NCBI GenBank assembly: GCA_015067005.1
Contig: SVNH01000012.1
Span: 1 to 64,000, forward strand
Source: Ruminococcus flavefaciens
GTDB taxonomy: Bacteria > Bacillota > Clostridia > Oscillospirales > Ruminococcaceae
Reading direction: 5' to 3'
Length of the DNA stretch: 64,000 nt
Shown one piece after another: positions 1 through 64,000 of the stretch. Each line of letters opens with the position of its first letter. The stretch's first letter is position 1. The position numbers and the translations under genes were made by a program. The notes under the pieces are model-generated. The model made no database searches, was not told the DNA's origin, and saw nothing but the letters and a program-made list of their open reading frames with translations.

Positions 1-40
1 TCAGGCGTGGCTTGTATTCTAAGCCCCTATGGGGCGTTTA

Positions 41-67
41 CGGAAAAACCCCCGGCTCTGCCGGGGG
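41..67 (-). terminator. Intrinsic terminator of the yabPQ-divIC-S1 operon
   Basis: An 8-bp GC-rich stem (CCCCCGGC/GCCGGGGG, positions 49-56 and 60-67) with a 3-nt loop is followed on the minus strand by a run of five T. It lies 20 nt past the stop codon of the S1-domain gene. A second small hairpin (GCCCC/GGGGC, 23-35) lies just beyond it. Confidence 0.85.
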
Positions 68-87
68 ATGTTTATTTTTTTTATTGA

Positions 88-534
88 TTATTTTCTGCGG
101 GTTCCGTTTTTGCGGTCGGTACTGCGCTTGAGGTCGCACATACGCTCCTCACTGGTCTGCTTGAAGCGTGACATCATGTCCTCAAAGGTCATTTCTGAGG
201 GCGGAGTCTGTTTTTTAGGCTCCCATATATTAGGCTTTTGCGGGCGGCTGTTATGGCTGCCGTTATCACTGCGCTTCTGCGGACGCTGAGGTGCCGGCTG
301 ATCTGTTGCTTTCTTTATGGAAAGGCTTACTTTACCAGCTTCATTTATGCCGATGACCTTAACTTTAACTTCCTGATTTTCTGTCAGATGTTCACGTATG
401 TCGTTTACATAGGTATTAGCGATCTCTGAAATATGCACCATTCCTGTGCCGCCGCCTTCAATGTCGATGAAAGCGCCGTACTGTGTAATTCCCTTGACCT
501 TGCCGTTATAGATATTTCCGATTTCCAGCTGCAT
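88..534 (-). CDS. S1 RNA-binding domain protein (YabR / GSP13-like)
   Basis: This 148-residue cytoplasmic protein has one S1 (OB-fold) domain at about residues 3-73, with the typical opening GNIYNGKVKGITQYGAFIDI and the segment GMVHISEI. A basic, Pro/Gln/Arg-rich linker follows, then a conserved-looking tail (FEDMMSRFKQTSEERMCDL). S1 domains bind single-stranded RNA; relatives such as B. subtilis YabR and GSP13 are ribosome- or RNA-associated, but the exact role is unsettled. It is the last gene of a leftward yabP-yabQ-divIC-S1 operon, the same order as in B. subtilis, and lies 43 nt after divIC. Family call is firm; function is only general. Confidence 0.9.
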   Translation of the reverse strand: MQLEIGNIYNGKVKGITQYGAFIDIEGGGTGMVHISEIANTYVNDIREHLTENQEVKVKVIGINEAGKVSLSIKKATDQPAPQRPQKRSDNGSHNSRPQKPNIWEPKKQTPPSEMTFEDMMSRFKQTSEERMCDLKRSTDRKNGTRRK

Positions 535-577
535 AATTTATAAATACTCCTTCTTAAAAGCACTGATATGTGCTATA

Positions 578-895
578 TCAATCTCTTGATGTATCGTAGA
601 ATCGGCGTTCATCCGGATAGGCATAGCCGTGCTGCTCCATTGCGATCTTTTCGATATAACCTGATCTGTCATCACTGTTGAGATCACGCTGGAGTTCAGA
701 ATTCTTAGCTTCCAGAGTATCTATCTTTGTCTGGATCTCGCTGAGTTCAGTTTCTTTATCAGAGCAGTCTCTGTTTGTTGATACGATTATTACTGTGCAG
801 CCTATTGCTACTGCGACTGCTGCGAGTTTTACGAGCAGACCGTTGAAGAGACTGCGTTCCATCCTTTTTGGTTTTTTCGACAAAATTATCCCCAT
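578..895 (-). CDS. divIC: Septum formation initiator family protein (DivIC/FtsB-like)
   Basis: This 105-residue bitopic membrane protein has a short basic N-terminus, one transmembrane helix at about residues 20-38, a coiled coil at about 45-75 and the family-typical end YIEKIAMEQHGYAYPDE. DivIC/FtsB proteins form part of the FtsL-DivIB divisome subcomplex that activates septal wall synthesis. Identity is supported by position between yabQ and the S1 gene. The ATG at 895 has only a weak ribosome-binding site; Met12 (position 862) is an alternative. The 5' end lies inside the annotated end of yabQ, an unusually long same-strand overlap. Confidence 0.85.
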   Translation of the reverse strand: MGIILSKKPKRMERSLFNGLLVKLAAVAVAIGCTVIIVSTNRDCSDKETELSEIQTKIDTLEAKNSELQRDLNSDDRSGYIEKIAMEQHGYAYPDERRFYDTSRD

Positions 896-1406
896 TCTTT
901 CTCATTTTATTTTCTTTTTTATTATACAACAAAGGCGGTCTTTTTAGCAATAGCAAAAAGGCTTTTTTTAATTTTTGAACAAAAACTTTGGAAGTTCCCA
1001 CAAATTTGCACACTGCTTTTTTACGTAAAAGTACATAAAACCGCCTCAGAGGACTTGAAATTACACGAAGCACCACGCTTAATACCTCTATCAGCTTCCT
1101 TATAACGCCAGAGATCAGCTGACCTATGGTGAGGAGATAAAGCACAAAGCCTGATATACTGCCTATCACATAGTAAAACCGCATCTCTCCGCGGGCTGCT
1201 GCGGACGCAAAAGCTGTTAGGGCTAATGCATATGCTGTAAAGAACACTATGTCCTCAATGGCGATGAGTACAGTATTATGACGAAAAAGCATTCTGAGAG
1301 TCCGGAATGCATCATAGAAAAGTCCGAGAGCAGCTCCGAGCAGACACGAATAGCCAAAGAGCTGCATTTCCTCGTTTACACTGAAAAATGTTTCGGGAAT
1401 ATTCAT
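759..1406 (-). CDS. yabQ: Spore cortex biosynthesis protein YabQ family
   Basis: This 215-residue protein starts at MNIPETFFSV, whose ATG overlaps the yabP stop by 4 nt; the longer open frame upstream is yabP read in another frame. The first ~110 residues contain several hydrophobic segments and the family signature GLFYDAFRTLRMLFRH. YabQ is a mother-cell membrane protein needed for spore cortex formation in B. subtilis. The last ~45 residues are Arg/Ser/Asn/Lys-rich and overlap divIC by 137 nt, so they look like run-on translation after loss of an earlier stop rather than conserved protein. It is present here whether or not the host still sporulates. Confidence 0.85.
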   Translation of the reverse strand: MNIPETFFSVNEEMQLFGYSCLLGAALGLFYDAFRTLRMLFRHNTVLIAIEDIVFFTAYALALTAFASAAARGEMRFYYVIGSISGFVLYLLTIGQLISGVIRKLIEVLSVVLRVISSPLRRFYVLLRKKAVCKFVGTSKVFVQKLKKAFLLLLKRPPLLYNKKENKMRKNGDNFVEKTKKDGTQSLQRSARKTRSSRSSNRLHSNNRINKQRLL

Positions 1407-1678
1407 CGGAACAGCCTTCCGATTGCGGATATTGGTCCGCGGCGGTCCTTGTCTCCGTAGACAATCGCCCATATATCGCCTGTTATGGTCATGTTGCCGG
1501 TCTCCACGCTCATCGAGTCGATATGTAGTTCGCGTCCCTGAATGGTGAGTTCGCCGAGTTCGGTATAGAGACATATTTCGCGGTCATCAAAGCTGTCAAC
1601 ATCGGTTATTCCGGATATATTGAGACTTTTTCGGTTTTCAAGAATGAGATTGTGGTTCTGTTTGATTTTTTCCTGCAT
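1403..1678 (-). CDS. yabP: Sporulation protein YabP
   Basis: This 91-residue protein begins MQEKIKQNHN at an ATG preceded by a good AGGAGG site; upstream in-frame codons belong to the intergenic region. It shows the YabP pattern: NLILENRKSLNISGITDVDS followed by short beta-strand motifs (GELTIQGREL, GNMTITGDI). In Bacillus it is made under sigma-E and is required for correct cortex assembly together with YabQ. It is the first gene of the leftward yabPQ-divIC-S1 unit. No convincing sigma-E promoter could be assigned by eye. Confidence 0.88.
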   Translation of the reverse strand: MQEKIKQNHNLILENRKSLNISGITDVDSFDDREICLYTELGELTIQGRELHIDSMSVETGNMTITGDIWAIVYGDKDRRGPISAIGRLFR

Positions 1679-1866
1679 GATTTTACCCTCCTGAAAGATA
1701 GTATTACATTTTATGCAGCTGATGGACAAAATATTACTTTTGTGTGATATGCTGAATTCGCAAGACTTGTAAAAGCTTGCACTTGTGCAGGTATACAAAC
1801 TCAAAAATAATTTTTTCAATATTCAACGGGTTTGCATTGAAAAAAGGCGCTTTTTTGCCCCTTAGT

Positions 1867-1883
1867 GAACGGCGGTTCCGTTC
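1867..1883 (+). promoter_or_regulatory. Palindrome upstream of the phage-like operon
   Basis: GAACGG-CGGTT-CCGTTC is a perfect 6-bp inverted repeat ending 24 nt before the terminase start, just ahead of the AAAGGAGG ribosome site. It could be an operator or a short leader hairpin. No convincing -35/-10 pair was found in the 230-nt gap; the nearest (TTGTAA 1767, TATACA 1792) has a poor 19-nt spacing. Confidence 0.35.
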
Positions 1884-1907
1884 AGAACGAAAGGAGGTCA
1901 ACTATTT

Positions 1908-2387
1908 TTGAAGGATAATTCAATGAGAGATGCTTTCTGCTGCAACTATGTCATGCTTGGAAATGTTGCAGAAGCTGCTGCGAAAGCAGGAGTACCCAAT
2001 GAATCAGCGTTAAGTGAAGGTATGAAGTATCTCAGATCAGACTGCTGCCGGAAAAAGATCGCAGAGATGCGTCAGCTGATCTCGGACAGTGCAAACATCG
2101 TTGCAGGACTTAACAGGCTTGCATTTGGAAACTGTTCGGATGCGGTATATCTTGTTTTCGCGGATGAACTTCCGCCTGCCGAGGTGATAAGCAAGCTTGA
2201 CCTGTTTAACGTTTCCGAGATCAAGCGTGTCAAGGGCGGCGGTGTTGAGGTAAAGCTTTTTGACAGGCTGAAAGCACTCGAAAAGCTTTTTGAACTGAGC
2301 AATGCTTTTTCAGACCGCGATAAGGCTTCTGAGCTGATGTCGGCGCTTATCTCTTCCGGGGAGGACGAGGATACTGATGATCCGTAA
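1908..2387 (+). CDS. Phage terminase small subunit-like protein
   Basis: This 159-residue protein has a helix-turn-helix-like N-terminus (FCCNYVMLGNVAEAAAKAGV) and a C-terminal helix (VKLFDRLKALEKLFEL) typical of small terminases, which bind phage DNA and hand it to the packaging motor. The start is TTG at 1908, 10 nt after AAGGAGG; the next ATG (1923) is too far from that site. It opens a nine-gene rightward operon and overlaps the large terminase by 11 nt. The assignment rests on weak family resemblance plus its position directly before a clear large terminase. Confidence 0.75.
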   Translation: MKDNSMRDAFCCNYVMLGNVAEAAAKAGVPNESALSEGMKYLRSDCCRKKIAEMRQLISDSANIVAGLNRLAFGNCSDAVYLVFADELPPAEVISKLDLFNVSEIKRVKGGGVEVKLFDRLKALEKLFELSNAFSDRDKASELMSALISSGEDEDTDDP

Positions 2388-3618
2388 ACTCTCACGCAAA
2401 CAGAAGCTTGCTATGAAATGGTGGACTATCCCGGAATACCGCGCTATGGACGCTGTTATCTGTGACGGTGCGGTCAGGAGCGGAAAAACACTTTCGATGT
2501 CGCTCGGCTTTATGTTCTGGGCTTGCAGCAGCTTCAGCGGCGGTTCTTTTGCGATATGCGGCAAGACTATTACTTCGCTGCGCAGGAATGTCGTAACGCC
2601 GCTTCTGCCTGTTTTGAAACAGTACGGTTTCACCTGTATTGAGAAGGTGAGTGGTAACTACTTCGATGCGACTTTTCTCGGAAAAACTAACCGCTTCTAC
2701 ATTTTCGGCGGTAAGGATGAGGGCTCTGCCTCGCTCATTCAGGGCATGACGCTTTCCGGAGTTTTTTTCGATGAGGTCGCACTTATGCCGCGTTCATTTG
2801 TGGAACAAGCTCTGGCGAGATGTTCTGTTGCAGGCTCGAAAATGTGGTTCAACTGCAATCCTGATACCCCGGCGCATTGGTTCTATAACGAGTGGATAAG
2901 AAAACACGAAGAGAAACACGCGCTGTATCTCCATTTTACTATGGACGATAATCCTTCGCTGACTTCTTCGATGAAAGATCGCTACAAGCGTCTTTATACC
3001 GGCACATTCTATGACAGATTCGTGCTCGGAAAGTGGACTGCCGCTCAGGGGGCTGTGTATCCGATGTTCAGCAGGGAAAAGCACGTTTATTCCGGTGAGA
3101 TAGACTGCGAACGCTACATTATCTCATGTGATTACGGCACTGTCAATCCCTCATCATTTGGTCTGTGGGGACTTCACAACGGCGTATGGCATCGCCTGAA
3201 GGAATACTACTATTCCTCGAAACGAGAGGGAGTTCAGCGCACGGACGAGGAACACTATTCGGCTCTGGAAGAGCTTGCCGGCAGCAGGAGGATAAGTCAT
3301 GTTATAGTTGATCCTTCGGCGGCAAGCTTTATCGAGTGTATCCGCAGACATTCAAGATTCAGAGTTGTAAAGGCTGACAATGACGTTGTTGCTGGAATAC
3401 GCCGCGTAAGCACTATGCTCAGAGAGGGAAAACTGCTTTTTCATGAATCATGCAGCGACATCATACGCGAATTCCAGCTGTATTGCTGGAACGAAAAGAC
3501 CGGCAGCGATGCTCCTGTTAAGGAGAACGATCACGCTATGGACGATATGAGGTATTTTGTTACCGATATTCTTAGTTCAAGGGGCAGTGATATGATAGCG
3601 CTTTCGGTAAGACGATGA
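2377..3618 (+). CDS. Phage terminase large subunit (PBSX type)
   Basis: This 413-residue protein has an ATPase half with Walker A GAVRSGKTLS (about residue 32) and Walker B GVFFDEVALMP (about 128-138). The PBSX-family segment WFNCNPDTPAHWFYNEW follows. The nuclease half starts at SCDYGTVNPSSFGL and has a second Asp at IVDPSA and a late DHAMDDMRYF motif. Terminases of this type cut concatemeric DNA and drive it into procapsids. All catalytic acidic residues I would expect are present, so the enzyme looks intact. Length matches the family. Confidence 0.92.
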   Translation: MIRKLSRKQKLAMKWWTIPEYRAMDAVICDGAVRSGKTLSMSLGFMFWACSSFSGGSFAICGKTITSLRRNVVTPLLPVLKQYGFTCIEKVSGNYFDATFLGKTNRFYIFGGKDEGSASLIQGMTLSGVFFDEVALMPRSFVEQALARCSVAGSKMWFNCNPDTPAHWFYNEWIRKHEEKHALYLHFTMDDNPSLTSSMKDRYKRLYTGTFYDRFVLGKWTAAQGAVYPMFSREKHVYSGEIDCERYIISCDYGTVNPSSFGLWGLHNGVWHRLKEYYYSSKREGVQRTDEEHYSALEELAGSRRISHVIVDPSAASFIECIRRHSRFRVVKADNDVVAGIRRVSTMLREGKLLFHESCSDIIREFQLYCWNEKTGSDAPVKENDHAMDDMRYFVTDILSSRGSDMIALSVRR

Positions 3619-3680
3619 ATAACTGCCGCCGTTCATCATTCGGTGCGCCGTCCGTTAAGGGAGGCGCGAAAGGAGGAAAA

Positions 3681-4826
3681 ATGAAGCTATTTAAGAAGAA
3701 GGGAGCTTCGCATAATGTTCCCGAGCTTATTTCGGCTGCGCGTTCTCATGATATGAGCGTAAGTCTGCCGCCGGTCATACAGCCGGCTGAAAAGGAGCTC
3801 TATGACAGACTGAGAGCAGCTGTTCCGGTCATAGATGCAGCTTTGATGAAGATAATACGTCTAACGGGCGGATTCAGAGTTGTATGCAGCGATGAGGAAT
3901 ACCAGGATGATCTTGACCGTTTTCTTGAAAATGTTCCGGTTGGATTAAGCGGAAAATCAATAAATTGTTTCGCTGATAATTTTCTTGATAGTCTTCTGAC
4001 TTACGGAAGTGCGGTCTGTGAGATAGTTCAGGACAGCGAAAACCAGCTTATCGCAGGACTATGGATGGGTGATGTTTCAGCTGTTTGTATGCAGGCTGGC
4101 AAAGAACCGTTTGCGAGGTCTTATACTGTCAGGAGCAAAGACGGTTCATGTCACAAGGTCGAGCATCCTGAGAATATCCTGTATGCCGCGCTGACTGGCG
4201 GACACTCTGTTCTGAGAGGTCTGCCGGCATTAAGCAGTATTCTGCTCAGGATATACGAATGTATCGGTCAGAACTACGACCGTGCAGGAAATGTGCGATA
4301 TGCGGTAGTCTATAAGCCTCAGAGCGGTACGGATGATTTCGTGTATTCGCGCGAACGTGCTCAGCAGATCGCTGATGAGTGGGCGGACGGCATGAATTCT
4401 GCGCGTTATGGTCAGGTCAAGGACTTCGTGGCTGTCGGTGATGTGGACATAAAGGTCATCGGCGCGGATAATCAGCTGTTTGACACCAATGTTCCGGTGC
4501 GTCAGATACTGGAACAGCTTATTGCAAAGCTGTCTATACCGCCTTTTCTGCTTGGACTCAACTGGAGTTCAACGGAGAGGATGTCCTCTCAGCAGGCTGA
4601 TATACTCACATCAGAGCTGGAATATTACAGGCGGCTTATAAGTCCCGTGATATGCGATGTTGCCGGTGCTTATCTGAGTTCGATAGGTGCAGAGGCGGAT
4701 TGCAGTGTTGAATGGGATAACATCAATCTTCAGGATGAAACAGCTCTTGCTGAGGCGCGTCTCAAGAACGCACAGGCAAGAGAGATCGAACTTCGTCTGG
4801 ATGCTCAGACGAACAATAATAATTAA
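3681..4826 (+). CDS. Phage portal protein
   Basis: This 381-residue protein starts at MKLFKKKGAS behind an ideal AAAGGAGG site; the 22 in-frame codons upstream are rejected. The core (residues ~60-330) has portal-like features: a central region around VLRGLPALSSILLRIYECI and the segment PVRQILEQLIAKLSIPPFLLG before a long helix. Portals form the dodecameric channel at one capsid vertex and dock the terminase. It sits between large terminase and capsid as in standard head modules. The C-terminus is an Asn-rich tail. Confidence 0.85.
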   Translation: MKLFKKKGASHNVPELISAARSHDMSVSLPPVIQPAEKELYDRLRAAVPVIDAALMKIIRLTGGFRVVCSDEEYQDDLDRFLENVPVGLSGKSINCFADNFLDSLLTYGSAVCEIVQDSENQLIAGLWMGDVSAVCMQAGKEPFARSYTVRSKDGSCHKVEHPENILYAALTGGHSVLRGLPALSSILLRIYECIGQNYDRAGNVRYAVVYKPQSGTDDFVYSRERAQQIADEWADGMNSARYGQVKDFVAVGDVDIKVIGADNQLFDTNVPVRQILEQLIAKLSIPPFLLGLNWSSTERMSSQQADILTSELEYYRRLISPVICDVAGAYLSSIGAEADCSVEWDNINLQDETALAEARLKNAQAREIELRLDAQTNNNN

Positions 4827-4839
4827 TCGGAGGTAAATT

Positions 4840-5811
4840 ATGTATAACGATATTAAACTTGAAAAGGGACTTTACAACCTCAGCGGAAGATCATTCACCG
4901 CTGCTCTCGAGGAACTCGATCCTTCCTCAGCTTACGCAGGAACCCCGCTCGAAAAGCTTGATGCGTTTGAGCGTCAGCTGAAGCGTTTCAATATCCGTAT
5001 CAGCGGTCAGGACTGCGACTGCGTTGAGAAGTTCTTCTCATCCACTGAAACAGCAGTTCTTTTCCCTGAGTTTGTTACACGCTCTATCAGAAAGGGCTTC
5101 GATGAGACTATCCTCGGCACTATCTGCGCTGCTAAGACCGTTGCGAATTCCAGCCAGTATCTTGGCTGTGACCTCGATGACAGCGAGACCTACACTACTG
5201 CTTCTGAGGGTACAACTCTTCCAGAGGCTACTGTTACTGAGGGTGCAAATGCTGTTACACTTGCAAAATACGGCAGACTTATCAGCGCTTCCTATGAGGC
5301 GGTTCGCCAGCAGAGACTTGATGTTTTCGGAGTTATGCTCAGAAGCATCGGCGTGAGACTTGCTGCATCTGTTGTGAATGCGGCTGTTACAGCGCTCGTA
5401 ACCGGTGCTGATGAAGTTGAAACTGCAACAACTACTCTCGCTTATGCTGATATTGCCAATCTTTACGGAAGCTTCAGTGCATTTGATATGACTACCGTTA
5501 TCGCTTCTCCTGAGAATGCTGCACTCATTGCGGCTATGGAGCAGCTTAAAGACTGCTCTGCTGATGCTCAGGGAAGACTCATCATTCCTCTCGGTGCCGA
5601 ACTCATCAAGTGCTCAGCTGCGCCCGAGAAGAAGATCATCGGTATAGACCGTGATTTCGCACTTGAATTCATCACAAGCACTGATCTTGTTATGGAAACA
5701 GATAAGCTCATCGACCGTCAGCTCGATCAGATCACAGTTTCTATCAATTGCGGCTTCAAGAAGATAACTCCGGATGCCGTTAAGGTGCTCAAGATCAAGA
5801 GCGGCTCATAA
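4840..5811 (+). CDS. Phage major capsid protein (HK97-fold-like)
   Basis: This 323-residue protein lies 13 nt after the portal gene behind GGAGG. Its arrangement fits HK97-type capsids: an N-terminal helical arm (residues ~1-70), then a core with GTTLPEATVTEGANAVTLAK and an A-domain-like centre (TTVIASPENAALIAAMEQL). It ends in strand-rich sequence (QITVSINCGFKKITPDAVKV). Identity is inferred from order, size and composition rather than a single motif. A strong hairpin follows the stop codon. Confidence 0.8.
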   Translation: MYNDIKLEKGLYNLSGRSFTAALEELDPSSAYAGTPLEKLDAFERQLKRFNIRISGQDCDCVEKFFSSTETAVLFPEFVTRSIRKGFDETILGTICAAKTVANSSQYLGCDLDDSETYTTASEGTTLPEATVTEGANAVTLAKYGRLISASYEAVRQQRLDVFGVMLRSIGVRLAASVVNAAVTALVTGADEVETATTTLAYADIANLYGSFSAFDMTTVIASPENAALIAAMEQLKDCSADAQGRLIIPLGAELIKCSAAPEKKIIGIDRDFALEFITSTDLVMETDKLIDRQLDQITVSINCGFKKITPDAVKVLKIKSGS

Positions 5812-5824
5812 CTGAAAACGAGGG

Positions 5825-5849
5825 GGATGCCCTGATTTTCAGGGCATCC
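5825..5849 (+). terminator. Strong hairpin after the capsid gene without a T-tract
   Basis: GGATGCCCTG (5825-5834) pairs perfectly with CAGGGCATCC (5840-5849) around a 5-nt loop. Because no T-run follows, it is more likely a partial terminator or 3'-end mRNA stabiliser than a full stop. Either would raise capsid mRNA over the downstream genes. Confidence 0.55.
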
Positions 5850-5888
5850 TCTGAATTTCCGAAACGATCAAAACTACAAGGAGGAACT

Positions 5889-6719
5889 ATGAATACTGAT
5901 ATTCTCGAAAAGATCAACCGTTTCACACGCCGTCCGCTCAAAGAGGATGAGGTGTATGTTTTTTCGGTGATACTCTGCGATAACGAGATCGACCGCGATT
6001 TTGAGCGCTTTTCAGATGCTTCGCTTGAAGAACTCAAAGATAAATTTGTCGGCAAGACAGGTATTTCGGATCACAATGCGACATCTGCCAATCAGACTGC
6101 ACGTATTTTTGATACAGAGATAGTAAGTGATGATGTGCGTATCACCAAGACCGGCGAAATGTACCGATACCTCAAAGCAAGTGCCTATATGGTGCGTACC
6201 GGCGAGAATAAGGATCTCATTTCCGAGATCGACGGCGGTATCAAAAAGGAGGTAAGCATTTCCTGTTCGGCAGAAAGACGCATCTGCTCGATATGCGGCT
6301 GTGACAGGGCAAAAGGCTCATGCAGCCACGTAAAAGGCAGAAAATACGGCGGAAAGCTTTGCTACGACATCCTTGAAGGCATCAGCGACGCTTATGAGTG
6401 GAGTTTTGTAGCTGTTCCGGCGCAGGTAAATGCCGGAGTTACAAAGCATTATACATCCGGTGATGTTGTAACTTCTCCTGTTGAGGAGTGTATCGCTGCT
6501 GATGAGGAGCTCCGCAGGGATATACGCCGTCTTGCTTACTTTGTCGGCGGAAGAGAGGCTGCTAAAACTGTCGGTCTGACCGCAGGAGGCATGAATACTC
6601 AGCAGCTTATCGCACTTAAAAAGTCGCTTGAAAAGCGCCGCGGCAGGAACGGAATAAAGATCGAACTCAGAAGCGAGAATGATGCCGCCGAAGATAACGC
6701 AGTATTTTCAATGAAATGA
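5889..6719 (+). CDS. Phage prohead protease-like protein with Cys cluster
   Basis: This 276-residue protein resembles the XkdF / S78-type capsid maturation proteases. It has an early strand region (VYVFSVILCDNEIDRDFE), a His near residue 59 (GKTGISDHNA), a Ser-containing strand (IKKEVSISCSAERR) and the hallmark DAYEWSFVAVPAQVNAGVTK. A possible metal-binding cluster (CSICGCDRAKGSCSH) sits between the last two. Such proteases process scaffold and capsid during head maturation. Here the gene follows the capsid gene, whereas in HK97 and PBSX it precedes it. The catalytic triad cannot be fixed by eye. Confidence 0.65.
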   Translation: MNTDILEKINRFTRRPLKEDEVYVFSVILCDNEIDRDFERFSDASLEELKDKFVGKTGISDHNATSANQTARIFDTEIVSDDVRITKTGEMYRYLKASAYMVRTGENKDLISEIDGGIKKEVSISCSAERRICSICGCDRAKGSCSHVKGRKYGGKLCYDILEGISDAYEWSFVAVPAQVNAGVTKHYTSGDVVTSPVEECIAADEELRRDIRRLAYFVGGREAAKTVGLTAGGMNTQQLIALKKSLEKRRGRNGIKIELRSENDAAEDNAVFSMK

Positions 6720-6727
6720 GGTGCAAT

Positions 6728-7093
6728 ATGGATATTGGTTCTGTAAAGAGTCTGTTTGAACTGTTTTCGGGCGAAGAATCCGAGAATTTTATGCCGTTCA
6801 TCACGCTTGCAGCTGCTGAGACTGAGAATATGCTCAGCCCTGCGGCGGATGTGAATGATGTCCGGCTTGGTTTCCTTGCGGCAGCAATGGCAAACTACCG
6901 TCTCAGACAAGCTGAGGCATCTCGTGATCTTACAACTGCTACTTATGCCGGAAAAATGCTGAAAGCAGGCGAAACGAGTCCGCTTTCCGGTGCTGCCGCG
7001 CTGCTCAGGGACTATCTCCAGCTTTGCGATGACATCATAGAGCGGAAAACATTCGTATTTTCAGGAGTTTCAGGAGGGGAGAAGGTATGCTGA
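6728..7093 (+). CDS. Putative phage head-tail connector protein
   Basis: This 121-residue mostly helical protein (LAAAMANYRLRQAEASRD) starts at MDIGSVKSLF. That ATG has a GAGGTG site just upstream; the ATG at 6716 overlaps the previous stop and lacks one. Small helical proteins in this slot, after the capsid genes and before the tail-completion genes, are usually head-tail connectors that extend the portal. No sequence motif proves it, so the call is from size, predicted helicity and position. Confidence 0.5.
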   Translation: MDIGSVKSLFELFSGEESENFMPFITLAAAETENMLSPAADVNDVRLGFLAAAMANYRLRQAEASRDLTTATYAGKMLKAGETSPLSGAAALLRDYLQLCDDIIERKTFVFSGVSGGEKVC

Positions 7094-7497
7094 ATACATT
7101 GATCGAATCCATGAAAACAGCACTTCTCCGCGCAGGAGCTTCGCCGGTTTACAGTGCCTTTGATGCTGTAAGGACTGACCGCAAGGAAAAGGGGATATAC
7201 ACGATAGTCGGTGTTGATTCGTTTGAAAGCTTTACGCCTGTCTATACGCCTTATGTTGCATATCTGCCGTTCAGGGCGGATGTAAGCGTAAAGATAACCG
7301 CGCCGCCTGATATGCCGCTTGAAACGCTTTATGACTATTACAGCGGTAAGGTCGCAGATGCTCTTGATGAGTTCATGGGGCTTACTTCATCGCTGAAAAA
7401 GCTGACCGTAAAGTTTGATTCCAATATCGGCAGACTTGTTCTGTCGGCAGTTCTTTCAACAGGCGGAGTTACGCGCATCGAAAGAGGTGAACCATGA
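7087..7497 (+). CDS. Putative phage head-closure / tail-terminator-like protein
   Basis: This 136-residue alpha/beta protein overlaps the preceding gene by 7 nt and has the strong site GGAGGGGAGAAGG. Its layout (helix at residues 1-16, then strands, then the helix LETLYDYYSGKVADALDEF, then the strands LTVKFDSNI and LVLSAVLSTGGV) is like that of tail-terminator or minor tail proteins. Those complete the tail end that joins the head. Homology cannot be shown by eye. Confidence 0.4.
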   Translation: MLNTLIESMKTALLRAGASPVYSAFDAVRTDRKEKGIYTIVGVDSFESFTPVYTPYVAYLPFRADVSVKITAPPDMPLETLYDYYSGKVADALDEFMGLTSSLKKLTVKFDSNIGRLVLSAVLSTGGVTRIERGEP

Positions 7498-7883
7498 ACG
7501 GTGATCTGATAATAGAACAGCGTAAGGCTGTTCCGGTGTTTATATGCGGCATACAGCTTTTCTGCGACAGCTTCAGTGTTTCTGATACTAAAGTTATAGC
7601 CGAAAGAGCTACTGTAAGCGGCGGAAATGCCGTAACAAACATTCATCCGAAGTGTTCAAGAGTTGTTCTGAAGGGCAGGACTTTTAACGAGACCACACCT
7701 ATGGAGCCTGTATGTGTCCTGAAGGGCTTCATGGATAACTCTCAGACGTTCAATTTCTTTTATCGTGGGATAAGCTGCAAAAACTGTCGTGTAGCTGCGT
7801 TTACAGTTGAGGACAGCGGCAGGAATTATCTTGATTTCAGCCTGACGCTTGCCGTTGAAGAGTTTGAAAGCGTAGGAGGGTGA
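7494..7883 (+). CDS. Uncharacterised phage tail-like protein
   Basis: This 129-residue, strand-rich protein is translationally coupled (ATGA) to the gene before it. It contains CSRVVLKGRTF and a pair of Cys residues (ISCKNC), and ends with a regular strand (LDFSLTLAVEEFE). The slot between a terminator-like protein and a hub-like protein would normally hold a tail tube, but the sequence is not recognisable as one. A baseplate or adaptor role is equally possible. Confidence 0.4.
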   Translation: MNGDLIIEQRKAVPVFICGIQLFCDSFSVSDTKVIAERATVSGGNAVTNIHPKCSRVVLKGRTFNETTPMEPVCVLKGFMDNSQTFNFFYRGISCKNCRVAAFTVEDSGRNYLDFSLTLAVEEFESVGG

Positions 7884-7887
7884 TATT

Positions 7888-8814
7888 CTGGAAGCTTATG
7901 TAAATATAATGGATTCTGCCGGAAACTATGTGAGGGAAGAGAAGCTGCTCGATTTTACTTTCAGAAAGGATGCCTATGTTCCGTATACGATGTTCAGATG
8001 CAGCATAGCAGCCGATCATCAAAGCTTTTCCGATACTGCTGAGATACAGCTTGTTATAAACAGACACGCCGTTCACCACGGACTTCTTGATTCTATAACC
8101 GCAGAAACTTCCGGAGAGGGAACGATATTGAAGATAACCTCGAAAGGCTTCACATCGCTGCTTTGTCAGAATCAGATAGAGCCGGGACTTAAAAGCGGAG
8201 TTTCTATCAATTCGCTCATGGACGGGTTCTATACCCTGCCATATGTAACGCATGAGAACAACTCAGATACGAGCAATTACATCTATGTCAAGAAGAACTC
8301 ATCAATGTGGGACGGTGTTGCAAATCTTTCCTACAAGCTTTGCGGAACATATCCGTATATCCGCGGAACGAACTGTGTAAGGATAACTCCATATCCAAAT
8401 CCGCAGGTAACTTCATATACAGCAGATCAATTGATCTCTGTCGGTATGACGGAGAGTGGTCAGAATCTGGTAAGTAATTTTCACATGGCTGATATAAACG
8501 GTGATTTCGGAACTTATGATCTTCAGGACGATGATGTTGCTGCGCGTAAGATAATACGTCACAAATACTTTGATCTTGATATGCAGTTTCTGCAATCTCC
8601 TCAGGATGCGCTTGTTTACCGCGATAAATTCTGTTCACGCGCATCGGTCGGCAAGTTCTGCACTTACAGCGGAAATAACGGCGAAGATCTCTCGGATGTA
8701 GTAAGCTTTCCGGGAGTTACTTCAAAGCGTATATCTGCTGTGTCGATCTATGGAAGTCAGAGTGGTATTTTTACCCGCCTTGATGTGTATGAGGACGGCT
8801 TTCCGCATCAGTAA
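7888..8814 (+). CDS. Phage baseplate hub-like protein (gpD/late-control-like)
   Basis: The reading frame carries an AGGAGGG site at 7874-7880 followed 7 nt later by CTG (7888), giving 308 residues starting LEAYVNIMDSAG; the first ATG (7909) has no ribosome site. The protein has a beta-rich N-terminus (residues ~5-75) and a middle region (SINSLMDGFYTLPYV, SMWDGVANLSYKL). A C-terminal region (KRISAVSIYGSQSGIFTRLDV) resembles late-control D / hub proteins of contractile or siphophage tails. It is the last gene before a strong terminator, so no tape measure, spike or fibre gene follows. Confidence 0.55.
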   Translation: MEAYVNIMDSAGNYVREEKLLDFTFRKDAYVPYTMFRCSIAADHQSFSDTAEIQLVINRHAVHHGLLDSITAETSGEGTILKITSKGFTSLLCQNQIEPGLKSGVSINSLMDGFYTLPYVTHENNSDTSNYIYVKKNSSMWDGVANLSYKLCGTYPYIRGTNCVRITPYPNPQVTSYTADQLISVGMTESGQNLVSNFHMADINGDFGTYDLQDDDVAARKIIRHKYFDLDMQFLQSPQDALVYRDKFCSRASVGKFCTYSGNNGEDLSDVVSFPGVTSKRISAVSIYGSQSGIFTRLDVYEDGFPHQ

Positions 8815-8863
8815 ACGCAGTAATAAGACCTGATTTAGCAAATCTCACTTAACATAAAAGCAG

Positions 8864-8901
8864 ATTACCGGGCTTGAATTTACAGACCCGGTAATTTTTT
8901 T
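8864..8901 (+). terminator. Intrinsic terminator closing the phage-like operon
   Basis: ATTACCGGG (8864-8872) pairs with CCCGGTAAT (8887-8895) and runs into seven T. It is 50 nt after the hub-like gene and separates the phage-like block from the GH74 gene. Confidence 0.9.
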
Positions 8902-8979
8902 GTAATGCTCCATGCTTTGTATGTCAGCTGATATTTCTGTGATTTCACTAATTATGGTGCAAAAACGTCTAAAAAACTA

Positions 8980-9008
8980 TTGACAAAGACGATTCTTTGT
9001 GATACAAT
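8980..9008 (+). promoter_or_regulatory. Sigma-A-type promoter of the GH74 gene
   Basis: TTGACA (8980-8985), a 17-nt spacer and TACAAT (9003-9008) lie 80 nt ahead of the start codon, leaving a leader of about 73 nt. Confidence 0.85.
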
Positions 9009-9088
9009 ATAATTGCAAAAATATGTTCAGAAGCTGTTGGGACTTTAGGCACGTTCCACAGCGCTTACTGACAAATGGAGGGTAAAAA

Positions 9089-11806
9089 ATGAATACTTTA
9101 AAAAAGACTATGGCAGGTCTTTTGGCAGTATGCCTGTGTACTACGGGCATACCGGTTACTCATGCGATCAGAGATACCGGCTTCGTTGCTGCCGCAGCTG
9201 ATGGCGACATTCGCTCAGACATGAAATGGGAAGCCCTGAGAATAGGCGGAGGCGGCTTCGTTTCGGGAATCGTTACCGGTCAGAACGAAATGTATCTTCG
9301 TACAGACGTTGGCGGCGCGTACAGATACGACTACGATAAGAAGAAGTGGGAGCAGCTCTTCGGATTCATCAATGAAGATGACAGAGGACTCCTCAGCTGT
9401 AAGGGTATCGCTATTGATCCGACAGATGATATGACAGCTTATTTCCTCTGCGGATGTGCGTACTTCTCAGACGCTAAGACCGTTATCTTCAAGACTACCG
9501 ACGGTGGCAAGACATTTACCAGCGCTGACGTTACAGACCTTATTCAGGTACACGGAAACGGCGACGGACGTGAATGTATCGAGCCTATCGCAGTTGATCC
9601 GGATAACCCGGATACTATCTATGCCGGCGGCGATGTTACAGCCGGCAGCTCAGCACTTATCAAGTCAACCGACGGCGGTAAGACATGGAAGCCGGTAGAG
9701 GGCTATGATTCTCTCGGTCTTTTCTCCGGCGAACTCAAATACCCGATGTGGACTGACCATATGGTAAGAGGTACTGAGCCCACTAAGGAATACAATCAGC
9801 AGAACGGAATCGGATGCGTCTATATCGAGGGCGGCATGGTCTATGTCGGCACTTCCGTTACCGGTCAGGCTAACATCCATGCTGCAAGCGTAAAGGACGA
9901 TAAATTTGAAGCTATCGAGGCTCTTCCAAACGAAAACTATCCGCTTTCTATAACAAGCGATCACAACGGAAATCTTTTCTTCACTTATATCGCAGGTCTT
10001 GATTTCAAGGGTGCTTCCGGCGGTGCATATAAGTACAACATCAAGTCCGGAAAGGCTGAAAAGCTCTCCGTTTCCGACAATTCTATCGGTATGATAGAGG
10101 TGGATAAAAACGATCCGAACAAGATGTTTGCGCGTACCTGCGGTCTCTGGTCCGCTCAGTGGTATGGCACTGAATGGGTGAATGATGATCCAACAACTCC
10201 CGAGGACGAAGGCACTATCGCTGACGGCGATTACTTCTTCCGTTCAAATGACGGCGGCAAGACATGGGAGAATATCACTCCCGGTCAGGGACCTACTGAC
10301 TATACAGTAAGTCCGCCGGTAAAGCATTTTGTTTCAAATCCTATGAGTACTAACGGTTATGACTGGATCTACCGCAAAGCCTGCCACTGGGGCAGCACCA
10401 TTGTAATTGATCCGCGTGATACCGAGGGCGACCGTATCCTTCTTACTTCCGGCAACGGCGTTTTCGCCTGCGATAATGCATGGGACGAAGAGGGAATACA
10501 GTTCTATTTCCAGCCGGACGGCGTTGAGGAAGTAGTTTCGCTCGACTTCGTAAGTACAGCAGACGGTCTCGATCTTTCCGCTATCGGCGACTATGACGGA
10601 TTCGTTCACGAATCAATAGACGGAATCCCTCAGCAGCACAAGCCTAACATGGGTTCTACCTCTGCTATCGCAGTATGCCCGCAGAATACCGACGTATGGG
10701 CAAGAACAGCCGAGGGCGACGGCAATAACCACGGCAGCGGCTATTGCACTCTTGACCGCGGCAAGACATGGACTTCCTTCAATGCTGCATTCAAGGGCGG
10801 AAAGCTTGCTATCACAGAGCTTTCCGAGGGCAAATACAGAATATTCAATACCGGTGCCGGCAAGGATAAGGGCAGCGGTGTGGCTTATTCCGATGATCTT
10901 GGCAAGACATGGACAAAATGCTCAGAAATCGAGGCTACTTATGGTGCTTATCCGCTCGTTGATCCTGAGGATCCGAGCATAGTATACGTTGCAGCTGCTC
11001 AGCACAATCAATACTGGTCATCTGATAAGACAAAAACAGAGCCTACATTCGACGAATCACATTATTCTGTCTATATCAGTGAAGATTACGGTAAGACCTT
11101 CAAGGAGGTGCGTGTCTGCCCTTATAACTGGGAGCTCGATTGGAAATTCCAGAATACAGGCGATCTTGCTTACCTCGGCAACGGTACAGTTGCTTTGGCT
11201 GCCGCAAATCACGGTATCTACCTTATCTCCGACAAGGGCGAGAAGGTCGAGCAGCTCGATAATGTTTCCTACTGCAAGTGTATAGGCTATGGCGCTCCCG
11301 AAAAGAAGGGCAATGTGAATACCCTCTTTATTTATGGTAAGCCCGGTGCAGACGATGAAGAAGGCGTTTATCGTTCAACAGACGGCGGTAAATCATGGGT
11401 ATGCATCAATACTGATCACCTCTATGGCGGTACAGGCAACGGCAACTACCTCGTTGGTGATATGAACGAATTCGGAAAGGTATATATGTCCACAGTCGGA
11501 TGCGGTATCATCTGCGGTTATCTTAGCGACGGTGAACCGGAAACTCAGCCTTCCTCTTCTTCTAAGGTAGTTTACGGCGATGCTAACTGTGACGGCAATA
11601 TTGATATGTCCGACGTTGTTATCGTAATGCAGGCTTGTCTCAATCCTAAGAAGTATGGTACAAATGGCACGAGTGCAGATCATATTAAACCGGAGGGTGA
11701 GATCAACGGCAATGTCGATCTCAAGGATGGTCTGAGTGCGAATGATGCACTTTATATCCAGCAGTATACTCTCAAGATAATAACTTCACTGCCTATAAAG
11801 AAATGA
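9089..11806 (+). CDS. Secreted GH74 xyloglucanase with C-terminal dockerin
   Basis: This 905-residue protein has a signal peptide (about residues 1-27), then a GH74 catalytic region to about residue 815. That region opens with WEALRIGGGGFVSGIV and is built from repeated Asp-box blades (KTTDGGKTF, KSTDGGKTW, RSNDGGKTWEN, YSDDLGKTWTK, RSTDGGKSWV), as expected for tandem seven-bladed propellers. GH74 enzymes cleave xyloglucan backbones outside the cell. A short Ser-rich linker leads to a type I-like dockerin (about 828-905) with two calcium-binding segments (GDANCDGNIDMSDVVIVMQA and a second ending NDALYIQQYTLKI). The dockerin would attach the enzyme to a cohesin on a scaffoldin. It is a single-gene unit with its own promoter and terminator. 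Confidence 0.95.
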   Translation: MNTLKKTMAGLLAVCLCTTGIPVTHAIRDTGFVAAAADGDIRSDMKWEALRIGGGGFVSGIVTGQNEMYLRTDVGGAYRYDYDKKKWEQLFGFINEDDRGLLSCKGIAIDPTDDMTAYFLCGCAYFSDAKTVIFKTTDGGKTFTSADVTDLIQVHGNGDGRECIEPIAVDPDNPDTIYAGGDVTAGSSALIKSTDGGKTWKPVEGYDSLGLFSGELKYPMWTDHMVRGTEPTKEYNQQNGIGCVYIEGGMVYVGTSVTGQANIHAASVKDDKFEAIEALPNENYPLSITSDHNGNLFFTYIAGLDFKGASGGAYKYNIKSGKAEKLSVSDNSIGMIEVDKNDPNKMFARTCGLWSAQWYGTEWVNDDPTTPEDEGTIADGDYFFRSNDGGKTWENITPGQGPTDYTVSPPVKHFVSNPMSTNGYDWIYRKACHWGSTIVIDPRDTEGDRILLTSGNGVFACDNAWDEEGIQFYFQPDGVEEVVSLDFVSTADGLDLSAIGDYDGFVHESIDGIPQQHKPNMGSTSAIAVCPQNTDVWARTAEGDGNNHGSGYCTLDRGKTWTSFNAAFKGGKLAITELSEGKYRIFNTGAGKDKGSGVAYSDDLGKTWTKCSEIEATYGAYPLVDPEDPSIVYVAAAQHNQYWSSDKTKTEPTFDESHYSVYISEDYGKTFKEVRVCPYNWELDWKFQNTGDLAYLGNGTVALAAANHGIYLISDKGEKVEQLDNVSYCKCIGYGAPEKKGNVNTLFIYGKPGADDEEGVYRSTDGGKSWVCINTDHLYGGTGNGNYLVGDMNEFGKVYMSTVGCGIICGYLSDGEPETQPSSSSKVVYGDANCDGNIDMSDVVIVMQACLNPKKYGTNGTSADHIKPEGEINGNVDLKDGLSANDALYIQQYTLKIITSLPIKK

Positions 11807-11834
11807 TGTCATAAGACGTTTTATGAAGAATAAA

Positions 11835-11868
11835 AAAGGGTGTGTTAAAGCAATTTAACACACCCTTT
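11835..11868. terminator. Bidirectional terminator between GH74 and the epimerase gene
   Basis: A perfect 15-bp stem (AAAGGGTGTGTTAAA with its complement at 11854-11868) has T-rich sequence on both sides. It can end the rightward GH74 transcript and the leftward epimerase transcript. Confidence 0.88.
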
Positions 11869-12002
11869 CGATTTTGCTATCATTAGTCAACTGATTCATG
11901 ATGACTGCTTCTGTTATCAATGGCGGTTGAGTAGTTGTCATCGGCAACGTTGTTGAATTTGCCGAGACCGAACGTATTCAATGATGTAACAAGCAGTAAT
12001 AT

Positions 12003-13013
12003 TTACTTTGAGAAGAATCTCTGATGAGCAGTAAATGTCTCGCCGGGCTTAACCTCACGGTAACCTGTAACGTCAGCCGGCAGACTGAGGTTAGGAGCGT
12101 CGATCATTGCTGTCATAGGTTCCGGACAGAAATAGTGATTGAAGCCGCGGTCGTTCCAGATTATCCAGAACTTGTATTCCTCAGAGACTTCATAGCATAG
12201 CTTTTTACCGCTTGAGATGTCTTCAGCTATGATGCCGTGGAATTTTTCATGGTCGAGATCGGCGTATTCACCGAAATACATATCGTTGTCGCAGACCTGA
12301 AGAACCGGACACTTATTGCCGCTCTTGTATTCAAGATCCCACATTGTGAGGGAATTCAGCTTTTCAGTCGGCAGACAGCGCTCATTGAGTTCGCACTTCT
12401 TTCCGATCGGCACTGTGAGACGTATGTCGCTTTCGCTGCCGCCGTCAACAAACGGAGCGTTGATAGTGGTGTGGGAAGCAAGCGACATCGGGAGCACCTT
12501 GTTTCCGGAAGTGTTGGTGAACTTTATGTCCTGTTCAAGACCGCTTGCGGAAAGTGTGAAGGTATACTCAGCAACGAACGGAACTGGCAGGAACTGGAAA
12601 AACTCATCATTCTCGTCATAGACATAGCGGGTTTTCAGCCAAGCGCAGTTGTCATCAGCGTTGTACTCAACGACCTCATGCACTCTCTTGTGGATGAAGC
12701 CATGAATGTGATTGTTGTAAGGTGCTTTCTCATTCACCGGAAGATGGTAAACATTGTCCGAGGTCTTTAAGATACCGTCAGCGAAGCGGTTCGGGAGATA
12801 GAGAGTAGGAAGTCCCCATACCTCAGCGGACTGTCTGATAGTATCAGCATCATTGTTGTCATTATAGCGGAAGAACTCCATGCCCTTATTGTTATCGCGC
12901 AGACGGATAACGTTTGCGCCTATTTCATAGGCGATAAGTGCCTCGTAACCGCCGGCGTTGAGTTTAACGCAGGTAGTACCGTTCCAGTTGATGAGCTGTG
13001 CAGAATTTTTCAT
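12003..13013 (-). CDS. Aldose 1-epimerase family protein (mutarotase-like)
   Basis: This 336-residue cytoplasmic protein of the galactose-mutarotase superfamily interconverts alpha and beta anomers of sugars. It has the catalytic His in NNHIHGFIHKR (about residue 103) and a second conserved His in LASHTTINAPF. The C-terminal region holds the usual acidic residue near CPEPMTAMIDAPN. The start has an AAAGGAA site. It follows citrate synthase by 60 nt on the same strand. A role in handling sugars from cellulose or xyloglucan breakdown is inferred from context; the true substrate is not visible. Confidence 0.85.
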   Translation of the reverse strand: MKNSAQLINWNGTTCVKLNAGGYEALIAYEIGANVIRLRDNNKGMEFFRYNDNNDADTIRQSAEVWGLPTLYLPNRFADGILKTSDNVYHLPVNEKAPYNNHIHGFIHKRVHEVVEYNADDNCAWLKTRYVYDENDEFFQFLPVPFVAEYTFTLSASGLEQDIKFTNTSGNKVLPMSLASHTTINAPFVDGGSESDIRLTVPIGKKCELNERCLPTEKLNSLTMWDLEYKSGNKCPVLQVCDNDMYFGEYADLDHEKFHGIIAEDISSGKKLCYEVSEEYKFWIIWNDRGFNHYFCPEPMTAMIDAPNLSLPADVTGYREVKPGETFTAHQRFFSK

Positions 13014-13073
13014 TTATATCATTCCTTTCAATTTGATGCTATTATATGGCAGTTCTGTGATCGCAGCACTGCA

Positions 13074-14441
13074 TCAATCCATTCTGTTTTCCATATCAGT
13101 ATATTCGCGCATAGGCGAAACAGCCTTGTAAGCCGGACGTATTATCTTATTGGAGTTGATTATCTCCTCTATACGATGTGCCGACCAGCCTGCGATACGC
13201 GAGGTAGCGAACAGAGGTGTGAAGAGCTCGTCCGGGATACCGAGCATACGGTAAACGAATCCGCTGTAAAAGTCTACGTTAGCGCATACGCCCTTGTAGA
13301 TACGGCGTTCCTCAGCTATGACCTCAGGTGCAAGACGCTCAACGAGTTCATAGAGGCGGAACTCATCCTCTCTGCCTTTTTCCGCGGAAAGCTTTTTTAC
13401 GAACTGCTTGAATACCTTAGCGCGCGGATCGGACTGAGAATAAACAGCGTGTCCCATACCATATATAAGACCAGAGTGATCGAAAGCTTCCTTGTGAAGC
13501 AGCTTTCGCAGATAGCTTTTAACTTCTTCCTCATCTGTCCAGTCTCCGACATTCTCCTTCATATCGTCGAACATCATAGCGACCTTGATATTAGCGCCGC
13601 CGTGCTTAGGACCTTTCAGCGAACCGAGTGCCGCTGCGATAGCGGAATAGGTGTCTGTACCCGAAGAGGATACCACATGAACGGTAAAGGTCGAATTATT
13701 GCCGCCGCCGTGTTCAGCATGAAGTACGAGAGCGAGATCAAGTATACGCGCTTCGAGTTCGGTATAGTTCTTGTTCGGGCGGAGCATATAGAGGATGTTT
13801 TCAGCGATCGAGAGGTCCGGATTCGGAGCGTGTATGAAAAGGCTGTCGTTCTGTCTTGCATAGCGGAAGGCGTGATAGCCGTAAACTGCGAGAACAGGGA
13901 ACAGCGTGATGAGTTCGATACACTGTCTGAGGACATTCGGGATAGAAATATCGTTTGCTTTATCGTCATAGGAATAAAGTGCGAGAACGCTTTTAGCAAG
14001 AGTATTCATCATGTTATCGCTTGGGGACTTCATTATAACGTCTCTTGTGAAGCTTGCAGGAAGTGTACGGAAATCCGCAAGGGTTTTCCTGAATACAGCA
14101 AGTTCGTGTTCCGAGGGCATATTGCCGAACAGAAGCAGATATATTGTTTCCTCAAAGCCGTAGCGTTTTTCGGTGATGAAGCCCTGAACGATGTCCTCAA
14201 CATCAATACCGCGGTAATACAGCTTACCGTCGCCGTGATTAGGCATACCGTCGCCTGTTTCGAGGACTTTTATAGTGCTGATGTTAGTGAGTCCGGCTAC
14301 GACTCCGTTGCCGTTTATATCGCGCAGACCGCGCTTAACATCATACTGCGTATACAGATTAGGATCAATTTTGTAGCCCTCTATCGAGGAATCTGCAAGT
14401 TTTTTGATCTCCGGTGTTATCTCGGAGAAACCGTACTTCAT
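13074..14441 (-). CDS. gltA: Citrate synthase
   Basis: This 455-residue enzyme condenses acetyl-CoA and oxaloacetate to citrate. Family landmarks are KLYYRGIDVEDIV near the N-terminus, the catalytic-region His motifs LHAEHGGGNNSTF and GSLKGPKHGGANI, and GMGHAVYSQSDPRA. The extra N-terminal ~40 residues are usual for the clostridial form. In a fermentative anaerobe it most likely feeds 2-oxoglutarate and glutamate synthesis rather than a full cycle. It has a clear leftward promoter (14494-14522) and an AAAGGAAAG site before the ATG. Confidence 0.94.
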   Translation of the reverse strand: MKYGFSEITPEIKKLADSSIEGYKIDPNLYTQYDVKRGLRDINGNGVVAGLTNISTIKVLETGDGMPNHGDGKLYYRGIDVEDIVQGFITEKRYGFEETIYLLLFGNMPSEHELAVFRKTLADFRTLPASFTRDVIMKSPSDNMMNTLAKSVLALYSYDDKANDISIPNVLRQCIELITLFPVLAVYGYHAFRYARQNDSLFIHAPNPDLSIAENILYMLRPNKNYTELEARILDLALVLHAEHGGGNNSTFTVHVVSSSGTDTYSAIAAALGSLKGPKHGGANIKVAMMFDDMKENVGDWTDEEEVKSYLRKLLHKEAFDHSGLIYGMGHAVYSQSDPRAKVFKQFVKKLSAEKGREDEFRLYELVERLAPEVIAEERRIYKGVCANVDFYSGFVYRMLGIPDELFTPLFATSRIAGWSAHRIEEIINSNKIIRPAYKAVSPMREYTDMENRMD

Positions 14442-14493
14442 AATAACATCATCTCTTTCCTTTTGATAATATGGTTTATGTGCTATATTTAAT

Positions 14494-14522
14494 ATTATAA
14501 ATCATATTCACAAACTTGTCAA
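14494..14522 (-). promoter_or_regulatory. Promoter of citrate synthase
   Basis: Read on the minus strand: TTGACA (14522-14517), 17-nt spacer, TATAAT (14499-14494). It lies about 50 nt ahead of the gltA start. Confidence 0.8.
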
Positions 14523-14593
14523 GCAAAATGAGATAAACGGCAGTCAGAATCTCCAAAAAGCAGTGCGAATGCGGCTGATTTTGTAAATTACTA

Positions 14594-14622
14594 TTGCAAA
14601 TTATCAGTCTTTGTGTTAATAT
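14594..14622 (+). promoter_or_regulatory. Promoter of the zinc-ribbon/TPM gene pair
   Basis: TTGCAA (14594-14599), a 17-nt spacer and TAATAT (14617-14622) precede the zinc-ribbon gene by 25 nt. Confidence 0.55.
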
Positions 14623-14646
14623 AGTAGTATATGTAGGAAGGAGCTG

Positions 14647-15714
14647 ATGGAATTGAATGCAGCTGAATATAAATGTCCTAATTGTAATGCCGATCTGAAA
14701 TTTGATCCGGCAACGCAAAAGCTGACTTGTGAATACTGTATGAGCAGTTTCACAGTTGAGGAAATAAAGAAGCTGTGTGCAGCAGCTGAAAACAGTATAC
14801 CGGATGAGGCACAGGTGCAGTCGCAGCAGGATTTTGAGGACCACACCCAGCTTTTCCACTGTGCAAGCTGCGGCGCTGATATAATGTGTGATGACCAGCA
14901 GACCGCACTATTCTGTTATTACTGCCATAATCCTGTAATACTTGCAGGAAAGATGACGGGTAAATATAAGCCGAGCAAGGTCATCGGATTCAAGATAACT
15001 AAGGAAGCCGCTGATGACAGCTTTACAAAGTGGGTAGGCAAGAGGATGTTCATCCCGAAGGATTTCAAGACAGGCAAGCAGCTTGAAAAGCTTACCGGTC
15101 TCTATGTTCCGTTCTGGATAGCTGATTGCTCAATAGACGCTGACTATCGCGCTATCGGTAAGAAGATTCGTACATGGACTTCCGGAAGCTATCGCTACAC
15201 AGAGACTTCGGAATACCGTGTAGTGCGCCGTGCAGACATTTCAGTCGACGGCATCCCCGCTGACGGTGAAAGCAAGATAGATGACCTTCTTATGGAGGCT
15301 ATCGAGCCTTTTGATTACAGTGAGCTCAAGGACTTCTCCATGTCATATCTCAGCGGATTTTTTGCAGATAAATACGATGTGGACAAAGCGGAGGTATTTC
15401 CGCGTATACGCGACAGAGCAGAGAAAGCCGGAAAGGGCGTTGTGCAGTCGAGTATCGAGCACTATAATGTTTTAGTGCCGTCTGTTCAGAAATATGATAT
15501 TCTTAAAACCGACTGGCAGTATATGATGCTGCCGGTGTGGTTCATGACATACAAATACAAGGGAAATATGTACGAATTTGCAATAAACGGTCAGACCGGC
15601 AAAATAGCCGGAACACCGCCGCTGGATAAGCTGAAGCTCTGGCTGTTCAGTGCAGGTATCGGAACAGCCGTCGCTGCTGTATTATCATTTATTACAGGAG
15701 GACTGCTGAAATGA
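14647..15714 (+). CDS. Zinc-ribbon protein with one C-terminal membrane helix
   Basis: This 355-residue protein begins with a zinc ribbon (YKCPNCNADL...LTCEYCMSSF) and has a second one at about residues 74-98 (FHCASCGADI...LFCYYCHNPV). A beta-rich central domain (GLYVPFWIADC, MMLPVWFMTYKYKGN) follows, and one hydrophobic C-terminal helix. TFIIB-like double-ribbon proteins of this kind are common in Firmicutes, often paired with TPM-domain proteins, and are poorly characterised. It overlaps the TPM gene by 4 nt. The ATG at 14647 is close to GGAAGGAG; TTG at 14653 is a possible alternative start. Confidence 0.8.
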   Translation: MELNAAEYKCPNCNADLKFDPATQKLTCEYCMSSFTVEEIKKLCAAAENSIPDEAQVQSQQDFEDHTQLFHCASCGADIMCDDQQTALFCYYCHNPVILAGKMTGKYKPSKVIGFKITKEAADDSFTKWVGKRMFIPKDFKTGKQLEKLTGLYVPFWIADCSIDADYRAIGKKIRTWTSGSYRYTETSEYRVVRRADISVDGIPADGESKIDDLLMEAIEPFDYSELKDFSMSYLSGFFADKYDVDKAEVFPRIRDRAEKAGKGVVQSSIEHYNVLVPSVQKYDILKTDWQYMMLPVWFMTYKYKGNMYEFAINGQTGKIAGTPPLDKLKLWLFSAGIGTAVAAVLSFITGGLLK

Positions 15715-16640
15715 GCAAAGCAAAAAATGTCTTTCTGACGATCCTCAAATGTATAGGACTTATAGCGGCAGTGTTTGTGATCTCGTTCGTTATTGCGACA
15801 CGTCCGTATTTCAGGGGAGAAAACCTCAGAGTTCCGTTTGACGGCGATACTTCAAGGTCGAAGCTTGTTGATGAAAAGGGGCTGTTCGACGATTCTCAGA
15901 CAGAGGAGATAAATTCTCTTCTCAGGCTCTATTCCGATGAACTGAAAATGAATATCGTTGTATTTGCGGCTGGAAATGCGCGTTCAGACAGCGCAACTCA
16001 TGATTTTGCAGCCAATACATATGATTCAATGATGGGCGCGGAATACACCGATGGAGTTATCCTCTATCTTGATTTCTCAAATAAACGACCTGCCTATGAT
16101 GTGCTTTCGTGCAGCGGAAAAGCAGGTGTGATCTACGGCAAGCATATCGACGACATTCTTGATTCTACCGGAAGATACCTTCCGAAATCCGGAACAAAGA
16201 TAGATCCTGCCAAGATAGTGCAGGCAGTAAAGCAGTTCTGTGCGACGATCAGCCGCTATAACAGTGATTACAAACCGAACAGTCTTTCGTATGAGAGGGA
16301 TACTGTTACTGACGTTTATTTCTTCAACTCAGGCGATGAATTCTATGTTACAAAGGAAAAAGCACCCGGAAAGCGCTTTATACTGATACTTGGTTCTTTC
16401 CTTGCAGGTGCTGTTATCGGAATGATATTGTTCCTTGTTACCAAGAGCCACTATAAGTTCAAAAACACTATGAATCCAAGCGCTTACGTTGCAAGAGACA
16501 AGACCAATTTCCGCGAAAAATCGGATACATTTATCCGCACCTATACTACCAAAACTAAAATCGAGTCCAGCAGTCACGGCGGCAGCCATGGCGGAGGACA
16601 CCATAGCGGCGGTCATGTAAGCGGCGGCAGACACAGATAA
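15711..16640 (+). CDS. TPM-domain membrane protein with His/Gly-rich tail
   Basis: This 309-residue protein has an N-terminal hydrophobic helix (about residues 9-28), then a TPM (YgcG-type) domain at about 48-185 (LVDEKGLFDDSQTEEINSLL, DGVILYLDF). A second membrane helix lies at about 222-244, followed by a cytoplasmic-looking tail ending in repeated Gly-Gly-His/Ser-His units (GGSHGGGHHSGGHVSGG). TPM domains are found in envelope proteins and photosystem-repair proteins. The His-rich tail could bind metal, which is inference. It is coupled by ATGA overlap to the zinc-ribbon gene, so the two probably act together. Confidence 0.82.
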   Translation: MSKAKNVFLTILKCIGLIAAVFVISFVIATRPYFRGENLRVPFDGDTSRSKLVDEKGLFDDSQTEEINSLLRLYSDELKMNIVVFAAGNARSDSATHDFAANTYDSMMGAEYTDGVILYLDFSNKRPAYDVLSCSGKAGVIYGKHIDDILDSTGRYLPKSGTKIDPAKIVQAVKQFCATISRYNSDYKPNSLSYERDTVTDVYFFNSGDEFYVTKEKAPGKRFILILGSFLAGAVIGMILFLVTKSHYKFKNTMNPSAYVARDKTNFREKSDTFIRTYTTKTKIESSSHGGSHGGGHHSGGHVSGGRHR

Positions 16641-16645
16641 TTATA

Positions 16646-16671
16646 AAAGCCCCACGGTAATGTGGGGCTTT
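16646..16671. terminator. Bidirectional terminator (AAAGCCCCAC stem)
   Basis: AAAGCCCCAC (16646-16655) pairs with GTGGGGCTTT (16662-16671). It separates convergent transcripts of the TPM gene and azlD. The same stem recurs at 19581-19607. Confidence 0.85.
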
Positions 16672-16695
16672 GTCATATTCTGTTGTAAGCCGGGC

Positions 16696-16995
16696 TTATA
16701 TAAAGAATCCGGCAGCAAATGCTGAGGCAGCTGCTGCGAGTGCGACAGCGATCAGAGGAAGTCCGAAATATGCAAGTGCAACGGCTGCAACAGTTCCGAC
16801 AGCAGCTGTTATATAGCTGCCTGTGCTGTAAAATATAGCCGGAATGGTCATAGCACTCAGCACCGCATATGGAATGTAATACAGTAAACTTCTGAAAAAC
16901 TGCGAATTTATCTTCCGCCTGAAAAACGCAAACGGCAGCATACGGATAAGATAAGTGACACCAGCCATGACGATTATATATATCATAAGTTTCAT
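16696..16995 (-). CDS. azlD: AzlD family branched-chain amino acid transport subunit
   Basis: This 99-residue, very hydrophobic protein has three to four predicted membrane helices and the AzlD-typical start (AGVTYLIRMLPFAFF). AzlD is the small partner of AzlC in a branched-chain amino acid exporter (azaleucine resistance in B. subtilis). It overlaps azlC by 4 nt, as is usual for this pair, and ends the leftward operon before a terminator. Confidence 0.9.
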   Translation of the reverse strand: MKLMIYIIVMAGVTYLIRMLPFAFFRRKINSQFFRSLLYYIPYAVLSAMTIPAIFYSTGSYITAAVGTVAAVALAYFGLPLIAVALAAAASAFAAGFFI

Positions 16996-17696
16996 CCGGC
17001 AGCTTCCTCCTCTTCTTTTATCGGGAACAGAAGAGCACCAATAACCGAAGCCGCAATTGCGCTTATGATTATTGCAAAGCCGTCCGAGACAGATGTTATC
17101 ACATACCTGAACAATATACTAAGCCCCGCCGCAGAAAGCACTACTATCAGAACGCTGAGCTGTTTTCTTGCCGGCGGTATTATTATTGCGATAAACATAC
17201 CGTAAAGCACGATACCCATTGCACTGCTGACAGCTGAGGGCAGTAATTGTCCGGCGGCTGCACCCATTGCAGTACCGCTCACCCAGCCGGCAAACGCCAC
17301 GAATATCATACCGTACATATAAGCCGGACGCAAGCGCTCTTTCTGTGCTGAGCAAACAGCGAATATCTCGTCAGTTATGCCATAGGACGCTGCGAATCGG
17401 TGCGGGGCAGTGAAGCTGCTGTCGAGTTTTTGCGAAAGCGAGAGTGCCATAAGCGAATACCTGAGATTGATAACGAACTGTACCATTATCATTTCAACGA
17501 TAGTACCGCTTGCCTCGATGATGTCAACGCCGGCAGCCTGTCCGGCGGAAGTGAGATTAGTCGCGGAGATAATTGAAGCTGCGAGGACAGAAAGTCCGGA
17601 GTGTACAGCCATTATACCGAAACCAAATGAGACAGAAATGTATCCGAGGGCGATAGGTATGCCATCGTACATCCCTTTAGCGAAATAAGACTTCAT
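16992..17696 (-). CDS. azlC: AzlC family branched-chain amino acid exporter subunit
   Basis: This 234-residue integral membrane protein has the AzlC pattern: GIPIALGYISVSFGFGIMAV near the start, then MVQFVINLRYSLMALSLSQKL, and several further helices. AzlCD pairs export branched-chain amino acids or analogues. The ATG at 17696 has only a weak ribosome site, and the gene starts 27 nt after a tiny lipoprotein gene, so coupling to it is likely. Confidence 0.9.
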   Translation of the reverse strand: MKSYFAKGMYDGIPIALGYISVSFGFGIMAVHSGLSVLAASIISATNLTSAGQAAGVDIIEASGTIVEMIMVQFVINLRYSLMALSLSQKLDSSFTAPHRFAASYGITDEIFAVCSAQKERLRPAYMYGMIFVAFAGWVSGTAMGAAAGQLLPSAVSSAMGIVLYGMFIAIIIPPARKQLSVLIVVLSAAGLSILFRYVITSVSDGFAIIISAIAASVIGALLFPIKEEEEAAG

Positions 17697-17723
17697 TCAT
17701 AACCGAAAACACTGCAAAACAGT

Positions 17724-17891
17724 TTAGTCGGTAACCTCCTCTATTATCAAGTTGCTTTTTTTACCGGTAGCAGCTGTTGCAGACTGAGTGCTGCTGTTAC
17801 TGCTGCTGTCGTCGCTGCTTCCGCTGTTTTTGCAGGAAGCCATTGAAACGATGCTAAGGACGCATAACACAGCTAATACAAATTTTTTCAT
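17724..17891 (-). CDS. Tiny putative lipoprotein (55 residues)
   Basis: An ATG at 17891 opens a 55-codon frame. The product begins MKKFVLAVLCVLSIVSMASC, a compact lipoprotein signal peptide with lipobox SMASC. A Ser/Asp/Asn-rich spacer follows, and a short end (KKSNLIIEEVTD). After processing only about 35 residues would remain, lipid-anchored outside the membrane. It lies between a larger lipoprotein gene (18 nt upstream) and azlC, in one leftward unit. No function is recognisable; it could be a surface spacer or an auxiliary of the exporter. Confidence 0.65.
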   Translation of the reverse strand: MKKFVLAVLCVLSIVSMASCKNSGSSDDSSSNSSTQSATAATGKKSNLIIEEVTD

Positions 17892-17909
17892 AGTATTCAT
17901 CTCCTAAAA

Positions 17910-18737
17910 CTATTTAGCGGGAGAGAAGTTACTCTCGTATACAGACATATCTGCACCGTCTGTGCCGGAACTCATAATTACAGTTAATAGCAGATCTCCC
18001 ATTTTGCGGCAATAGTAGCACTGGTTTACAGTGTATCCTCCGAGCACATCATAGGTAGCATCATGCGAATACTTATAGAATGTCTTACCGCCGAGCATTA
18101 TCTTCTCAGGACCGGAAACGTTTGAATAAGTAACTCCCGAAACCATACTATCGAACTGAGTTTTCATAGCTTCAAGGTATACTTTTTCAGTAACGCTGTC
18201 GGGATCATAGGTAGTCTTTTTGAGGTTCTCAAAGACTATCATGATAGTTTCGCCGTTGCTTCCGTGAACAGCAGCGTCATATATGGCGTTGTTCTCAAGT
18301 GAATCCTTATCAACGAGATCCTGATTGCCTGTTGCATCAAGACCGTAACTTACTAAAGCGAGGAGCTGTTCTTTGCTTGCTATGCCCCAGCCTTCCGGGA
18401 TCTTGAAGCTGATGCCGGCAAAATCGCTTGTGTAAACGTTGTTTTCGATAGTACCGCTTTTGAAATCGGTACCCTCAGCTGCGCTGTCAACAGTTTCGTC
18501 CTCAACAGCTTCATCGGAAGCATCAGGGAGCTTTATACCATTCTTGGTAGTGGACTGTTTTTTGGTTGAAGTCTCCTCATCGGAAGTATCCTCATCGCCT
18601 GAAACGTCTTCTTTTTCGGAAGCGGAAGTAGTAGATGCTTTTGCTGATTTGCTTGATTCATCGCTGTCTCCGCAGGCAGTGGCAAACATTGAAGTGAAGA
18701 GCATCAGCGACATTAAAAATGCACATTTTTTTCTCAT
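17910..18737 (-). CDS. Putative lipoprotein with acidic linker
   Basis: This 275-residue protein has a lipoprotein signal (lipobox FATAC, Cys about residue 22). A long Ser/Thr/Glu/Asp-rich linker (about 23-95) leads to a folded C-terminal domain (TSDFAGISFKIPEGWGIASK to the end). The GISFKIPEGW motif is shared with a broad class of Firmicute lipoproteins with PsbP/MOG1-like folds, which remains an inference. It has a good promoter and an AAAGGAGGAA ribosome site, and heads the unit that also carries the small lipoprotein and azlCD. Confidence 0.8.
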   Translation of the reverse strand: MRKKCAFLMSLMLFTSMFATACGDSDESSKSAKASTTSASEKEDVSGDEDTSDEETSTKKQSTTKNGIKLPDASDEAVEDETVDSAAEGTDFKSGTIENNVYTSDFAGISFKIPEGWGIASKEQLLALVSYGLDATGNQDLVDKDSLENNAIYDAAVHGSNGETIMIVFENLKKTTYDPDSVTEKVYLEAMKTQFDSMVSGVTYSNVSGPEKIMLGGKTFYKYSHDATYDVLGGYTVNQCYYCRKMGDLLLTVIMSSGTDGADMSVYESNFSPAK

Positions 18738-18766
18738 ATGGCAATTCCTCCTTTTAACTATATAGA

Positions 18767-18795
18767 ATTATAGCACAATTGATTTGTTAAGTCAA
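18767..18795 (-). promoter_or_regulatory. Promoter of the lipoprotein-azlCD unit
   Basis: On the minus strand: TTGACT (18795-18790), 17-nt spacer, TATAAT (18772-18767), about 30 nt before the start codon. Confidence 0.8.
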
Positions 18796-18826
18796 TATCA
18801 AACCTCAGAAGCCCAATGATAAAACG

Positions 18827-18862
18827 AAGTCCCGAAGCGCTCATCTGATCGTTCCGGGACTT
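18827..18862 (-). terminator. Terminator of the ECF S-component gene
   Basis: AAGTCCCG... pairs with ...CGGGACTT (18827-18834 with 18855-18862), with further imperfect pairing inside, directly downstream of the S-component gene. Confidence 0.7.
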
Positions 18863-18869
18863 TTCTGTG

Positions 18870-19397
18870 TTATATTATTCTCTTCTTGAAATTCATTTTG
18901 TCGAGAGCAGATGCTGTAAAGATGTAAAGTGCGGCGCTTGCAGCTATCTGAACGCAGTAAGCGGGGGTTTGTGCGAATGCAGCGATTATTGCCGAGCTTG
19001 AAAATCCCTTAGCCATTACTACGCCTTCATAGAGACTGTAACCTACTACACACAGCACAAATGAAGGAAGTATTGCAAGCAGATTTCGTTTGGTGAGTAA
19101 CTTATCTGATTTATTGGTGAAGAACGAAGCTGTTATGACTTTTATGATGAGTGTTGCGGGTATCCATATTGCAAATCCGGAAAGACCGTCAGCGAGTGAC
19201 GCTCCGATAGCGCCGGCAGCTGCTGCATAATAGAAGGGGAGGATCGAGGCTGAGAGGTATATTAGACCATCTCCGGCGTGAGTATATCCGGCACCTGTCG
19301 GGATATGCAGGAAGGCTGTGAAAACGTAGATCAGCGCAGAAAACAGCCCTGTGAGTACCATATATCTGATTTTTGCTTTTTGATTAGTTCTTGTCAT
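18870..19397 (-). CDS. ECF transporter S-component-like membrane protein
   Basis: This 175-residue protein has about five to six membrane helices. It resembles energy-coupling-factor substrate-binding (S) subunits: IRYMVLTGLFSALIYVFTAF in the first helix, then HAGDGLIYLSASILP and GAIGASLADGLSG. S-components capture vitamins or similar small molecules and use a shared EcfAA'T module, which is not in this window. The substrate cannot be read from the sequence. It is a single-gene unit with its own promoter and terminator. Confidence 0.75.
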   Translation of the reverse strand: MTRTNQKAKIRYMVLTGLFSALIYVFTAFLHIPTGAGYTHAGDGLIYLSASILPFYYAAAAGAIGASLADGLSGFAIWIPATLIIKVITASFFTNKSDKLLTKRNLLAILPSFVLCVVGYSLYEGVVMAKGFSSSAIIAAFAQTPAYCVQIAASAALYIFTASALDKMNFKKRII

Positions 19398-19438
19398 GAT
19401 TCGGTCACCCTTTATTCATAGTGGTTTTGTATGCGTTA

Positions 19439-19467
19439 ATTATAGCACTATAATATCCGATTTGCAA
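19439..19467 (-). promoter_or_regulatory. Promoter of the S-component gene
   Basis: On the minus strand: TTGCAA (19467-19462), 17-nt spacer, TATAAT (19444-19439). Confidence 0.6.
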
Positions 19468-19580
19468 GTGTTTAACAGCACAAATATCACGAACATGATA
19501 TTGCGGCTTTTAGCATATATGACGTATAGTATTGATTGATATATCGTCATATGCACAGCCTATCGTATGCGGCATAAAGT

Positions 19581-19607
19581 AAAGCCCCACATAAAATGTG
19601 GGGCTTT
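19581..19607. terminator. Terminator of the pectate lyase gene (AAAGCCCCAC stem)
   Basis: AAAGCCCCAC (19581-19590) pairs with GTGGGGCTTT (19598-19607). It lies just past the pectate lyase stop and repeats the stem seen at 16646. Confidence 0.85.
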
Positions 19608-19634
19608 TTATGCGCTCAATGGATCGGAGACTTA

Positions 19635-22100
19635 TTATTTAACCGGCAGGGTGTCTATGAGAGAGAGCGTATATCTCTGGATGACGAGCGCGTCGGTAGG
19701 TGATACGCCTTCAACGCCGTCAACATCGGCATTTCTCTGACCTTTTTCGGTAATTCCGTCCGGTTGACCCAAGCCGTATTTTGAAGGATTGAGACAAGAC
19801 TGCATAACGATTACGACATCCGGCATACTTATTTCAGTATCGCAATTAGCATCGCCGTAAACGACCGGTTCTTCCTCAGAAGTATCGGGAGCGTCTGTAA
19901 CCGGCTCTGTCGGTTCATCTGTAACGGGTTCTGTTGGTTCTTCTGTCGGCGGTTCTGTCGGCAGCTCTGTGGAAGCCGGTTCAAGTATCCAGTCCTGACA
20001 GTTCGCGCCGTTTATCTCCCACTGCTGTACATTAGCACCGGAAGTCATAAGAGCACTTGTGACTTCAACAGCCGAAGCTTCGCCGGTAATTTTTGTGCGG
20101 ATCTTGTAGGAGCCGTCTGCATTCTTAGTGAACATGAACTGCTGATTATCGCCGCCGTTCTGCTGATAGAGAGCAATGTTAGTACCGTTTGCGGTCTTTT
20201 TTCCTGAAACGTCAAGCATATAGACAACTGAGCCGTCGCCGGCGCATGAAGCAATGTTGTAATAGCCGTCACCGGCATCAATAAGCTTCCAGACATCGTG
20301 GAGAGAAACTCCGTCCGAGCCCCACTGCTGTACGTTTGTACCGTTAGCGGCTGTGCCGCCTTCTACCTGCATATAAAGTCCGGAATTGACGTTCTTAAAG
20401 CGGAAAGCTGAGCCGTCCTCGAATACTGCCGGAACATATTCCGGTTCAGAGGGGGCTTCTGTATATCCTGCGCTTGGAACGCCATTGGCGCTGAACCGCA
20501 CGTATGCAATATCCTTTGCAGCTGATTTACAGCCGGAATTGTAGGTGCAGTAGTTTTTAGCCTGATCGGCAGAAAGCGCCTTGTAATCGTAGTTGTTGTA
20601 AGGTCTCCAGTAGCTCTCAACGGAGTTGCTCGGATTATTCTGAGTTCCCTGACCTCGTACTGTTCTCTGGCAATTGCTGAATTTTGAGCCAGTTTCATAG
20701 TAAGCGCCCGGGAAGGTTATCTGATTCCAGTCGCAGATGACGTTGCCGCCGTTTTCATAGAAGCAGTTTTCAGCATAGATGTCACAGCCGCTGTGAACGG
20801 TATAAGCCATATTGAACTTATTGACATAGTTATTGAGCGAGTGGAAATATCCCCAGCGCATAAGTCCCGGACCTCTTGTGTTTGTATCGTTGAATTTATT
20901 CGAGATAAGGGTCATACGCGGGAAGTTGTCATAGCTGCTCTTGACCTCTGCTGTATCATCGGGATAACCGAGGATAAGTCCGTATTTGTGTCCGCCGAAA
21001 GAGCAGTCGGATACAGTGCAGTAGTCAGCGTCATAGCAGCAGGCAAAGAATTTATCCTCGTCTACCTGCTGTGTCTGCGGAGCGTAGCCGTAGTTATTAT
21101 GACCGGTAAATGTAACATGATCGACCCAGAGGTTTTCACCGGCACTGAAATAGCATACGATCGAGTCGTTGTGGTTGGACTCGGCATCATGCTGCATATC
21201 GAGGTTTTTGATGATGATATTGTTGCTTGTCGTTGAGTGGCGCTTTGTGCAGAACTGAACATTGAACAGGGTGTGAGCGCCATAGCTTCCTATGATAGTC
21301 TTGTTGCCCTGAACGTATATCCTTCCTTTAGTGCACATATAGCGTGTTTTGTTGAAATTGAGTTCAGTAATGCTGATATTCTTTGTAATGAGGATAGTGT
21401 ATGGCGCAGACGACTCTGCGTAGTTTTTGAGTTCATCGAATGTTGAAGCCTCAACTATCTCACCAAAGAGACCGCCTATGTCGCCGGCTTTGATATTGTT
21501 TGTGTTATCGTTCTTGCAGTAGCCGGCGAAGCCCTGAAGTCCGTCAGAATTGAGCAGCCAGAGCTGGTTGTCTTTTCCTTCAAATGTTTCGAGCGTCATT
21601 CCGGAGGTTCCCTGAGTAAGTGCGAGGGAGGTATCAGAATAGTTTACGATCTTGTAGTAAAGATCATTGCCAAGATGATCCTGCTTTACAGGTACAGCGT
21701 ACCAGTGCTGAGACTGGGCAGATTCACTGCCGTATACGACTACGCTGCTTCCGGCTTTGACATTGTAGTTCTTAGGTGTGAGAAGTCTGCCGGACTGTGC
21801 GTTGACTATCTTGAAGAAAGTACCGTTAGCATCGGCATTTACTCTGTCGAACCTCCACGCTGCTGAAAGGTCGCCGCCTAAAGCTTTTACAGAGAGCGTG
21901 GAATTGTCTTTTGTTCCGTTTTCTGTGAGAACGGAAGAGTTGTCCTTTGATGCGATGTTCATGAGCTGCGCCGGATAATCGGCTGAAACAGCATTAGCTT
22001 GCAGCATACGGGCTGATGTGCCGTAAAGAGGCAGCATACACGCCAGAAGAACTGCCAGTGACAGTATCGCACACTGCCACTTTTTTGAGAGGTGGTTCAT
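19635..22100 (-). CDS. Secreted PL1 pectate lyase with ricin-type modules and dockerin
   Basis: This 821-residue protein starts at MNHLSKKWQC, 9 nt after AAAGGAG; the TTG three codons earlier is rejected. Modules in order: signal peptide (~1-40), a ricin/CBM13-like domain (~45-185), and a PL1 parallel beta-helix (~200-540). The helix carries the motifs NLWVDHVTF, CTVSDCSFGGHKYG and TRGPGLMRWGYFHS, the last holding the conserved catalytic-region Arg. A second CBM13-like domain (~560-720, with NVQQWGSDG and NVQQWEINGAN repeats), a Thr/Pro/Glu linker (PTEPPTEEPTEPVTDEP) and a C-terminal dockerin (~745-821) follow. It would cut polygalacturonate by beta-elimination outside the cell and dock to a cohesin. 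Confidence 0.94.
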   Translation of the reverse strand: MNHLSKKWQCAILSLAVLLACMLPLYGTSARMLQANAVSADYPAQLMNIASKDNSSVLTENGTKDNSTLSVKALGGDLSAAWRFDRVNADANGTFFKIVNAQSGRLLTPKNYNVKAGSSVVVYGSESAQSQHWYAVPVKQDHLGNDLYYKIVNYSDTSLALTQGTSGMTLETFEGKDNQLWLLNSDGLQGFAGYCKNDNTNNIKAGDIGGLFGEIVEASTFDELKNYAESSAPYTILITKNISITELNFNKTRYMCTKGRIYVQGNKTIIGSYGAHTLFNVQFCTKRHSTTSNNIIIKNLDMQHDAESNHNDSIVCYFSAGENLWVDHVTFTGHNNYGYAPQTQQVDEDKFFACCYDADYCTVSDCSFGGHKYGLILGYPDDTAEVKSSYDNFPRMTLISNKFNDTNTRGPGLMRWGYFHSLNNYVNKFNMAYTVHSGCDIYAENCFYENGGNVICDWNQITFPGAYYETGSKFSNCQRTVRGQGTQNNPSNSVESYWRPYNNYDYKALSADQAKNYCTYNSGCKSAAKDIAYVRFSANGVPSAGYTEAPSEPEYVPAVFEDGSAFRFKNVNSGLYMQVEGGTAANGTNVQQWGSDGVSLHDVWKLIDAGDGYYNIASCAGDGSVVYMLDVSGKKTANGTNIALYQQNGGDNQQFMFTKNADGSYKIRTKITGEASAVEVTSALMTSGANVQQWEINGANCQDWILEPASTELPTEPPTEEPTEPVTDEPTEPVTDAPDTSEEEPVVYGDANCDTEISMPDVVIVMQSCLNPSKYGLGQPDGITEKGQRNADVDGVEGVSPTDALVIQRYTLSLIDTLPVK

Positions 22101-22156
22101 TGCTATCAACTCCTTTGATTAATGCGATACGTTTATGCCTAAAACTTATCAACCGT

Positions 22157-22185
22157 ATTATACCATGTTTTGGTCAAAGTGTCAA
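22157..22185 (-). promoter_or_regulatory. Promoter of the pectate lyase gene
   Basis: On the minus strand: TTGACA (22185-22180), 17-nt spacer, TATAAT (22162-22157), giving a leader of about 50 nt. Confidence 0.85.
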
Positions 22186-22226
22186 TGAATATTTGTGCTT
22201 TTGTACTGTTGTTTTGAATCATGAAG

Positions 22227-22550
22227 TCATTGCTTCTGTGGCTTCTTTTTCGGAGCAGGCAGTTCGCCGAGCATTGAATCGAGCAATTCTTTCAGCAGTT
22301 CCTTATTCTCGATGTCCTCGATCATGAGCATTTCTTTGGCTCCTTCATAAGGGAGTTCCAAAGGTGCATCCGGCAACAGCTTTTTTGCCGAGGCGGTTGG
22401 CTTTACGAGAAAACGGTTATCGTAGATACCGCCGAACACTTTGCCCTGATAGTAAAGTATGTATTCTCCCATCATTTCACGGTGCGATATGCTTTCGATG
22501 CCAGAAAGCTGTTCTAAAACAAATTCAAGGTAATCTTTAGTTGATGCCAT
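22227..22550 (-). CDS. TfoX/Sxy family N-terminal domain protein
   Basis: This 107-residue protein consists of the TfoX N-terminal domain (SHREMMGEYILYYQGKVFGGIYDNRFLVKPT) and a Lys/Pro-rich tail. In Proteobacteria the two-domain TfoX activates competence; stand-alone N-terminal domains in Firmicutes have no known role. A good ribosome site (GAAGGAG) precedes the ATG. It lies downstream of the first yjdF module, separated from it by a terminator. Confidence 0.85.
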   Translation of the reverse strand: MASTKDYLEFVLEQLSGIESISHREMMGEYILYYQGKVFGGIYDNRFLVKPTASAKKLLPDAPLELPYEGAKEMLMIEDIENKELLKELLDSMLGELPAPKKKPQKQ

Positions 22551-22578
22551 TATTATTCTCCTTCATTTTTATAACAAA

Positions 22579-22606
22579 AGTCCTGACAGCTGAAGCTGTC
22601 AGGACT
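22579..22606 (-). terminator. Terminator of yjdF copy 1
   Basis: AGTCCTGACAGC and its exact complement form a 12-bp stem with a 4-nt loop, followed on the minus strand by TTTTGTTAT. Confidence 0.85.
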
Positions 22607-22622
22607 CCTTTGCAGGGAACTT

Positions 22623-23039
22623 TCAATGCCCTTTATGCTTTTCCCTGCGCTTTTGCTGTTTAAGCTCAAACTGACGCTGCTTTTCGGCTTCACGCTGCTC
22701 TTTTGTAAGCTGCTTGCGTTCGGTCTTCATTTGCTCCTGCATTAGCTTCAGCGCTTGCTGCGACTTAGTACCAATACCTGCGGTACTGAGTTGTTTTCGT
22801 GCATTGCGCTGCCGCCGTTTGGGGTTGTCAGCGGTCTGTTTGGTTTTTGCCTTAACAGTCGGACTGAACTTCAACTTGTAGTAATGCTTCAGTACATGAT
22901 CCCAGACCTCGCTGTCCTTTGGTTCTGCTCCGAATGTGACCTTAGCCGCCGAGAGTTTACCCTTTTCAGAGCGTTCAAATACTCCCACCCAGAAAGGTTC
23001 ATCAAAAAACACTGTAAGCATACCGTTTGTTTTGTCCAT
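22623..23039 (-). CDS. yjdF: YjdF family protein (DUF2992), copy 1
   Basis: This 138-residue protein opens MDKTNGMLTVFFDEPFWVGV and contains AAKVTFGAEPKDSEVWD. It ends in a highly basic, Gln/Lys/Arg-rich helix (EQREAEKQRQFELKQQKRRE), as in the YjdF family. The biochemical role is unknown; in Firmicutes the gene is typically controlled by the yjdF riboswitch, which responds to azaaromatic compounds, suggesting a part in handling such toxins. The start has an AGGAGGG site; the longer frame upstream translates the riboswitch. It differs from copy 2 (29874-30290) at only a few residues. Confidence 0.9.
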   Translation of the reverse strand: MDKTNGMLTVFFDEPFWVGVFERSEKGKLSAAKVTFGAEPKDSEVWDHVLKHYYKLKFSPTVKAKTKQTADNPKRRQRNARKQLSTAGIGTKSQQALKLMQEQMKTERKQLTKEQREAEKQRQFELKQQKRREKHKGH

Positions 23040-23066
23040 ATCTTTCCCTCCTAAGAATACTATGGA

Positions 23067-23179
23067 CAAAGAACGGACAACCCGGAGGGGCAGGTTACTT
23101 ACCCTGTATTCACAGGACGGCCGGGCTACCCACCGGCTCTGGCATACCCGAAAGTACACGTTGCGTTTTTATCTTTGTC
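23067..23179 (-). promoter_or_regulatory. yjdF riboswitch, copy 1
   Basis: The leader between the promoter (23207-23235) and yjdF is closed by a long-range 8-bp helix (GACAAAGA with TCTTTGTC). It contains GC-rich hairpins conserved in copy 2, where most differences fall outside stems. Position directly before a yjdF gene is the defining context of this riboswitch class, whose known ligands are planar azaaromatics. The class assignment is from context and structure by eye, not from a covariance model. Confidence 0.75.
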
Positions 23180-23206
23180 ATCTGATAGCACAGATGTGCT
23201 GTTTAT

Positions 23207-23235
23207 ATCATAACATATCTGCACGGTTTGGTCAA
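23207..23235 (-). promoter_or_regulatory. Promoter of yjdF copy 1
   Basis: On the minus strand: TTGACC (23235-23230), 17-nt spacer, TATGAT (23212-23207). The same promoter is present in copy 2. Confidence 0.7.
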
Positions 23236-23249
23236 TAGAAGGACAAAAA

Positions 23250-23277
23250 AGTCCTCACAGCCGAAGCTATGAGGACT
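23250..23277 (-). terminator. UUCG-loop terminator ahead of the yjdF module
   Basis: On the minus strand AGTCCTCATAGC-TTCG-GCTGTGAGGACT is followed by six T. A U-G wobble and the stable UUCG loop show it works on the minus strand. It probably ends the arsenic-type operon to the right. The hairpin and its flanks are identical to the ppdK terminator at 33107-33134. Confidence 0.88.
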
Positions 23278-23499
23278 CTGTTGTTTTATTGTGTTACCTT
23301 TTCACTAATAATTGATTACTTGTTTGCGATAGCAGCCTGTACTGCGGATAGGGTGGCAATCACAATTTAACCGATAAACGGCTATATTTAGCCGTATATA
23401 TGATGCTGTAAAAGTCCTCCATTGTCAGCTGTTATAATTGCATAGAACAAAATCAGGAACGTAAAAGAGAGGTAGCCATTACGGCTGCCTTAAATATTG
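23278..23499. other. Intergenic region with a ppdK-tail-like remnant
   Basis: No complete gene is visible. On the minus strand a 16-codon open stretch (23363 down to the TAA at 23318-23316) reads VIATLSAVQAAIANK. This resembles the end of PPDK (ARLAAAQAAINEGK), and it is followed by a terminator identical to the ppdK one. It looks like the last trace of a deleted gene. A weak hairpin (CGGCTATATTTAGCCG, 23382-23397) is also present. Confidence 0.4.
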
Positions 23500-23850
23500 T
23501 CATTTGCCTATAAGCTTTAATATCTCCGCAGGCTTCAGAGTTTTACCAGAGGAAACGAGCTTCTCATTGACAACAAGGGCAGGCATTGACATTGCACCGT
23601 ACTCCATTATCTTCTGCAAGTCTGTGACATACTCGACCTCGATGTCCATTCCCTCAACTGCCTTGACAGTGTTATCGTAGAGCTGATGGCAGGCTTTACA
23701 GCCCGAACCGAGCACCTTGATACAGCAGATACCGTCAACAGGTTCACCGCAGCAAGTAGATGTAGTCTCGTTTGTAGTCTGCTCTCCGCCGCAACAGCAG
23801 CAGGGAGCTCCCTCTTTCTTCTCTTCATTTTTCTTCCCGAATAATACCAT
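23500..23850 (-). CDS. Small thioredoxin-like protein with Cys-rich N-terminus
   Basis: This 116-residue protein has an N-terminal Cys-rich segment (GAPCCCCGG, STCCGEP) and a thioredoxin-fold domain (about 42-116). Its active site is GSGCKACHQL and its cis-Pro region is MSMPALVVNEK, like the archaeal/bacterial TM0996/MTH895 redox proteins. It probably transfers electrons or binds metal or metalloid for the permease encoded 12 nt upstream. Last gene of the leftward arsR-type operon. Confidence 0.85.
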   Translation of the reverse strand: MVLFGKKNEEKKEGAPCCCCGGEQTTNETTSTCCGEPVDGICCIKVLGSGCKACHQLYDNTVKAVEGMDIEVEYVTDLQKIMEYGAMSMPALVVNEKLVSSGKTLKPAEILKLIGK

Positions 23851-23862
23851 GATAAATTCCTC

Positions 23863-24858
23863 CTAAATAATGTAATTCTGAATGAAATTAAAGAAATATC
23901 CGACAAGGATAATTCCGACCGTACAGATAGCGATAAAAATGCCGAGCAGCTTTGGCTTGATAGCTTTTTTCAGCATTATCATTGACGGCAGTGACAGCGT
24001 AATAACGCCCATCATAAATGCGAGAACTACGCCGAGCTTTGCACCCTTTGCGACCAGTGCTTCTGCAATGGGGATACAGCCGAAAATGTCAGCATACATC
24101 GGTATACCGCAGATAGTAGCTATGATAACTCCGAACGGGTTGCCGGTTCCGAGAACTTTGACTACCCATTCCTCCGGTATCCAGTTGTGAATAATGGCTC
24201 CGATTCCAACTCCGACTATGATATAGGGCAAAACTTTCTTTGCCGTTTCAGCTACTTGCTTCCAGGCATATCTCATTCTATCGCGCTTTGTCAGCTCATT
24301 CTGCGGAGTATCAATGCTCCTGCCGTTTCGGATGAATTCCTCCACCTGATCTTCAAAGTGCAGCTTTTCGATAAGCGTACCTCCTGTGACTGCAATAACA
24401 AGTCCCACTATCACATATATTACAGCGACCTTCCAGCCGAAAATGCTCATAAGCAGGATAAGCGAACCGAGATCTACCATTGGTGACGATATAAGAAATG
24501 AGAACGTCACGCCCAGCGGAAGCCCTGCACTTGTAAAGCCCATAAATAGTGGTATGGACGAGCATGAGCAGAAAGGCGTGACAGTGCCGAGCAAAGCCGC
24601 GATACAATTTGCGCCGATACCGTGAAATCTGCCAAGTATCTCCTTCGTTCTTTCAGGAGGGAAATAGCTCTGTATATAGGTTATCACGAAAATCAGAAAA
24701 CCGAGCAGTATCATGATCTTTATCATATCATAGATGAAGAATTGCAGACTGCCGCCCAGTTTGCTTTCAGTATCAAGACAGCAGGCGTTCAGCAAAGAGC
24801 CGATAAGCCTGTTCAGCCATTTCATGCCGAATATCTCATCCTGGATAAAGTTCCACAC
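23863..24858 (-). CDS. ArsP/DUF318-type permease
   Basis: This 331-residue protein has about eight membrane helices and the permease-family core CSCSSIPLFMGFTSAGLPLG (residues ~96-115) with SSPMVDLGSLILLMSIFG. Relatives export trivalent organoarsenicals (ArsP) or other thiol-reactive compounds. The Cys-Ser-Cys motif and the neighbouring arsR and thioredoxin genes support a metalloid efflux role, but the substrate is inferred. Its start overlaps the stop of the preceding gene by 1 nt. Confidence 0.85.
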   Translation of the reverse strand: MWNFIQDEIFGMKWLNRLIGSLLNACCLDTESKLGGSLQFFIYDMIKIMILLGFLIFVITYIQSYFPPERTKEILGRFHGIGANCIAALLGTVTPFCSCSSIPLFMGFTSAGLPLGVTFSFLISSPMVDLGSLILLMSIFGWKVAVIYVIVGLVIAVTGGTLIEKLHFEDQVEEFIRNGRSIDTPQNELTKRDRMRYAWKQVAETAKKVLPYIIVGVGIGAIIHNWIPEEWVVKVLGTGNPFGVIIATICGIPMYADIFGCIPIAEALVAKGAKLGVVLAFMMGVITLSLPSMIMLKKAIKPKLLGIFIAICTVGIILVGYFFNFIQNYII

Positions 24859-25310
24859 TATTCTTCATCGCCTCCGAGTATTTCGGTCAGTATCTCTGCT
24901 GCCGTCCTGACCATTTCCGGACAGAGCGTTCTGAATAGGCCGTTTGACCTTGCTTTGTTCCTGTCTTCCTCATTCCTGAGGTCGCAGCCAAGAAGGTCAC
25001 GACAGATATACGAGCCCTTACAATTCTCAAACTCATCAAGGAACTTAACTGCCATAGCCCGGCCTTTGGCACGGCTCGCTGTGTCATTGAGGTCGAACTG
25101 TCCGTATTTCATTCCGAGCACCATCAGCGCACCCGTACACGCACCGCAGACCTCGCCCTTGCTTATACCACCGCCGAAGCAAGCCCCAATCTGAAACGCC
25201 TGCTTTTCGGTAATGCCGAACTGATCTGCAAACGCCGCAAATACTGCCTGTGAACACATATAGCCGTTCTCATAATACTGTACTGCTTTTAAAATGTTAT
25301 CCATTTTCAT
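24858..25310 (-). CDS. C_GCAxxG_C_C family redox protein
   Basis: This 150-residue protein has the signature spacing of this family: an early Cys in NGYMCSQAVF, FGGGISKGEVCGACTGALMVLG in the middle, and paired later Cys residues (FENCKGSYICRDLLGCDL). These Cys are expected to bind a redox cofactor or metal; the family's function is not established. It is translationally coupled to the permease gene, which suggests they work together. Confidence 0.85.
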   Translation of the reverse strand: MKMDNILKAVQYYENGYMCSQAVFAAFADQFGITEKQAFQIGACFGGGISKGEVCGACTGALMVLGMKYGQFDLNDTASRAKGRAMAVKFLDEFENCKGSYICRDLLGCDLRNEEDRNKARSNGLFRTLCPEMVRTAAEILTEILGGDEE

Positions 25311-25357
25311 TTTCTCCGATAGTCGTATTTAGATGTATCAATTTGATGATATTATTT

Positions 25358-25378
25358 TAAGCCGTATGGAATACGGCT
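25358..25378 (-). terminator. Hairpin between arsR and the redox gene
   Basis: AAGCCGTAT/ATACGGCTT forms a short stem with a 2-nt loop just past the arsR stop. The T-tract on the minus strand is broken (TTAAAATAAT), so it may be a partial terminator that lowers downstream expression. Confidence 0.45.
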
Positions 25379-25686
25379 TATTTACTACAGCATTTACATT
25401 CGTTTTCATTTACTGCCGTGATTTCTTTCAGGCAGTCCATAGCAATCTTAGCACCTTCCTGCGAAATAGAGTAGTGCATCCACTTGCCCTCTTTCCTGCC
25501 GACCACAAGTCCGCTGTCGCAGAGTACCTTCATATGGTGAGAGAGCGTTGGCTGACTCAGATGCAGATCCTCAAGAAGATGACAGGCACATAGCTCGCCG
25601 TTTTGAAGAAGTCTGAATATCTGCACTCTGTTTTCATCGCACAGGGCTTTGAATATCACTGTGATCTGCTTGTTTGAAAGCTCCAC
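25378..25686 (-). CDS. arsR: ArsR/SmtB family transcriptional regulator
   Basis: This 102-residue winged-helix repressor has a recognition helix around LSQPTLSHHMKVLCDSGLV and the metalloid-sensing pair in GELCACHLLED on the helix before it. It also has a C-terminal Cys cluster (ECKCCSK). Such repressors release DNA on binding As(III) or Sb(III) and control efflux genes downstream. The start is GTG at 25686 behind a GAGGTGAG site. It is transcribed divergently from the marR operon. Confidence 0.92.
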   Translation of the reverse strand: MELSNKQITVIFKALCDENRVQIFRLLQNGELCACHLLEDLHLSQPTLSHHMKVLCDSGLVVGRKEGKWMHYSISQEGAKIAMDCLKEITAVNENECKCCSK

Positions 25687-25715
25687 GTTCTCACCTCACA
25701 TTGAAAATTTTCTAT

Positions 25716-25744
25716 ATTATATCACACAAATAGAATTTTGTCAA
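25716..25744 (-). promoter_or_regulatory. arsR promoter with overlapping dyad
   Basis: On the minus strand: TTGACA (25744-25739), 17-nt spacer, TATAAT (25721-25716). An imperfect inverted repeat (AAAATTcTAT ... ATAgAAAATT, about 25705-25738) covers the spacer and -10 and is a likely ArsR operator. Confidence 0.7.
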
Positions 25745-25781
25745 TATGTTTTGAGAAATTAATGAAAAATCAAAATCGCTA

Positions 25782-25810
25782 TTGACAAATTATAAAATAT
25801 GTAGTATACT
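25782..25810 (+). promoter_or_regulatory. Promoter of the marR operon
   Basis: TTGACA (25782-25787), 17-nt spacer, TATACT (25805-25810). Start codon 46 nt further on. Confidence 0.85.
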
Positions 25811-25837
25811 GCATATAATAGGTAGTATATTACATAT
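25797..25837 (+). promoter_or_regulatory. Tandem MarR-type operators
   Basis: Two near-palindromic 20-bp sites, ATATGTAGTATACTGCATAT (25797-25816) and ATAGGTAGTATATTACATAT (25818-25837), are spaced 21 bp apart, so on one face of the helix. The first covers the -10 box and the second covers the transcription start. This is classic architecture for autorepression by the adjacent MarR protein. Confidence 0.7.
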
Positions 25838-25855
25838 ATTCGAAAGAGGTTTGCT

Positions 25856-26314
25856 ATGTACGATTTTGAACACATGGATCCGAGAATTATTGCCTTTGTG
25901 AACATCTTTATCTGTTCCAACAGGCTTCAGGCTATAATGGATAACGGACTTGTGGATATTACCGCCAAACAATGGCTTGCTATTGCAATGATAGAGGCGT
26001 TTCCCGAACCACCAACGCTCAAGCAGATGTCTGAGCTTTCCGGCGTTACACATCAGAGTATGAGACAGATAGTTGATCGCCTTGTAGATAAGGGCTTTCT
26101 GGAGGTCGTTCCCGACAAAAAAGACAAGCGTGCAATAAGACTTGTCAAGACTGAGGCGGCTAATCATATCAGAACAAAAAAAGATGATCAGAATATAAAG
26201 TTCGTGTATAAACTTTTTGATTGCCTAACAGAAGAGGAGCAGCGAGTTTACTGCACGGCACTTGAAAAACTCTGCAACAGGCTGAATGAGCTGAAAGAGG
26301 AAAATGATGCGTAA
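25856..26314 (+). CDS. MarR family transcriptional regulator
   Basis: This 152-residue winged-helix regulator has its recognition region in LSGVTHQSMRQIVDRLVDKG and the wing in VPDKKDKRAIRL. MarR proteins repress genes for resistance to drugs, phenolics or oxidants and are released by those ligands. It heads a rightward operon with a membrane protein, flavodoxin, DJ-1-like protein and hydrolase. Tandem palindromes over its promoter suggest autorepression. Confidence 0.9.
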   Translation: MYDFEHMDPRIIAFVNIFICSNRLQAIMDNGLVDITAKQWLAIAMIEAFPEPPTLKQMSELSGVTHQSMRQIVDRLVDKGFLEVVPDKKDKRAIRLVKTEAANHIRTKKDDQNIKFVYKLFDCLTEEEQRVYCTALEKLCNRLNELKEENDA

Positions 26315-27179
26315 ATTCCAAATGATGCACATTTTGTCCACTGCCGCTATTGTGCTCCTTATCATGATAACTCTGTGCGGTATGCTTTCGTGGGATACTT
26401 CCAAAACGTATGAAACAGTGAATCAGTACGGCGAAACTATAAAGATGTGGGGAAGCGGTATATATGCCCGTGACAGCTATCTTAAAGCGACGATTTTTAT
26501 CGGAAGCGATATGTGTATGCTTTTTGTTGGTATTCCACTGACTGCAATATTAGTGATATATGATGTGAAGAAGAAGGATAAACTCAGCTTTCTGCTGCTT
26601 GTCTCGGTACTTGCGTGGCTGTTGTATTATGCAGCGAGCCTGTGCTTCGGAGTAACATACAATATGTTATTTCTGGCGTATACCGCTCTTTTTGTATGCA
26701 CTTTTTTTGCCTTCATCACCGGCATATACAGAATATCAGGTGAACACTTTGATGTACCCGATATACTTTCAGGAAAACCATATACAGTCTTTCTGGTGCT
26801 TTCGGGAATATCAACTTTTATTGCCTGGCTTCCGGATATCGTTTCTTCGTTCGGAAGCGGAAGGCTGCAGCTCATAGAGGTCTATACAACAGAGATCACA
26901 TATATCCTCGATATGGGGATAATAAGTCCCACAGCTTTCATATGCCTTTATCTGCTGAAGAAAAGGAACTCATTCGGTGTGGTGCTGCTTTCCGTTCTTC
27001 TGATTGGAATAATTGTAGTAGGGATATTGGTGATTTTTCAGACAGCCGTACAACTCGTTTCGGGAGTTGATCTTCCGATACCGGCTATCATTACAAAATC
27101 TGCAATATTCACCCTGCTGGGGATGTACGCGGCAATACTCGCCAGAAAGCTTTATAAAACAATCAAAGAAGGAGAATAA
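26307..27179 (+). CDS. Multi-helix membrane protein of unknown function
   Basis: This 290-residue protein is predicted to have about eight membrane helices, the first at residues 8-27 and the last near the C-terminus before a basic tail (ARKLYKTIKEGE). I recognise no family. The second of two adjacent ATGs is chosen because it sits 6 nt after GAGG; the gene overlaps the end of marR. Its place in a MarR operon suggests a stress or efflux-related role, which is inference. Confidence 0.7.
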   Translation: MRKFQMMHILSTAAIVLLIMITLCGMLSWDTSKTYETVNQYGETIKMWGSGIYARDSYLKATIFIGSDMCMLFVGIPLTAILVIYDVKKKDKLSFLLLVSVLAWLLYYAASLCFGVTYNMLFLAYTALFVCTFFAFITGIYRISGEHFDVPDILSGKPYTVFLVLSGISTFIAWLPDIVSSFGSGRLQLIEVYTTEITYILDMGIISPTAFICLYLLKKRNSFGVVLLSVLLIGIIVVGILVIFQTAVQLVSGVDLPIPAIITKSAIFTLLGMYAAILARKLYKTIKEGE

Positions 27180-27180
27180 C

Positions 27181-27696
27181 ATGAAAACGATAGTTGCTTA
27201 TAAGTCTAAATCAGGTTACACTAAAACATACGCTGAGTGGATCGCACAGGAACTTGATTGCGACATCAAAGAAAATGCTGAGATTTCCGATATTATCGGT
27301 TATGACACGATAATTTACGGAGGCGGAATGTATGCCGGAGGTTTCAACGGTATTAAGCTCATCACCAAAAATCTTGACAAGCTGTCAGGTAAGAAGATAG
27401 TCCTGTTTGCGGTAGGATCAAATCCCGGCAGAGAGCATGAGATGCAGCCGTTCTGGGATAAAGTGCTGACCGCTGAACAGCAAAAACAAATAGGACATTT
27501 TTATCTCAGAGGCGGTTTCGATTTCAGCAAGTTGACTGCCGGAGATAAGATACTTATGAAAATGCTTAAAGTGCGTTTGCAGAAGCTTAAAGAGCGCACC
27601 GAAGATGAGCAGGGAATGCTCGATGCTTATGACACGCCCGTTGATTTCAGAGATAAGGATAATATCAAACCTCTGATAGATTTTGTTTTACAGTGA
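27181..27696 (+). CDS. Flavodoxin domain protein
   Basis: This 171-residue protein starts with MKTIVAYKSKSGYTKTYAEW, the FMN phosphate-binding loop of the flavodoxin / protoporphyrinogen-oxidase (HemG-like) fold. It has a second flavin loop around YDTIIYGGGMYAGGFNGIK. The longer upstream frame is rejected because the ATG at 27181 has an AAGGAG site. It likely carries FMN and transfers electrons or reduces a quinone-like compound. Gap to the previous gene is 1 nt. Confidence 0.85.
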   Translation: MKTIVAYKSKSGYTKTYAEWIAQELDCDIKENAEISDIIGYDTIIYGGGMYAGGFNGIKLITKNLDKLSGKKIVLFAVGSNPGREHEMQPFWDKVLTAEQQKQIGHFYLRGGFDFSKLTAGDKILMKMLKVRLQKLKERTEDEQGMLDAYDTPVDFRDKDNIKPLIDFVLQ

Positions 27697-27716
27697 TCTG
27701 TAACGGAGGAATTAAA

Positions 27717-28277
27717 ATGAGGGTACTGTTATTTCTTGCAAAAGGCTTTGAAACAATGGAAGCAAGTGTTTTTGTTGATATAATGGGTTGGGCAGGTGTT
27801 GATGTCGTTACCTGTGCTCTGCAAAAAAACATCAAAAGCACCTTCGGAGTATCAGTCAATCCTGATATCCTGCTGAACGAAGTTTGCATCGATGATTATG
27901 ATGCACTGGCTATCCCCGGTGGCTTTGAGGAATACGGTTTCTATGAGGACGCATTTTCGGAGCAGGCTGTCGAACTGATAAAAGGATTCAACGACAGGGG
28001 CAAAATGATAGCCACGATATGTGTTGCAGCACTTGCACTCGGAAACAGCGGCATTCTGAAAGGCAAAAGAGCTACAACCTATCACTTGAACAATGGGCAT
28101 CGTCAGAAGCAGCTCGCAGAGTACGGTGCAATCGTTGTGAATGAGCCTGTCGTGAGGACGGATAATATCATAACCTCATATTGTCCACAGACCGGACCTG
28201 AAGTTGCATTCATGTTACTTGAAGAACTGGTTGGAACAGAGAAAATGCAGGAAACAAAGATTGCTATGGGATTCTGA
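27717..28277 (+). CDS. DJ-1/PfpI family protein
   Basis: This 186-residue protein has the DJ-1/PfpI fold: MRVLLFLAKGFETMEAS at the start with the conserved Glu near residue 12-15, and DALAIPGGFEEYGFY. The nucleophile-elbow Cys lies in MIATICVAALALG. DJ-1-like proteins act on glyoxals, as chaperones or as redox sensors. GGAGGA precedes the ATG. In this operon a role in electrophile or oxidant defence is plausible. Confidence 0.9.
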   Translation: MRVLLFLAKGFETMEASVFVDIMGWAGVDVVTCALQKNIKSTFGVSVNPDILLNEVCIDDYDALAIPGGFEEYGFYEDAFSEQAVELIKGFNDRGKMIATICVAALALGNSGILKGKRATTYHLNNGHRQKQLAEYGAIVVNEPVVRTDNIITSYCPQTGPEVAFMLLEELVGTEKMQETKIAMGF

Positions 28278-28300
28278 TACTTTCCAAAAAGGAGTATTAT

Positions 28301-29065
28301 ATGAGTTATTATGTTTATGATGATAAGAAGATCTATTACTACGAGACAGGCTCAGGACATCCATTGCTATTACTTCACGGCAATACTGCTTCTTCAAAAA
28401 TTTTTGCACAGATAGCGGAAGAATACAGCAAATCGTTCAAGGTGATTCTTATTGATTTTTTAGGTCATGGACTGTCTGACAGATTGGAAAAATTCCCCTC
28501 AGACTTATGGTTTTATGAAGCACAGCAAGTAATAGCATTTCTTAGATTTAAGCAGTATACCGATGTATATATAATTGGCAGCAGCGGCGGAGCTATTGTT
28601 GCATTAAATGTTGCTCTTGAAGCTCCTGACCTTGTAAAAAAAGTGATCGCTGACAGCTTTGAAGGCGAAAGAGCAGATGAAACATTCACTAAAAATCTGC
28701 TGAAAGATCGTAAGAATGCTAAAAATGATCCAAATGCACAAGGCTTTTATGTGTATATGCACGGTCAGGACTGGGAGCAGATAGTTGATAATGATACCGA
28801 TGCAATCATACGACATCAAAAAGAAATCGGAGCATTTTTTCATAAGCCTCTGGAAGAAATGCGGTGTGAACTTCTCCTTACAGGAAGTAAAGAAGATAGT
28901 TTCATGAATAGTATTTCAGATGACTACTATGAACAGGTTTATGGGAATATCCTCAAAATGATCCCTAAAGGAAGAATGCACCTTTTCCCTAAAGGCGATC
29001 ATCCTGCTATGATAAGTAATTTCAAAGAGTTTTATGAGCGGAGCATAGAGTATTTATCGAATTAG
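28301..29065 (+). CDS. Alpha/beta hydrolase
   Basis: This 254-residue hydrolase has oxyanion-hole strand HPLLLLHGNTASSKIF and nucleophile elbow IGSSGGAIVAL (Ser about residue 98). The late acid is likely in LLLTGSKEDSF and the catalytic His in PKGDHPAMI. The substrate is unknown. Last gene of the marR operon; a hairpin with imperfect stem follows at 29087-29110. Confidence 0.88.
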   Translation: MSYYVYDDKKIYYYETGSGHPLLLLHGNTASSKIFAQIAEEYSKSFKVILIDFLGHGLSDRLEKFPSDLWFYEAQQVIAFLRFKQYTDVYIIGSSGGAIVALNVALEAPDLVKKVIADSFEGERADETFTKNLLKDRKNAKNDPNAQGFYVYMHGQDWEQIVDNDTDAIIRHQKEIGAFFHKPLEEMRCELLLTGSKEDSFMNSISDDYYEQVYGNILKMIPKGRMHLFPKGDHPAMISNFKEFYERSIEYLSN

Positions 29066-29086
29066 AAAGCATCACCTGTTGAATAT

Positions 29087-29110
29087 AAAAAGCAGCCGCA
29101 ATAGGCTGCC
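29087..29110. terminator. Terminator between the hydrolase and nucleotidyltransferase genes
   Basis: An AAAAGCAGCC / GGCTGCCTTT stem with a 6-nt loop separates two convergent genes. T- and A-runs on either side let it serve both. Confidence 0.7.
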
Positions 29111-29112
29111 TT

Positions 29113-29781
29113 TCAATTTGTTCGTGCATCTGATTTTATCTGCTTCTTCGACCAATTGAAGATAAGGTCTGACAGTCTTTCAAAATCAGATACTCCGCTG
29201 TTCTTTATCTGTATATAAGCGGAGATAATATCCTTTTCGCTGCCTTCAACTTTGCTGAAAAGCTCCTGTAAACGTGCGCTATATTCTCCTGACCGCAGAT
29301 ACCAGAGTGCCTGTATCACAAAGGAGGCGGATTTGTACAATCCTTTCAGTATTGCAGGATTTTTCTCATATATCAGATTATGCACGCAGGAGTGATAAAT
29401 ATTGCAAACTCCTATTTTGACTGAGCGCCTGATATCATCATCAGTTATCGAAGGAACAATATCATCAAGAGTTCCTATTATCGGCTTCGTATCATGGTAA
29501 AACTGGAACAGATCAGAGACATCCCAGTTTCTGAGATCGTCTGCATCAGAAAGAAATCCACAGAATAATTCCCTGTACGGAAGGGCGTCAAGCATTGTTC
29601 GGTAACGTCTTACATCTTCACACGAAAGATTATCGAGAATAACAACGAAATCAATATCGCTGCTTTCTGTTGCTTCTCCGCGTGCGTAGCTGCCCTGCAA
29701 GCCAACGAAACATATCCTGTCAGGAAACGTATTTTTCAAGGCTGAGATAAATTTATCTATAAAAGAAGCTGTATCTATCAT
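29113..29781 (-). CDS. Nucleotidyltransferase domain protein (aminoglycoside-type)
   Basis: This 222-residue protein starts at MIDTASFIDK behind AGGAG; the ATG six codons earlier is less likely. Its N-terminal pol-beta-like domain has GLQGSYARGEATESSDIDFVV, with the metal-binding Asp pair in SSDIDF. A helical C-terminal half follows. Proteins of this type include aminoglycoside adenylyltransferases and uncharacterised relatives; length and the helical tail fit, but resistance cannot be claimed from sequence alone. Confidence 0.8.
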   Translation of the reverse strand: MIDTASFIDKFISALKNTFPDRICFVGLQGSYARGEATESSDIDFVVILDNLSCEDVRRYRTMLDALPYRELFCGFLSDADDLRNWDVSDLFQFYHDTKPIIGTLDDIVPSITDDDIRRSVKIGVCNIYHSCVHNLIYEKNPAILKGLYKSASFVIQALWYLRSGEYSARLQELFSKVEGSEKDIISAYIQIKNSGVSDFERLSDLIFNWSKKQIKSDARTN

Positions 29782-29828
29782 GTTTTTCTCCTGAACCATA
29801 TATTTTTATTATTAATGATTGGATAAAA

Positions 29829-29856
29829 AGTCCTGACAGCCGATACTATCAGGACT
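29829..29856 (-). terminator. Terminator of yjdF copy 2
   Basis: AGTCCTGACAG pairs with CTATCAGGACT; the one mismatch on the plus strand is a U-G wobble in minus-strand RNA, confirming orientation. It is followed by TTTTTATCC on that strand. Confidence 0.82.
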
Positions 29857-29873
29857 TTTTTCGCAGGAAGCTG

Positions 29874-30290
29874 TCAATGACCTTTATGCTTATCCCTGCG
29901 CTTTTGCTGTTTAAGCTCAAACTGACGCTGCTTTTCGGCTTCACGCTGCTCTTTTGTGAGCTGCTTGCGTTCGGTCTTCATTTGCTCCTGCATTAGCTTC
30001 AGCGCTTGCTGCGACTTTGTGCCGATACCTGCGATACTGAGCTGCTTTCGTGCATTGCGCTGCCGCCGTTTGGGATTATCAGCAGTCTGCTTTGTTTTGG
30101 CCTTAACAGCAGGACTGAACTTCAACTTGTAGTAATGCCTCAGCACGTAATCCCAGACTTCACTGTCCTTGGGTTCTGCTCCGAATGTGACCTTAGCCGC
30201 TGAGAGTTTATCATCTTCAGAGCGTTCAAATACTCCCACCCAGAAAGGCTCATCGAAAAAAACTGTCAGCATACCGTTCGTTTTGTCCAT
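29874..30290 (-). CDS. yjdF: YjdF family protein (DUF2992), copy 2
   Basis: This 138-residue YjdF protein has the same features as copy 1: MDKTNGMLTVFFDEPFWVGV at the start and a basic Gln/Lys/Arg-rich C-terminal helix. Differences are few and conservative (for example SEDDKLSAAK for SEKGKLSAAK, SPAVKAK for SPTVKAK, RRDKHKGH for RREKHKGH), so both copies look functional. It is preceded by its own riboswitch and promoter. Confidence 0.9.
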   Translation of the reverse strand: MDKTNGMLTVFFDEPFWVGVFERSEDDKLSAAKVTFGAEPKDSEVWDYVLRHYYKLKFSPAVKAKTKQTADNPKRRQRNARKQLSIAGIGTKSQQALKLMQEQMKTERKQLTKEQREAEKQRQFELKQQKRRDKHKGH

Positions 30291-30317
30291 ATCTTTCCCT
30301 CCTAAAAAATTGCTATG

Positions 30318-30432
30318 GACAAAGAACGGACAACCCGGAGGGGCAGGTTACTTACCCTGTATTCACAGGACGGCCGGGCTACCTACCGGCTCTAGCATAC
30401 CCGAAGGTATACGTTGCGTTTTTATCTTTGTC
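30318..30432 (-). promoter_or_regulatory. yjdF riboswitch, copy 2
   Basis: The same leader as copy 1, closed by GACAAAGA (30318-30325) with TCTTTGTC (30425-30432). Most inner substitutions relative to copy 1 lie in loops or keep pairing. Confidence 0.75.
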
Positions 30433-30459
30433 ATTTGATTGCACAGTTGTGCTGTTTAT

Positions 30460-30488
30460 ATCATAACATATCTGCATGGCTTGGTCAA
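30460..30488 (-). promoter_or_regulatory. Promoter of yjdF copy 2
   Basis: On the minus strand: TTGACC (30488-30483), 17-nt spacer, TATGAT (30465-30460). Confidence 0.7.
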
Positions 30489-30497
30489 GACTATGGG

Positions 30498-30526
30498 TTG
30501 ACGGAATTTCACCTTTCGGTTATAAT
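30498..30526 (+). promoter_or_regulatory. Promoter of the PAP2-XRE-rsgA unit
   Basis: TTGACG (30498-30503), 17-nt spacer, TATAAT (30521-30526). It leaves a leader of about 170 nt before the PAP2 gene. Confidence 0.8.
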
Positions 30527-30575
30527 ATAATCAGGCTCAAGTCATAAAAAAGTCGTGGCGGCAGATGTGCTGCAA

Positions 30576-30671
30576 ATGGCGAAATATCGCATATGTTACG
30601 ATTCGTGTCATGGGTGTGACCGTACGGTTCTTTACTTTTTTCAGTCCCAGTGTTACCATGAGATCAGCTGA
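30576..30671 (+). CDS. Possible 31-residue Cys/His-containing leader peptide
   Basis: Within the leader of the PAP2 gene an ATG opens a 31-codon frame (MAKYRICYDSCHGCDRTVLY then FFQSQCYHEIS). Four Cys and two His in so short a peptide suggest metal binding, or simply chance. No clear ribosome site precedes it. The call is tentative; the leader may be noncoding. Confidence 0.25.
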   Translation: MAKYRICYDSCHGCDRTVLYFFQSQCYHEIS

Positions 30672-30701
30672 AAGGCAATCGTTTGAAAGGAACACGGAAT
30701 T

Positions 30702-31358
30702 ATGAAAAAGAATGAAAAGAACATATTGATCACAGGCATGATAATGCTGGTACTGTTTGCAGTCTGGACTGTACTGATACAGACAGTTGATGTTCAGGCA
30801 GTGGGACAGAACGGAACGGACATCGGGTTTGCAGGTCTGAACGTGTGGTTCCATAAAATGACAGGCGTTCATATGTGGGTGTATACTGTCACCGACTGGC
30901 TTGGACTTGTGCCGATCTTTATCTGTATGATATTCGGAGTTGTCGGTCTGGTTCAGCTCATAAAGCGGAGAAGTCTTCTTAAAGTTGATAAGGATATTAT
31001 CCTGCTTGGTATTTACTATATCCTTGTGATATTCGGTTATCTCATATTTGAGATGATACCTATAAACTACCGACCGATACTTATAGAAGGACGTATGGAG
31101 GCTTCTTACCCGTCTTCAACAACGCTTCTTGTTATGAGCGTAATGCCTACGTTAGCTTTTCAGGTGCATCGCAGGATAAGGAATACTAAAGTCAAATACG
31201 GTATTTATGCGTTTACGGTCTTATTCACAGCATTTATGGTGGTGGGACGCACTGTTGCGGGAGTACACTGGCTGACAGATATAGCAGGCTCTGTACTGCT
31301 GAGCACGGGACTTTACCTCATTTATCAGGGCACTGTTCAGCTCACTGACAAAAAATAA
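30702..31358 (+). CDS. PAP2 superfamily membrane phosphatase-like protein
   Basis: This 218-residue protein has five to six membrane helices and carries the PAP2 motifs in order: a basic motif near NYRPILIEGRMEA, ASYPSSTTLL (normally PSGH, here PSST), and GRTVAGVHWLTDIAG with the catalytic His and Asp. PAP2 enzymes dephosphorylate lipid phosphates such as undecaprenyl pyrophosphate. The loss of the usual Gly-His in the second motif could alter activity. GAAAGGA precedes the ATG. Confidence 0.82.
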   Translation: MKKNEKNILITGMIMLVLFAVWTVLIQTVDVQAVGQNGTDIGFAGLNVWFHKMTGVHMWVYTVTDWLGLVPIFICMIFGVVGLVQLIKRRSLLKVDKDIILLGIYYILVIFGYLIFEMIPINYRPILIEGRMEASYPSSTTLLVMSVMPTLAFQVHRRIRNTKVKYGIYAFTVLFTAFMVVGRTVAGVHWLTDIAGSVLLSTGLYLIYQGTVQLTDKK

Positions 31359-31375
31359 CTAACGGAGAAACGGAA

Positions 31376-31993
31376 ATGGAATTTCATGAGAAATTGCAGG
31401 AACTAAGAAAAGCAAAAGGACTCACTCAGGAGGAGCTTGCAAAGGAACTATATGTATCCCGTACAGCTATCTCAAAATGGGAGTCGGGAAAGGGCTATCC
31501 GAATATCGATTCGCTGAAAGAGATATCAAAGTTCTTTTCCGTAACCATAGATGAGCTTCTGTCATCGGAGGAACTCATTACTGCGGCAAAAGACGAGAAC
31601 CGCTCAAATATCGGAAAAATGATAGACCTGCTGATAGGAGTAGTCGATATAATGAGCATTATGCTTATTCTTCTGCCGCTTTATCCTAAAAAGGCAGGAG
31701 AAACAGTCTCGGCAGTTGCGCTGTTTGATTACACGCATATATCGTTTGGGATAAGTTGTGTATGCTGGGGACTGTTTTCAATACTTATAATCATCGGTGC
31801 AGTGAAGTTGTTTATGAATTACAGGAACATAGAAAAGGGCAGAAGCACAGTTACTGGCACATCGCTTGTACTTAGCATTATCGCGGTATTGTTCCTGACT
31901 ATGGCAAGAATACCCTATGCGGCAACAGTAGCGTTCCTGCTGCTGATAATAAAGGGGATAATGCTTTTCAAACTCCCCAAAAGTGAGCACTGA
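31376..31993 (+). CDS. XRE-type regulator with membrane-spanning C-terminus
   Basis: This 205-residue protein has an N-terminal helix-turn-helix (residues ~6-60, KGLTQEELAKELYVSRTAIS) followed by about four membrane helices, so it is probably a membrane-bound DNA-binding protein. Such fusions are common in Firmicutes and sense envelope or drug stress, though the signal here is unknown. It lies 17 nt after the PAP2 gene, in one unit with it and rsgA. Confidence 0.85.
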   Translation: MEFHEKLQELRKAKGLTQEELAKELYVSRTAISKWESGKGYPNIDSLKEISKFFSVTIDELLSSEELITAAKDENRSNIGKMIDLLIGVVDIMSIMLILLPLYPKKAGETVSAVALFDYTHISFGISCVCWGLFSILIIIGAVKLFMNYRNIEKGRSTVTGTSLVLSIIAVLFLTMARIPYAATVAFLLLIIKGIMLFKLPKSEH

Positions 31994-32010
31994 ACAGATA
32001 GGAGAGACAA

Positions 32011-33048
32011 ATGAAATTAGAGAACTTACCGCCTGTATATGAGGCGTATAGCGCAGAATATCCAGACCTTACAGTATGCCGTGTAGTTTTGCAGGAAAAA
32101 GATCTTTATCATGTCATACATAAATACGGAATGATGCAGGCGCAGGTATCCGGCAAATTCAGATATGATGCCAAAACTGTATCTGATTTCCCTGCCGTAG
32201 GCGATTATGTTATGGCTGATATTACCGGCGGCGACAGGGCTGTGATACATAATGTTCTTCCAAGAACAAGCGTATTTATCCGTAAAGCTGCTGGAAAGTC
32301 AAACACTGAACAGGTCGTTGCCGCAAATATAGATACAGTATTTCTGTGTATGTCACTCAATAACGATTTCAACATAAGACGTATCGAAAGATATATGACT
32401 GCCGCATGGGACAGCGGTGCTGTTCCTGTTGTACTGTTGACGAAGACTGACCTTTGCGATGAAGTTGATGCAAAGATCGCTCAGATAGAAAGCGTTGCAG
32501 TCGGAGTTGATATAATTACGACATCAGTCGCTGAACCTGACGGTTACAGCCAGATCACGCCATATCTGAAAGTAGGAAAGACACTTGCTTTTGTAGGTTC
32601 CTCAGGTGTCGGCAAATCAACGCTTATCAATCACCTTCTGGGAGATGACAGGCTTGATACGAACGGACTGCGTAACGATGACAAGGGCAGACATACCACT
32701 ACTCACCGTGAACTGCTTATGCTTCCAAGCGGCACTATGGTCATTGATACGCCTGGTATGCGTGAAATGGGAATGTGGGACAGCAGTGAAGGACTTTCGG
32801 CTGCATTTGAAGATATCGAGGAACTTTCAGCAAAGTGCCGTTTCAAGAACTGTACTCACAAATCTGAACCCGGATGTGCAGTACAGGCTGCTATCAAAAA
32901 TGGTGAACTTTCAGAGGAGCGGCTGTCATCTTATGAAAAGCTGAAAATTGAAAACGCTTATTCTGAAGATGCTGAAGGATATCTGGCAGCAAAAGAAGAA
33001 AAATTCAAAAAGATAGCCAAGTTCAATAAAACTAATCATAAAAATTAA
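32011..33048 (+). CDS. rsgA: Ribosome small subunit-dependent GTPase A (RsgA)
   Basis: This 345-residue protein is a circularly permuted GTPase that helps mature the 30S subunit. An OB-fold occupies about residues 25-90. G4 (LLTKTDL) precedes G1 (FVGSSGVGKSTLINHLLG), switch region RHTTTHRELL and G3 (VIDTPGMREMG). The C-terminal zinc motif has CRFKNCTHKSEPGCAV. The form is longer than YloQ-type RsgA, and it lies in a PAP2-XRE unit rather than beside prkC/rpe, so a second housekeeping copy may exist elsewhere. Confidence 0.92.
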   Translation: MKLENLPPVYEAYSAEYPDLTVCRVVLQEKDLYHVIHKYGMMQAQVSGKFRYDAKTVSDFPAVGDYVMADITGGDRAVIHNVLPRTSVFIRKAAGKSNTEQVVAANIDTVFLCMSLNNDFNIRRIERYMTAAWDSGAVPVVLLTKTDLCDEVDAKIAQIESVAVGVDIITTSVAEPDGYSQITPYLKVGKTLAFVGSSGVGKSTLINHLLGDDRLDTNGLRNDDKGRHTTTHRELLMLPSGTMVIDTPGMREMGMWDSSEGLSAAFEDIEELSAKCRFKNCTHKSEPGCAVQAAIKNGELSEERLSSYEKLKIENAYSEDAEGYLAAKEEKFKKIAKFNKTNHKN

Positions 33049-33067
33049 GACTAACATTATATCAGAA

Positions 33068-33090
33068 GACCGCAGGAATAAACTGCGGTC
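33068..33090 (+). terminator. Terminator of the rsgA unit
   Basis: GACCGCAG (33068-33075) pairs with CTGCGGTC (33083-33090), followed by ATTCTTAT, 20 nt past the rsgA stop. Confidence 0.75.
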
Positions 33091-33106
33091 ATTCTTATAA
33101 CAAAAA

Positions 33107-33134
33107 AGTCCTCACAGCCGAAGCTATGAGGACT
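33107..33134 (-). terminator. UUCG-loop terminator of ppdK
   Basis: AGTCCTCACAGC pairs with GCTATGAGGACT around the CGAA loop (UUCG in minus-strand RNA) and runs into six T. It lies 140 nt past the ppdK stop and is identical to the hairpin at 23250-23277. Confidence 0.88.
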
Positions 33135-33274
33135 CTGTTGTTTTATTCAGATAAACACATTAACGTGAATATCACGCCAGCTTAGTATTCTGCGCTTAGT
33201 GGACTTTGCGTAAAGGTATTCTTTAGCATCGTCCAGATTCAGCGTAAAATAGCCGATCTGAGTATATTTTGGAA

Positions 33275-35902
33275 TTACTTTCCTTCGTTGATTGCAGCCT
33301 GAGCAGCAGCCAGACGAGCGATCGGAACGCGGAAAGGTGAGCAAGAAACGTAGTCAAGACCGATCTGGTGGCAGAATTCAACAGAAGAAGGATCGCCGCC
33401 GTGCTCGCCGCAGATACCGCAGTGGAGCTTAGCATTAGCAGGTCTGCCGAGTTCGAGAGCCATCTTCATGAGCTTGCCAACGCCGTCTCTGTCGAGCTTA
33501 GCGAATGGATCGTTCTCGAAGATCTTCTTGTCGTAGTAAGCACCGAGGAACTTACCAGCATCGTCACGAGAGAAGCCGTAAGTCATCTGAGTGAGGTCGT
33601 TAGTACCGAAGCAGAAGAAGTCAGCGTTCTTAGCGATCTCATCAGCTGTAAGAGCAGCACGTGGGATCTCAATCATAGTACCAACTTCGTATTCGAGGTT
33701 AGCACCAGCAGCCTTGATAACTTCGTCAGCAGTTTCAACAACAACCTTCTTAACGAACTTAAGCTCCTTAACATCGCCAACGAGTGGGATCATGATCTCA
33801 GGCTTAACGTTCCAATCCGGGTGATTCTTCTTAACGTTGATAGCAGCCTTGATAACAGCCTTTGTCTGCATAGCAGCGATCTCAGGGTATGTTACAGCAA
33901 GACGGCATCCACGGTGACCCATCATTGGGTTGAATTCGTGGAGAGAAGCGATGATAGCCTTGATATCCTCAACGGACTTGCCCTGTGCCTTAGCGAGAAG
34001 AGCGATATCCTCTTCTTCAGTAGGAACGAATTCGTGGAGAGGAGGATCGAGGAAACGGATAGTAACCGGGTTACCTTCAAGAGCCTCATAGAGAGCCTCG
34101 AAGTCAGCCTGCTGGATAGGCTCGATCTTAGCGAGAGCAGCCTCTCTGCCTTCAACAGTATCAGAGCAGATCATCTCACGGAAAGCAGCGATTCTGTCAG
34201 CCTCGAAGAACATATGCTCAGTACGGCAGAGACCGATACCTTCAGCACCGAGTTCACGAGCCTTCTTAGCGTCAGCAGGTGTATCAGCGTTTGTTCTTAC
34301 CTTAAGCTTTCTGTACTTATCAGCCCAAGCCATGATTCTTCCGAACTCACCAGCGATCTGAGCGTCAACAGTAGGAATGATACCGTCGTAGATGTTACCT
34401 GTTGTACCATCGATAGAGATGCAGTCTCCCTCGTTGAAAGTCTTTCCGCCGAGTTCAAACTTCTTGTTAGCCTCATCCATCTTGATGTCGCCGCATCCTG
34501 AAACGCAGCACTCACCCATACCACGAGCAACAACAGCAGCGTGTGAAGTCATACCGCCGCGGACTGTAAGGATACCCTGAGCAGCCTTCATACCTGTGAT
34601 ATCTTCAGGTGATGTTTCGAGACGAACGAGAACAACCTTCTCGCCTTTTTCAGCCCACTCAACAGCATCGTCAGCTGTGAATACGATCTTACCGCAAGCA
34701 GCACCAGGTGAAGCACCGAGACCCTTGCCGATAGGAGTTGCAGCCTTGAGAGCCTTAGCATCGAACTGTGGGTGGAGAAGTGTATCGAGGTTTCTCGGAT
34801 CGATCATTGCAACAGCTTCCTGCTCTGTCTTCATGCCCTCATCAACGAGGTCGCAAGCAATCTTGAGAGCAGCCTGTGCAGTTCTCTTACCGTTTCTTGT
34901 CTGGAGCATATAGAGCTTCTTGTTTTCAACAGTGAACTCCATATCCTGCATATCGTGGTAGTGATTTTCGAGAGTCTTGCAAACTTCCTGGAACTGAGCG
35001 AAAGCCTCAGGGAAAGTTTCAGCCATCTGCTGGATCGGCATAGGAGTACGAACGCCGGCAACAACGTCTTCGCCCTGTGCGTTTGTGAGGAACTCACCCA
35101 TGAGCTTCTTCTCACCAGTAGCAGGATCACGTGTGAATGCAACACCTGTACCGCAGTCGTCACCCATGTTACCGAATGCCATTGACTGTACGTTAACAGC
35201 AGTACCCCATGAGAACGGGATATCGTTATCTCTTCTGTAAACGTTTGCTCTTGGGTTGTCCCATGAACGGAATACAGCCTTGATAGCGCCCATGAGCTGC
35301 TCCTTAGGATCATCAGGGAAGTCAACACCGATCTTAGACTTATATTCAGCCTTGAACTGACCAGCGAGAGTCTTGAGATCATCAGCTGTGAGTTCAACGT
35401 CCTGAGTAACACCCTTTTCTTCCTTCATCTTGTCGATAAGCTCTTCAAAGTACTTCTTACCAACTTCCATAACAACGTCGGAATACATCTGGATAAATCT
35501 TCTGTAACAGTCCCAAGCCCATCTTGGATTGTTGGACTTTTCTGCGATTGTATTAACAACAGTCTCATTGAGGCCGAGGTTGAGGATAGTATCCATCATA
35601 CCTGGCATTGAAGCACGAGCGCCTGAACGAACGGAAACGAGGAGCGGATTCTCCTTATCACCGAACTTCTTGCCTGTGATTCCTTCCATCTTAACGATAT
35701 ACTCGTTGATTTCAGCCTGGATCTCAGGTGAGATACCGCCGTCCTCATAGTACTGAGTACAAGCTTCAGTTGTGATCGTGAAACCCTGAGGAACAGGGAG
35801 ACCGATGTTAGTCATCTCAGCGAGGTTAGCGCCCTTACCGCCGAGAAGTTCTCTCATGTTAGCATTACCTTCAGAGAAAAGGTAGCAATATTTGTTTGCC
35901 AT
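33275..35902 (-). CDS. ppdK: Pyruvate, phosphate dikinase
   Basis: This 875-residue cytoplasmic enzyme interconverts pyruvate, ATP and phosphate with PEP, AMP and pyrophosphate. The ATP-grasp N-terminus has LLGGKGANLAEM and ASMPGMMDTILNLGLNE. The swivelling phosphohistidine domain has ILTVRGGMTSHAAVVARGMG. The PEP-binding TIM barrel ends with FGTNDLTQMTYGFSRDD and KLHCGICGEHGGDP. All key motifs are intact. In Ruminococcus-like anaerobes PPDK often replaces or complements pyruvate kinase. A TATAAT box (35975-35970, minus) and a leader hairpin (CGGACG/CGTCCG) precede it, but the -35 is poor. Confidence 0.97.
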   Translation of the reverse strand: MANKYCYLFSEGNANMRELLGGKGANLAEMTNIGLPVPQGFTITTEACTQYYEDGGISPEIQAEINEYIVKMEGITGKKFGDKENPLLVSVRSGARASMPGMMDTILNLGLNETVVNTIAEKSNNPRWAWDCYRRFIQMYSDVVMEVGKKYFEELIDKMKEEKGVTQDVELTADDLKTLAGQFKAEYKSKIGVDFPDDPKEQLMGAIKAVFRSWDNPRANVYRRDNDIPFSWGTAVNVQSMAFGNMGDDCGTGVAFTRDPATGEKKLMGEFLTNAQGEDVVAGVRTPMPIQQMAETFPEAFAQFQEVCKTLENHYHDMQDMEFTVENKKLYMLQTRNGKRTAQAALKIACDLVDEGMKTEQEAVAMIDPRNLDTLLHPQFDAKALKAATPIGKGLGASPGAACGKIVFTADDAVEWAEKGEKVVLVRLETSPEDITGMKAAQGILTVRGGMTSHAAVVARGMGECCVSGCGDIKMDEANKKFELGGKTFNEGDCISIDGTTGNIYDGIIPTVDAQIAGEFGRIMAWADKYRKLKVRTNADTPADAKKARELGAEGIGLCRTEHMFFEADRIAAFREMICSDTVEGREAALAKIEPIQQADFEALYEALEGNPVTIRFLDPPLHEFVPTEEEDIALLAKAQGKSVEDIKAIIASLHEFNPMMGHRGCRLAVTYPEIAAMQTKAVIKAAINVKKNHPDWNVKPEIMIPLVGDVKELKFVKKVVVETADEVIKAAGANLEYEVGTMIEIPRAALTADEIAKNADFFCFGTNDLTQMTYGFSRDDAGKFLGAYYDKKIFENDPFAKLDRDGVGKLMKMALELGRPANAKLHCGICGEHGGDPSSVEFCHQIGLDYVSCSPFRVPIARLAAAQAAINEGK

Positions 35903-36137
35903 TGGTATATACCTCCAGTTTTAAACATTACCGGACGATTGGACATAGTTCACCGTCCGACTTATAATTATTATAGCATACATCAGAAAAAATTACCATA
36001 TATATAATGGCAAAAAATAGCCGTTAGTTTTACAGCATTTTATACAAAATTTTAAGTGCTGAAATAAAATTGAAAAAAAGGTCTTGAATTTATTGTTAAA
36101 GTATGTAAAAATAAGAGGTACAGAATGGGGGAGTAGT

Positions 36138-36833
36138 ATGAAAAAATCGGCTGCAATTGCTGCGATTTGCATTTTGACGGCGGGAGTGCTTGTTTCCTGC
36201 AAAAGCGACAGCGGAAGTTCGTCCGTGAAGCCTTCGGCAGGTACTTCTGAGGCGGTTTCTGTCTCTGAAACCGAAACATCCCAAATGCAGGGACAGCTGG
36301 CATCTTTAAACCCGGAAGCACTTGATAAAGCAAGAGAAAAGGCTTCGGAATATGCCCAAAAGAATAATCTTGACACGGGTGGATTCATACCGCCGGAAAA
36401 AGAAGCAGAGGATGCGCTGAAAAGCTGCATTACAGCTATGTATACTGAAGGTGTGAACGAAACACTGAAATATTTTTATCCGGAAAAGCTCTATGATGCA
36501 ATAATCAGCGGAAAAGCAAAAGAATATTTCAACGGGTATGAGGATATGGATGCTGAGGTGACTGAATTCCACATAACCAAGTGCGTTCGCCTTGCACCGA
36601 ATACAGGATACGGTCTTGCAGAAAAGTATTTCTCTGTTAATGCTGAAAAGAACGGAGTAAGCGATCTGGCAATTAAAGTTGTCAACGGATACAGCGTTGA
36701 AGCAGAGTTTGAAGCGAAAACCAGCGAGGGCGTTGACTCTGATAAAGAGGAAATGGTGCTTGTTGAGCTTGAAGAGGATGGCTGGAAGGTCATACCGCTC
36801 AGCGTTGAACAATTAAAGCAAATACTCGAATAA
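36138..36833 (+). CDS. Putative lipoprotein
   Basis: This 231-residue protein starts at MKKSAAIAAICILTAGVLVS with lipobox LVSC (Cys about residue 21). A Ser/Thr/Glu-rich spacer and a helical then mixed alpha/beta domain (ALKSCITAMYTEGVNETLKY to the end) follow. Its general layout resembles Firmicute DUF5105/DUF4878-like lipoproteins, but no family is certain. It ends 12 nt before glmU, so the two are probably co-transcribed. Confidence 0.75.
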   Translation: MKKSAAIAAICILTAGVLVSCKSDSGSSSVKPSAGTSEAVSVSETETSQMQGQLASLNPEALDKAREKASEYAQKNNLDTGGFIPPEKEAEDALKSCITAMYTEGVNETLKYFYPEKLYDAIISGKAKEYFNGYEDMDAEVTEFHITKCVRLAPNTGYGLAEKYFSVNAEKNGVSDLAIKVVNGYSVEAEFEAKTSEGVDSDKEEMVLVELEEDGWKVIPLSVEQLKQILE

Positions 36834-36845
36834 GGAGGAGTTTAT

Positions 36846-38222
36846 ATGAATAAAGCAATTATACTGGCAGGCGGACAGGGTAAACGTATGAAGGCAGATA
36901 TGCCTAAGCCGCTGTTCAAAGTCCTTGGCGAGCCGATGCTCGAATGGGTGATCTCTGCGTGTGAGAGCGCGGGAGTATCGGATATATGCGTAATAAAGGG
37001 CTTTAAGGGCGAGATGATAGACGATTATCTCGGCGGCAGATATACTACTGCGCTTCAGTCGGAAAGACTTGGTACAGGCCACGCTGTTATGCAGGGAATA
37101 CCGTTCCTGAAGAATGATGAATCCGGAAATACTCTCGTTCTTTGCGGCGATGCTCCGTTTATCGACGAGGCAACGATCAGGGATGCACTTGCTCTGCATC
37201 AGGAGCAGAATAATGCCGTTACTGTTATTACTTCCGAACTCGAAGAGCCTAAGGGCTATGGAAGGATAATACGTACAGACAAGGGCATAAGCGGTATCGT
37301 TGAGGAAAAGGACGCTACTCCGGAGCAGAAGAAGATAAAGGAAGTCAATTCCGGCACATACTGGTTCAGAACAGCTGATCTTATAGAGCTTCTCGGCAAG
37401 ATAACAAACAATAATGCTCAGAGTGAGTATTATCTTACAGATACTATATTCCTTGCCCTTGCAAACGGCAAGAACGCAGGCGCTTACAAGTCGCCGAATC
37501 CGGATATAATCAAGGGTGCTAACGACCGTAAGGAGCTTCTTGAATTCAATGAGTATGCCCGCAGACAGGTCATCGACAAGCATCTTGAAAATGGTGTGGA
37601 ATTCACCTGCCTTGACGGCGTTATCATCGAGAGAGAGGTCGAGATAGGCAAGGATACCGAGATACTTCCGGGAACTATCCTCCGCGGCAAGACTAAAATA
37701 GGCGCTCGCTGCAAGATAGGTCCGAATGTTGTAATCGAGAATAGTACGGTAGGGGACGAGACCATTGTTAATACCGCTCAGATATATGATTCTGAGGTTG
37801 CAGAGGGTGTAAATGTAGGTCCGTTCGTACATATCAGACCTGATTGCCATATCGGTAAGAATGCTAAGATAGGCGATTTTGTCGAGGTCAAGAATTCGTC
37901 AGTAGGCGAGAAGACTGCTATCGCTCACCTTGCTTATATCGGCGACAGCGACATCGGCAGAAAGGTCAATATCGGCTGCGGAACTGTTACCGTAAACTAT
38001 GACGGTATAACCAAGAACCGCTGCGTTATCGGTGATAACAGCTTTGTCGGCTGCAATACCAACCTGATCGCACCTGTAAAGCTCGGAAAGGCTGTTTACA
38101 CTGCTGCCGGAACTACCGTAACAAGAGACATCCCCGACTATGCTCTCGCTATCGAGCGCGGCGTTATGAAGATAAATGAAGGCTATACTATCCGCAAGCT
38201 GAAAACAAAACAGGGCAAATGA
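36846..38222 (+). CDS. glmU: Bifunctional GlmU (GlcN-1-P acetyltransferase / UTP uridylyltransferase)
   Basis: This 458-residue enzyme makes UDP-N-acetylglucosamine for peptidoglycan and other glycans. The N-terminal pyrophosphorylase half has ILAGGQGKRMKADMPKPL and LCGDAPFIDE. The C-terminal left-handed beta-helix has hexapeptide repeats (for example IGPNVVIENSTVGDET) and the acetyltransferase site region HLAYIGDSDIG with NYDGITKNRCVIGDN. Length and motifs are normal. GGAGG precedes the ATG. Confidence 0.96.
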   Translation: MNKAIILAGGQGKRMKADMPKPLFKVLGEPMLEWVISACESAGVSDICVIKGFKGEMIDDYLGGRYTTALQSERLGTGHAVMQGIPFLKNDESGNTLVLCGDAPFIDEATIRDALALHQEQNNAVTVITSELEEPKGYGRIIRTDKGISGIVEEKDATPEQKKIKEVNSGTYWFRTADLIELLGKITNNNAQSEYYLTDTIFLALANGKNAGAYKSPNPDIIKGANDRKELLEFNEYARRQVIDKHLENGVEFTCLDGVIIEREVEIGKDTEILPGTILRGKTKIGARCKIGPNVVIENSTVGDETIVNTAQIYDSEVAEGVNVGPFVHIRPDCHIGKNAKIGDFVEVKNSSVGEKTAIAHLAYIGDSDIGRKVNIGCGTVTVNYDGITKNRCVIGDNSFVGCNTNLIAPVKLGKAVYTAAGTTVTRDIPDYALAIERGVMKINEGYTIRKLKTKQGK

Positions 38223-38252
38223 TTTTATCTCCGGAAAATTATCGGAAAGCCC

Positions 38253-38281
38253 TTGAAAATTCTACGGATTAATGTTATAAT
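38253..38281 (+). promoter_or_regulatory. Promoter of cellobiose phosphorylase
   Basis: TTGAAA (38253-38258), 17-nt spacer, TATAAT (38276-38281), about 78 nt before the start codon. Confidence 0.75.
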
Positions 38282-38358
38282 CAGTATATCTTTATTTTGA
38301 GAGGACAAGCACTTCCTCCAAACATGAAAAACATTGCTTTTATTAAAGGAGAAATCTT

Positions 38359-40776
38359 ATGCAGTATGGACATTTCGACCTTGAAAACAAGGAATATGTT
38401 ATTACTAATCCAGCTACACCTGCCCCTTGGGCAAACTATCTCGGTGATCCCGAATACGGCGCTATGATCTCTAATAACGCTGCCGGTTACAGCTTCGTTA
38501 AATCCGGCGCTAACGGACGTATCTCACGTTTCCGCTTCAATTCACAGATGGCGCTCCCGGGACGTTATATCTATATCCGCGACAATGCGACTGCCGATTA
38601 CTGGTCGGCTTCATGGCAGCCTGTCGGCAAGCCTCTTGACAAGTACAAGAGCGAGTGCCGCCACGGTACTGCATATACTGTCATTTCAGCAGAATATGAG
38701 GGTATAAAGTCTGAGGCTACTTATTATGTTCCTTACGGCAAGACCTATGAGGTATGGAGAGCTAAAGTCACAAATGCTTCCGACAAGGAGAGAGATCTTT
38801 CCGTTTACGGTATGGTCGAGTTCACAAACGAGCCTAACTATGAGCAGGATCAGGTGAATCTCCAGTACACTCTCTTCATTACACGTACAAGCTTTGAGGG
38901 CGGCAACAAGATCATTCAGCATATGAATGAGAATACCGGCTTCGATGAGACAGGCTCAAATCATGAGGAGCGTTTCTTCGGTATGGTCGGTCAGCCTGTT
39001 ACAGCTTACAACGGCTCTCTCAGCGATTTCATCGGACCTTACAGAACTTTCTCGAACCCTATTGCAGTTGAGTCCGGAAAGTGCAATAACGCTATGAACT
39101 ATAACTCGAATTCATGCGGTGCGCTCCAGAGCGACATCACTCTTGCTCCCGGCGAGACAAAGGAATTCATCTTTATCATGGGCAAGCGCAATGACGCTGA
39201 GTCTGCTGTTATCCTTGATGAATACAAGGCTGCCGGCAAGGTCGATGCTGAGATCAAGCAGCTCAAGGACTACTGGCATGGTCAGCTTGAGAATTTCCAG
39301 GTTGAAACTCCTTCCGATGAGTTCAACAATATGATAAATGTATGGAACGCTTATCAGTGCTTCATGACCTTTATCTGGTCAAGAGCAGCTTCGTTCATAT
39401 ACTGCGGTCTCAGAAACGGATACGGCTACCGTGATACGGTTCAGGATATTCAGGGTATCATACACCTCGATCCTGAAATGGCTGCTGAGAAGATTCGCTT
39501 CATGCTCTCTGCTCAGGTAAGCAACGGCGGAGGACTTCCGCTCGTTAAGTTCGACCACAATGCAGGTCATGAGACCTGTCCTGACGAGAACGATGAGCAC
39601 AGCGTTTACGCTAAGGAGACCGGACATCCGTCCTATCGTGCTGATGACGCTCTCTGGCTCTTCCCAACTATTGTAAAGTACCTCGGCGAGAGCGGAAATA
39701 AGGGCTTCCTCGACGAAGTCATCACATATGCAGAAGAAGGCGGCGGCGAAGATACTGTTTATGAGCATCTCAAAAACGCTATCCGCTTCTCACTTGAAAG
39801 ACTTGGCAGCCATGATATGCCTGCCGGACTTCACGCTGACTGGAATGACTGTCTCCGTCTTGGCAAGCAGGGCGAATCTACATTCGTTGCGTTCCAGCTT
39901 TATTACGCTATGAACGTTATGGAGGACTTCGCTTCTCAGCGCGGTGATAATGAGTATCTTACCTTCCTCAAGGGCGCTAAGGCTAAGCTTGCAGATGCTC
40001 TTGAAAAGTGCTGGGACGAGGATCGCTTCATCCGCGGAATCCGCGATAATGGCATAGTTGTCGGCGCAAAGAAGGATCCTGAGGCTAATATGTGGCTCAA
40101 TCCGCAGAGCTGGTCTGTAATTTCAAGCTTTGCTTCTGAGGAGCAGGCTGAAAAGGCTATGAACAGCGTTCATGACATTCTTAATACACCTTACGGCGCT
40201 AAGCTTCTTGAGCCGCCTTATAAGTATCACCACTTTGAGGGTGCGCTGATGCAGGTATTCAACCTCGATACAAAAGAAAACGGCGGTATCTTCTCGCAGT
40301 CGCAGGGCTGGCTCATACTTGCCGAGGCTCTTCTTGGTCATGGTGACCGCGCATTTGAATACTTCATGGAGAGTGCTCCTGCTGCTATGAACGATAAGGC
40401 TGAGATACGTGTTATGGAGCCTTATGTTCACGGTCAGTTCACTGAGTCTAAGGCTTCTCCGTTCGAGGGACGTTCACACGTTCACTGGCTCACAGGTACT
40501 GCTTCAACAGTCATGGTAGGCTGTGTTGAGGGTATCTGCGGTATGAGACCTGATCTCAACGGACTTCGCGTTGATCCTTCGATCCCGTCTGAATGGGCAA
40601 GCTTTAAGATAAAGAAGAACTTCCGCGGCAAGAAGCTCAATATGTCCTTCGATAACTCTGCTCATGTTCAGAGCGGTGTTAAGGAAATTGTGCTCAATGG
40701 CGAAAAGCTTGAGGGTAACTACATTCCTGCTGACAAGCTTGCTGATACAAACGACATTAAGATCGTTCTCGGTTAA
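38359..40776 (+). CDS. Cellobiose phosphorylase (GH94)
   Basis: This 805-residue intracellular enzyme splits cellobiose with phosphate to glucose 1-phosphate and glucose, saving one ATP. It has the GH94 N-terminal beta-sandwich (GHFDLENKEYVITNPATPAP, then LGDPEYGAMISNNAAGYSF) and the (alpha/alpha)6 catalytic domain. That domain carries NGYGYRDTVQDI and the catalytic Asp in LHADWNDCLRLG, and the C-terminal HVHWLTGTASTVMVG. The start residues and length fit cellobiose rather than cellodextrin or chitobiose phosphorylases. No signal peptide. It is a single-gene unit. Confidence 0.95.
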   Translation: MQYGHFDLENKEYVITNPATPAPWANYLGDPEYGAMISNNAAGYSFVKSGANGRISRFRFNSQMALPGRYIYIRDNATADYWSASWQPVGKPLDKYKSECRHGTAYTVISAEYEGIKSEATYYVPYGKTYEVWRAKVTNASDKERDLSVYGMVEFTNEPNYEQDQVNLQYTLFITRTSFEGGNKIIQHMNENTGFDETGSNHEERFFGMVGQPVTAYNGSLSDFIGPYRTFSNPIAVESGKCNNAMNYNSNSCGALQSDITLAPGETKEFIFIMGKRNDAESAVILDEYKAAGKVDAEIKQLKDYWHGQLENFQVETPSDEFNNMINVWNAYQCFMTFIWSRAASFIYCGLRNGYGYRDTVQDIQGIIHLDPEMAAEKIRFMLSAQVSNGGGLPLVKFDHNAGHETCPDENDEHSVYAKETGHPSYRADDALWLFPTIVKYLGESGNKGFLDEVITYAEEGGGEDTVYEHLKNAIRFSLERLGSHDMPAGLHADWNDCLRLGKQGESTFVAFQLYYAMNVMEDFASQRGDNEYLTFLKGAKAKLADALEKCWDEDRFIRGIRDNGIVVGAKKDPEANMWLNPQSWSVISSFASEEQAEKAMNSVHDILNTPYGAKLLEPPYKYHHFEGALMQVFNLDTKENGGIFSQSQGWLILAEALLGHGDRAFEYFMESAPAAMNDKAEIRVMEPYVHGQFTESKASPFEGRSHVHWLTGTASTVMVGCVEGICGMRPDLNGLRVDPSIPSEWASFKIKKNFRGKKLNMSFDNSAHVQSGVKEIVLNGEKLEGNYIPADKLADTNDIKIVLG

Positions 40777-40791
40777 GCATATAAGAATAAT

Positions 40792-40822
40792 GGACGGTTC
40801 GTACAGCGAGCCGTCCTTTTTG
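40792..40822 (+). terminator. Terminator of cellobiose phosphorylase
   Basis: GGACGG(T)TCG pairs with CGA(G)CCGTCC and is followed by TTTTTGTTT. Confidence 0.85.
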
Positions 40823-40864
40823 TTTGCTTGCAAAAGTTAAATGATAAATATATGTAAAGTATAC

Positions 40865-40893
40865 TTGACAAATAATGTAAAGCTTGCTATACT
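40865..40893 (+). promoter_or_regulatory. Promoter of the small XRE regulator unit
   Basis: TTGACA (40865-40870), 17-nt spacer, TATACT (40888-40893). Confidence 0.85.
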
Positions 40894-40899
40894 ATTATT

Positions 40900-40915
40900 G
40901 TAAAGTTAACTTTAC
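40900..40915 (+). promoter_or_regulatory. Operator palindrome for the XRE regulator
   Basis: A perfect 16-bp palindrome, GTAAAGTTAACTTTAC, overlies the expected transcription start. Two further GTAAAG half-sites lie at 40854 and 40877, flanking and inside the promoter. Autoregulation by the downstream XRE protein is the simplest reading. Confidence 0.65.
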
Positions 40916-40934
40916 ACGAATGGAGAGTGATGAT

Positions 40935-41141
40935 TTGAAAAACAGAATTCAGGAAATGCGTAAGGCAAGGAAGGTCACACAGCAGGAGCTTGCGGACGCT
41001 TTGTCCGTCACGCGACAGACGATAATCTCACTCGAAAACGGAAAATATAATGCGTCCCTCACGCTTGCTCACAAGGCGGCGCAGTTCTTCGGCACTACTA
41101 TCGAAGAACTGTTCATTTTCGAGGGCGATGAGAACATTTAA
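40935..41141 (+). CDS. Small XRE-family transcriptional regulator
   Basis: This 68-residue helix-turn-helix protein (KVTQQELADALSVTRQTIIS) of the short Cro/YgzD-like group typically begins MKNRI. That points to the TTG at 40935 behind GGAGAGTGATGA; the longer frame upstream runs into the operator and promoter. It heads a unit with two paralogous membrane proteins, a common arrangement in Firmicutes. Confidence 0.85.
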   Translation: MKNRIQEMRKARKVTQQELADALSVTRQTIISLENGKYNASLTLAHKAAQFFGTTIEELFIFEGDENI

Positions 41142-41153
41142 AGGAGAATAATT

Positions 41154-41597
41154 ATGGAAGGATACAGAAAAGCATTAAAGAAAAAATCGACCTTATGGCT
41201 GCTGGCATTTATCGTCTCGTTGGCAGGAATAGGATTGTTTTTTATATTTGGCGGGGGGTTATTCGGTCTGGACGTTGAATCAAGGCGGTCTTTCGGCGGT
41301 ATGTTCGGAGTTTTGTTTATTGTTTCATTGGGATATTATGTAAGTATCACAACGATGCTCAGCAATGAAACAAAGCTCAAGGAACAGTATATACGCAGTA
41401 CTGATGAGAGGAACCTGAATATTGAGGTCAGATCATCTAATGTGACATTGAATATCGTAATGGTATGTCTTTTTATAGCATTTATAACTTTGTCGCTATT
41501 TATCGGCAAAAATGCGGGAGTTATACCGGGTATTGCCTTTTATGGAATATGGTTCGTAAAAAGTGTTGTGAAGTCTTATTACAATAAAATAATGTAA
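41154..41597 (+). CDS. Membrane protein next to XRE regulator, paralog 1
   Basis: This 147-residue protein has four predicted membrane helices and a central hydrophilic stretch with YIRSTDERNLNIEVRSS. The YxRxTDERN motif is shared with the next gene, so the two are paralogs, possibly subunits of one complex. Related small membrane proteins are common beside XRE regulators of this size, but their function is unknown. AAGGAGAATAATT precedes the start. Confidence 0.75.
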   Translation: MEGYRKALKKKSTLWLLAFIVSLAGIGLFFIFGGGLFGLDVESRRSFGGMFGVLFIVSLGYYVSITTMLSNETKLKEQYIRSTDERNLNIEVRSSNVTLNIVMVCLFIAFITLSLFIGKNAGVIPGIAFYGIWFVKSVVKSYYNKIM

Positions 41598-41617
41598 GGA
41601 GCGCAAGGAGAATAATT

Positions 41618-42055
41618 ATGGAAGAATTCAGAAATAAACTTCAGAAAAATATAAAGATATACTGGCTGCTTGTGATAGTTTCAGCTGTTGCTATTGTGGG
41701 AATGTACGGATTTGCAGCTGTAACAGGTGATGGTGAATATGGATCAGGCTATAATTCGGGATTTTTTGCCGCAATGCTTGTTGTTTCACTGCTGCACATC
41801 AAGCGGAATAAAATGGCTCTGCAAGATGAGAATTTGTTTAAACACCTTTATGTACGCAACACTGATGAGCGCAACAACCAGATAATGCGTGAGGCTTCTA
41901 AAACTTCGTTTATTATTACCATTGCAGGTATGTCTTTGGCGACTATGGTCATCAGCTATTTCAGTGAAGTAGTAAGCTGTACGCTTTCCTGCTGTATGGC
42001 GTTTATTCTCATTGTGTATTTCGGCGTGACGGCTTATTACAACAGGAAAATGTGA
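41618..42055 (+). CDS. Membrane protein next to XRE regulator, paralog 2
   Basis: This 145-residue protein has four predicted membrane helices and YVRNTDERNNQIMREAS in the same place as the matching motif of the preceding gene. The ribosome site region (AAGGAGAATAATT) is identical to that of paralog 1, indicating tandem duplication. Last gene of the XRE unit; no terminator is obvious before the next promoter at 42064. Confidence 0.75.
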   Translation: MEEFRNKLQKNIKIYWLLVIVSAVAIVGMYGFAAVTGDGEYGSGYNSGFFAAMLVVSLLHIKRNKMALQDENLFKHLYVRNTDERNNQIMREASKTSFIITIAGMSLATMVISYFSEVVSCTLSCCMAFILIVYFGVTAYYNRKM

Positions 42056-42063
42056 AAAAGCAC

Positions 42064-42092
42064 TTGACGATCCGTGTGCGTTGATGTACAAT
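42064..42092 (+). promoter_or_regulatory. Promoter of a candidate noncoding RNA
   Basis: TTGACG (42064-42069), 17-nt spacer, TACAAT (42087-42092). No coding frame with a ribosome site follows before the terminator. Confidence 0.7.
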
Positions 42093-42098
42093 ATATAT

Positions 42099-42296
42099 GA
42101 AAACGAAAGATGCTGTGTGCATTTGCACACGCAAAAGAAAGCTCTCGGAGATTCAACCTCCGAGGGCTTTTCCGTTTACACGGATACGGGCTTTTGTCGG
42201 GCTACTTCCTGTCAAGCCACTTGAGCAGCTACACTTGCAGCGTCATACAGCAAAAAACTCCCCGATACTTGTCCGTATCGGGGAGTTTTTTTTTAT
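42099..42296 (+). ncRNA. Candidate structured noncoding RNA (~195 nt)
   Basis: A promoter at 42064-42092 and a 16-bp terminator stem at 42253-42290 bracket about 150 nt of GC-rich sequence with pairing on the plus strand. TGCTG (42111) pairs with CAGCA (42248) to close the molecule; TGTGC-ATTT-GCACA forms a hairpin; AAAGCTCTCGGAG (42138-42150) pairs with CTCCGAGGGCTTT (42158-42170), including a G-U pair. TCAAG-CCA-CTTGA forms another hairpin. The short open frames here lack ribosome sites and run through the terminator. It does not match tmRNA, RNase P, SRP or 6S RNA as far as I can tell. Confidence 0.55.
42253..42290. terminator. Strong bidirectional terminator
   Basis: AAAAACTCCCCGATAC (42253-42268) pairs perfectly with its complement (42275-42290). 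The flanking T/A runs allow termination of both the candidate RNA (rightward) and nifJ (leftward). Confidence 0.9.
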
Positions 42297-42318
42297 TCGT
42301 CTTATAATTCCGAATTAA

Positions 42319-45300
42319 TTAGTCGTTACCGTAGAGTGTTGTAAGACGTGTGAGGTAATCGTAACGATCCTTAGCGTTTGCAACAGCAGCATCGAAGAGC
42401 TTCTCTGCTCTCTCTGGGTTAGAACGAGCGAGTGAGTTGTAACGAACTTCGCCCATGAGGAAGTTCTTGTATTCCTCAACGTTTGGAGCCTTGGAGTCAA
42501 GGATGAATGGGTTCTTGCCCTCAGCCTTGAGAGTTGGGTTATATCTGTAAAGGTGCCAGTAGCCAGCCTCAACAGCCTTCTTCTCTTCTGCCTGAGCAGT
42601 AGCCATACCAGTCTTGATACCGTGGTTGATACATGGAGCGTAGCAGATAACGATTGATGGACCGTCATAAGCCTCAGCCTCAGCAAATGCCTTGATACAC
42701 TGGTTCATGTTAGCGCCCATTGCAACGTGTGCAACGTAAACATAACCGTAGCTCATTGCGATACCAGCGAGATCCTTCTTCTTCATTACCTTACCAGCAG
42801 CAGCGAACTGTGCGATAGCACCGGTAGGTGTAGACTTAGAAGCCTGTCCGCCTGTATTTGAGTAAACCTCAGTATCGAATACGAGGATATTAACGTTCTT
42901 TCCGGAAGCGATTACGTGGTCGAGACCGCCGAAACCGATATCGTAAGCCCAGCCGTCACCGCCGAAGATCCACTGTGACTTCTTTGAGAGGTAATCCTTC
43001 TCAGCGAGGATAGCCTTAGCATCATCGCAGCCGCAAGCTTCAAGTGCAGCAACGAGATTATCAGTAGCAACTGCATTAGCAGCACCGTCGTTGTATGTCT
43101 CGAAGTACTTAGCGATAGCTTCCTTAACTTCTGCCTTCTCAGCCTTCTCTTCAAGAGCCTTTACCTTATCGGTAACTCTCTTTCTGAGTGTTTCCTGAGC
43201 GAGGTACATACCGTAACCGAACTCAGCGTTATCCTCGAAGAGTGAGTTGCTCCATGCAGGACCTCTGCCCTTCTTGTTTACAGTGTAAGGGGTTGAAGGT
43301 GCGCTGCCGCCCCAGATTGAAGAACAGCCGGTAGCGTTAGCGATCATCATTCTGTCGCCGAAGAGCTGTGTAACGAGCTTAGCATAAGGTGTTTCACCGC
43401 AGCCAGCGCAAGCGCCTGAGAATTCGAGGAGAGGCTGTCTGAACTGTGAGCCCTTAACTGTATCAGCCTTGAACTTAGCAGCAACTTCGTCCTTCTCGTC
43501 GAGAGTTACAGCATAGTTGAATACTTCCTGCTGATCCATCTGTGAAGCGATAGGCTCCATAGTGAGTGCCTTTTCCTTAGCAGGACAAACGTTAGCACAA
43601 ACGCCGCATCCTGTACAGTCAAGAGTTGAAACTGTCATTGTGAACTTGAGATCGCCGAGAGCAGGCTTGAAGTCAGCAGACTTTGTAGCAGCAGGAGCCT
43701 TAGCGAGTTCATCAGCTGTCATAGCAACAGGTCTGATTACAGCGTGTGGACATACATATGCACACTGGTTACACTGGATACACTTTGAAGCATCCCATGA
43801 AGGAACCTTAACAGCGATACCGCGCTTCTCGAATGCAGCAGAGCCCTGTGGGAATGTACCGTCAGCCATGTCAACGAATGTAGAAACAGGGAGCTTGTCG
43901 CCCTTCTGAGCGTTGCATGGGATCTGGATATTGTTTACATAGTCCTGAAGGTTCTTGTCAGCGCAGGTTACGTGTGACATACCCATCTGAGTATCAGCGC
44001 AATCCTTCCATGAAGCAGGAACGTCAACCTTAACGATGTTCTGGTGACCAGCATCAATAGCGTTCCAGTTCTTCTCAACAACGTCCTGACCCTTCTTGCT
44101 GTAAGAAGCCTCAGCAGCTGCCTTCATGTACTTGAGGGCATCCTCGAAAGGAATGATGTTAGCGAGCTTGAAGAATGCAGACTGGAGGATAGTATTGATA
44201 CGTGTACCCATACCTGTCTCTTCGCCAAGCTTAACGCCGTTGATGATGTAGAAGTTGATGTTGTTCTCAGCGATATATCTCTTTACCTGACCCGGGAGGT
44301 TCTTATCGAGCTCGTCAACGCTCCAGATAGTGTTGAGGAGGAAAGTACCGCCTGGCTTGATGTCAGAAACCATATCGTATTTGTCGATGTAGCTCTGGTT
44401 GTGGCAGGCAACGAAATCAGCCTTGTTGATGAGGTATGTAGACTTGATAGGAGTCTTACCGAAACGGAGGTGTGAGATAGTTACACCGCCGGACTTCTTT
44501 GAGTCATATGCGAAATAAGCCTGAGCATAGAGATCAGTATGGTCGCCGATGATCTTGATTGAGTTCTTGTTAGCACCAACAGTACCGTCTGAGCCGAGAC
44601 CCCAGAACTTACAAGCTGTTGTACCAGCAGGAGCTGAATCAGGATTCTCTTCGAGAGGAAGTGAAAGGTTAGTAACATCATCCTCGATACCGATCGTGAA
44701 TCTTGGCTTAGTTGTGTTCTTGAATACAGCAACGATCTGAGCAGGAACGGTGTCCTTGGAGCCGAGACCGTAACGGCCTGTGAATACAGGGATATCGTTG
44801 AACTTAGTGCCCTTGAGAGCAGCAACAACGTCGAGGTAGAGAGGCTCGCCGAGTGAACCTGGCTCCTTAGTTCTGTCGAGAACAGAGATTCTCTTTACGC
44901 TGTCCGGGATAACTTCAACGAGCTTTGAAGCAACGAAAGGTCTGTAAAGACGAACCTTAACGAGACCGTACTTGCCGCCCTTAGCGTTGAGGTAATCAAT
45001 AGTCTCTTCGATAGTCTCGTTTACAGAGCCCATAGCGATGATGATATGCTCAGCATCAGCAGCACCGTAGTAGTTGAAGAGCTTATAATCTGTACCGATG
45101 AGGTCATTTACCTTGTTCATGTAGTCCTCAACGATAGCCGGGAGAGCATCATAGTACTTGTTGCAAGCTTCACGAGCCTGGAAGAAGATGTCAGGGTTCT
45201 GAGCGCTTCCGCGGAGAACAGGTCTCTCAGGGTGGAGAGCCTTGTCTCTGAATCTCTGAGCAGCATCCTTGTCGAGGAGGCTGTAAAGTGTCTCGTCATC

Positions 45301-45864
45301 CCATGTTTCGATCTTCTGGATCTCGTGAGATGTACGGAAACCGTCGAAGAAGTGGAGGAAAGGAACTCTGCCCTTGATTGTAGAAAGGTGAGCAACAGCA
45401 CCGAGATCCATAACTTCCTGAGCGCTGCCTGAGCAGAGCATAGCGTAGCCTGTCTGACGGCAAGCGTAAATATCTGAGTGGTCGCCGAAGATGTTAAGAG
45501 CGTGAGAAGATACGCATCTTGCAGAAACGTGGATAACGTTAGGGAGAAGTTCACCTGCGATCTTGTACATATTCGGGATCATGAGGAGAAGTCCCTGAGA
45601 AGCTGTGTAAGTAGTTGTGAGCGCACCAGCTGAAAGTGAGCCGTGAACAGTACCGGCAGCACCAGCCTCGGACTGCATTTCAGCAACAGTAACAGGCTGA
45701 CCGAAGAGGTTCTTCTTGTCCTTAGCGGACCAGCTGTCAGTTACCTCAGCCATAACTGAGGAAGGAGTGATCGGGTAAATAGCAGCTACGTCTGTGAATG
45801 GATATGAAACCCAAGCAGCGGCGTTATTACCGTCCATTGTTTTCATTTTTCTTTTAATAGCCAT
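42319..45864 (-). CDS. nifJ: Pyruvate:ferredoxin (flavodoxin) oxidoreductase
   Basis: This 1181-residue single-chain PFOR oxidises pyruvate and CoA to acetyl-CoA and CO2 and reduces ferredoxin. Domains in order: the N-terminal pyruvate-binding domain (AAIYPITPSSVMAEV), domains II-III to about residue 660, and a 2x[4Fe-4S] ferredoxin domain (CIQCNQCAYVCPHA and CTGCGVCANVCPAKEKAL). The TPP-binding domain (FGGDGWAYDIGFGG, NTGGQASKSTP) and the extra C-terminal part follow. All clusters and TPP residues appear intact. It is the central enzyme of fermentative pyruvate metabolism here. Promoter at 45950-45978; leader about 80 nt. Confidence 0.97.
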   Translation of the reverse strand: MAIKRKMKTMDGNNAAAWVSYPFTDVAAIYPITPSSVMAEVTDSWSAKDKKNLFGQPVTVAEMQSEAGAAGTVHGSLSAGALTTTYTASQGLLLMIPNMYKIAGELLPNVIHVSARCVSSHALNIFGDHSDIYACRQTGYAMLCSGSAQEVMDLGAVAHLSTIKGRVPFLHFFDGFRTSHEIQKIETWDDETLYSLLDKDAAQRFRDKALHPERPVLRGSAQNPDIFFQAREACNKYYDALPAIVEDYMNKVNDLIGTDYKLFNYYGAADAEHIIIAMGSVNETIEETIDYLNAKGGKYGLVKVRLYRPFVASKLVEVIPDSVKRISVLDRTKEPGSLGEPLYLDVVAALKGTKFNDIPVFTGRYGLGSKDTVPAQIVAVFKNTTKPRFTIGIEDDVTNLSLPLEENPDSAPAGTTACKFWGLGSDGTVGANKNSIKIIGDHTDLYAQAYFAYDSKKSGGVTISHLRFGKTPIKSTYLINKADFVACHNQSYIDKYDMVSDIKPGGTFLLNTIWSVDELDKNLPGQVKRYIAENNINFYIINGVKLGEETGMGTRINTILQSAFFKLANIIPFEDALKYMKAAAEASYSKKGQDVVEKNWNAIDAGHQNIVKVDVPASWKDCADTQMGMSHVTCADKNLQDYVNNIQIPCNAQKGDKLPVSTFVDMADGTFPQGSAAFEKRGIAVKVPSWDASKCIQCNQCAYVCPHAVIRPVAMTADELAKAPAATKSADFKPALGDLKFTMTVSTLDCTGCGVCANVCPAKEKALTMEPIASQMDQQEVFNYAVTLDEKDEVAAKFKADTVKGSQFRQPLLEFSGACAGCGETPYAKLVTQLFGDRMMIANATGCSSIWGGSAPSTPYTVNKKGRGPAWSNSLFEDNAEFGYGMYLAQETLRKRVTDKVKALEEKAEKAEVKEAIAKYFETYNDGAANAVATDNLVAALEACGCDDAKAILAEKDYLSKKSQWIFGGDGWAYDIGFGGLDHVIASGKNVNILVFDTEVYSNTGGQASKSTPTGAIAQFAAAGKVMKKKDLAGIAMSYGYVYVAHVAMGANMNQCIKAFAEAEAYDGPSIVICYAPCINHGIKTGMATAQAEEKKAVEAGYWHLYRYNPTLKAEGKNPFILDSKAPNVEEYKNFLMGEVRYNSLARSNPERAEKLFDAAVANAKDRYDYLTRLTTLYGND

Positions 45865-45913
45865 AGGAATGACCTCCTAAAGTGAAATTAAGTTAGGTGT
45901 TATACATAGAAGC

Positions 45914-45931
45914 TTGTGAAAAAGTTAACCA
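45914..45931. promoter_or_regulatory. Rex-like operator in the nifJ leader
   Basis: TTGTGAA-AAAG-TTAACCA matches the Rex (redox NADH/NAD sensor) pattern TTGTnAA-n4-TTAACAA at 13 of 14 defined half-site positions or nearly so. It lies just downstream of the nifJ start of transcription. It is nested inside a larger inverted repeat (GTTATACAT ... ATGTATAAC, 45899-45939). Confidence 0.4.
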
Positions 45932-45949
45932 TGTATAACTACTTCTTAC

Positions 45950-45978
45950 ATTATAACACAGAATTTGAAGTTTGTAAA
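45950..45978 (-). promoter_or_regulatory. Promoter of nifJ
   Basis: On the minus strand: TTTACA (45978-45973), 17-nt spacer, TATAAT (45955-45950). Confidence 0.75.
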
Positions 45979-46068
45979 CACCTTTTTACTTGCAAAGCTA
46001 ATGATTTATGTATAAAATTAAGCATCCATATTATAGCAATTTGAACATAAAAAGCTGAATAAACAAAA

Positions 46069-46091
46069 ATCAGAGGATTTTTCCTCTGATT
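46069..46091 (-). terminator. Minus-strand terminator upstream of nifJ
   Basis: On the minus strand AATCAGAGGA / TCCTCTGATT forms a stem followed by TTTTTGTTT. It would end leftward transcripts coming from the spoVAC side before the nifJ promoter. Confidence 0.75.
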
Positions 46092-46209
46092 CGGGGGCTG
46101 TGAAAGGCAATAGATACGACTTTTTGTGATTTTTGCAATAGAATGATACAGGATAATTGTGCAAAACAACAGAAATTTCGGCGGCTAAGTAATTTTTTTC
46201 GGTTTTCTA

Positions 46210-46238
46210 TTGACGAAAGCCCGAAAATAAGTTATAAT
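46210..46238 (+). promoter_or_regulatory. Promoter of a candidate small RNA
   Basis: TTGACG (46210-46215), 17-nt spacer, TATAAT (46233-46238). It points right, towards the 3' end of spoVAC. Confidence 0.8.
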
Positions 46239-46244
46239 ATCCAT

Positions 46245-46362
46245 AGTGTTAAATAATCTTTAATTATTAACACTCGTTTTGTTGTCTCCTTTCTTTTGTT
46301 CTACACATATTTATTTTGATTTATTTGTGTCAAAGCAGGGCTTAATGCCCTGCTTATTTTTT
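46245..46362 (+). ncRNA. Candidate small RNA with anti-Shine-Dalgarno segment (~115 nt)
   Basis: The predicted start coincides with a 5' hairpin (AGTGTTAAATAAT 46245-46257 with AATTATTAACACT 46262-46274). A U/C-rich single strand containing TCTCCTTTC (46285-46293) follows, then a terminator hairpin AAGCAGGGC/GCCCTGCTT (46333-46355) with a T-run. There is no start codon in the unpaired part. This is the layout of trans-acting small RNAs that cover ribosome-binding sites. An alternative is antisense to a short leftward message with AAAGGAG at the same place. Confidence 0.5.
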
Positions 46363-46809
46363 TCAGAAAATATACTTTACAGCATAGTAAATGATGCCGA
46401 ATGCGACCGATGCAGCACTTCCATAGAGGATAACAGGTCCGGCTATTGTAAATATTTTCGCACCTACTCCGAGGATGAATCCTTCGGATTTTGCTTCGAT
46501 AGCCGATGAGCTGATCGCATTTGAGAATCCGGTTATCGGAACGAGAGTTCCTGCACCGGCGTGTTTTGCAAGTTTTGGGTATATTCCAAGACCTGTCATG
46601 AGTACACTTGTGCCGATGAGGATTATGGATGTCCATGTGCCGGCGGTAGTTTTGTCGAGACCGCTTTTTATTAAGATCTCTGTCAGTATCTGTCCTATGG
46701 CGCAGATGCCGCCTCCGACTGCGAAGGCTATTGGCACATTGACTGAACTGCGTGATTTTGGCGATACTTTCTGGCTCATTTTGCTGTAAGATTCTGGCGT
46801 GATGTTCAT
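46363..46809 (-). CDS. spoVAC: Stage V sporulation protein AC (SpoVAC)
   Basis: This 148-residue membrane protein starts at MNITPESYSK behind AAAGGAG; the 17 in-frame codons upstream are rejected. It has the SpoVAC signatures AFAVGGGICAIGQILTEIL, GTGVLMTGLGIYPKLAKHAG-like sequence (here SVLMTGLGIYPKLAKHAGAG) and VPITGFSNAISSSAIEAKSE. In spore formers SpoVAC is part of the SpoVA channel for dipicolinic acid and needs SpoVAD and SpoVAE, which are not next to it here. It follows an Sfp-type transferase gene by 56 nt on the same strand. Confidence 0.9.
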   Translation of the reverse strand: MNITPESYSKMSQKVSPKSRSSVNVPIAFAVGGGICAIGQILTEILIKSGLDKTTAGTWTSIILIGTSVLMTGLGIYPKLAKHAGAGTLVPITGFSNAISSSAIEAKSEGFILGVGAKIFTIAGPVILYGSAASVAFGIIYYAVKYIF

Positions 46810-46865
46810 ACGTTCATCTCCTTTAGCGTTATTGTTGCCGGAAATGAACGCGTTATTCAATAATA

Positions 46866-47405
46866 TTATATCTGATCCGTGATTTTTTCGCAGGTCGAAA
46901 CAACGTATTCTCCGCCGCGGATGAGGTATTGTCTGAAGCGATAGCCTGAAATATCGGTGATTATCCTGCCGTTCTCAAATGTGAATCCGGCGTTACTGAG
47001 AGGGTAGGAGATACCAACGCCAAGCGCTTTGACGTATGCCTCTTTGAGAGTCCACATCCGGAAAAAAAGAAGATCGCGGTTTTCTTCCGGATTACTGTAA
47101 ATGAGTTCTTTCTCGCGTTCGCTGAAGGCTCTTTTTACGACGTTTTCGCGGAAGGAACGCACTTTTTCACAGTCAATGCCGCATTCGCTTCCGGAAACTA
47201 TGCAGGCGGCGATACCGTTTGCGTGGGAGAGGTTGAAGTGTATCTCCGGATGTCCGGCAAGAGAAGGCTTTCCCATGTCGCTCTTTATCAGAGGAGTATC
47301 CTCATTGTAAGCTATCCCATACGGTTTAAGACATTCCCTCAGAAGTGCATGAGCGTGACTGTGATGTGAGCTGCGGTCAATATCCATAATTGAAATTAGT
47401 AACAT
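46866..47405 (-). CDS. 4'-phosphopantetheinyl transferase (Sfp type)
   Basis: This 179-residue enzyme attaches phosphopantetheine from CoA to carrier-protein Ser residues. Motifs: FNLSHANGIAACIVS, the Mg-binding GIDCEKVRSF, and FFRMWTLKEAYVKALGVGIS. It is shorter than surfactin-type Sfp, being a single pseudo-dimeric chain with a trimmed C-terminus. It could serve fatty acid synthesis or a polyketide/peptide pathway elsewhere. The start is uncertain: ATG 47405 follows GGTGG, and Met7 (47387) is an alternative. Confidence 0.88.
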   Translation of the reverse strand: MLLISIMDIDRSSHHSHAHALLRECLKPYGIAYNEDTPLIKSDMGKPSLAGHPEIHFNLSHANGIAACIVSGSECGIDCEKVRSFRENVVKRAFSEREKELIYSNPEENRDLLFFRMWTLKEAYVKALGVGISYPLSNAGFTFENGRIITDISGYRFRQYLIRGGEYVVSTCEKITDQI

Positions 47406-47479
47406 TATACCACCATATTATCAATAAAAGGCGGCGCTTATGCGTAATACCCATATAGAAGTTTATCGGTAGATTATTG

Positions 47480-47750
47480 AGGGAAACCCTTTTGAAAAAG
47501 GGTTCCGCCAACAGCGGCGGTCCCCTTTGTCCTTCGGACATCTCCCCGCTCTGCGGGGAGTCACCCTCAAACTCCCTTCCTAAAACTTTCGTCTGGTTTT
47601 TTTCGCAATGGTATAAGAACTAACATAAAAATGAAAAAACAGAAGTCTATTTGACTTCCGAAATTTTTATACCATTGCGAAAAAAACGAAATAAAAGTCT
47701 TTGGAAAGGGGTTCGGGGAAGAACCTTTCCTCAGAAAGGTTTGCCCCGGT
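47480..47750. repeat. MITE-like inverted-repeat element
   Basis: A perfect 20-bp inverted repeat (47597-47616 with 47667-47686) encloses a 50-nt core. Imperfect complementarity continues outward (CCCTTCCTAAAACTTT-type on the left with AAAGTCTTTGGAAAGGGG-type on the right). Further hairpins lie at the edges: AACCCTTTT/AAAAGGGTT (47485-47504), CTCCCCGC/GCGGGGAG (~47541-47558) and the AAGAACCTTTCC/AGAAAGGTT area (~47722-47743). No coding gene is credible. It is the only long gap (47406-47801) not explained otherwise. Confidence 0.6.
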
Positions 47751-47801
47751 AAGTTGCGGATAAAGCTGCTGTATGAATACAACACATATGTGCCGCTGTT
47801 T

Positions 47802-48980
47802 TTATATACTGTCTATTACCTCCCGGAAGTTACGCATGATAACCTCCCAGCGGTAGTTATTGTCGATGTAAAGACGTGCGTTTGAGCGCATAGCTTCGTA
47901 TTCTTTATCATGTGAGAAGATATAATCGAGAATGCCCTCAAATTCAAAATAGTTCATATAGTAGAGACCGCCGTTGCTTTTCAGGCAGTGACCTTTAAGA
48001 ACCTCACAGATACCGTTTACGATGACAGGTACTGAAAGTGTCATAGCTTCAAGTACAGAGATAGACAGACTCTCAAACTTTGAAGGAAGAACAAGTGCTT
48101 TTGCACCGGATATACCGCTGAATTTGTCCTCTTCGCTGACGAATCCGAGACTGAGGATGTCTTTATGCTTGGGTATCTCGCAGACTGGTTTGCCCATGAG
48201 GACGAGCTTGAGACCGCTTTCAGGACGGCGTTTCTTATATTCCATGAAGTACTTGAACATCATCGGACAATCCTTGCCTTCGTCGATACGTCCTACATAT
48301 ATGATGTAGTCGCCATGAATATTGTATTTCTCGCGGAAAGCCTTTTCGTCCGGTTCGCAAGGTATCTCAACTCCGGTGCCCATTACCTTGCAGGGGATAT
48401 TTCCGCAATTGAAAAGTCCTTGAACAAGGGCTTTTTCCTCGTCTGTAAGGAACACATAAGCCTTAGGGAGAGTGAATATTTTCTCGAAGCTTCTGAAGTG
48501 GATGAAAGGCTCTTCATGTGCTGTCGGGATGAAAATTGCTTTCTCAGCAACTTCGGGTATTCCCATTACACTGAGGTAATAAAGATATGTCACGAAGATG
48601 AAAGCATCGTAATTGTCCTTATTTGCCTTGATATACTCGATAGCATCAGGACAATAAGGTCCTTGTTTCTGGAACCATGTCTTTTCGGCATCCTCATCGA
48701 AATCGCCGGCGCCGATCCTTGCAAGGTACTTTCCGTTATACTCATTGAAGTCTTTAGCGCGGCACTCTTTTACGGAAAAACGTCTCACATGAACGCCGTT
48801 TATATCCTCTTCATCAGCAGTGTAGCTGTCTTCCCATGTAGTGTAGTCAACAGCCTTTGTAGTGATAACATCTACCTGATAATGGTCGACGAGCCTTTCT
48901 GCGATAAGGCGTGTATAATACTCCGAACCGCCGTTTACTTCAAGTCCGTAGCGCTGATTAACCAATGCTATCCTTTTCAT
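47802..48980 (-). CDS. Glycosyltransferase (GT4 family-like)
   Basis: This 392-residue GT-B-fold enzyme has an N-terminal acceptor domain starting MKRIALVNQRYGLEVNGGSE. The C-terminal nucleotide-sugar domain has IIYVGRIDEGKDCPMMFKYF, the conserved KALVLPSKFESLSISVLEAM and the end YIDNNYRWEVI. It likely adds one sugar type during assembly of a surface polysaccharide. It is coupled to the preceding GT by ATGA overlap and is the last gene of the cluster. Donor and linkage cannot be read. Confidence 0.88.
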   Translation of the reverse strand: MKRIALVNQRYGLEVNGGSEYYTRLIAERLVDHYQVDVITTKAVDYTTWEDSYTADEEDINGVHVRRFSVKECRAKDFNEYNGKYLARIGAGDFDEDAEKTWFQKQGPYCPDAIEYIKANKDNYDAFIFVTYLYYLSVMGIPEVAEKAIFIPTAHEEPFIHFRSFEKIFTLPKAYVFLTDEEKALVQGLFNCGNIPCKVMGTGVEIPCEPDEKAFREKYNIHGDYIIYVGRIDEGKDCPMMFKYFMEYKKRRPESGLKLVLMGKPVCEIPKHKDILSLGFVSEEDKFSGISGAKALVLPSKFESLSISVLEAMTLSVPVIVNGICEVLKGHCLKSNGGLYYMNYFEFEGILDYIFSHDKEYEAMRSNARLYIDNNYRWEVIMRNFREVIDSI

Positions 48981-50188
48981 TTTTCACTCTCTCCGGTTAT
49001 GTCTGCGAAAAATCGCTTATATTTATCGACTATAACGTCCCAGTCGAAATTCTTCATAACATAGTTTTTGCCGTTGCTGCCCATCATCCATGCCTCGTTT
49101 TTATGTTCGAGGATGTAATCGGTGCAGCCTTCAAACTCGAAATAGTTTCCGAAATACAGACCTCCGTTGGATTCAGAAGCAAAGTTTCTTGTAACAGCGC
49201 AGTCTGCATGAACGAGAACAGGTCTGCCGCAAAGCCAGCTTTCCATGATAACGAGCGAGAAGCTTTCGTTTTTTGAGGGCTGGCACAGGAACTCTGCTGC
49301 TCCCTGAGCGTTGTATTTATCCTGTCTGTCAACGAATCCGAGATCGAGGATCCTTCCGCTCTTAACGAGCTCTTCCGGAAGCTCTATCTGACCTCCGCCG
49401 ATAAGGATAAGTCTGAGGTCAGTCTCGCGGCGTTTGATATATTCCGCATAATATTTCACGAGCGTGTGAACGTTCTTGCCCTCGTCCTTACGTCCTGCAT
49501 AGAGGATGAAAGGCTCTTTGACCTTGAATTTTTCGCGGAAAGCAGCCGGATCGGGAACTATATCCGTATCCATTCCTATACCCATTACAATAGTTTTGGT
49601 ACTGCTATGCGAGAAGCCATAAAGTCTCTCAGCGAGTTCAGCTTCAGGATGTGCATTGAATACCATACCGGCTGTTTTCGGGAACAGTTCCTTGAATTTT
49701 CCGATATATGCATATGCTTCATCGTGGAAGCAGGGGATGAGCACAGACTTGTAAGGGCACACCTGAGCGCCGTAATACGTAGTTCCGAACATATATGGTA
49801 TGAATACGAACAGCGAATAATCGTCAACGTGTTCGCTCATATAGGCGTAAAGGTCGGGGCTGTTTACCATTTCACGAAGAAAAGTTTCTTCTTCTTCGGG
49901 GGTTATCGGCGTTTTAGCCATAAGCTTTGCATTAACTGCATCGAAAGCGGCGTTATCGCGTTTTCTTACCTTGAATCGGCGGATGGTTATACCGTTAGCG
50001 GTAGAATCCTCGCCTTCTTTATAATAGTTCACGCTCCAGTCAGAGCCGAATTCCTTAACACAGGTAGTAAGTATCTCAACCGCAACACCAGCGTAGTGCA
50101 GATGTGATGAGACCTCGCGCAGTTCCATTTCTGCGCCCCCCGGTATAGCGTCAGCATACCACGGGATAACAAAGCCAATCTTCTTCAT
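48977..50188 (-). CDS. Glycosyltransferase (GT4 family-like)
   Basis: This 403-residue GT-B enzyme starts MKKIGFVIPWYADAIPGGAE and has the donor-site segments ILYAGRKDEGKNVHTLVKYY and AAEFLCQPSKNESFSLVIMESWLCG. It resembles the gene that follows in length and layout, suggesting an old duplication. Part of the leftward surface-glycan cluster headed by the ABC exporter. Confidence 0.88.
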   Translation of the reverse strand: MKKIGFVIPWYADAIPGGAEMELREVSSHLHYAGVAVEILTTCVKEFGSDWSVNYYKEGEDSTANGITIRRFKVRKRDNAAFDAVNAKLMAKTPITPEEEETFLREMVNSPDLYAYMSEHVDDYSLFVFIPYMFGTTYYGAQVCPYKSVLIPCFHDEAYAYIGKFKELFPKTAGMVFNAHPEAELAERLYGFSHSSTKTIVMGIGMDTDIVPDPAAFREKFKVKEPFILYAGRKDEGKNVHTLVKYYAEYIKRRETDLRLILIGGGQIELPEELVKSGRILDLGFVDRQDKYNAQGAAEFLCQPSKNESFSLVIMESWLCGRPVLVHADCAVTRNFASESNGGLYFGNYFEFEGCTDYILEHKNEAWMMGSNGKNYVMKNFDWDVIVDKYKRFFADITGESEK

Positions 50189-50204
50189 TATGTTATATCA
50201 TCCT

Positions 50205-51278
50205 TTATTTTGCAGCGATAAAATTTTTCAGCTGTTCAGTGAAAGTGTCTTTTATCTTCTCATAAGAGAAGTCCTTGAGACGGCGGCGCTGTCCGGAAAT
50301 AAGTTCATTCCGCAGAGCCTCATCATTCAGAACGCGGTCGATGACTCTTGATACGAATACGGGATCATTATCGTCAACAAGGAAGCCGCTTCCGCCGAGA
50401 GTATCAGAAATAGCACTTGTATCGAGCGCTACGATCGGAACATCGAAGAACATTGCTTCAGCAAGCGGAACACAGAATCCCTCATGAGCGCTCATACATA
50501 CGAAAACGTCTGCAATACGATAGAACGCAAGTATAGCGCTGAATTTTATATGACCTGTGAATACAACATCGTCTTTAAGACCAAGTGCAGCGGCGTACTT
50601 GACCAGCCTGTTATAATAATTCTCCATTCCGGAATAGGAACCGACAAGAATAAGGCGCGATTCCGGATTGAGCTTTTTATAGTGATAGAAAGCGCGGATA
50701 ACGTCCTCCTGCTTTTTGTTCGGGGCGATCCTTCCAACGAAGATGAGGTTCTTTTTGCCGTCGCTGTATTTGCGGATAGTTTCTTCATCAGGAGTCTGTT
50801 TGTAATCCTCAAAGCGTATGAGGATAGGTCTTACGTCTATGGGACAGGTGTAGCCCATCCTGAGCAGATCAGAACGATTATAGCTTGAATCAGCGAGACA
50901 GTACTCTACCTTGTCTTTGAGATATTCCACTCCCTTATAGCCATATTCCGTAAGAGCCGTAGCTGCGGGGCTGTAAGGACGGAAGAACTCGGGCGGAGTT
51001 ATATTGTGGTATACCATGATCCTGCGGCATTTGAATTCATCTATTTTGAATGTGAGATCAGTGCCGGTAGATTTATGATAGAGTATGATGTCATCTTTTT
51101 TCAGACCGCTGAGCTTTGAAATATCCAGACCTGAGCCGGCAGGAAGACGCTTGTCGATATTCTCGGCATAGACCTCGGTCTCATATCCCATATCATGGAT
51201 CGCACCTTTAAGGGCGAGCGTATCATTTCCGATAGCGTCTCCGAATGAAAGTGTAGGAAGCAGCTGGATTATTCTCAT
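50205..51278 (-). CDS. Glycosyltransferase (GT4 family-like)
   Basis: This 357-residue GT-B enzyme starts MRIIQLLPTLSFGDAIGNDT. It has HNITPPEFFRPY, the donor domain NLIFVGRIAPNKKQEDVIRAF, and the signature FVCMSAHEGFCVPLAEAMFFDVPI. The overall pattern is mannosyl/rhamnosyltransferase-like, which is inference. Its start overlaps the preceding gene's stop by 4 nt. Confidence 0.88.
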   Translation of the reverse strand: MRIIQLLPTLSFGDAIGNDTLALKGAIHDMGYETEVYAENIDKRLPAGSGLDISKLSGLKKDDIILYHKSTGTDLTFKIDEFKCRRIMVYHNITPPEFFRPYSPAATALTEYGYKGVEYLKDKVEYCLADSSYNRSDLLRMGYTCPIDVRPILIRFEDYKQTPDEETIRKYSDGKKNLIFVGRIAPNKKQEDVIRAFYHYKKLNPESRLILVGSYSGMENYYNRLVKYAAALGLKDDVVFTGHIKFSAILAFYRIADVFVCMSAHEGFCVPLAEAMFFDVPIVALDTSAISDTLGGSGFLVDDNDPVFVSRVIDRVLNDEALRNELISGQRRRLKDFSYEKIKDTFTEQLKNFIAAK

Positions 51279-51763
51279 TCTGTCCTCTGCTTTCCCAGTT
51301 CTTCACGGAGAGCAGCATTCTCACGTTCGAGGCTGTCGATACGTTTTGTGAGCTCCTTCTGAGCGAGTTCAAGCACCTGAAGTCTGTCGTTCATATCACT
51401 GCTTTCCGAGCCGGTATTAACAGCGCTTCTGAGCGAATTCAGAGCCTTTGTGGTATTTGCGTTGAAATCGTTCTGCTCGAAAACTACCGGTTCAACATAG
51501 AACTTTGTAAGCTTTCTGATCACTTTTTTGAAGAATACTTTCAGCGGATTGCCCTGAAGTTCTTTATAAGGCTGGATGTAGTAGTGGGTATTCATGTATG
51601 TGAGTGCGGAATCGCAGTCCTCAAGAGAACTGCCGGAGCTCATATCGGTTGGCTTTTCGTAAGGTACATCCTCAAAGCTGAGCATATCAGCAGTAAGATT
51701 CTTTTTCTTTATCTCACGCTTGATCTGAGACATTATTTCTTCGACATTGATGTTATTATCCAT
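51275..51763 (-). CDS. Coiled-coil protein of the polysaccharide cluster
   Basis: This 162-residue soluble protein begins MDNNINVEEIMSQIKREIKK, a start seen in front of various polysaccharide methyltransferases and glycosyltransferases. It ends in a coiled coil (about residues 125-160, LELAQKELTKRIDSLERENA). A basic-aromatic middle (FFKKVIRKLTKFYVEP) could touch the membrane. It may act as a scaffold or length ruler with the methyltransferase encoded just upstream. No enzyme motif is seen. Confidence 0.65.
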   Translation of the reverse strand: MDNNINVEEIMSQIKREIKKKNLTADMLSFEDVPYEKPTDMSSGSSLEDCDSALTYMNTHYYIQPYKELQGNPLKVFFKKVIRKLTKFYVEPVVFEQNDFNANTTKALNSLRSAVNTGSESSDMNDRLQVLELAQKELTKRIDSLERENAALREELGKQRTE

Positions 51764-51783
51764 TTTTTACCTTTCCTATCCTA

Positions 51784-52965
51784 TTATTTTACGGCAACTA
51801 CCGCGTAGTCCTGACTGCCATAGAGCGCATCTGATACACGCTTCATGGCAGAATTGAATTCTTCGCTTCCGCCTGATAATTCCGGGATGCTGTAAGGCAG
51901 ACGGCTGTTTTCGGTAAAGATCACGTCAATGTTCCTGAATCCGGCTTTTTCGAGGTAATACTTCATAGTCAGCGGATGAACAGGTTTTATGTGTGAAGGA
52001 TCAATATAGAATGCATGGGTATATATTGCAAGAGAGGTCGGGTTCGGAGTTTCGATGATAATGCAGCCGCCCTCTTCGAGTTTTTCATAGGCTGTGTTGC
52101 AGAGACGTATTATTTCATGAGTCTGGAGATGTTCAACTACCTGACCGACAAAGATACCGTCAACACTTTCAAGACCGGCAAGGAATGCGGTACCGTCGCC
52201 GCATGAAGCCTTCAAGCCCTTCATATTGCAGTAATCGGTATAAGGCTCGTAGATGTCGACACCCTGTGCATTGATACCGTTATCTTTCATGAGAGAGAGG
52301 AATTCTCCTCTTCCGCAGCCGATGTCGAGAACGTTCTTCTTTCCGTTGAAATATGGCAGGTAAGCTGACTGTGCTTTCTTTATGCTTTCGATAGAGCCGC
52401 GGAAATGGTTCTCGAAATCGAAATAGTCGATGCTTTCGTAATCAGAGGATGACTCCTGTACCTGTACCGGAGCAGGCGAAGCTGCGCCTGTATCGGTGCT
52501 TGCAGCAGGTGCTGCCACAACAGCAGTGCCGACGTTTTGGAGCTTCTTTTCAAGCGATGCGATCTTGACTTTAGCAAATTCCGAATCGCTTCCGAGATTT
52601 TCGAGCATGGCATTGTTGTTCCTGAGGTTCTCGCAGGCGTTTTCAAGATCCCGGCGCAAGCATGGAATAAGTTCGTTGTAGTAGTTGACGCGCTGTTCCG
52701 TATTTCCAAATCTGTTTGATAATCCGTTCACTGAATCCTCACAGTTCTGGAGCCTGTTCAGGATATTTTCGATATTTGCAATAATAGAATCATTATTCTG
52801 CTTTATTGTTTCAGCGGCTTCATTTAGTCTGCTGTTGACAGAATCTATTTCTTTATCGGTCATTTCAAAGCACTGTATCATGCTTCCGAGAAGCTTTTTT
52901 CTGATACTTGCCTTGAATCCCTTTTGTGCATTGAAATTGCTGATAAATTGTGAAATGCTACTCAT
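51784..52965 (-). CDS. SAM-dependent methyltransferase with N-terminal coiled coil
   Basis: This 393-residue protein has a long helical/coiled-coil N-terminus (~1-135) and an Ala/Ser/Pro linker. The class I methyltransferase domain (~185-340) has SAM motif NVLDIGCGRGEFLSLMKDNG, motif VVEHLQTHEI and post-motif GGCIIIETPNP. The combination with a Wzt-type exporter resembles O-antigen chain-terminating enzymes such as WbdD, where methylation caps the chain and a coiled coil sets its length. That functional reading is inference. It lies 10 nt after the ABC ATPase gene. Confidence 0.82.
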   Translation of the reverse strand: MSSISQFISNFNAQKGFKASIRKKLLGSMIQCFEMTDKEIDSVNSRLNEAAETIKQNNDSIIANIENILNRLQNCEDSVNGLSNRFGNTEQRVNYYNELIPCLRRDLENACENLRNNNAMLENLGSDSEFAKVKIASLEKKLQNVGTAVVAAPAASTDTGAASPAPVQVQESSSDYESIDYFDFENHFRGSIESIKKAQSAYLPYFNGKKNVLDIGCGRGEFLSLMKDNGINAQGVDIYEPYTDYCNMKGLKASCGDGTAFLAGLESVDGIFVGQVVEHLQTHEIIRLCNTAYEKLEEGGCIIIETPNPTSLAIYTHAFYIDPSHIKPVHPLTMKYYLEKAGFRNIDVIFTENSRLPYSIPELSGGSEEFNSAMKRVSDALYGSQDYAVVAVK

Positions 52966-52975
52966 AGTTCACTCC

Positions 52976-54253
52976 TCAGATGTTCCAGTTGTGGTCTATT
53001 CTTGCGATACCGACATCGCCTGTCGGAGTTATCATTTCTATTTTATATGCCTGACGGTAATAATCTACCGGTATACCATCGCCTGTCTCGATAGCGAAGT
53101 CGAGCAGATACTCTCCGGCGAGCAGATGAACATCGCTGAGGGTGATCTCTGCTGTACCGCTTTTTGTGAGTTCAAATTCCGGAAGCTTGTCGATACGTGT
53201 GTTCGTACCGTAGCACTGAGTGCCGGAAAGATTGAAGACACCAATGCCGATCACAGCATCGCTGACTTTTTCTTTGACAGTGTAGTCGATTTTGAATATA
53301 ATGTCCTCTCCTGTACGGAAAACGCGCTGTTCAGCGCCGTCGGATGTGTAAGCGGTAATTTTCTTTATTCTTGCTTTGCCGCTGCCCCAGCGTTTTGCAG
53401 CCTCAGCGTCTTCGGGGTCTTCGTGCTGTTCGGTGCCGCTCACCTCAGCCGGTTTTTCCTCAGCCTTTTCAGCGGCTTTTTTAGCGAGTTCCTTACGGGT
53501 ATTCTCCTGAAGCTTCTGTCCCATGAAATCGAGGTATTCGAGGTCAGTTTCCTTCGGAGGTCCCTCTGCACGTATAAGACCTTCATGTATCCATATGGAT
53601 CTGTCGCATATCTGCTCGATCTGACCGAGAGAATGTGAAACTATAACGATAGTGGTACCGTTTGCCTTGATCTCTTTGAGTTTGTTGAAGCATTTAGCCT
53701 GAAAATTGGCATCCCCGACTGCGAGTATCTCATCAATAAGGAGGATGTCCGCATCAACGTTGATAGCTACCGAAAATGCCAGACGCATATACATACCCGA
53801 AGAGTAGGTTCTTACGGGGTTATCAATGAACTCTTCAAGTTCGGAGAAATCGACTATATCATTCAGACGGGCGTCTATCTCTTTCTTTGTAAGACCGAAA
53901 ATAGCTGCATTGGTATAGATATTCTCCCTTCCGCTCATATCCGGATGGAATCCGGCACCAAGTTCGATAAGGCTTGAAACTCTGCCGTTCATTTTTATCG
54001 TGCCCGTATCCGGATACATTATCCTTGTAAGGAGTTTGAGAGTTGTACTTTTACCGCAGCCGTTATGTCCGATAAGACCGATCGCCTCGCCCTTTTTTAC
54101 GGTGAAGCTGATACCTTTAAGGACCTGACGCAGTTCGTACTTGTTTCTTTTGCGGAAAAGAAGTCTTTCTTTAAGCTGAGCGCCTTTATCAAGATAGACC
54201 TTGAAATTCTTGGTTATATTATTTACTTCTATTGCTGTTTCGTTCTGGATCAT
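52976..54253 (-). CDS. Polysaccharide ABC exporter ATPase with Wzt-like C-terminal domain
   Basis: The 425-residue protein's N-terminal ABC ATPase has Walker A GLIGHNGCGKSTTLK, signature YSSGMYMRLAFSVA and Walker B ADILLIDEILAVGD. After a charged linker (about 245-290) a beta-rich domain (about 295-425) resembles Wzt C-terminal domains: KITAYTSDGAEQRVFRTGED, VHLLAGEYLLDFAIE. Wzt domains recognise the modified end of the glycan to be exported. It overlaps nothing and lies 2 nt after the permease gene. TagH of wall teichoic acid export is the nearest Gram-positive analogue. Confidence 0.9.
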   Translation of the reverse strand: MIQNETAIEVNNITKNFKVYLDKGAQLKERLLFRKRNKYELRQVLKGISFTVKKGEAIGLIGHNGCGKSTTLKLLTRIMYPDTGTIKMNGRVSSLIELGAGFHPDMSGRENIYTNAAIFGLTKKEIDARLNDIVDFSELEEFIDNPVRTYSSGMYMRLAFSVAINVDADILLIDEILAVGDANFQAKCFNKLKEIKANGTTIVIVSHSLGQIEQICDRSIWIHEGLIRAEGPPKETDLEYLDFMGQKLQENTRKELAKKAAEKAEEKPAEVSGTEQHEDPEDAEAAKRWGSGKARIKKITAYTSDGAEQRVFRTGEDIIFKIDYTVKEKVSDAVIGIGVFNLSGTQCYGTNTRIDKLPEFELTKSGTAEITLSDVHLLAGEYLLDFAIETGDGIPVDYYRQAYKIEMITPTGDVGIARIDHNWNI

Positions 54254-54255
54254 TA

Positions 54256-55032
54256 TTATAATTCCTCCGCAAAGTGTTTCTGGAGCTTATTGAATACAAG
54301 GCAGCCGATAAGCAGGAACAGCATTCCAAGACCTAAGGCAGAAAGAAGTGATGAAAGATCCGGCAGAGCCTTATTGTAGAGCACAGTCCTGTAACACTCA
54401 ATAACATGAGTCATCGGGTTGATATTGAAGACCGGCTGGAGCTTTTCCGGAATTATGGATTTATCGTACATGATCGGTGTCATATACATCCAAGCCATAG
54501 ATATGATTCCGAGGATATGTTCGAGGTCTCTGAAATATACTGTAACAGCGGAAGTGAGCAGTGCCATTCCGAGTGCGAGGATGTATTCCACCACCATTAT
54601 TATAGGCAGAGTCAGCAGCGCGACGAAGTTCACGCCTACACCGGTGATGATTATTACCGCGAATATTACTATGAAGCACAGCAGCATATTTACAAAGCAG
54701 CTTGTTACATACGATATAGGTATGACCATTCGCGGAAAGTATATCTTTTTAACAAGATCCTTCTGCGCGACGACCGAGGCTGCGCCTACGGTTATCGAAG
54801 ACGAAAAGAATATCCACGGGATAAGTGCTACGAAAAGATAGAGGTAATAGCGCTCGATGTTTGATTTGAGAATGAATGAGAAAACCATTGTGTAAACAAT
54901 AAGCTGGAACAGAGGATTGATGAATGTCCACAGGAATCCTAATACCGAGCCCTTGTAGCGTCCTCGCAGATCTTTCTTTACGAGGCTGAATATCATTTGT
55001 CTGTATGCATACAATTCTTTTATTGTATTCAT
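54256..55032 (-). CDS. Polysaccharide ABC exporter permease (ABC-2, Wzm/TagG-like)
   Basis: This 258-residue membrane protein has six helices and the ABC-2 features LRGRYKGSVLGFLWTFINPL near the start and ILGIISMAWMYMTPIMYDKS late. The start is MNTIKELYAY behind GAAGGAG; eleven in-frame codons upstream are rejected. It forms the membrane channel that exports the finished glycan-lipid with the adjacent ATPase. First gene of the leftward cluster, with promoter at 55077-55106. Confidence 0.9.
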   Translation of the reverse strand: MNTIKELYAYRQMIFSLVKKDLRGRYKGSVLGFLWTFINPLFQLIVYTMVFSFILKSNIERYYLYLFVALIPWIFFSSSITVGAASVVAQKDLVKKIYFPRMVIPISYVTSCFVNMLLCFIVIFAVIIITGVGVNFVALLTLPIIMVVEYILALGMALLTSAVTVYFRDLEHILGIISMAWMYMTPIMYDKSIIPEKLQPVFNINPMTHVIECYRTVLYNKALPDLSSLLSALGLGMLFLLIGCLVFNKLQKHFAEEL

Positions 55033-55076
55033 TTGTATCTCCTTCAACAAAACATAATTTTCCATTGTATCATTTA

Positions 55077-55106
55077 ATTATATCACGCATATTCTGTATC
55101 TGTCAA
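55077..55106 (-). promoter_or_regulatory. Promoter of the polysaccharide cluster
   Basis: On the minus strand: TTGACA (55106-55101), 18-nt spacer, TATAAT (55082-55077). Confidence 0.8.
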
Positions 55107-55162
55107 CAGTGATATTGCCGAAATAACACGACATTCCGGCGGAAATATGGTATCATATGCGG

Positions 55163-55189
55163 AAACGGCATCCTATATGGATGCCGTTT
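55163..55189 (-). terminator. Terminator of the cysS-walJ-rlmH operon
   Basis: AAACGGCATCC pairs with GGATGCCGTTT around a 5-nt loop, just past the rlmH stop. Only a short T-run follows on the minus strand. Confidence 0.75.
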
Positions 55190-55193
55190 CATT

Positions 55194-55667
55194 TTACTTA
55201 TGATATTTTCCGCCTGATGAGATCTGGAAAGCACGGTAGATCTGTTCAAGCAGCATAACTCTTGCAAGCTGATGAGGGAAGGTCATTTTAGACATTGAAA
55301 GCTTCAATGTCCCCATATTTTTTATTTCAGGATCAAGACCGAATGAACTTCCGATGATGAAGGTCACAGTGCTGAAACCGTTTACTCCGGCTTCGCAGAG
55401 CTTTTCTGAAAGCTCCGGACTGCTCAGCTGTTTGCCTTCGATGCACATAGGTATTATCATTCCCGAAGCACAGCGCTTTATCTGTTCGCCTTCCTTTTTC
55501 AGTGCAGCCGCTATCTCTTTGTCAGACGGCGAATCGCTGAGGCGGTATTCTTCCAGTTCGTGGAGTTCAAAAGTGCAGAAGCGTCCTAAACGCTTGATGT
55601 ATTCTGCACAGGCGCTTTTCAGGTAATCCTCTTTGAGTTTACCTATTACAATTAGTTTTACAGTCAT
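55194..55667 (-). CDS. rlmH: 23S rRNA (pseudouridine1915-N3)-methyltransferase RlmH
   Basis: This 157-residue SPOUT methyltransferase starts MTVKLIVIGKLKEDYLKSAC. It has the knot region VTFIIGSSFGLDPEIK, SMSKMTFPHQLARVMLLEQIYRAFQI and the conserved C-terminus GGKYHK. It methylates pseudouridine 1915 in helix 69 of 23S rRNA. The start codon overlaps the walJ stop by 1 nt. The walJ-rlmH neighbourhood is typical of Firmicutes. Confidence 0.95.
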   Translation of the reverse strand: MTVKLIVIGKLKEDYLKSACAEYIKRLGRFCTFELHELEEYRLSDSPSDKEIAAALKKEGEQIKRCASGMIIPMCIEGKQLSSPELSEKLCEAGVNGFSTVTFIIGSSFGLDPEIKNMGTLKLSMSKMTFPHQLARVMLLEQIYRAFQISSGGKYHK

Positions 55668-56452
55668 CAGAATATCACCGCTCCGCCTTTAGTTTCAACG
55701 GGCGCAACGCCCATGAGGTAGTCTTTTCCGCGGACAAGTCCTGACATCCCACGTTCAACTGTGGAATCAGCAGTCTGCGGAGTGTTATTGTCCTGACTAA
55801 GATGTCCCAGAAGTATGTGAGTTGTACCTCTTTTGACAAGGCTTTCTGCCTGTTCGGCGCAGTCATCATTTGAGAGATGTCCGTAAGGTGAAAGGATGCG
55901 TTCTTTCAGGTACATAGGGTACGGACCTGTTCTCAGCATATTCTCGTCATAATTGGCTTCGAGAAGCACAAGACGGCATCCGACAAGTGCCTGATCGACC
56001 TCTGGCGTAACGTGTCCGAGATCGGTGCAGACGGCGCAAAGCTTATCATCGGCAGTACGTATTCTGTAACCGCAGCTTTGTATCGCATCGTGAGGCGTAT
56101 TGAAGCAGTTTATCTCCATTCCGGCGCAGGCGATAGAGATACTGCTGATGTCCACGACGGTTGAGGTCGGTGCTATCTTGCCTGTATCGCAAAGGCGCTG
56201 GAGAGTACGCTTCTGACCGTAGACCGGCAGACCGGTCTTTTTGCTGAGCATGGCAAGTCCGGCAACGTGATCCGAATGCTCATGTGTTATGAATACTGCC
56301 ATTACTGCCGAAAGAGGTATATTATTCAGTTCAAGCGCTGCGGAAAGCCTTTTAAGACTAACTCCGCAGTCTATAAGTATACCGCCCTTTTCAGTTCCGA
56401 TGAAGGCCGAATTCCCCTTGCTTGAACTGAAAAGAGGATAGATACGTGCCAT
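55667..56452 (-). CDS. MBL-fold metallo-hydrolase (WalJ/YycJ-like)
   Basis: This 261-residue metallo-beta-lactamase-fold protein has metal ligands in FITHEHSDHVAG (about residues 54-65), CTDLGHVTPE and LGHLSQDNNTP. The start SSKGNSAFIG with ILIDCGVSLKRL is typical of the WalJ/YycJ group, implicated in coordinating cell division and DNA replication or as an exonuclease. It is in the cysS operon, 23 nt after cysS. Confidence 0.9.
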   Translation of the reverse strand: MARIYPLFSSSKGNSAFIGTEKGGILIDCGVSLKRLSAALELNNIPLSAVMAVFITHEHSDHVAGLAMLSKKTGLPVYGQKRTLQRLCDTGKIAPTSTVVDISSISIACAGMEINCFNTPHDAIQSCGYRIRTADDKLCAVCTDLGHVTPEVDQALVGCRLVLLEANYDENMLRTGPYPMYLKERILSPYGHLSNDDCAEQAESLVKRGTTHILLGHLSQDNNTPQTADSTVERGMSGLVRGKDYLMGVAPVETKGGAVIF

Positions 56453-56475
56453 TATGATTCTCCGTTCCGTAAAAA

Positions 56476-57894
56476 TCAGAGCTTATTGATCTCGGTGCCC
56501 TGACGTGTTTCCTTAACTTCATAGCCGAGTGCAGCAATCTTGTCGCGGAGTTCGTCAGCGAGTGCGAAATTCTTATCCTTACGTGCAGCCTTACGCTGCT
56601 CAACGAGTTCGAGGACTTCGGCAGGAATGTCCGCAGCATTTCCAGCCCCCTGAGAAGCCTTTTCCTCAGCCTTCTTTATGAGGTTAAGACCAAGCACCTT
56701 GTCGAACTCAGCAATAAGTGCAAGCTTGGTAGCAGCATTTGCGCCTGATTTCAGAACATCGTATACAGCTGTGAGTGCAAGTGAGGTGTTGAGGTCGTTA
56801 TCAAGAGCACTTGTGAATCCGTTCATGAGGCGGTCGTACTCAGCCTTGTCGATCTCGCCGGACTTCTCCTGAGTAAGCGGAGCGATCTTTGCGATAAGCT
56901 TATTGAATGTAACAACAGCATTATCGAGGTTCTCCCAAGAGAATACAAGCGATTTGCGGTAGTGTGAAAGCAGACAGAAATATCTGTAAACCAGCGGATC
57001 ATAGCCTTTTTCTTCGAGAAGGGAAACTGTGAGGAATTCGCCCTTGGATTTGCTCATTTTTCCATTGGTCGTGTTGAGGTGATGTACATGGAACCAGTAG
57101 TTGCACCATTTATGTCCGAGGTAAGCCTCAGACTGCGCGATCTCGTTGGTATGATGCGGGAAAGCGTTGTCGATACCGCCGCAGTGAAGGTCAAGGTACT
57201 CGCCGAGGTTCTTCATGCTTATGCAGCTGCACTCGATGTGCCAGCCGGGGTAACCAACGCCCCATGGACTGTCCCATTTAAGTTCCTGATCGTCGAACTT
57301 GGACTTTGTGAACCAGAGTACGAAATCGGCTTTATTCTTTTTGTTGCCGTCAGCTTCAACGCCCTCGCGTACTCCGACTTCGAGGTCTTCTTCGCTGAAA
57401 TCACCGAATACGTAGTATTTATCAAGCTTGGAAGTGTCAAAGTAAATATTTCCGCCGGCTTCATAAGCATATCCCTTATCCATGAGAGAGCTTATAACGC
57501 GGATGAATTCATCTATATAAGTAGTAGCCGGAACAACTACATCCGGAGTTTTGATGTTCAGTTTAGCGCAGTCTGTGAAGAAAGCGTCTGTGTAGAACTT
57601 GGCTATCTCCATGACTGTCTTATGCTCGCGCTTTGCGCCCTTGAGCATTTTATCATCGCCGGTATCACCGTCGCTTGTGAGGTGTCCGACATCGGTGATG
57701 TTCATGACGCGCTTTACATCAAGACCTGTGAAGCGGAGATACTTTTCAAGAACATCCTCCATGATATAGCTTCTGAGGTTGCCGATATGAGCAAAATGAT
57801 ACACGGTAGGACCGCAGGTATACATACTCACCCTGCCAGCCTCATTCGGGATGAATTCCTCTTTTTTGTGTGATAAAGAATTATACAGTAACAT
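56476..57894 (-). CDS. cysS: Cysteine--tRNA ligase
   Basis: This 472-residue class I aminoacyl-tRNA synthetase has zinc-binding Cys in YTCGPTVYHF, the HIGH-type motif FAHIGNLRSY, HIECSCISM with HHTNEIAQSEA for further zinc ligands, and KMSKSKGEF (KMSKS). The C-terminal DALR-like helical domain ends AALGYEVKETRQG. GGAGG precedes the ATG. A Cys-type T-box leader controls the operon. Confidence 0.96.
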   Translation of the reverse strand: MLLYNSLSHKKEEFIPNEAGRVSMYTCGPTVYHFAHIGNLRSYIMEDVLEKYLRFTGLDVKRVMNITDVGHLTSDGDTGDDKMLKGAKREHKTVMEIAKFYTDAFFTDCAKLNIKTPDVVVPATTYIDEFIRVISSLMDKGYAYEAGGNIYFDTSKLDKYYVFGDFSEEDLEVGVREGVEADGNKKNKADFVLWFTKSKFDDQELKWDSPWGVGYPGWHIECSCISMKNLGEYLDLHCGGIDNAFPHHTNEIAQSEAYLGHKWCNYWFHVHHLNTTNGKMSKSKGEFLTVSLLEEKGYDPLVYRYFCLLSHYRKSLVFSWENLDNAVVTFNKLIAKIAPLTQEKSGEIDKAEYDRLMNGFTSALDNDLNTSLALTAVYDVLKSGANAATKLALIAEFDKVLGLNLIKKAEEKASQGAGNAADIPAEVLELVEQRKAARKDKNFALADELRDKIAALGYEVKETRQGTEINKL

Positions 57895-57907
57895 AAATAT
57901 ACCTCCG

Positions 57908-58291
57908 TTAGAATTCCCATATTTCAGGGGGGGCGTTTTTGATCTTGAGTTTTGAGAAATAGCCGAACATCACAAGAAATTCGGGGATGATCCGCAGACC
58001 GTCGCTGTAATATCCGGATAGCCTTGCCGAAAGATCGGGGATATCGTTATAATGCGGCGGACAATCGAATTCCCAGTCTGCCGAATTGCTGTTGAAGCGT
58101 ATCCGGAAGAAGCTTTCAGCATATTCGCCGAAAAATCCGCAGCTTTCAAGGAGTATCCTGTGATCGGGCAGTTCCTCGGCGGGACAGACAACAGCAGTTG
58201 CGCCGCCGCTTTCTATTGCCGCGATGAGAGGTCTGTCCTCGGCAACGGCATTATTGACTTTTTCCGCATCGGGGAATTTTATAATGTTCAT
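57908..58291 (-). CDS. Uncharacterised protein between T-box and cysS
   Basis: This 127-residue acidic soluble protein (MNIIKFPDAEKVNNAVAEDR at the start, FEFDCPPHY-like segment DWEFDCPPHYNDIPD, end PPEIWEF) matches no family I recognise. It is the first gene after the T-box terminator and 13 nt ahead of cysS, so it is made under cysteine control. A role linked to cysteine or tRNA is possible but unproven. Confidence 0.7.
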   Translation of the reverse strand: MNIIKFPDAEKVNNAVAEDRPLIAAIESGGATAVVCPAEELPDHRILLESCGFFGEYAESFFRIRFNSNSADWEFDCPPHYNDIPDLSARLSGYYSDGLRIIPEFLVMFGYFSKLKIKNAPPEIWEF

Positions 58292-58308
58292 AAAGCACCT
58301 CTCTTAAC

Positions 58309-58542
58309 AAAAAACGCCTCCGAGAGACAAGCCTTCTGCTTATCCTCGGAGGCGTGACAACGCGGTTCCACTCCGTTTTATTGCTTTTATCCTTAACGCG
58401 GAGAACGCCGGCAGATACTGTTATTTCCCTGCCGGGGCTGACAGCCGCACTTCACATATCCGGTCTGCGGACTTGCACCTTCCGTCCGCTCTCTGAAAGA
58501 CCTCAATAAGCTACTCTGACTGCTACGCCTTTAGAATATCCG
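58309..58542 (-). promoter_or_regulatory. T-box leader (Cys specifier) of the cysS operon
   Basis: The minus strand holds the T-box sequence GGAGTGGAACCGCGTT (58374-58359) and the terminator pair GCCTCCGAG/CTCGGAGGC with TTTTTTG (58355-58311). Stem I has an AGAGAGC element, distal loop GGTGCAAG, and a specifier-like GAAGTGCGGC. TGC is a Cys codon, matching cysS downstream. Uncharged tRNA-Cys would stabilise the antiterminator and switch on the operon. Confidence 0.92.
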
Positions 58543-58548
58543 ATACAT

Positions 58549-58577
58549 ATTATATGCTATTATACCGGATTTGTCAA
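58549..58577 (-). promoter_or_regulatory. Promoter of the T-box operon
   Basis: On the minus strand: TTGACA (58577-58572), 17-nt spacer, TATAAT (58554-58549). The -35 box overlaps the last codons of the LRR-dockerin gene. Confidence 0.85.
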
Positions 58578-59386
58578 GAGTTTGCGGCAGGTTCATCAAA
58601 ACTGTCTATAAGTTTAAGCGAGAATCGCTGTATAACGAGGGCGTCGTTAGGGGTGAGACCTGCCTTGCCGTCGACATCTCCGGCTTTTTCACCATCTGCG
58701 GTTATGCGGTCGGGACTTGTGCCGTCAGTACCGTATTTCTTAGGGTTCAGGCAAGCCTGCATCACCATTACCACGTCAGACATATTCACCTCGCTGTCAC
58801 CATTGGCATCGCCCGGAACTATCTGTATGGGAATAGCCGTGCATATCTCTTCTATCGGCTTGAAGTAGCAAAAGTATTTCTCAGCATAAGCCTGTGCGGT
58901 GGAGCCGTTATAACCACGGATAGTGCCGTTGAAATAAGGATCAGTATACTCATCATATCCATAAGAAATTGTTTCATTAGAGTCGAATATTTCACAATCA
59001 GGATTTAATATAGTTATTGTTTCAAGACTTGAACAGTACCAAAATGCAAGATCACCTATATATGTAACAGAATCAGGTATAGTTATTGATTTAAGATTTG
59101 AACAGCTTTCAAATGAACAACTGTCTATGCTCGTAACAGGAACTCCATTTATCTTATCAGAGATAACAATCTCTCCTGTTACATTTTTGTCACAGCTGAC
59201 AACTTCTGCATGATCATCATAAACATCATAGGTCAGGAAGCCCTCTGTGACCTCCTCATATTCCTCGCCGTTAACATCCGTCTCCGCAAAAGCTGTCACA
59301 GCGCACTCCGGCGCACTGCTGTAAACCGCCGGGAGAGAACCTCCCACGATACAAAGAGCCATAATTGCTGCAATGATCTTTTTCAT
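58574..59386 (-). CDS. Secreted leucine-rich-repeat protein with dockerin
   Basis: This 270-residue protein starts at MKKIIAAIMALCIVGGSLPA behind AGAGGTGGG. After the signal peptide comes a short run of BspA-type LRR_5 repeats (about 60-125, including FESCSNLKSITIPDSVTYIG and FWYCSSLETITI). The repeat-end motif GYNGSTAQAYAEKY follows, and a C-terminal dockerin (about 195-265) with GDANGDSEVNMSDVVMVMQA and NDALVIQRFSLKLI. It has no catalytic domain, so it is probably a structural, adhesive or inhibitor-like cellulosome component. Confidence 0.9.
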   Translation of the reverse strand: MKKIIAAIMALCIVGGSLPAVYSSAPECAVTAFAETDVNGEEYEEVTEGFLTYDVYDDHAEVVSCDKNVTGEIVISDKINGVPVTSIDSCSFESCSNLKSITIPDSVTYIGDLAFWYCSSLETITILNPDCEIFDSNETISYGYDEYTDPYFNGTIRGYNGSTAQAYAEKYFCYFKPIEEICTAIPIQIVPGDANGDSEVNMSDVVMVMQACLNPKKYGTDGTSPDRITADGEKAGDVDGKAGLTPNDALVIQRFSLKLIDSFDEPAANS

Positions 59387-59420
59387 ATTCCCACCTCTAA
59401 GCACAAAATTTCATAAACAT

Positions 59421-59449
59421 ATTATACGCCTTTTTCACACAAGCGTCAA
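59421..59449 (-). promoter_or_regulatory. Promoter of the LRR-dockerin gene
   Basis: On the minus strand: TTGACG (59449-59444), 17-nt spacer, TATAAT (59426-59421). Confidence 0.8.
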
Positions 59450-59470
59450 TAGTCGCAGCAAAAATCGCAG

Positions 59471-59499
59471 TTGAAAACTTCTCAGGAACGTGCTATAAT
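59471..59499 (+). promoter_or_regulatory. Promoter of the hisJ-like-GNAT-pth-mfd unit
   Basis: TTGAAA (59471-59476), 17-nt spacer, TATAAT (59494-59499). Confidence 0.75.
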
Positions 59500-59535
59500 A
59501 TAATGTAAGACTAAATCATTTTATGGGGGAAAAAT

Positions 59536-60300
59536 ATGTTTGCCAATTATCATACACATACTTTCCGATGTCACCATGCAGTCGGAGAGGACAGAGGATA
59601 TATCGAAGCTGCTATAACCGCCGGAATGAAAGTTCTTGGCTTTTCCGACCATTGTCCGTGGATATATGCTAACGGCTACGTTTCGGATATAAGGATGACT
59701 CCTGCCGAGACAGAGGACTATTTCAGGTCGCTGACCGATCTCAGGAGCGAATATGCCTCTGACATCAAGATATACATAGGATTCGAGGCGGAGTATATCC
59801 CGGAGCTTATGGAGGCTCAGGACCGTTTTCTTGCCGATTATCCTGTTGACTATATGATACTTGGTCAGCATTCATATGCGCCGGAATATGAAAGTCCATA
59901 TACGGGTGACGCTACCTCTGATGTGTCGATGCTTGAACGCTACACTGATCTCGTTATTGAGGGAATGAAGTCCGGACGCTATACATACCTCGCACATCCC
60001 GATCTTATCAATTTCACGGGAAGCATTGAGGATTACGACAGACAGCTTTCACGCATATGTGACTTCCTCAAAGAAACAGATTCTCCCGTTGAGATCAACC
60101 TCTTCGGACTTAAAGACAGCAGGAATTATCCCTCCGAGCGATTCCTCAAGCTTGCCGGAGAACGCGGCTGCAAGGCTATTCTCGGCTGCGATGCTCATGT
60201 AAAGGATCTGCTCACAGACTATGAACTCGCAGAACGCGGAAGAAAACTCGCTGAAAAATTCGGACTTACGGTCATTGACCGCCTGAAAGGATTGGAGTGA
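59536..60300 (+). CDS. PHP-domain histidinol-phosphatase family protein (HisJ/HisK-like)
   Basis: This 254-residue PHP-fold phosphoesterase has metal-binding motifs NYHTHTFRCHHAVGE, VLGFSDHCPW, IGFEAEYIPE, YLAHPDLINF and LGCDAHVKD, all intact. Members dephosphorylate histidinol phosphate in histidine synthesis or related sugar/amino-alcohol phosphates. No other his gene is nearby, so the substrate is not certain. Confidence 0.85.
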   Translation: MFANYHTHTFRCHHAVGEDRGYIEAAITAGMKVLGFSDHCPWIYANGYVSDIRMTPAETEDYFRSLTDLRSEYASDIKIYIGFEAEYIPELMEAQDRFLADYPVDYMILGQHSYAPEYESPYTGDATSDVSMLERYTDLVIEGMKSGRYTYLAHPDLINFTGSIEDYDRQLSRICDFLKETDSPVEINLFGLKDSRNYPSERFLKLAGERGCKAILGCDAHVKDLLTDYELAERGRKLAEKFGLTVIDRLKGLE

Positions 60301-60304
60301 TACT

Positions 60305-60769
60305 ATGATAACAAGAAAAGCTACTGTAAACGACATAGGTTCGCTGACAGATCTGCGTATTGCCTATATAAACGAGGATAACGGAACACTTCCGCCGGAA
60401 GCCGAAAAGACCATCCGCAAGCAGCTTCCGGATTATTTCAGGCGTCGTCTCGGCAAGGAGCTTATTGCCTATATTGCGGAGGAAAACGGCGAGGCTGTGA
60501 GCAGCTGCTTTCTGCTTATAACCGAAAAGCCTGCCGGTCCGCGTTTCCCCGATGGACTTACCGGAACGGTACTGAATGTTTACACAAAACCTGAGTTCCG
60601 CAGGCATGGGCTTGCAGGAACGCTCATGAAAATGCTGCTTTCAGACGCAAAGTCTCTCGGTCTAGACTACGTTGAGCTCAAAGCCACAAAGGACGCTGTA
60701 AAGCTGTATAAGTCGCTCGGCTTTGAAGAAGCTTTTTCTAAATATACAGATATGAAATTTGAACTTTAA
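60305..60769 (+). CDS. GNAT family N-acetyltransferase
   Basis: This 154-residue acetyltransferase has the acetyl-CoA site in VYTKPEFRRHGLAGTLMKML and a late segment VKLYKSLGFEEAFSKYTDM. It lies 4 nt after the PHP gene and 10 nt before pth. The acceptor (small amine, protein N-terminus) is unknown. Confidence 0.9.
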   Translation: MITRKATVNDIGSLTDLRIAYINEDNGTLPPEAEKTIRKQLPDYFRRRLGKELIAYIAEENGEAVSSCFLLITEKPAGPRFPDGLTGTVLNVYTKPEFRRHGLAGTLMKMLLSDAKSLGLDYVELKATKDAVKLYKSLGFEEAFSKYTDMKFEL

Positions 60770-60779
60770 GGAGAATTAT

Positions 60780-61406
60780 ATGAGTATTTTTGATGTGTTC
60801 GACCGTATTTCCTCAAATTCGCCCTTGGCAAGAGGTAAAATAGAATATGTCATCGCAGGACTTGGCAACCCGGGAATGGAATACGAAGGCACTCGTCACA
60901 ATGCCGGATTTGCTGTGCTTGATATGCTCGCTGAACAGCTTGGCGAAAAGATCGACCGCCTTCGCTTCAAGGGCAAGACCGCTGAGGTCACTATCGGCGG
61001 CACACGCTGTCTGCTGCTGAAACCGACTACATATATGAATAACAGCGGCGAATCCATAGTGCAGGCACTGGAATTCTACAAGATAGACGTTACAAAGCTT
61101 ATCGTGGTATGCGATGATATTTCACTCGATGCAGGCAAGCTGCGTATCCGCAGAAAGGGAAGTCACGGCGGACACAATGGTCTGCGAAGCATATGTGAAC
61201 TCACCGGCAGGGACGATTATCAGCGTATAAAAATGGGTGTCGGCAAGAAGCCGCATCCGGATTACGATCTTGCAAAATGGGTGCTTGGCAAATTTGGTAA
61301 GGATGACGCTGAAAAGATGAAGACCTCGTCTGAAAACGCCTGCGAGTGCATAAAACTCATGGTCGAGGATAAAACTGATGAGGCAATGAACAAATATAAT
61401 TCTTAA
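60780..61406 (+). CDS. pth: Peptidyl-tRNA hydrolase
   Basis: This 208-residue enzyme recycles stalled peptidyl-tRNA. It has VIAGLGNPGMEYEGTRHNAG with the catalytic His, KPTTYMNNSGESI, IVVCDDISLDAGKLRIR and GSHGGHNGLRSI. The start is MSIFDVFDRI behind AAGGAG; it has about 20 extra N-terminal residues relative to the usual form. Directly upstream of mfd, the standard Firmicute order. Confidence 0.95.
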   Translation: MSIFDVFDRISSNSPLARGKIEYVIAGLGNPGMEYEGTRHNAGFAVLDMLAEQLGEKIDRLRFKGKTAEVTIGGTRCLLLKPTTYMNNSGESIVQALEFYKIDVTKLIVVCDDISLDAGKLRIRRKGSHGGHNGLRSICELTGRDDYQRIKMGVGKKPHPDYDLAKWVLGKFGKDDAEKMKTSSENACECIKLMVEDKTDEAMNKYNS

Positions 61407-61457
61407 CTGAGATCCGTCAGCTGAATGCTGACAGCTATTATATTAACTGGTGAAAAT

Positions 61458-64000
61458 ATGAACATATTCAAAAGCACATTTACTGAACTTTCCGGATACA
61501 AAAGCGTCCGCGAAGCAATTGAAAAGAGGATCACTCCCGTCTCTGTGACGGGACTTTCCCATATACACAGGTCTCAGCTTATCTTCGCCCTGAGCGGTGA
61601 AAAGGTGAATCTCGTCATAACAGGCTCGGAGGCTGAGGCTAAGAAGCTGTGTGATGACATTAATATGATGTCCGGCAGCGAATCCGCAGTGCTTTTCCCC
61701 TCAAAGGAACTCACGCTCACTCCCGTTGACAGTTCAAACCACGAATACGAGCATATGCGTATCTCGGCGCTTTCACGCGCAGTACGCAATAAATGCAGCG
61801 TTATATGTGCGAGCATAGAAGCGGTCATGCAGCCGGTCATACCGCCGGATACTCTGATAAGTTCAGCTGTAACGCTCTCTCAGGGGCAGGAGATCGACCT
61901 CGCTCAGCTTTGCTCAAAGCTTGCAAAATGCGGCTATCAGCGCTGTGAAAAGGTCGAGGGCGCTTCGCAGTTCTCAGTGCGCGGATCTATCCTCGACATA
62001 TTCCCGGTACAGACCGATAAACCGGTACGTATCGAACTTTGGGGAGATGAGATAGATTCGATCGCTGAATTTGATACTGATACACAGCGCCGTGCTGATC
62101 CGCTTGATTCGATTGAAATATCGCCGGCAGGTGAAGTCCTGTACGAATGTGATGAACTTGCCGGCAAGATAGAGGAACTTGGCAAGAAGGTACGCGGAAA
62201 GCGTATGGAACTCATCCGTGAGCGGCTCGGGGCGGATGTCCACAGACTTCGCGCCGGAGAGATACTTGCCCACAGCGTGAAATACTATCCGCTTGTTTAC
62301 GGCGAGCCCTCTACCGTTTTCGATTACATCGACGGTATCGTACTTTTCAGCGACTATTCTGATATTCTCGATAATGCTCAGGGCGTTGCTGCTCGTAATA
62401 ATGAGGATGTGAAGATACTCCTTGAGGACGGTCAGCTTTGTAAGGGGCTTGACGGCTATATCCTCGATCTTCCGACTATACACTCCATTGCCGATAAAAA
62501 AGTCTGCCTTTATATGAGCAGCTTTCTCCAGAGCGGCGAGCGTATAGAATTCCGCAGACTTATCAGCTTTGAGGCTATGCAGACCGCGGCATGGAGCGGT
62601 GAAATGAAGCAGCTGCGCGAGGATCTTGATGATTTTCTTTCGCGGAAATATCGCGTTATCCTTGCTGCCGGAAGCGAGAAAACACTTCCGATAATCCGGC
62701 AGGATCTCAATGATGACGGTATCCCGTGTGATCTCATCAGCGCGGACATCGTTCTGGCTGCCGGACGTGTCTGCCTTATGTCGGGAAGCTTCAGCGGAGG
62801 ATTCGAGTATCCGGAAAACAAGACAGTCCTCATAACTCAGGGACGTTCGCTCGACACTACACGCAAAAAGCGCCGCAAGAAAAAGAACAAGGCAGAGGAG
62901 ATACGTTCCCTTGCCGACATAACTGAGGGCGATCTTGTTGTACATTCCGGTCACGGTATAGGACGCTTCATCGGCATCCGCAAGCTTGAAATGGAAGGCG
63001 TTACCAAAGACTATATCACTATTCAGTATGCCGGAACGGATAAGCTTTATATCCCTGTAACTCAGCTTGATATGGTGTCGAAGTACATAGGACCGCGTGA
63101 TGACAGCGGTGTGAAGCTGAGCAAGCTGAGTTCCGGAGAGTGGCAGAAGACCAGAAGCAATGTAAAACGCGCCGTGAAGGATATGGCGCATGAACTCATC
63201 GAGTTATATGCAAAACGTGAGAAGAGTCAGGGCTTCGCGTTCTATCAGGATGACGAGATACAGCGTGATTTCGAGGAGCGTTTTCCGTATGTCGAGACCG
63301 ATGACCAGCTTCAGTCCATATCCGAGATAAAGGCGGATATGGAACGTCCGAGACCTATGGAGCGTCTGCTCTGCGGCGATGTTGGCTTCGGAAAGACAGA
63401 GGTCGCACTCCGCGCTGCGATGAAGTGTGTGCTGTCGGGCAAGCAGTGCGCTATCCTTGCGCCTACGACAGTCCTTGCATGGCAGCATTACCAGACTGCA
63501 CTCCGCAGATTTGAGCATTTTCCGGTCAATATCGAACTCCTTTCGCGCTACCGCTCTCCAAAACAGCAGGATGAGATAATCAAAAAGCTGAAACAGGGCA
63601 GGATAGACCTCCTCATCGGAACTCACAAGATCATTCAGAAATCAGTGGTGTTCAAGGATCTCGGACTTGCCATAATCGACGAGGAACAGCGCTTCGGCGT
63701 GGCTCACAAGGAGCGCTTCAAGGAATCGTTCACAGGCGTGGACGTCCTCATGCTTTCGGCTACTCCTATCCCGCGAACCCTAAATATGGCAATGAGCGGC
63801 ATACGTGATATGTCAGTGCTTGAAGAACCGCCGCAGGATCGCTATCCGGTCCAGACCTATGTTATCGAGTACAACGTCGGAACGATAATTCAGGCGATAG
63901 TGCGTGAGCTTCGTCGCGGAGGACAGGTCTACTACATCCACAACCGTGTGGAGTCTATAACATCCTGCGCCGCAAGGCTGAAGGAATATTTGCCGGAAGC
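61458..64000 (+). CDS. mfd: Transcription-repair coupling factor Mfd (3' end outside window)
   Basis: About 847 codons are present; the rest lies beyond the window. The N-terminal UvrB-homology part (SVRGSILDIFPVQTDKPVRI) binds UvrA. The RNA polymerase-interacting domain (GDLVVHSGHGIGRFIGIRKL) lies near residue 490. The RecG-like translocase motor has Walker A GDVGFGKTEVA (about 640), DEEQRFGV (about 741) and LSATPIPRTLN. Mfd removes stalled RNA polymerase at DNA lesions and recruits UvrA. The start ATG at 61458 has only a weak GGTGA site, 51 nt after pth. Confidence 0.95.
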   Translation, partial: MNIFKSTFTELSGYKSVREAIEKRITPVSVTGLSHIHRSQLIFALSGEKVNLVITGSEAEAKKLCDDINMMSGSESAVLFPSKELTLTPVDSSNHEYEHMRISALSRAVRNKCSVICASIEAVMQPVIPPDTLISSAVTLSQGQEIDLAQLCSKLAKCGYQRCEKVEGASQFSVRGSILDIFPVQTDKPVRIELWGDEIDSIAEFDTDTQRRADPLDSIEISPAGEVLYECDELAGKIEELGKKVRGKRMELIRERLGADVHRLRAGEILAHSVKYYPLVYGEPSTVFDYIDGIVLFSDYSDILDNAQGVAARNNEDVKILLEDGQLCKGLDGYILDLPTIHSIADKKVCLYMSSFLQSGERIEFRRLISFEAMQTAAWSGEMKQLREDLDDFLSRKYRVILAAGSEKTLPIIRQDLNDDGIPCDLISADIVLAAGRVCLMSGSFSGGFEYPENKTVLITQGRSLDTTRKKRRKKKNKAEEIRSLADITEGDLVVHSGHGIGRFIGIRKLEMEGVTKDYITIQYAGTDKLYIPVTQLDMVSKYIGPRDDSGVKLSKLSSGEWQKTRSNVKRAVKDMAHELIELYAKREKSQGFAFYQDDEIQRDFEERFPYVETDDQLQSISEIKADMERPRPMERLLCGDVGFGKTEVALRAAMKCVLSGKQCAILAPTTVLAWQHYQTALRRFEHFPVNIELLSRYRSPKQQDEIIKKLKQGRIDLLIGTHKIIQKSVVFKDLGLAIIDEEQRFGVAHKERFKESFTGVDVLMLSATPIPRTLNMAMSGIRDMSVLEEPPQDRYPVQTYVIEYNVGTIIQAIVRELRRGGQVYYIHNRVESITSCAARLKEYLPE

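Follow-up and report, generated by a model that had tools for sequence, protein, structure and literature searches.

Nearly all sampled Ruminococcus species carry one intact and strongly selected copy of a phage-derived operon, represented in the window (the whole 64,000-nt stretch of R. flavefaciens DNA that was analysed) by a rightward block of nine open reading frames at positions 1908-8814. This block is real and intact, and is not a decaying prophage. The best explanation is that it is an ancient phage head module that the bacterial lineage captured, mostly vertically inherited as a cellular operon. That it has been domesticated and is under selection is almost certain; the fuller reading, to which a probability of about 0.72 is assigned, is that of an ancient, mostly vertically inherited packaging system resembling a gene transfer agent (GTA), with a nearly dismantled tail.

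The preliminary description had portrayed terminase, portal, capsid and protease-like genes with intact frames in a tightly coupled operon, and this was borne out. The first five genes match profiles (Table 1), all nine frames are open, and seven of the eight junctions (-11, -4, +13, +77, -4, -7, -4 and +4 nt, from the first gene to the ninth) are overlaps or gaps below 20 nt, the exception being the 77-nt gap 3' of the capsid gene. The strong terminator placed past the last gene is also there, as a stem-loop with a T-run; it is missing from a mechanical hairpin scan, presumably because its loop exceeds the limit of that scan. A minor correction is that the last gene starts at a TTG codon at 7888, giving a product of 308 aa. 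Base composition resembles that of the neighbours, as had been stated, with a G+C content of 47.5% in the block against 45.5% in the rest of the window, which is inside the range of same-size windows elsewhere (41.6-47.7%), though at its top. The reported lack of an integrase extends to all integration and replication genes within the block, and the reported lack of attachment-site repeats agrees with the finding of zero direct repeats of at least 14 nt flanking it within 1650-9090; nor is there a tRNA within the whole window. As the window begins at base 1 of its contig, the left flank was examined instead in a relative that is 98% identical (L032), in which the upstream ORFs of at least 150 aa look housekeeping-like (by eye, aroE, shikimate kinase and a guaB-like gene among others), and no integrase or replication genes were seen upstream of the block.

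Table 1. Features of the block and its surroundings, in window coordinates
Feature	Position	Strand	Basis
Dyad-symmetric promoter/operator-like element, consensus TTTGTGCANNNATACAAA	1782..1799	+	Recurs 5' of terS in most of 71 aligned loci
Leader hairpin 1	1822..1841	+	5/8 pairs changed on both sides
Leader hairpin 2, just 5' of ribosome-binding site	1866..1884	+	Paired in 86.6% of cells; changes on one side only
Small terminase subunit (TerS), N-terminal HTH-like part apparently kept	1908..2387	+	PF03592, E 1.4e-12
Large terminase subunit (TerL)	2377..3618	+	phrog_2, 2.2e-47
Portal protein	3615..4826	+	phrog_30703, 4.4e-130
Major capsid protein	4840..5811	+	phrog_3922, 1.2e-66; PF25209, 1.5e-12
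Strong hairpin in the 77-nt gap 3' of the capsid gene	5825..5849	.	11-bp stem; fold -25.3 kcal/mol (5815-5860)
XkdF-like head maturation protease candidate with embedded CxxC...CxH zinc-binding-like motif	5889..6719	+	phrog_16951, 1.7e-91
Head-tail connector candidate, 125 aa	6716..7093	+	Position after capsid/protease genes; aligned family A5; function by position only
Neck or tail-terminator candidate, 136 aa	7087..7497	+	Family A4; position only; weak single PHROG matches
129-aa protein, tail-tube/Hcp-like fold	7494..7883	+	AlphaFold model, pLDDT 90
Baseplate central hub, Mu gp44 / T4 gp27 type	7888..8814	+	AlphaFold pLDDT 94; Foldseek 1wru
Intrinsic terminator	8864..8901	+	Stem-loop and T-run read from sequence; fold -17.4 kcal/mol (8855-8905)

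The capsid gene of the operon was detected in 116 of 125 Ruminococcus genomes, and in 65 of the 68 of high quality; one of the three high-quality exceptions (G031) is an assembly gap, and in four genomes (G069, G091, G093 and G115) the match is split in two pieces. Loss of the capsid gene in L016 and L093 was considered and rejected, being an assembly gap of 100 N. The portal gene was present in 32/36 genomes of the genus, and its profile had a single match in each of 141/297 genomes of the family, all with E <1e-100 save one partial match (G472, 2.4e-49), and in each of 62/297 genomes of the order, spanning five families. By a strict count, which neither L093 (for its assembly gap) nor L100 (for a short TerS frame) passes, 56 of the 59 assessable relatives have all nine frames intact; L082 and L100 are the broken or partial cases within this set, and L060 (TerL) and L087 (capsid) are such cases outside it. 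Carriers of the block include several laboratory or type strains of R. flavefaciens, such as FD-1, Y1 and YAD2003. Calculating dN/dS for each gene, as had been suggested, revealed purifying selection throughout, with no relaxation toward 1: medians in close pairs were 0.06-0.14 across all nine genes, lowest for capsid, TerL, TerS and portal, with the 129-aa and hub genes evolving faster. Domestication, proposed from the window's sequence, is thereby strengthened by a genus-wide, single-copy, intact and selected block that retains its packaging motifs and has no flanking repeats. Nothing was found of what had been named as evidence against it, namely restriction to this strain with attachment sites and a full phage in close relatives, relaxed selection, or an adjacent tail or lysis module lost by recent deletion.

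The genomic site is less constant. The yabP-flanking position proposed for comparison proved not to be a general location, being found in only 3/80 relatives (L032, L034 and L036), some loci being too short on the left. Other flanks, judged by eye, were FeoA-like downstream (17/59), AzlC-like upstream (10/54) and PurD-like upstream (9/54), and in family f24 the block lies between degV and hflX in four of five fetched loci, from three genera. Portal and rpoC distances are correlated (Mantel r 0.455 over 23 genomes, with a value as high in 1/2000 permutations), and their nearest neighbours agree in 11/23 genomes and differ in 12/23. The correlation speaks for the reading of mostly vertical inheritance, and the agreement, being only moderate, against it.

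The packaging genes have kept the residues by which they are recognised. In TerL, the Walker A residues are found in 74-75 of 76 sequences, and all 76 have the Walker B residues and the acidic residues of the nuclease. The protease candidate belongs to a family of unknown function (phrog_16951) and matches Pfam Peptidase_S78_2 with an E of 0.028, below the cut-off; His62, Ser123 and the C133/C136/C145/H147 set occur in 77/77 sequences; these are putative catalytic and zinc-binding-like positions. The alignment of TerS to PF03592 spans model positions 7-137 of 141, and its N-terminal region, which we take to be a helix-turn-helix (HTH), is recognisable as an HTH-like block in a 74-row alignment, at a mean majority share of 0.57-0.67 versus 0.78-0.93 in the middle; residues 18-80 align weakly to a solved TerS (overall E 0.075). 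The available text of PMC6854486 describes the TerS of RcGTA as being without an N-terminal DNA-binding domain, and proposes this as a mark of the GTA type. As the Ruminococcus TerS seemingly retains this region, the system is named GTA-like, rather than a GTA, and its packaging could be sequence-specific, which counts against the GTA-like reading.

The window's own copies of the last four genes had no profile match better than E 0.1, and predicted structures are more informative for two of them. The best Foldseek matches of the 129-aa protein (5.8e-6) are to phage baseplate and tube-fold proteins, with weaker ones including a chain of the RcGTA structure (6tba_50, 3.8e-4), and this protein is a possible adaptor ring joining neck to hub. 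The hub model aligns with Mu gp44 (PDB 1wru) at a Foldseek E of 1.7e-16 and a TM of 0.73, at 11% sequence identity, and 5/43 members of the hub family, the window's copy not among them, match the baseplate hub phrog_177 (best 1.8e-9). Mu gp44 and the last gene product have a common fold, whereas the remainder of a Mu-type tail was not found here. Near the block, sheath and baseplate J genes were each seen in 0/80 Ruminococcus loci, versus 10/94 and 21/94 other loci, respectively, some loci being short; hence the absence of the tail is not peculiar to this strain. The suggested search for tail genes elsewhere found neither a PF10145 tape measure nor baseplate J in the strain's own genome. Baseplate J was absent from 21/21 genomes of the genus searched, although a divergent counterpart of the second FpGTA operon (see below) may have escaped this search. 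Sister lineages are graded: some have sheath and tube but lack a long tape measure, some have just a baseplate, and others just the hub (as in this window) or just the head. Of 270 viral-contig relatives, the best 80 are on contigs 2.6 to 25.8 kb long, and the eleven of these inspected ORF by ORF carry blocks of the same types, none of them looking like a complete phage with this head module.

These genes suggest a mechanism in which the XkdF-like protease would mature the capsid protein, which would assemble on the portal; TerS and TerL would pump DNA into the head through ATP hydrolysis, then cut it; and the connector, the 136-aa protein, the 129-aa tube-fold protein and the hub would cap the portal as a stub replacing the tail. 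The particles could be released upon lysis of some cells, as proposed for FpGTA in the available text of PMC12946183, and would work as a gene transfer agent does, but with the injection tail nearly gone. Small particles filled with DNA, made for the cell, are the probable product of the operon. That the block packages DNA is highly likely. As replication and integration genes are absent, the cargo would be expected to be mostly host DNA, which is rated somewhat probable; that the packaged DNA reaches other cells is rather more doubtful than not. The GTA-like reading, which would comprise both host-DNA packaging and delivery, has further points against it, besides the broken or partial loci and an integrase gene upstream of the block in one distant viral-contig relative: the absence of a tail leaves delivery without explanation, no lysis gene is linked to the block, and no PF05105 holin was found in the strain's own genome, though one was in 8/10 genomes tested.

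Comparison with known systems places the block closest to GTAs, as it consists of phage-derived structural genes resident without replication or integration genes, conserved across a lineage and under purifying selection. PBSX of Bacillus subtilis is a Gram-positive, chromosomally fixed element with an XkdF-type protease and a gp27-type hub, but its complete contractile tail and lysis genes were not found in or beside the Ruminococcus block. RcGTA of Rhodobacter capsulatus possesses a tail, whereas neither a sheath nor a tape-measure gene is part of the Ruminococcus block, whose TerS seemingly still has the N-terminal domain. Domesticated, host-resident head and packaging genes are common to RcGTA and the block (available text of PMC6854486 and PMC7947584). 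The nearest published case is FpGTA of Faecalibacterium, compared here by its description in the available text of PMC12946183 with a system known from its genes. Both are stripped operons in which TerS, TerL, portal and capsid are joined by few further genes, in hosts of the family Ruminococcaceae, as that 2026 faecal study writes. They differ in that FpGTA I has ten ORFs over 10.5 kb, that some strains add a second operon (baseplate, fibre, RBP, holin and endolysin), and that the FpGTA TerS has no obvious DNA-binding domain. The same text names RCH50849.1 and RCH50851.1 among the FpGTA proteins, and reports that Faecalibacterium yields ~40-nm particles on which no tail could be identified, as well as 4.6-kb packaged DNA of Ruminococcus callidus, for which it names no operon. 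No paper naming such a Ruminococcus operon was among those listed by searches of the open-licence PMC literature, and the available portion of a rumen virus review (PMC7113391) has nothing on one. Vesicles of Ruminococcus albus were reportedly found to transfer DNA (Klieve, 2005).

Several other functions could be served by such genes. A non-injecting, DNA-filled, tail-less capsid that exports protected DNA, to competent kin or a matrix, or stores it, would suit the head and motor genes that form the usual core, and tail content that falls to none in fetched relatives; the ComEC domain PF03772 occurs in 10/10 tested genomes of the genus, including this strain's own, but its presence in 10/14 control genomes means it is no proof of competence, there is no known way to open the capsid, and Ruminococcus retains a hub, leaving this unlikely. 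A capsid-forming satellite of the cf-PICI kind, making its own heads and borrowing tails from helper phages, is very unlikely. Head, terminase and connector genes in the absence of tail genes are the cf-PICI pattern, helpers may often exist (PF10145 is in 44/68 high-quality genomes of the genus), and in L268, a distant relative on a viral contig, a phage integrase (PF00589, 1.1e-15) is encoded ~3.8 kb upstream of the block, beyond a sigma-factor gene. However, the window's block is without an integrase, att sites or replication genes of its own, it is single-copy and near-universal, the strain's genome has no PF10145 tape measure, and the retained hub gene would duplicate that of a borrowed tail.

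A PBSX- or tailocin-like particle that kills relatives is very improbable indeed: the block does have hub and tube-fold genes, the faster evolution of the 129-aa and hub genes could mirror contact with variable targets, and the available text of PMC12946183 takes PBSX as its Gram-positive comparator, yet all 80 Ruminococcus loci are without a sheath or baseplate J homologue in the vicinity of the block, a PF10145 tape measure is missing from the strain's own genome, and dN/dS is lowest in the capsid, TerL, TerS and portal genes rather than at the tail end. An anti-phage device, in which co-expressed head parts poison the assembly of infecting phages, would favour intact single-copy head genes, but the near-invariant motor and protease residues would be unneeded for mere poisoning, making this highly improbable. 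A defective, recently arrived prophage remnant would account for an incomplete set of phage-derived genes, but has next to no chance of being correct, given frames that are undisrupted in nearly all assessable relatives, selection that is not relaxed, single copies across family and order, and the lack of repeats.

If the GTA-like packaging system is as proposed, the range of such systems grows from a single genus to much of an order of common gut and rumen bacteria. A more speculative proposal, held with less than even confidence, is that one head-and-motor module has been in the order since before its families split, with tails dismantled stepwise in several lineages, leaving a hub or nothing, while the packaging motor stayed strongly selected. 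Selection would then favour packaging DNA and exporting it in capsids without tails, rather than phage-like injection; if true, this would be a gene transfer or protected-DNA particle without a tail. The lineages form a natural series of tail content in which the packaging motor is retained throughout, and comparing those with and without tail genes makes testable whether selection maintains GTAs for injecting and transferring DNA or for packaging and releasing it. The Ruminococcus DNA packets seen in faeces may come from this operon, which would supply their missing source; the block is a candidate locus for R. callidus-type packaging, the genes for which were unnamed in the 2026 faecal study.

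Upstream of the operon, the dyad-symmetric element is also a genome-wide motif, enriched over a reversed control in 6/6 genomes; a dedicated GTA regulon was rejected, as the genes downstream of the fetched motif loci listed are unrelated. The Gram-positive LexA box consensus is fitted by GAACGGCGGTTC, which precedes terS in the window, but LexA control was likewise rejected, as GAACN4GTTC lies 5' of terS in just 2/71 loci, one at a different place, and the window has 2 sites versus 1.0 expected. Rfam gave no match across 1600-9100, and RNAalifold predicted no structure on the leader alignment (A1). The two-helix leader structure, picked by eye after the alignment had been inspected, has a covariation of 0.198, a value reached in 0/500 shuffles, versus 0.131 +/- 0.012 in shuffled alignments.

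The nine-gene block is most parsimoniously read as a gene transfer agent (GTA)-like system, because it appears to encode a DNA-packaging head, lacks replication and integration genes, and is inherited under selection. The source genome comprises 2.79 Mb in 28 contigs, of which C15 supplies the window as its bases 1-64000. As originally described, most junctions are tight, with five overlaps and gaps of 13 and 4 nt; 3' of the capsid gene, a 77-nt gap contains an 11-bp hairpin that possibly separates capsid expression from that of the downstream genes. This gap varies in length among relatives, reaching more than 300 nt. The terminator noted 3' of the block was recovered, and, as first described, no integrase was found at the block and no repeats were found flanking it; no tRNA genes were found in the window. 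A 98% identical locus from an uncultured Ruminococcus (L032) reaches further left, where its upstream open reading frames (ORFs) of at least 150 aa look like housekeeping genes; the genus name Ruminococcus is itself taken from such named relatives. The next gene after the block resembles, by eye, a large secreted dockerin-bearing glycosidase, and 14 of 59 loci likewise have a relative of this gene downstream of the block, perhaps only a sign of a multicopy family.

Features at and around the block (TerS and TerL, small and large terminase subunits)
Feature	Position in window	Strand	Content or location
Dyad TTTGTGCANNNATACAAA	1782-1799		leader 5' of terS
Nine-gene block	1908-8814	+	TerS, TerL, portal, major capsid, XkdF-like protease candidate, connector candidate, 136-aa, 129-aa and 308-aa proteins
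Strong hairpin	5825-5849		between capsid and protease genes
Terminator	~8864-8901		3' of block
Glycosidase-like gene	9089-11806		next gene after block

Within Ruminococcus, the portal was found in 32 of 36 genomes of a first sample. Of 125 genomes, 116 carry the capsid gene; in the high-quality subset the figure is 65 of 68, where one of the three misses is an assembly gap (G031) and the others are genomes G063 and G134. The capsid gene is single-copy in each genome, the exceptions being matches in two pieces (G069, G091, G093 and G115). The gene set set out in the preliminary description recurs in relatives: among the best 80 of 142 in named genomes, tblastn placed all nine genes in the same order in 53 of the 59 loci with enough sequence on either side, the 129-aa gene being undetectable in the other six and, in one of these, the 136-aa gene as well. 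The intact frames reported for the window are likewise general, as all nine were open in 56 of 59 loci under a strict count, which took in loci with all nine genes found away from the ends, and in 58 of 59 under a laxer one. Of the three exceptions to the strict count, L082 shows frame breaks as well as assembly gaps, L093 has its capsid gene interrupted by an assembly gap, and in L100 the TerS frame is short; beyond this set frames were broken in L060 (TerL) and L087 (capsid). One contig with a Ruminococcus-type block (L105) belongs to a MAG named Alistipes senegalensis and was probably misbinned.

Purifying selection, as the suggestion of domestication had anticipated, was evident from pairwise dN/dS (Nei-Gojobori, 20 to 30 pairs per gene, TerL dS 0.05-0.6), with medians from 0.061 for the capsid to 0.138 for the 129-aa protein, and individual pairs of the latter's gene reaching 0.72. 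The TerL Walker A lysine was present in 75 of 76 rows, the remaining row being a gap, and all 76 rows keep the acidic residues of Walker B and of the nuclease, while His62, Ser123, C133, C136, C145 and H147 of the protease candidate were invariant in 77 of 77; our motif assignments follow what is known of the families. Given the low dN/dS and these retained residues, what selection maintains appears to be a functional packaging motor and a head that matures. Portal and rpoC distances were correlated across 23 genomes (r 0.455; 1 of 2000 permutations as high), with concordant nearest neighbours in 11, and the vertical signal of the block is clear but moderate. The suggested check for a shared yabP-flanking site showed that this site is not the general one: the yabP side was seen in 3 of 80 loci, some of them short on the left, and the site varies among species groups. 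Other recurrent neighbours, named by eye, were FeoA-like downstream (17/59), and AzlC-like (10/54) and PurD-like (9/54) upstream, and in family f24, four of five fetched loci, from three genera, had the arrangement degV-block-hflX.

Beyond the genus, a search of 297 high-completeness genomes from the order with a single portal protein matched 62, once each, in five families, and a portal profile matched 141 of 297 family genomes, in 50 of 95 genera, again once each, with all E-values below 1e-100 bar that of G472 (partial, 2.4e-49). Tail content is graded across 20 stretches fetched from such genomes, taken together with eleven viral contigs and a small number of previously fetched loci, as judged by an ORF scan in which longer overlapping frames hide genes in some stretches. 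One type of block carries a sheath (L224: PF17482, 1.9e-6; phrog_279, 1.9e-13) and tube-like genes, with only a 72-75-aa gene at the expected tape-measure place (L224:15069-15287, and L235), and possibly encodes an extremely short contractile tail. Another has genes for a LysM-type protein, hub, baseplate J (L293: 3.2e-46) and Mu gp48-like protein (2.5e-11), with no sheath seen; a third ends with the hub, as in the window; a fourth lacks it (L236, L112); and L226 stops after the capsid gene. Within 12 kb of the portal, sheath homologues were found in 0 of 80 Ruminococcus loci against 10 of 94 others, and baseplate J in 0 of 80 against 21 of 94. The direction of change, judged from shared phage origin rather than a dated tree, would be tail loss. 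In two genomes of 0.9 and 0.7 Mb (L228, L229) the portal homologue stood alone, with TerL and capsid not recognisable in the fetched stretch.

Elsewhere in the block's own genome, neither baseplate J nor a PF10145 tape measure was found, although divergent families could escape such searches, nor was a PF05105 holin. In the genus, PF10145 occurs in 67 of 125 genomes with variable copy number, the pattern expected of ordinary prophages, so a tape measure of this family is not a regular companion of the block. On a viral contig with a distant relative of the block, a phage integrase gene (L268:388-1494; PF00589, 1.1e-15) lies ~3.8 kb upstream of TerS, behind a sigma-factor gene; it is there by chance or is a sign of mobility. 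A record labelled Bacteriophage sp. in GenBank (L112, MT835508.1) looks like bacterial chromosome: several kilobases from its block lie housekeeping genes, among them rpoA and genes for ribosomal proteins. Many block contigs of 2.5-10 kb are classed as viral in IMG/VR (L116-L132, L143), with portals 68-99% identical to that of the window.

In the sections of PMC12946183 consulted, the GTA of Faecalibacterium (FpGTA) has particles of ~40 nm, lacking identifiable tails, and DNA of ~9 kb. Packaged Ruminococcus callidus DNA of 4.6 kb is also reported there, and these sections name no Ruminococcus operon for it. The block is proposed as a candidate locus for R. callidus-type DNA packaging; the species, assigned to Ruminococcus by NCBI, was itself not found among the best 80 of 142 named block relatives. 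TerS tells against a full GTA label, as the window's copy seems to keep an HTH-like N-terminus, its Pfam alignment starting from model position 7, and PMC6854486 proposes loss of the N-terminal domain as a mark of the GTA type. The similarity of this N-terminus to a solved phage TerS is weak (E 0.075). Unlike those of Ruminococcus, the ~119-aa TerS frame at L114:11634-11993, in another relative, has no PF03592 match and seemingly misses its N-terminal part. A ComEC domain in 10 of 10 tested genomes would allow, rather than demonstrate, uptake of released DNA. Among the papers listed in searches of the open-licence literature, Faecalibacterium supplies the only GTA-like operon described for the group. 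The new elements here are the operon in Ruminococcus and the genus-wide selection on it, its single-copy occurrence in 50 of 95 sampled family genera and also beyond the family, and the gradation of tail content.

Among the last four gene products, the predicted model of the 308-aa protein (mean pLDDT 94, with 42 relatives) has phage Mu gp44, a central hub, as its best PDB match (1wru, E 1.7e-16, TM 0.73), and related tail hubs of phages rank next. The 129-aa protein (pLDDT 90, 38 relatives) is predicted to fold like a tail tube or Hcp; even its best matches, which are baseplate and tube-fold proteins, are weak (5.8e-6), and its role is ambiguous. The candidate roles of the 136-aa and 125-aa proteins follow from gene position.

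A leader 5' of terS recurs in most of 71 loci, and comprises the dyad and two hairpins, the first showing compensatory changes and the second lying directly before the ribosome-binding site. Covariation over both hairpins in 30 chosen loci scored 0.198, against 0.131 +/- 0.012 when shuffled (0/500) and at most 0.098 when slid, for a structure picked by eye and with counts that relatedness of the sequences can inflate; RNAalifold predicted no structure from the same alignment. The dyad is a common motif of these genomes, also found 5' of unrelated genes. With up to two mismatches allowed, six Ruminococcus genomes show it enriched 2.8- to 13-fold over its reversed control, and it may represent a class of promoter or small RNA units in repeated copies. 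Arrays with copies ~100 nt apart occur (G008:C1:17350-18305, G008:C8:383164-383481, G013:C14:29757-30275 and G019:C1:675691-676351), some adjoining, by eye, relaxase or plasmid-like genes.
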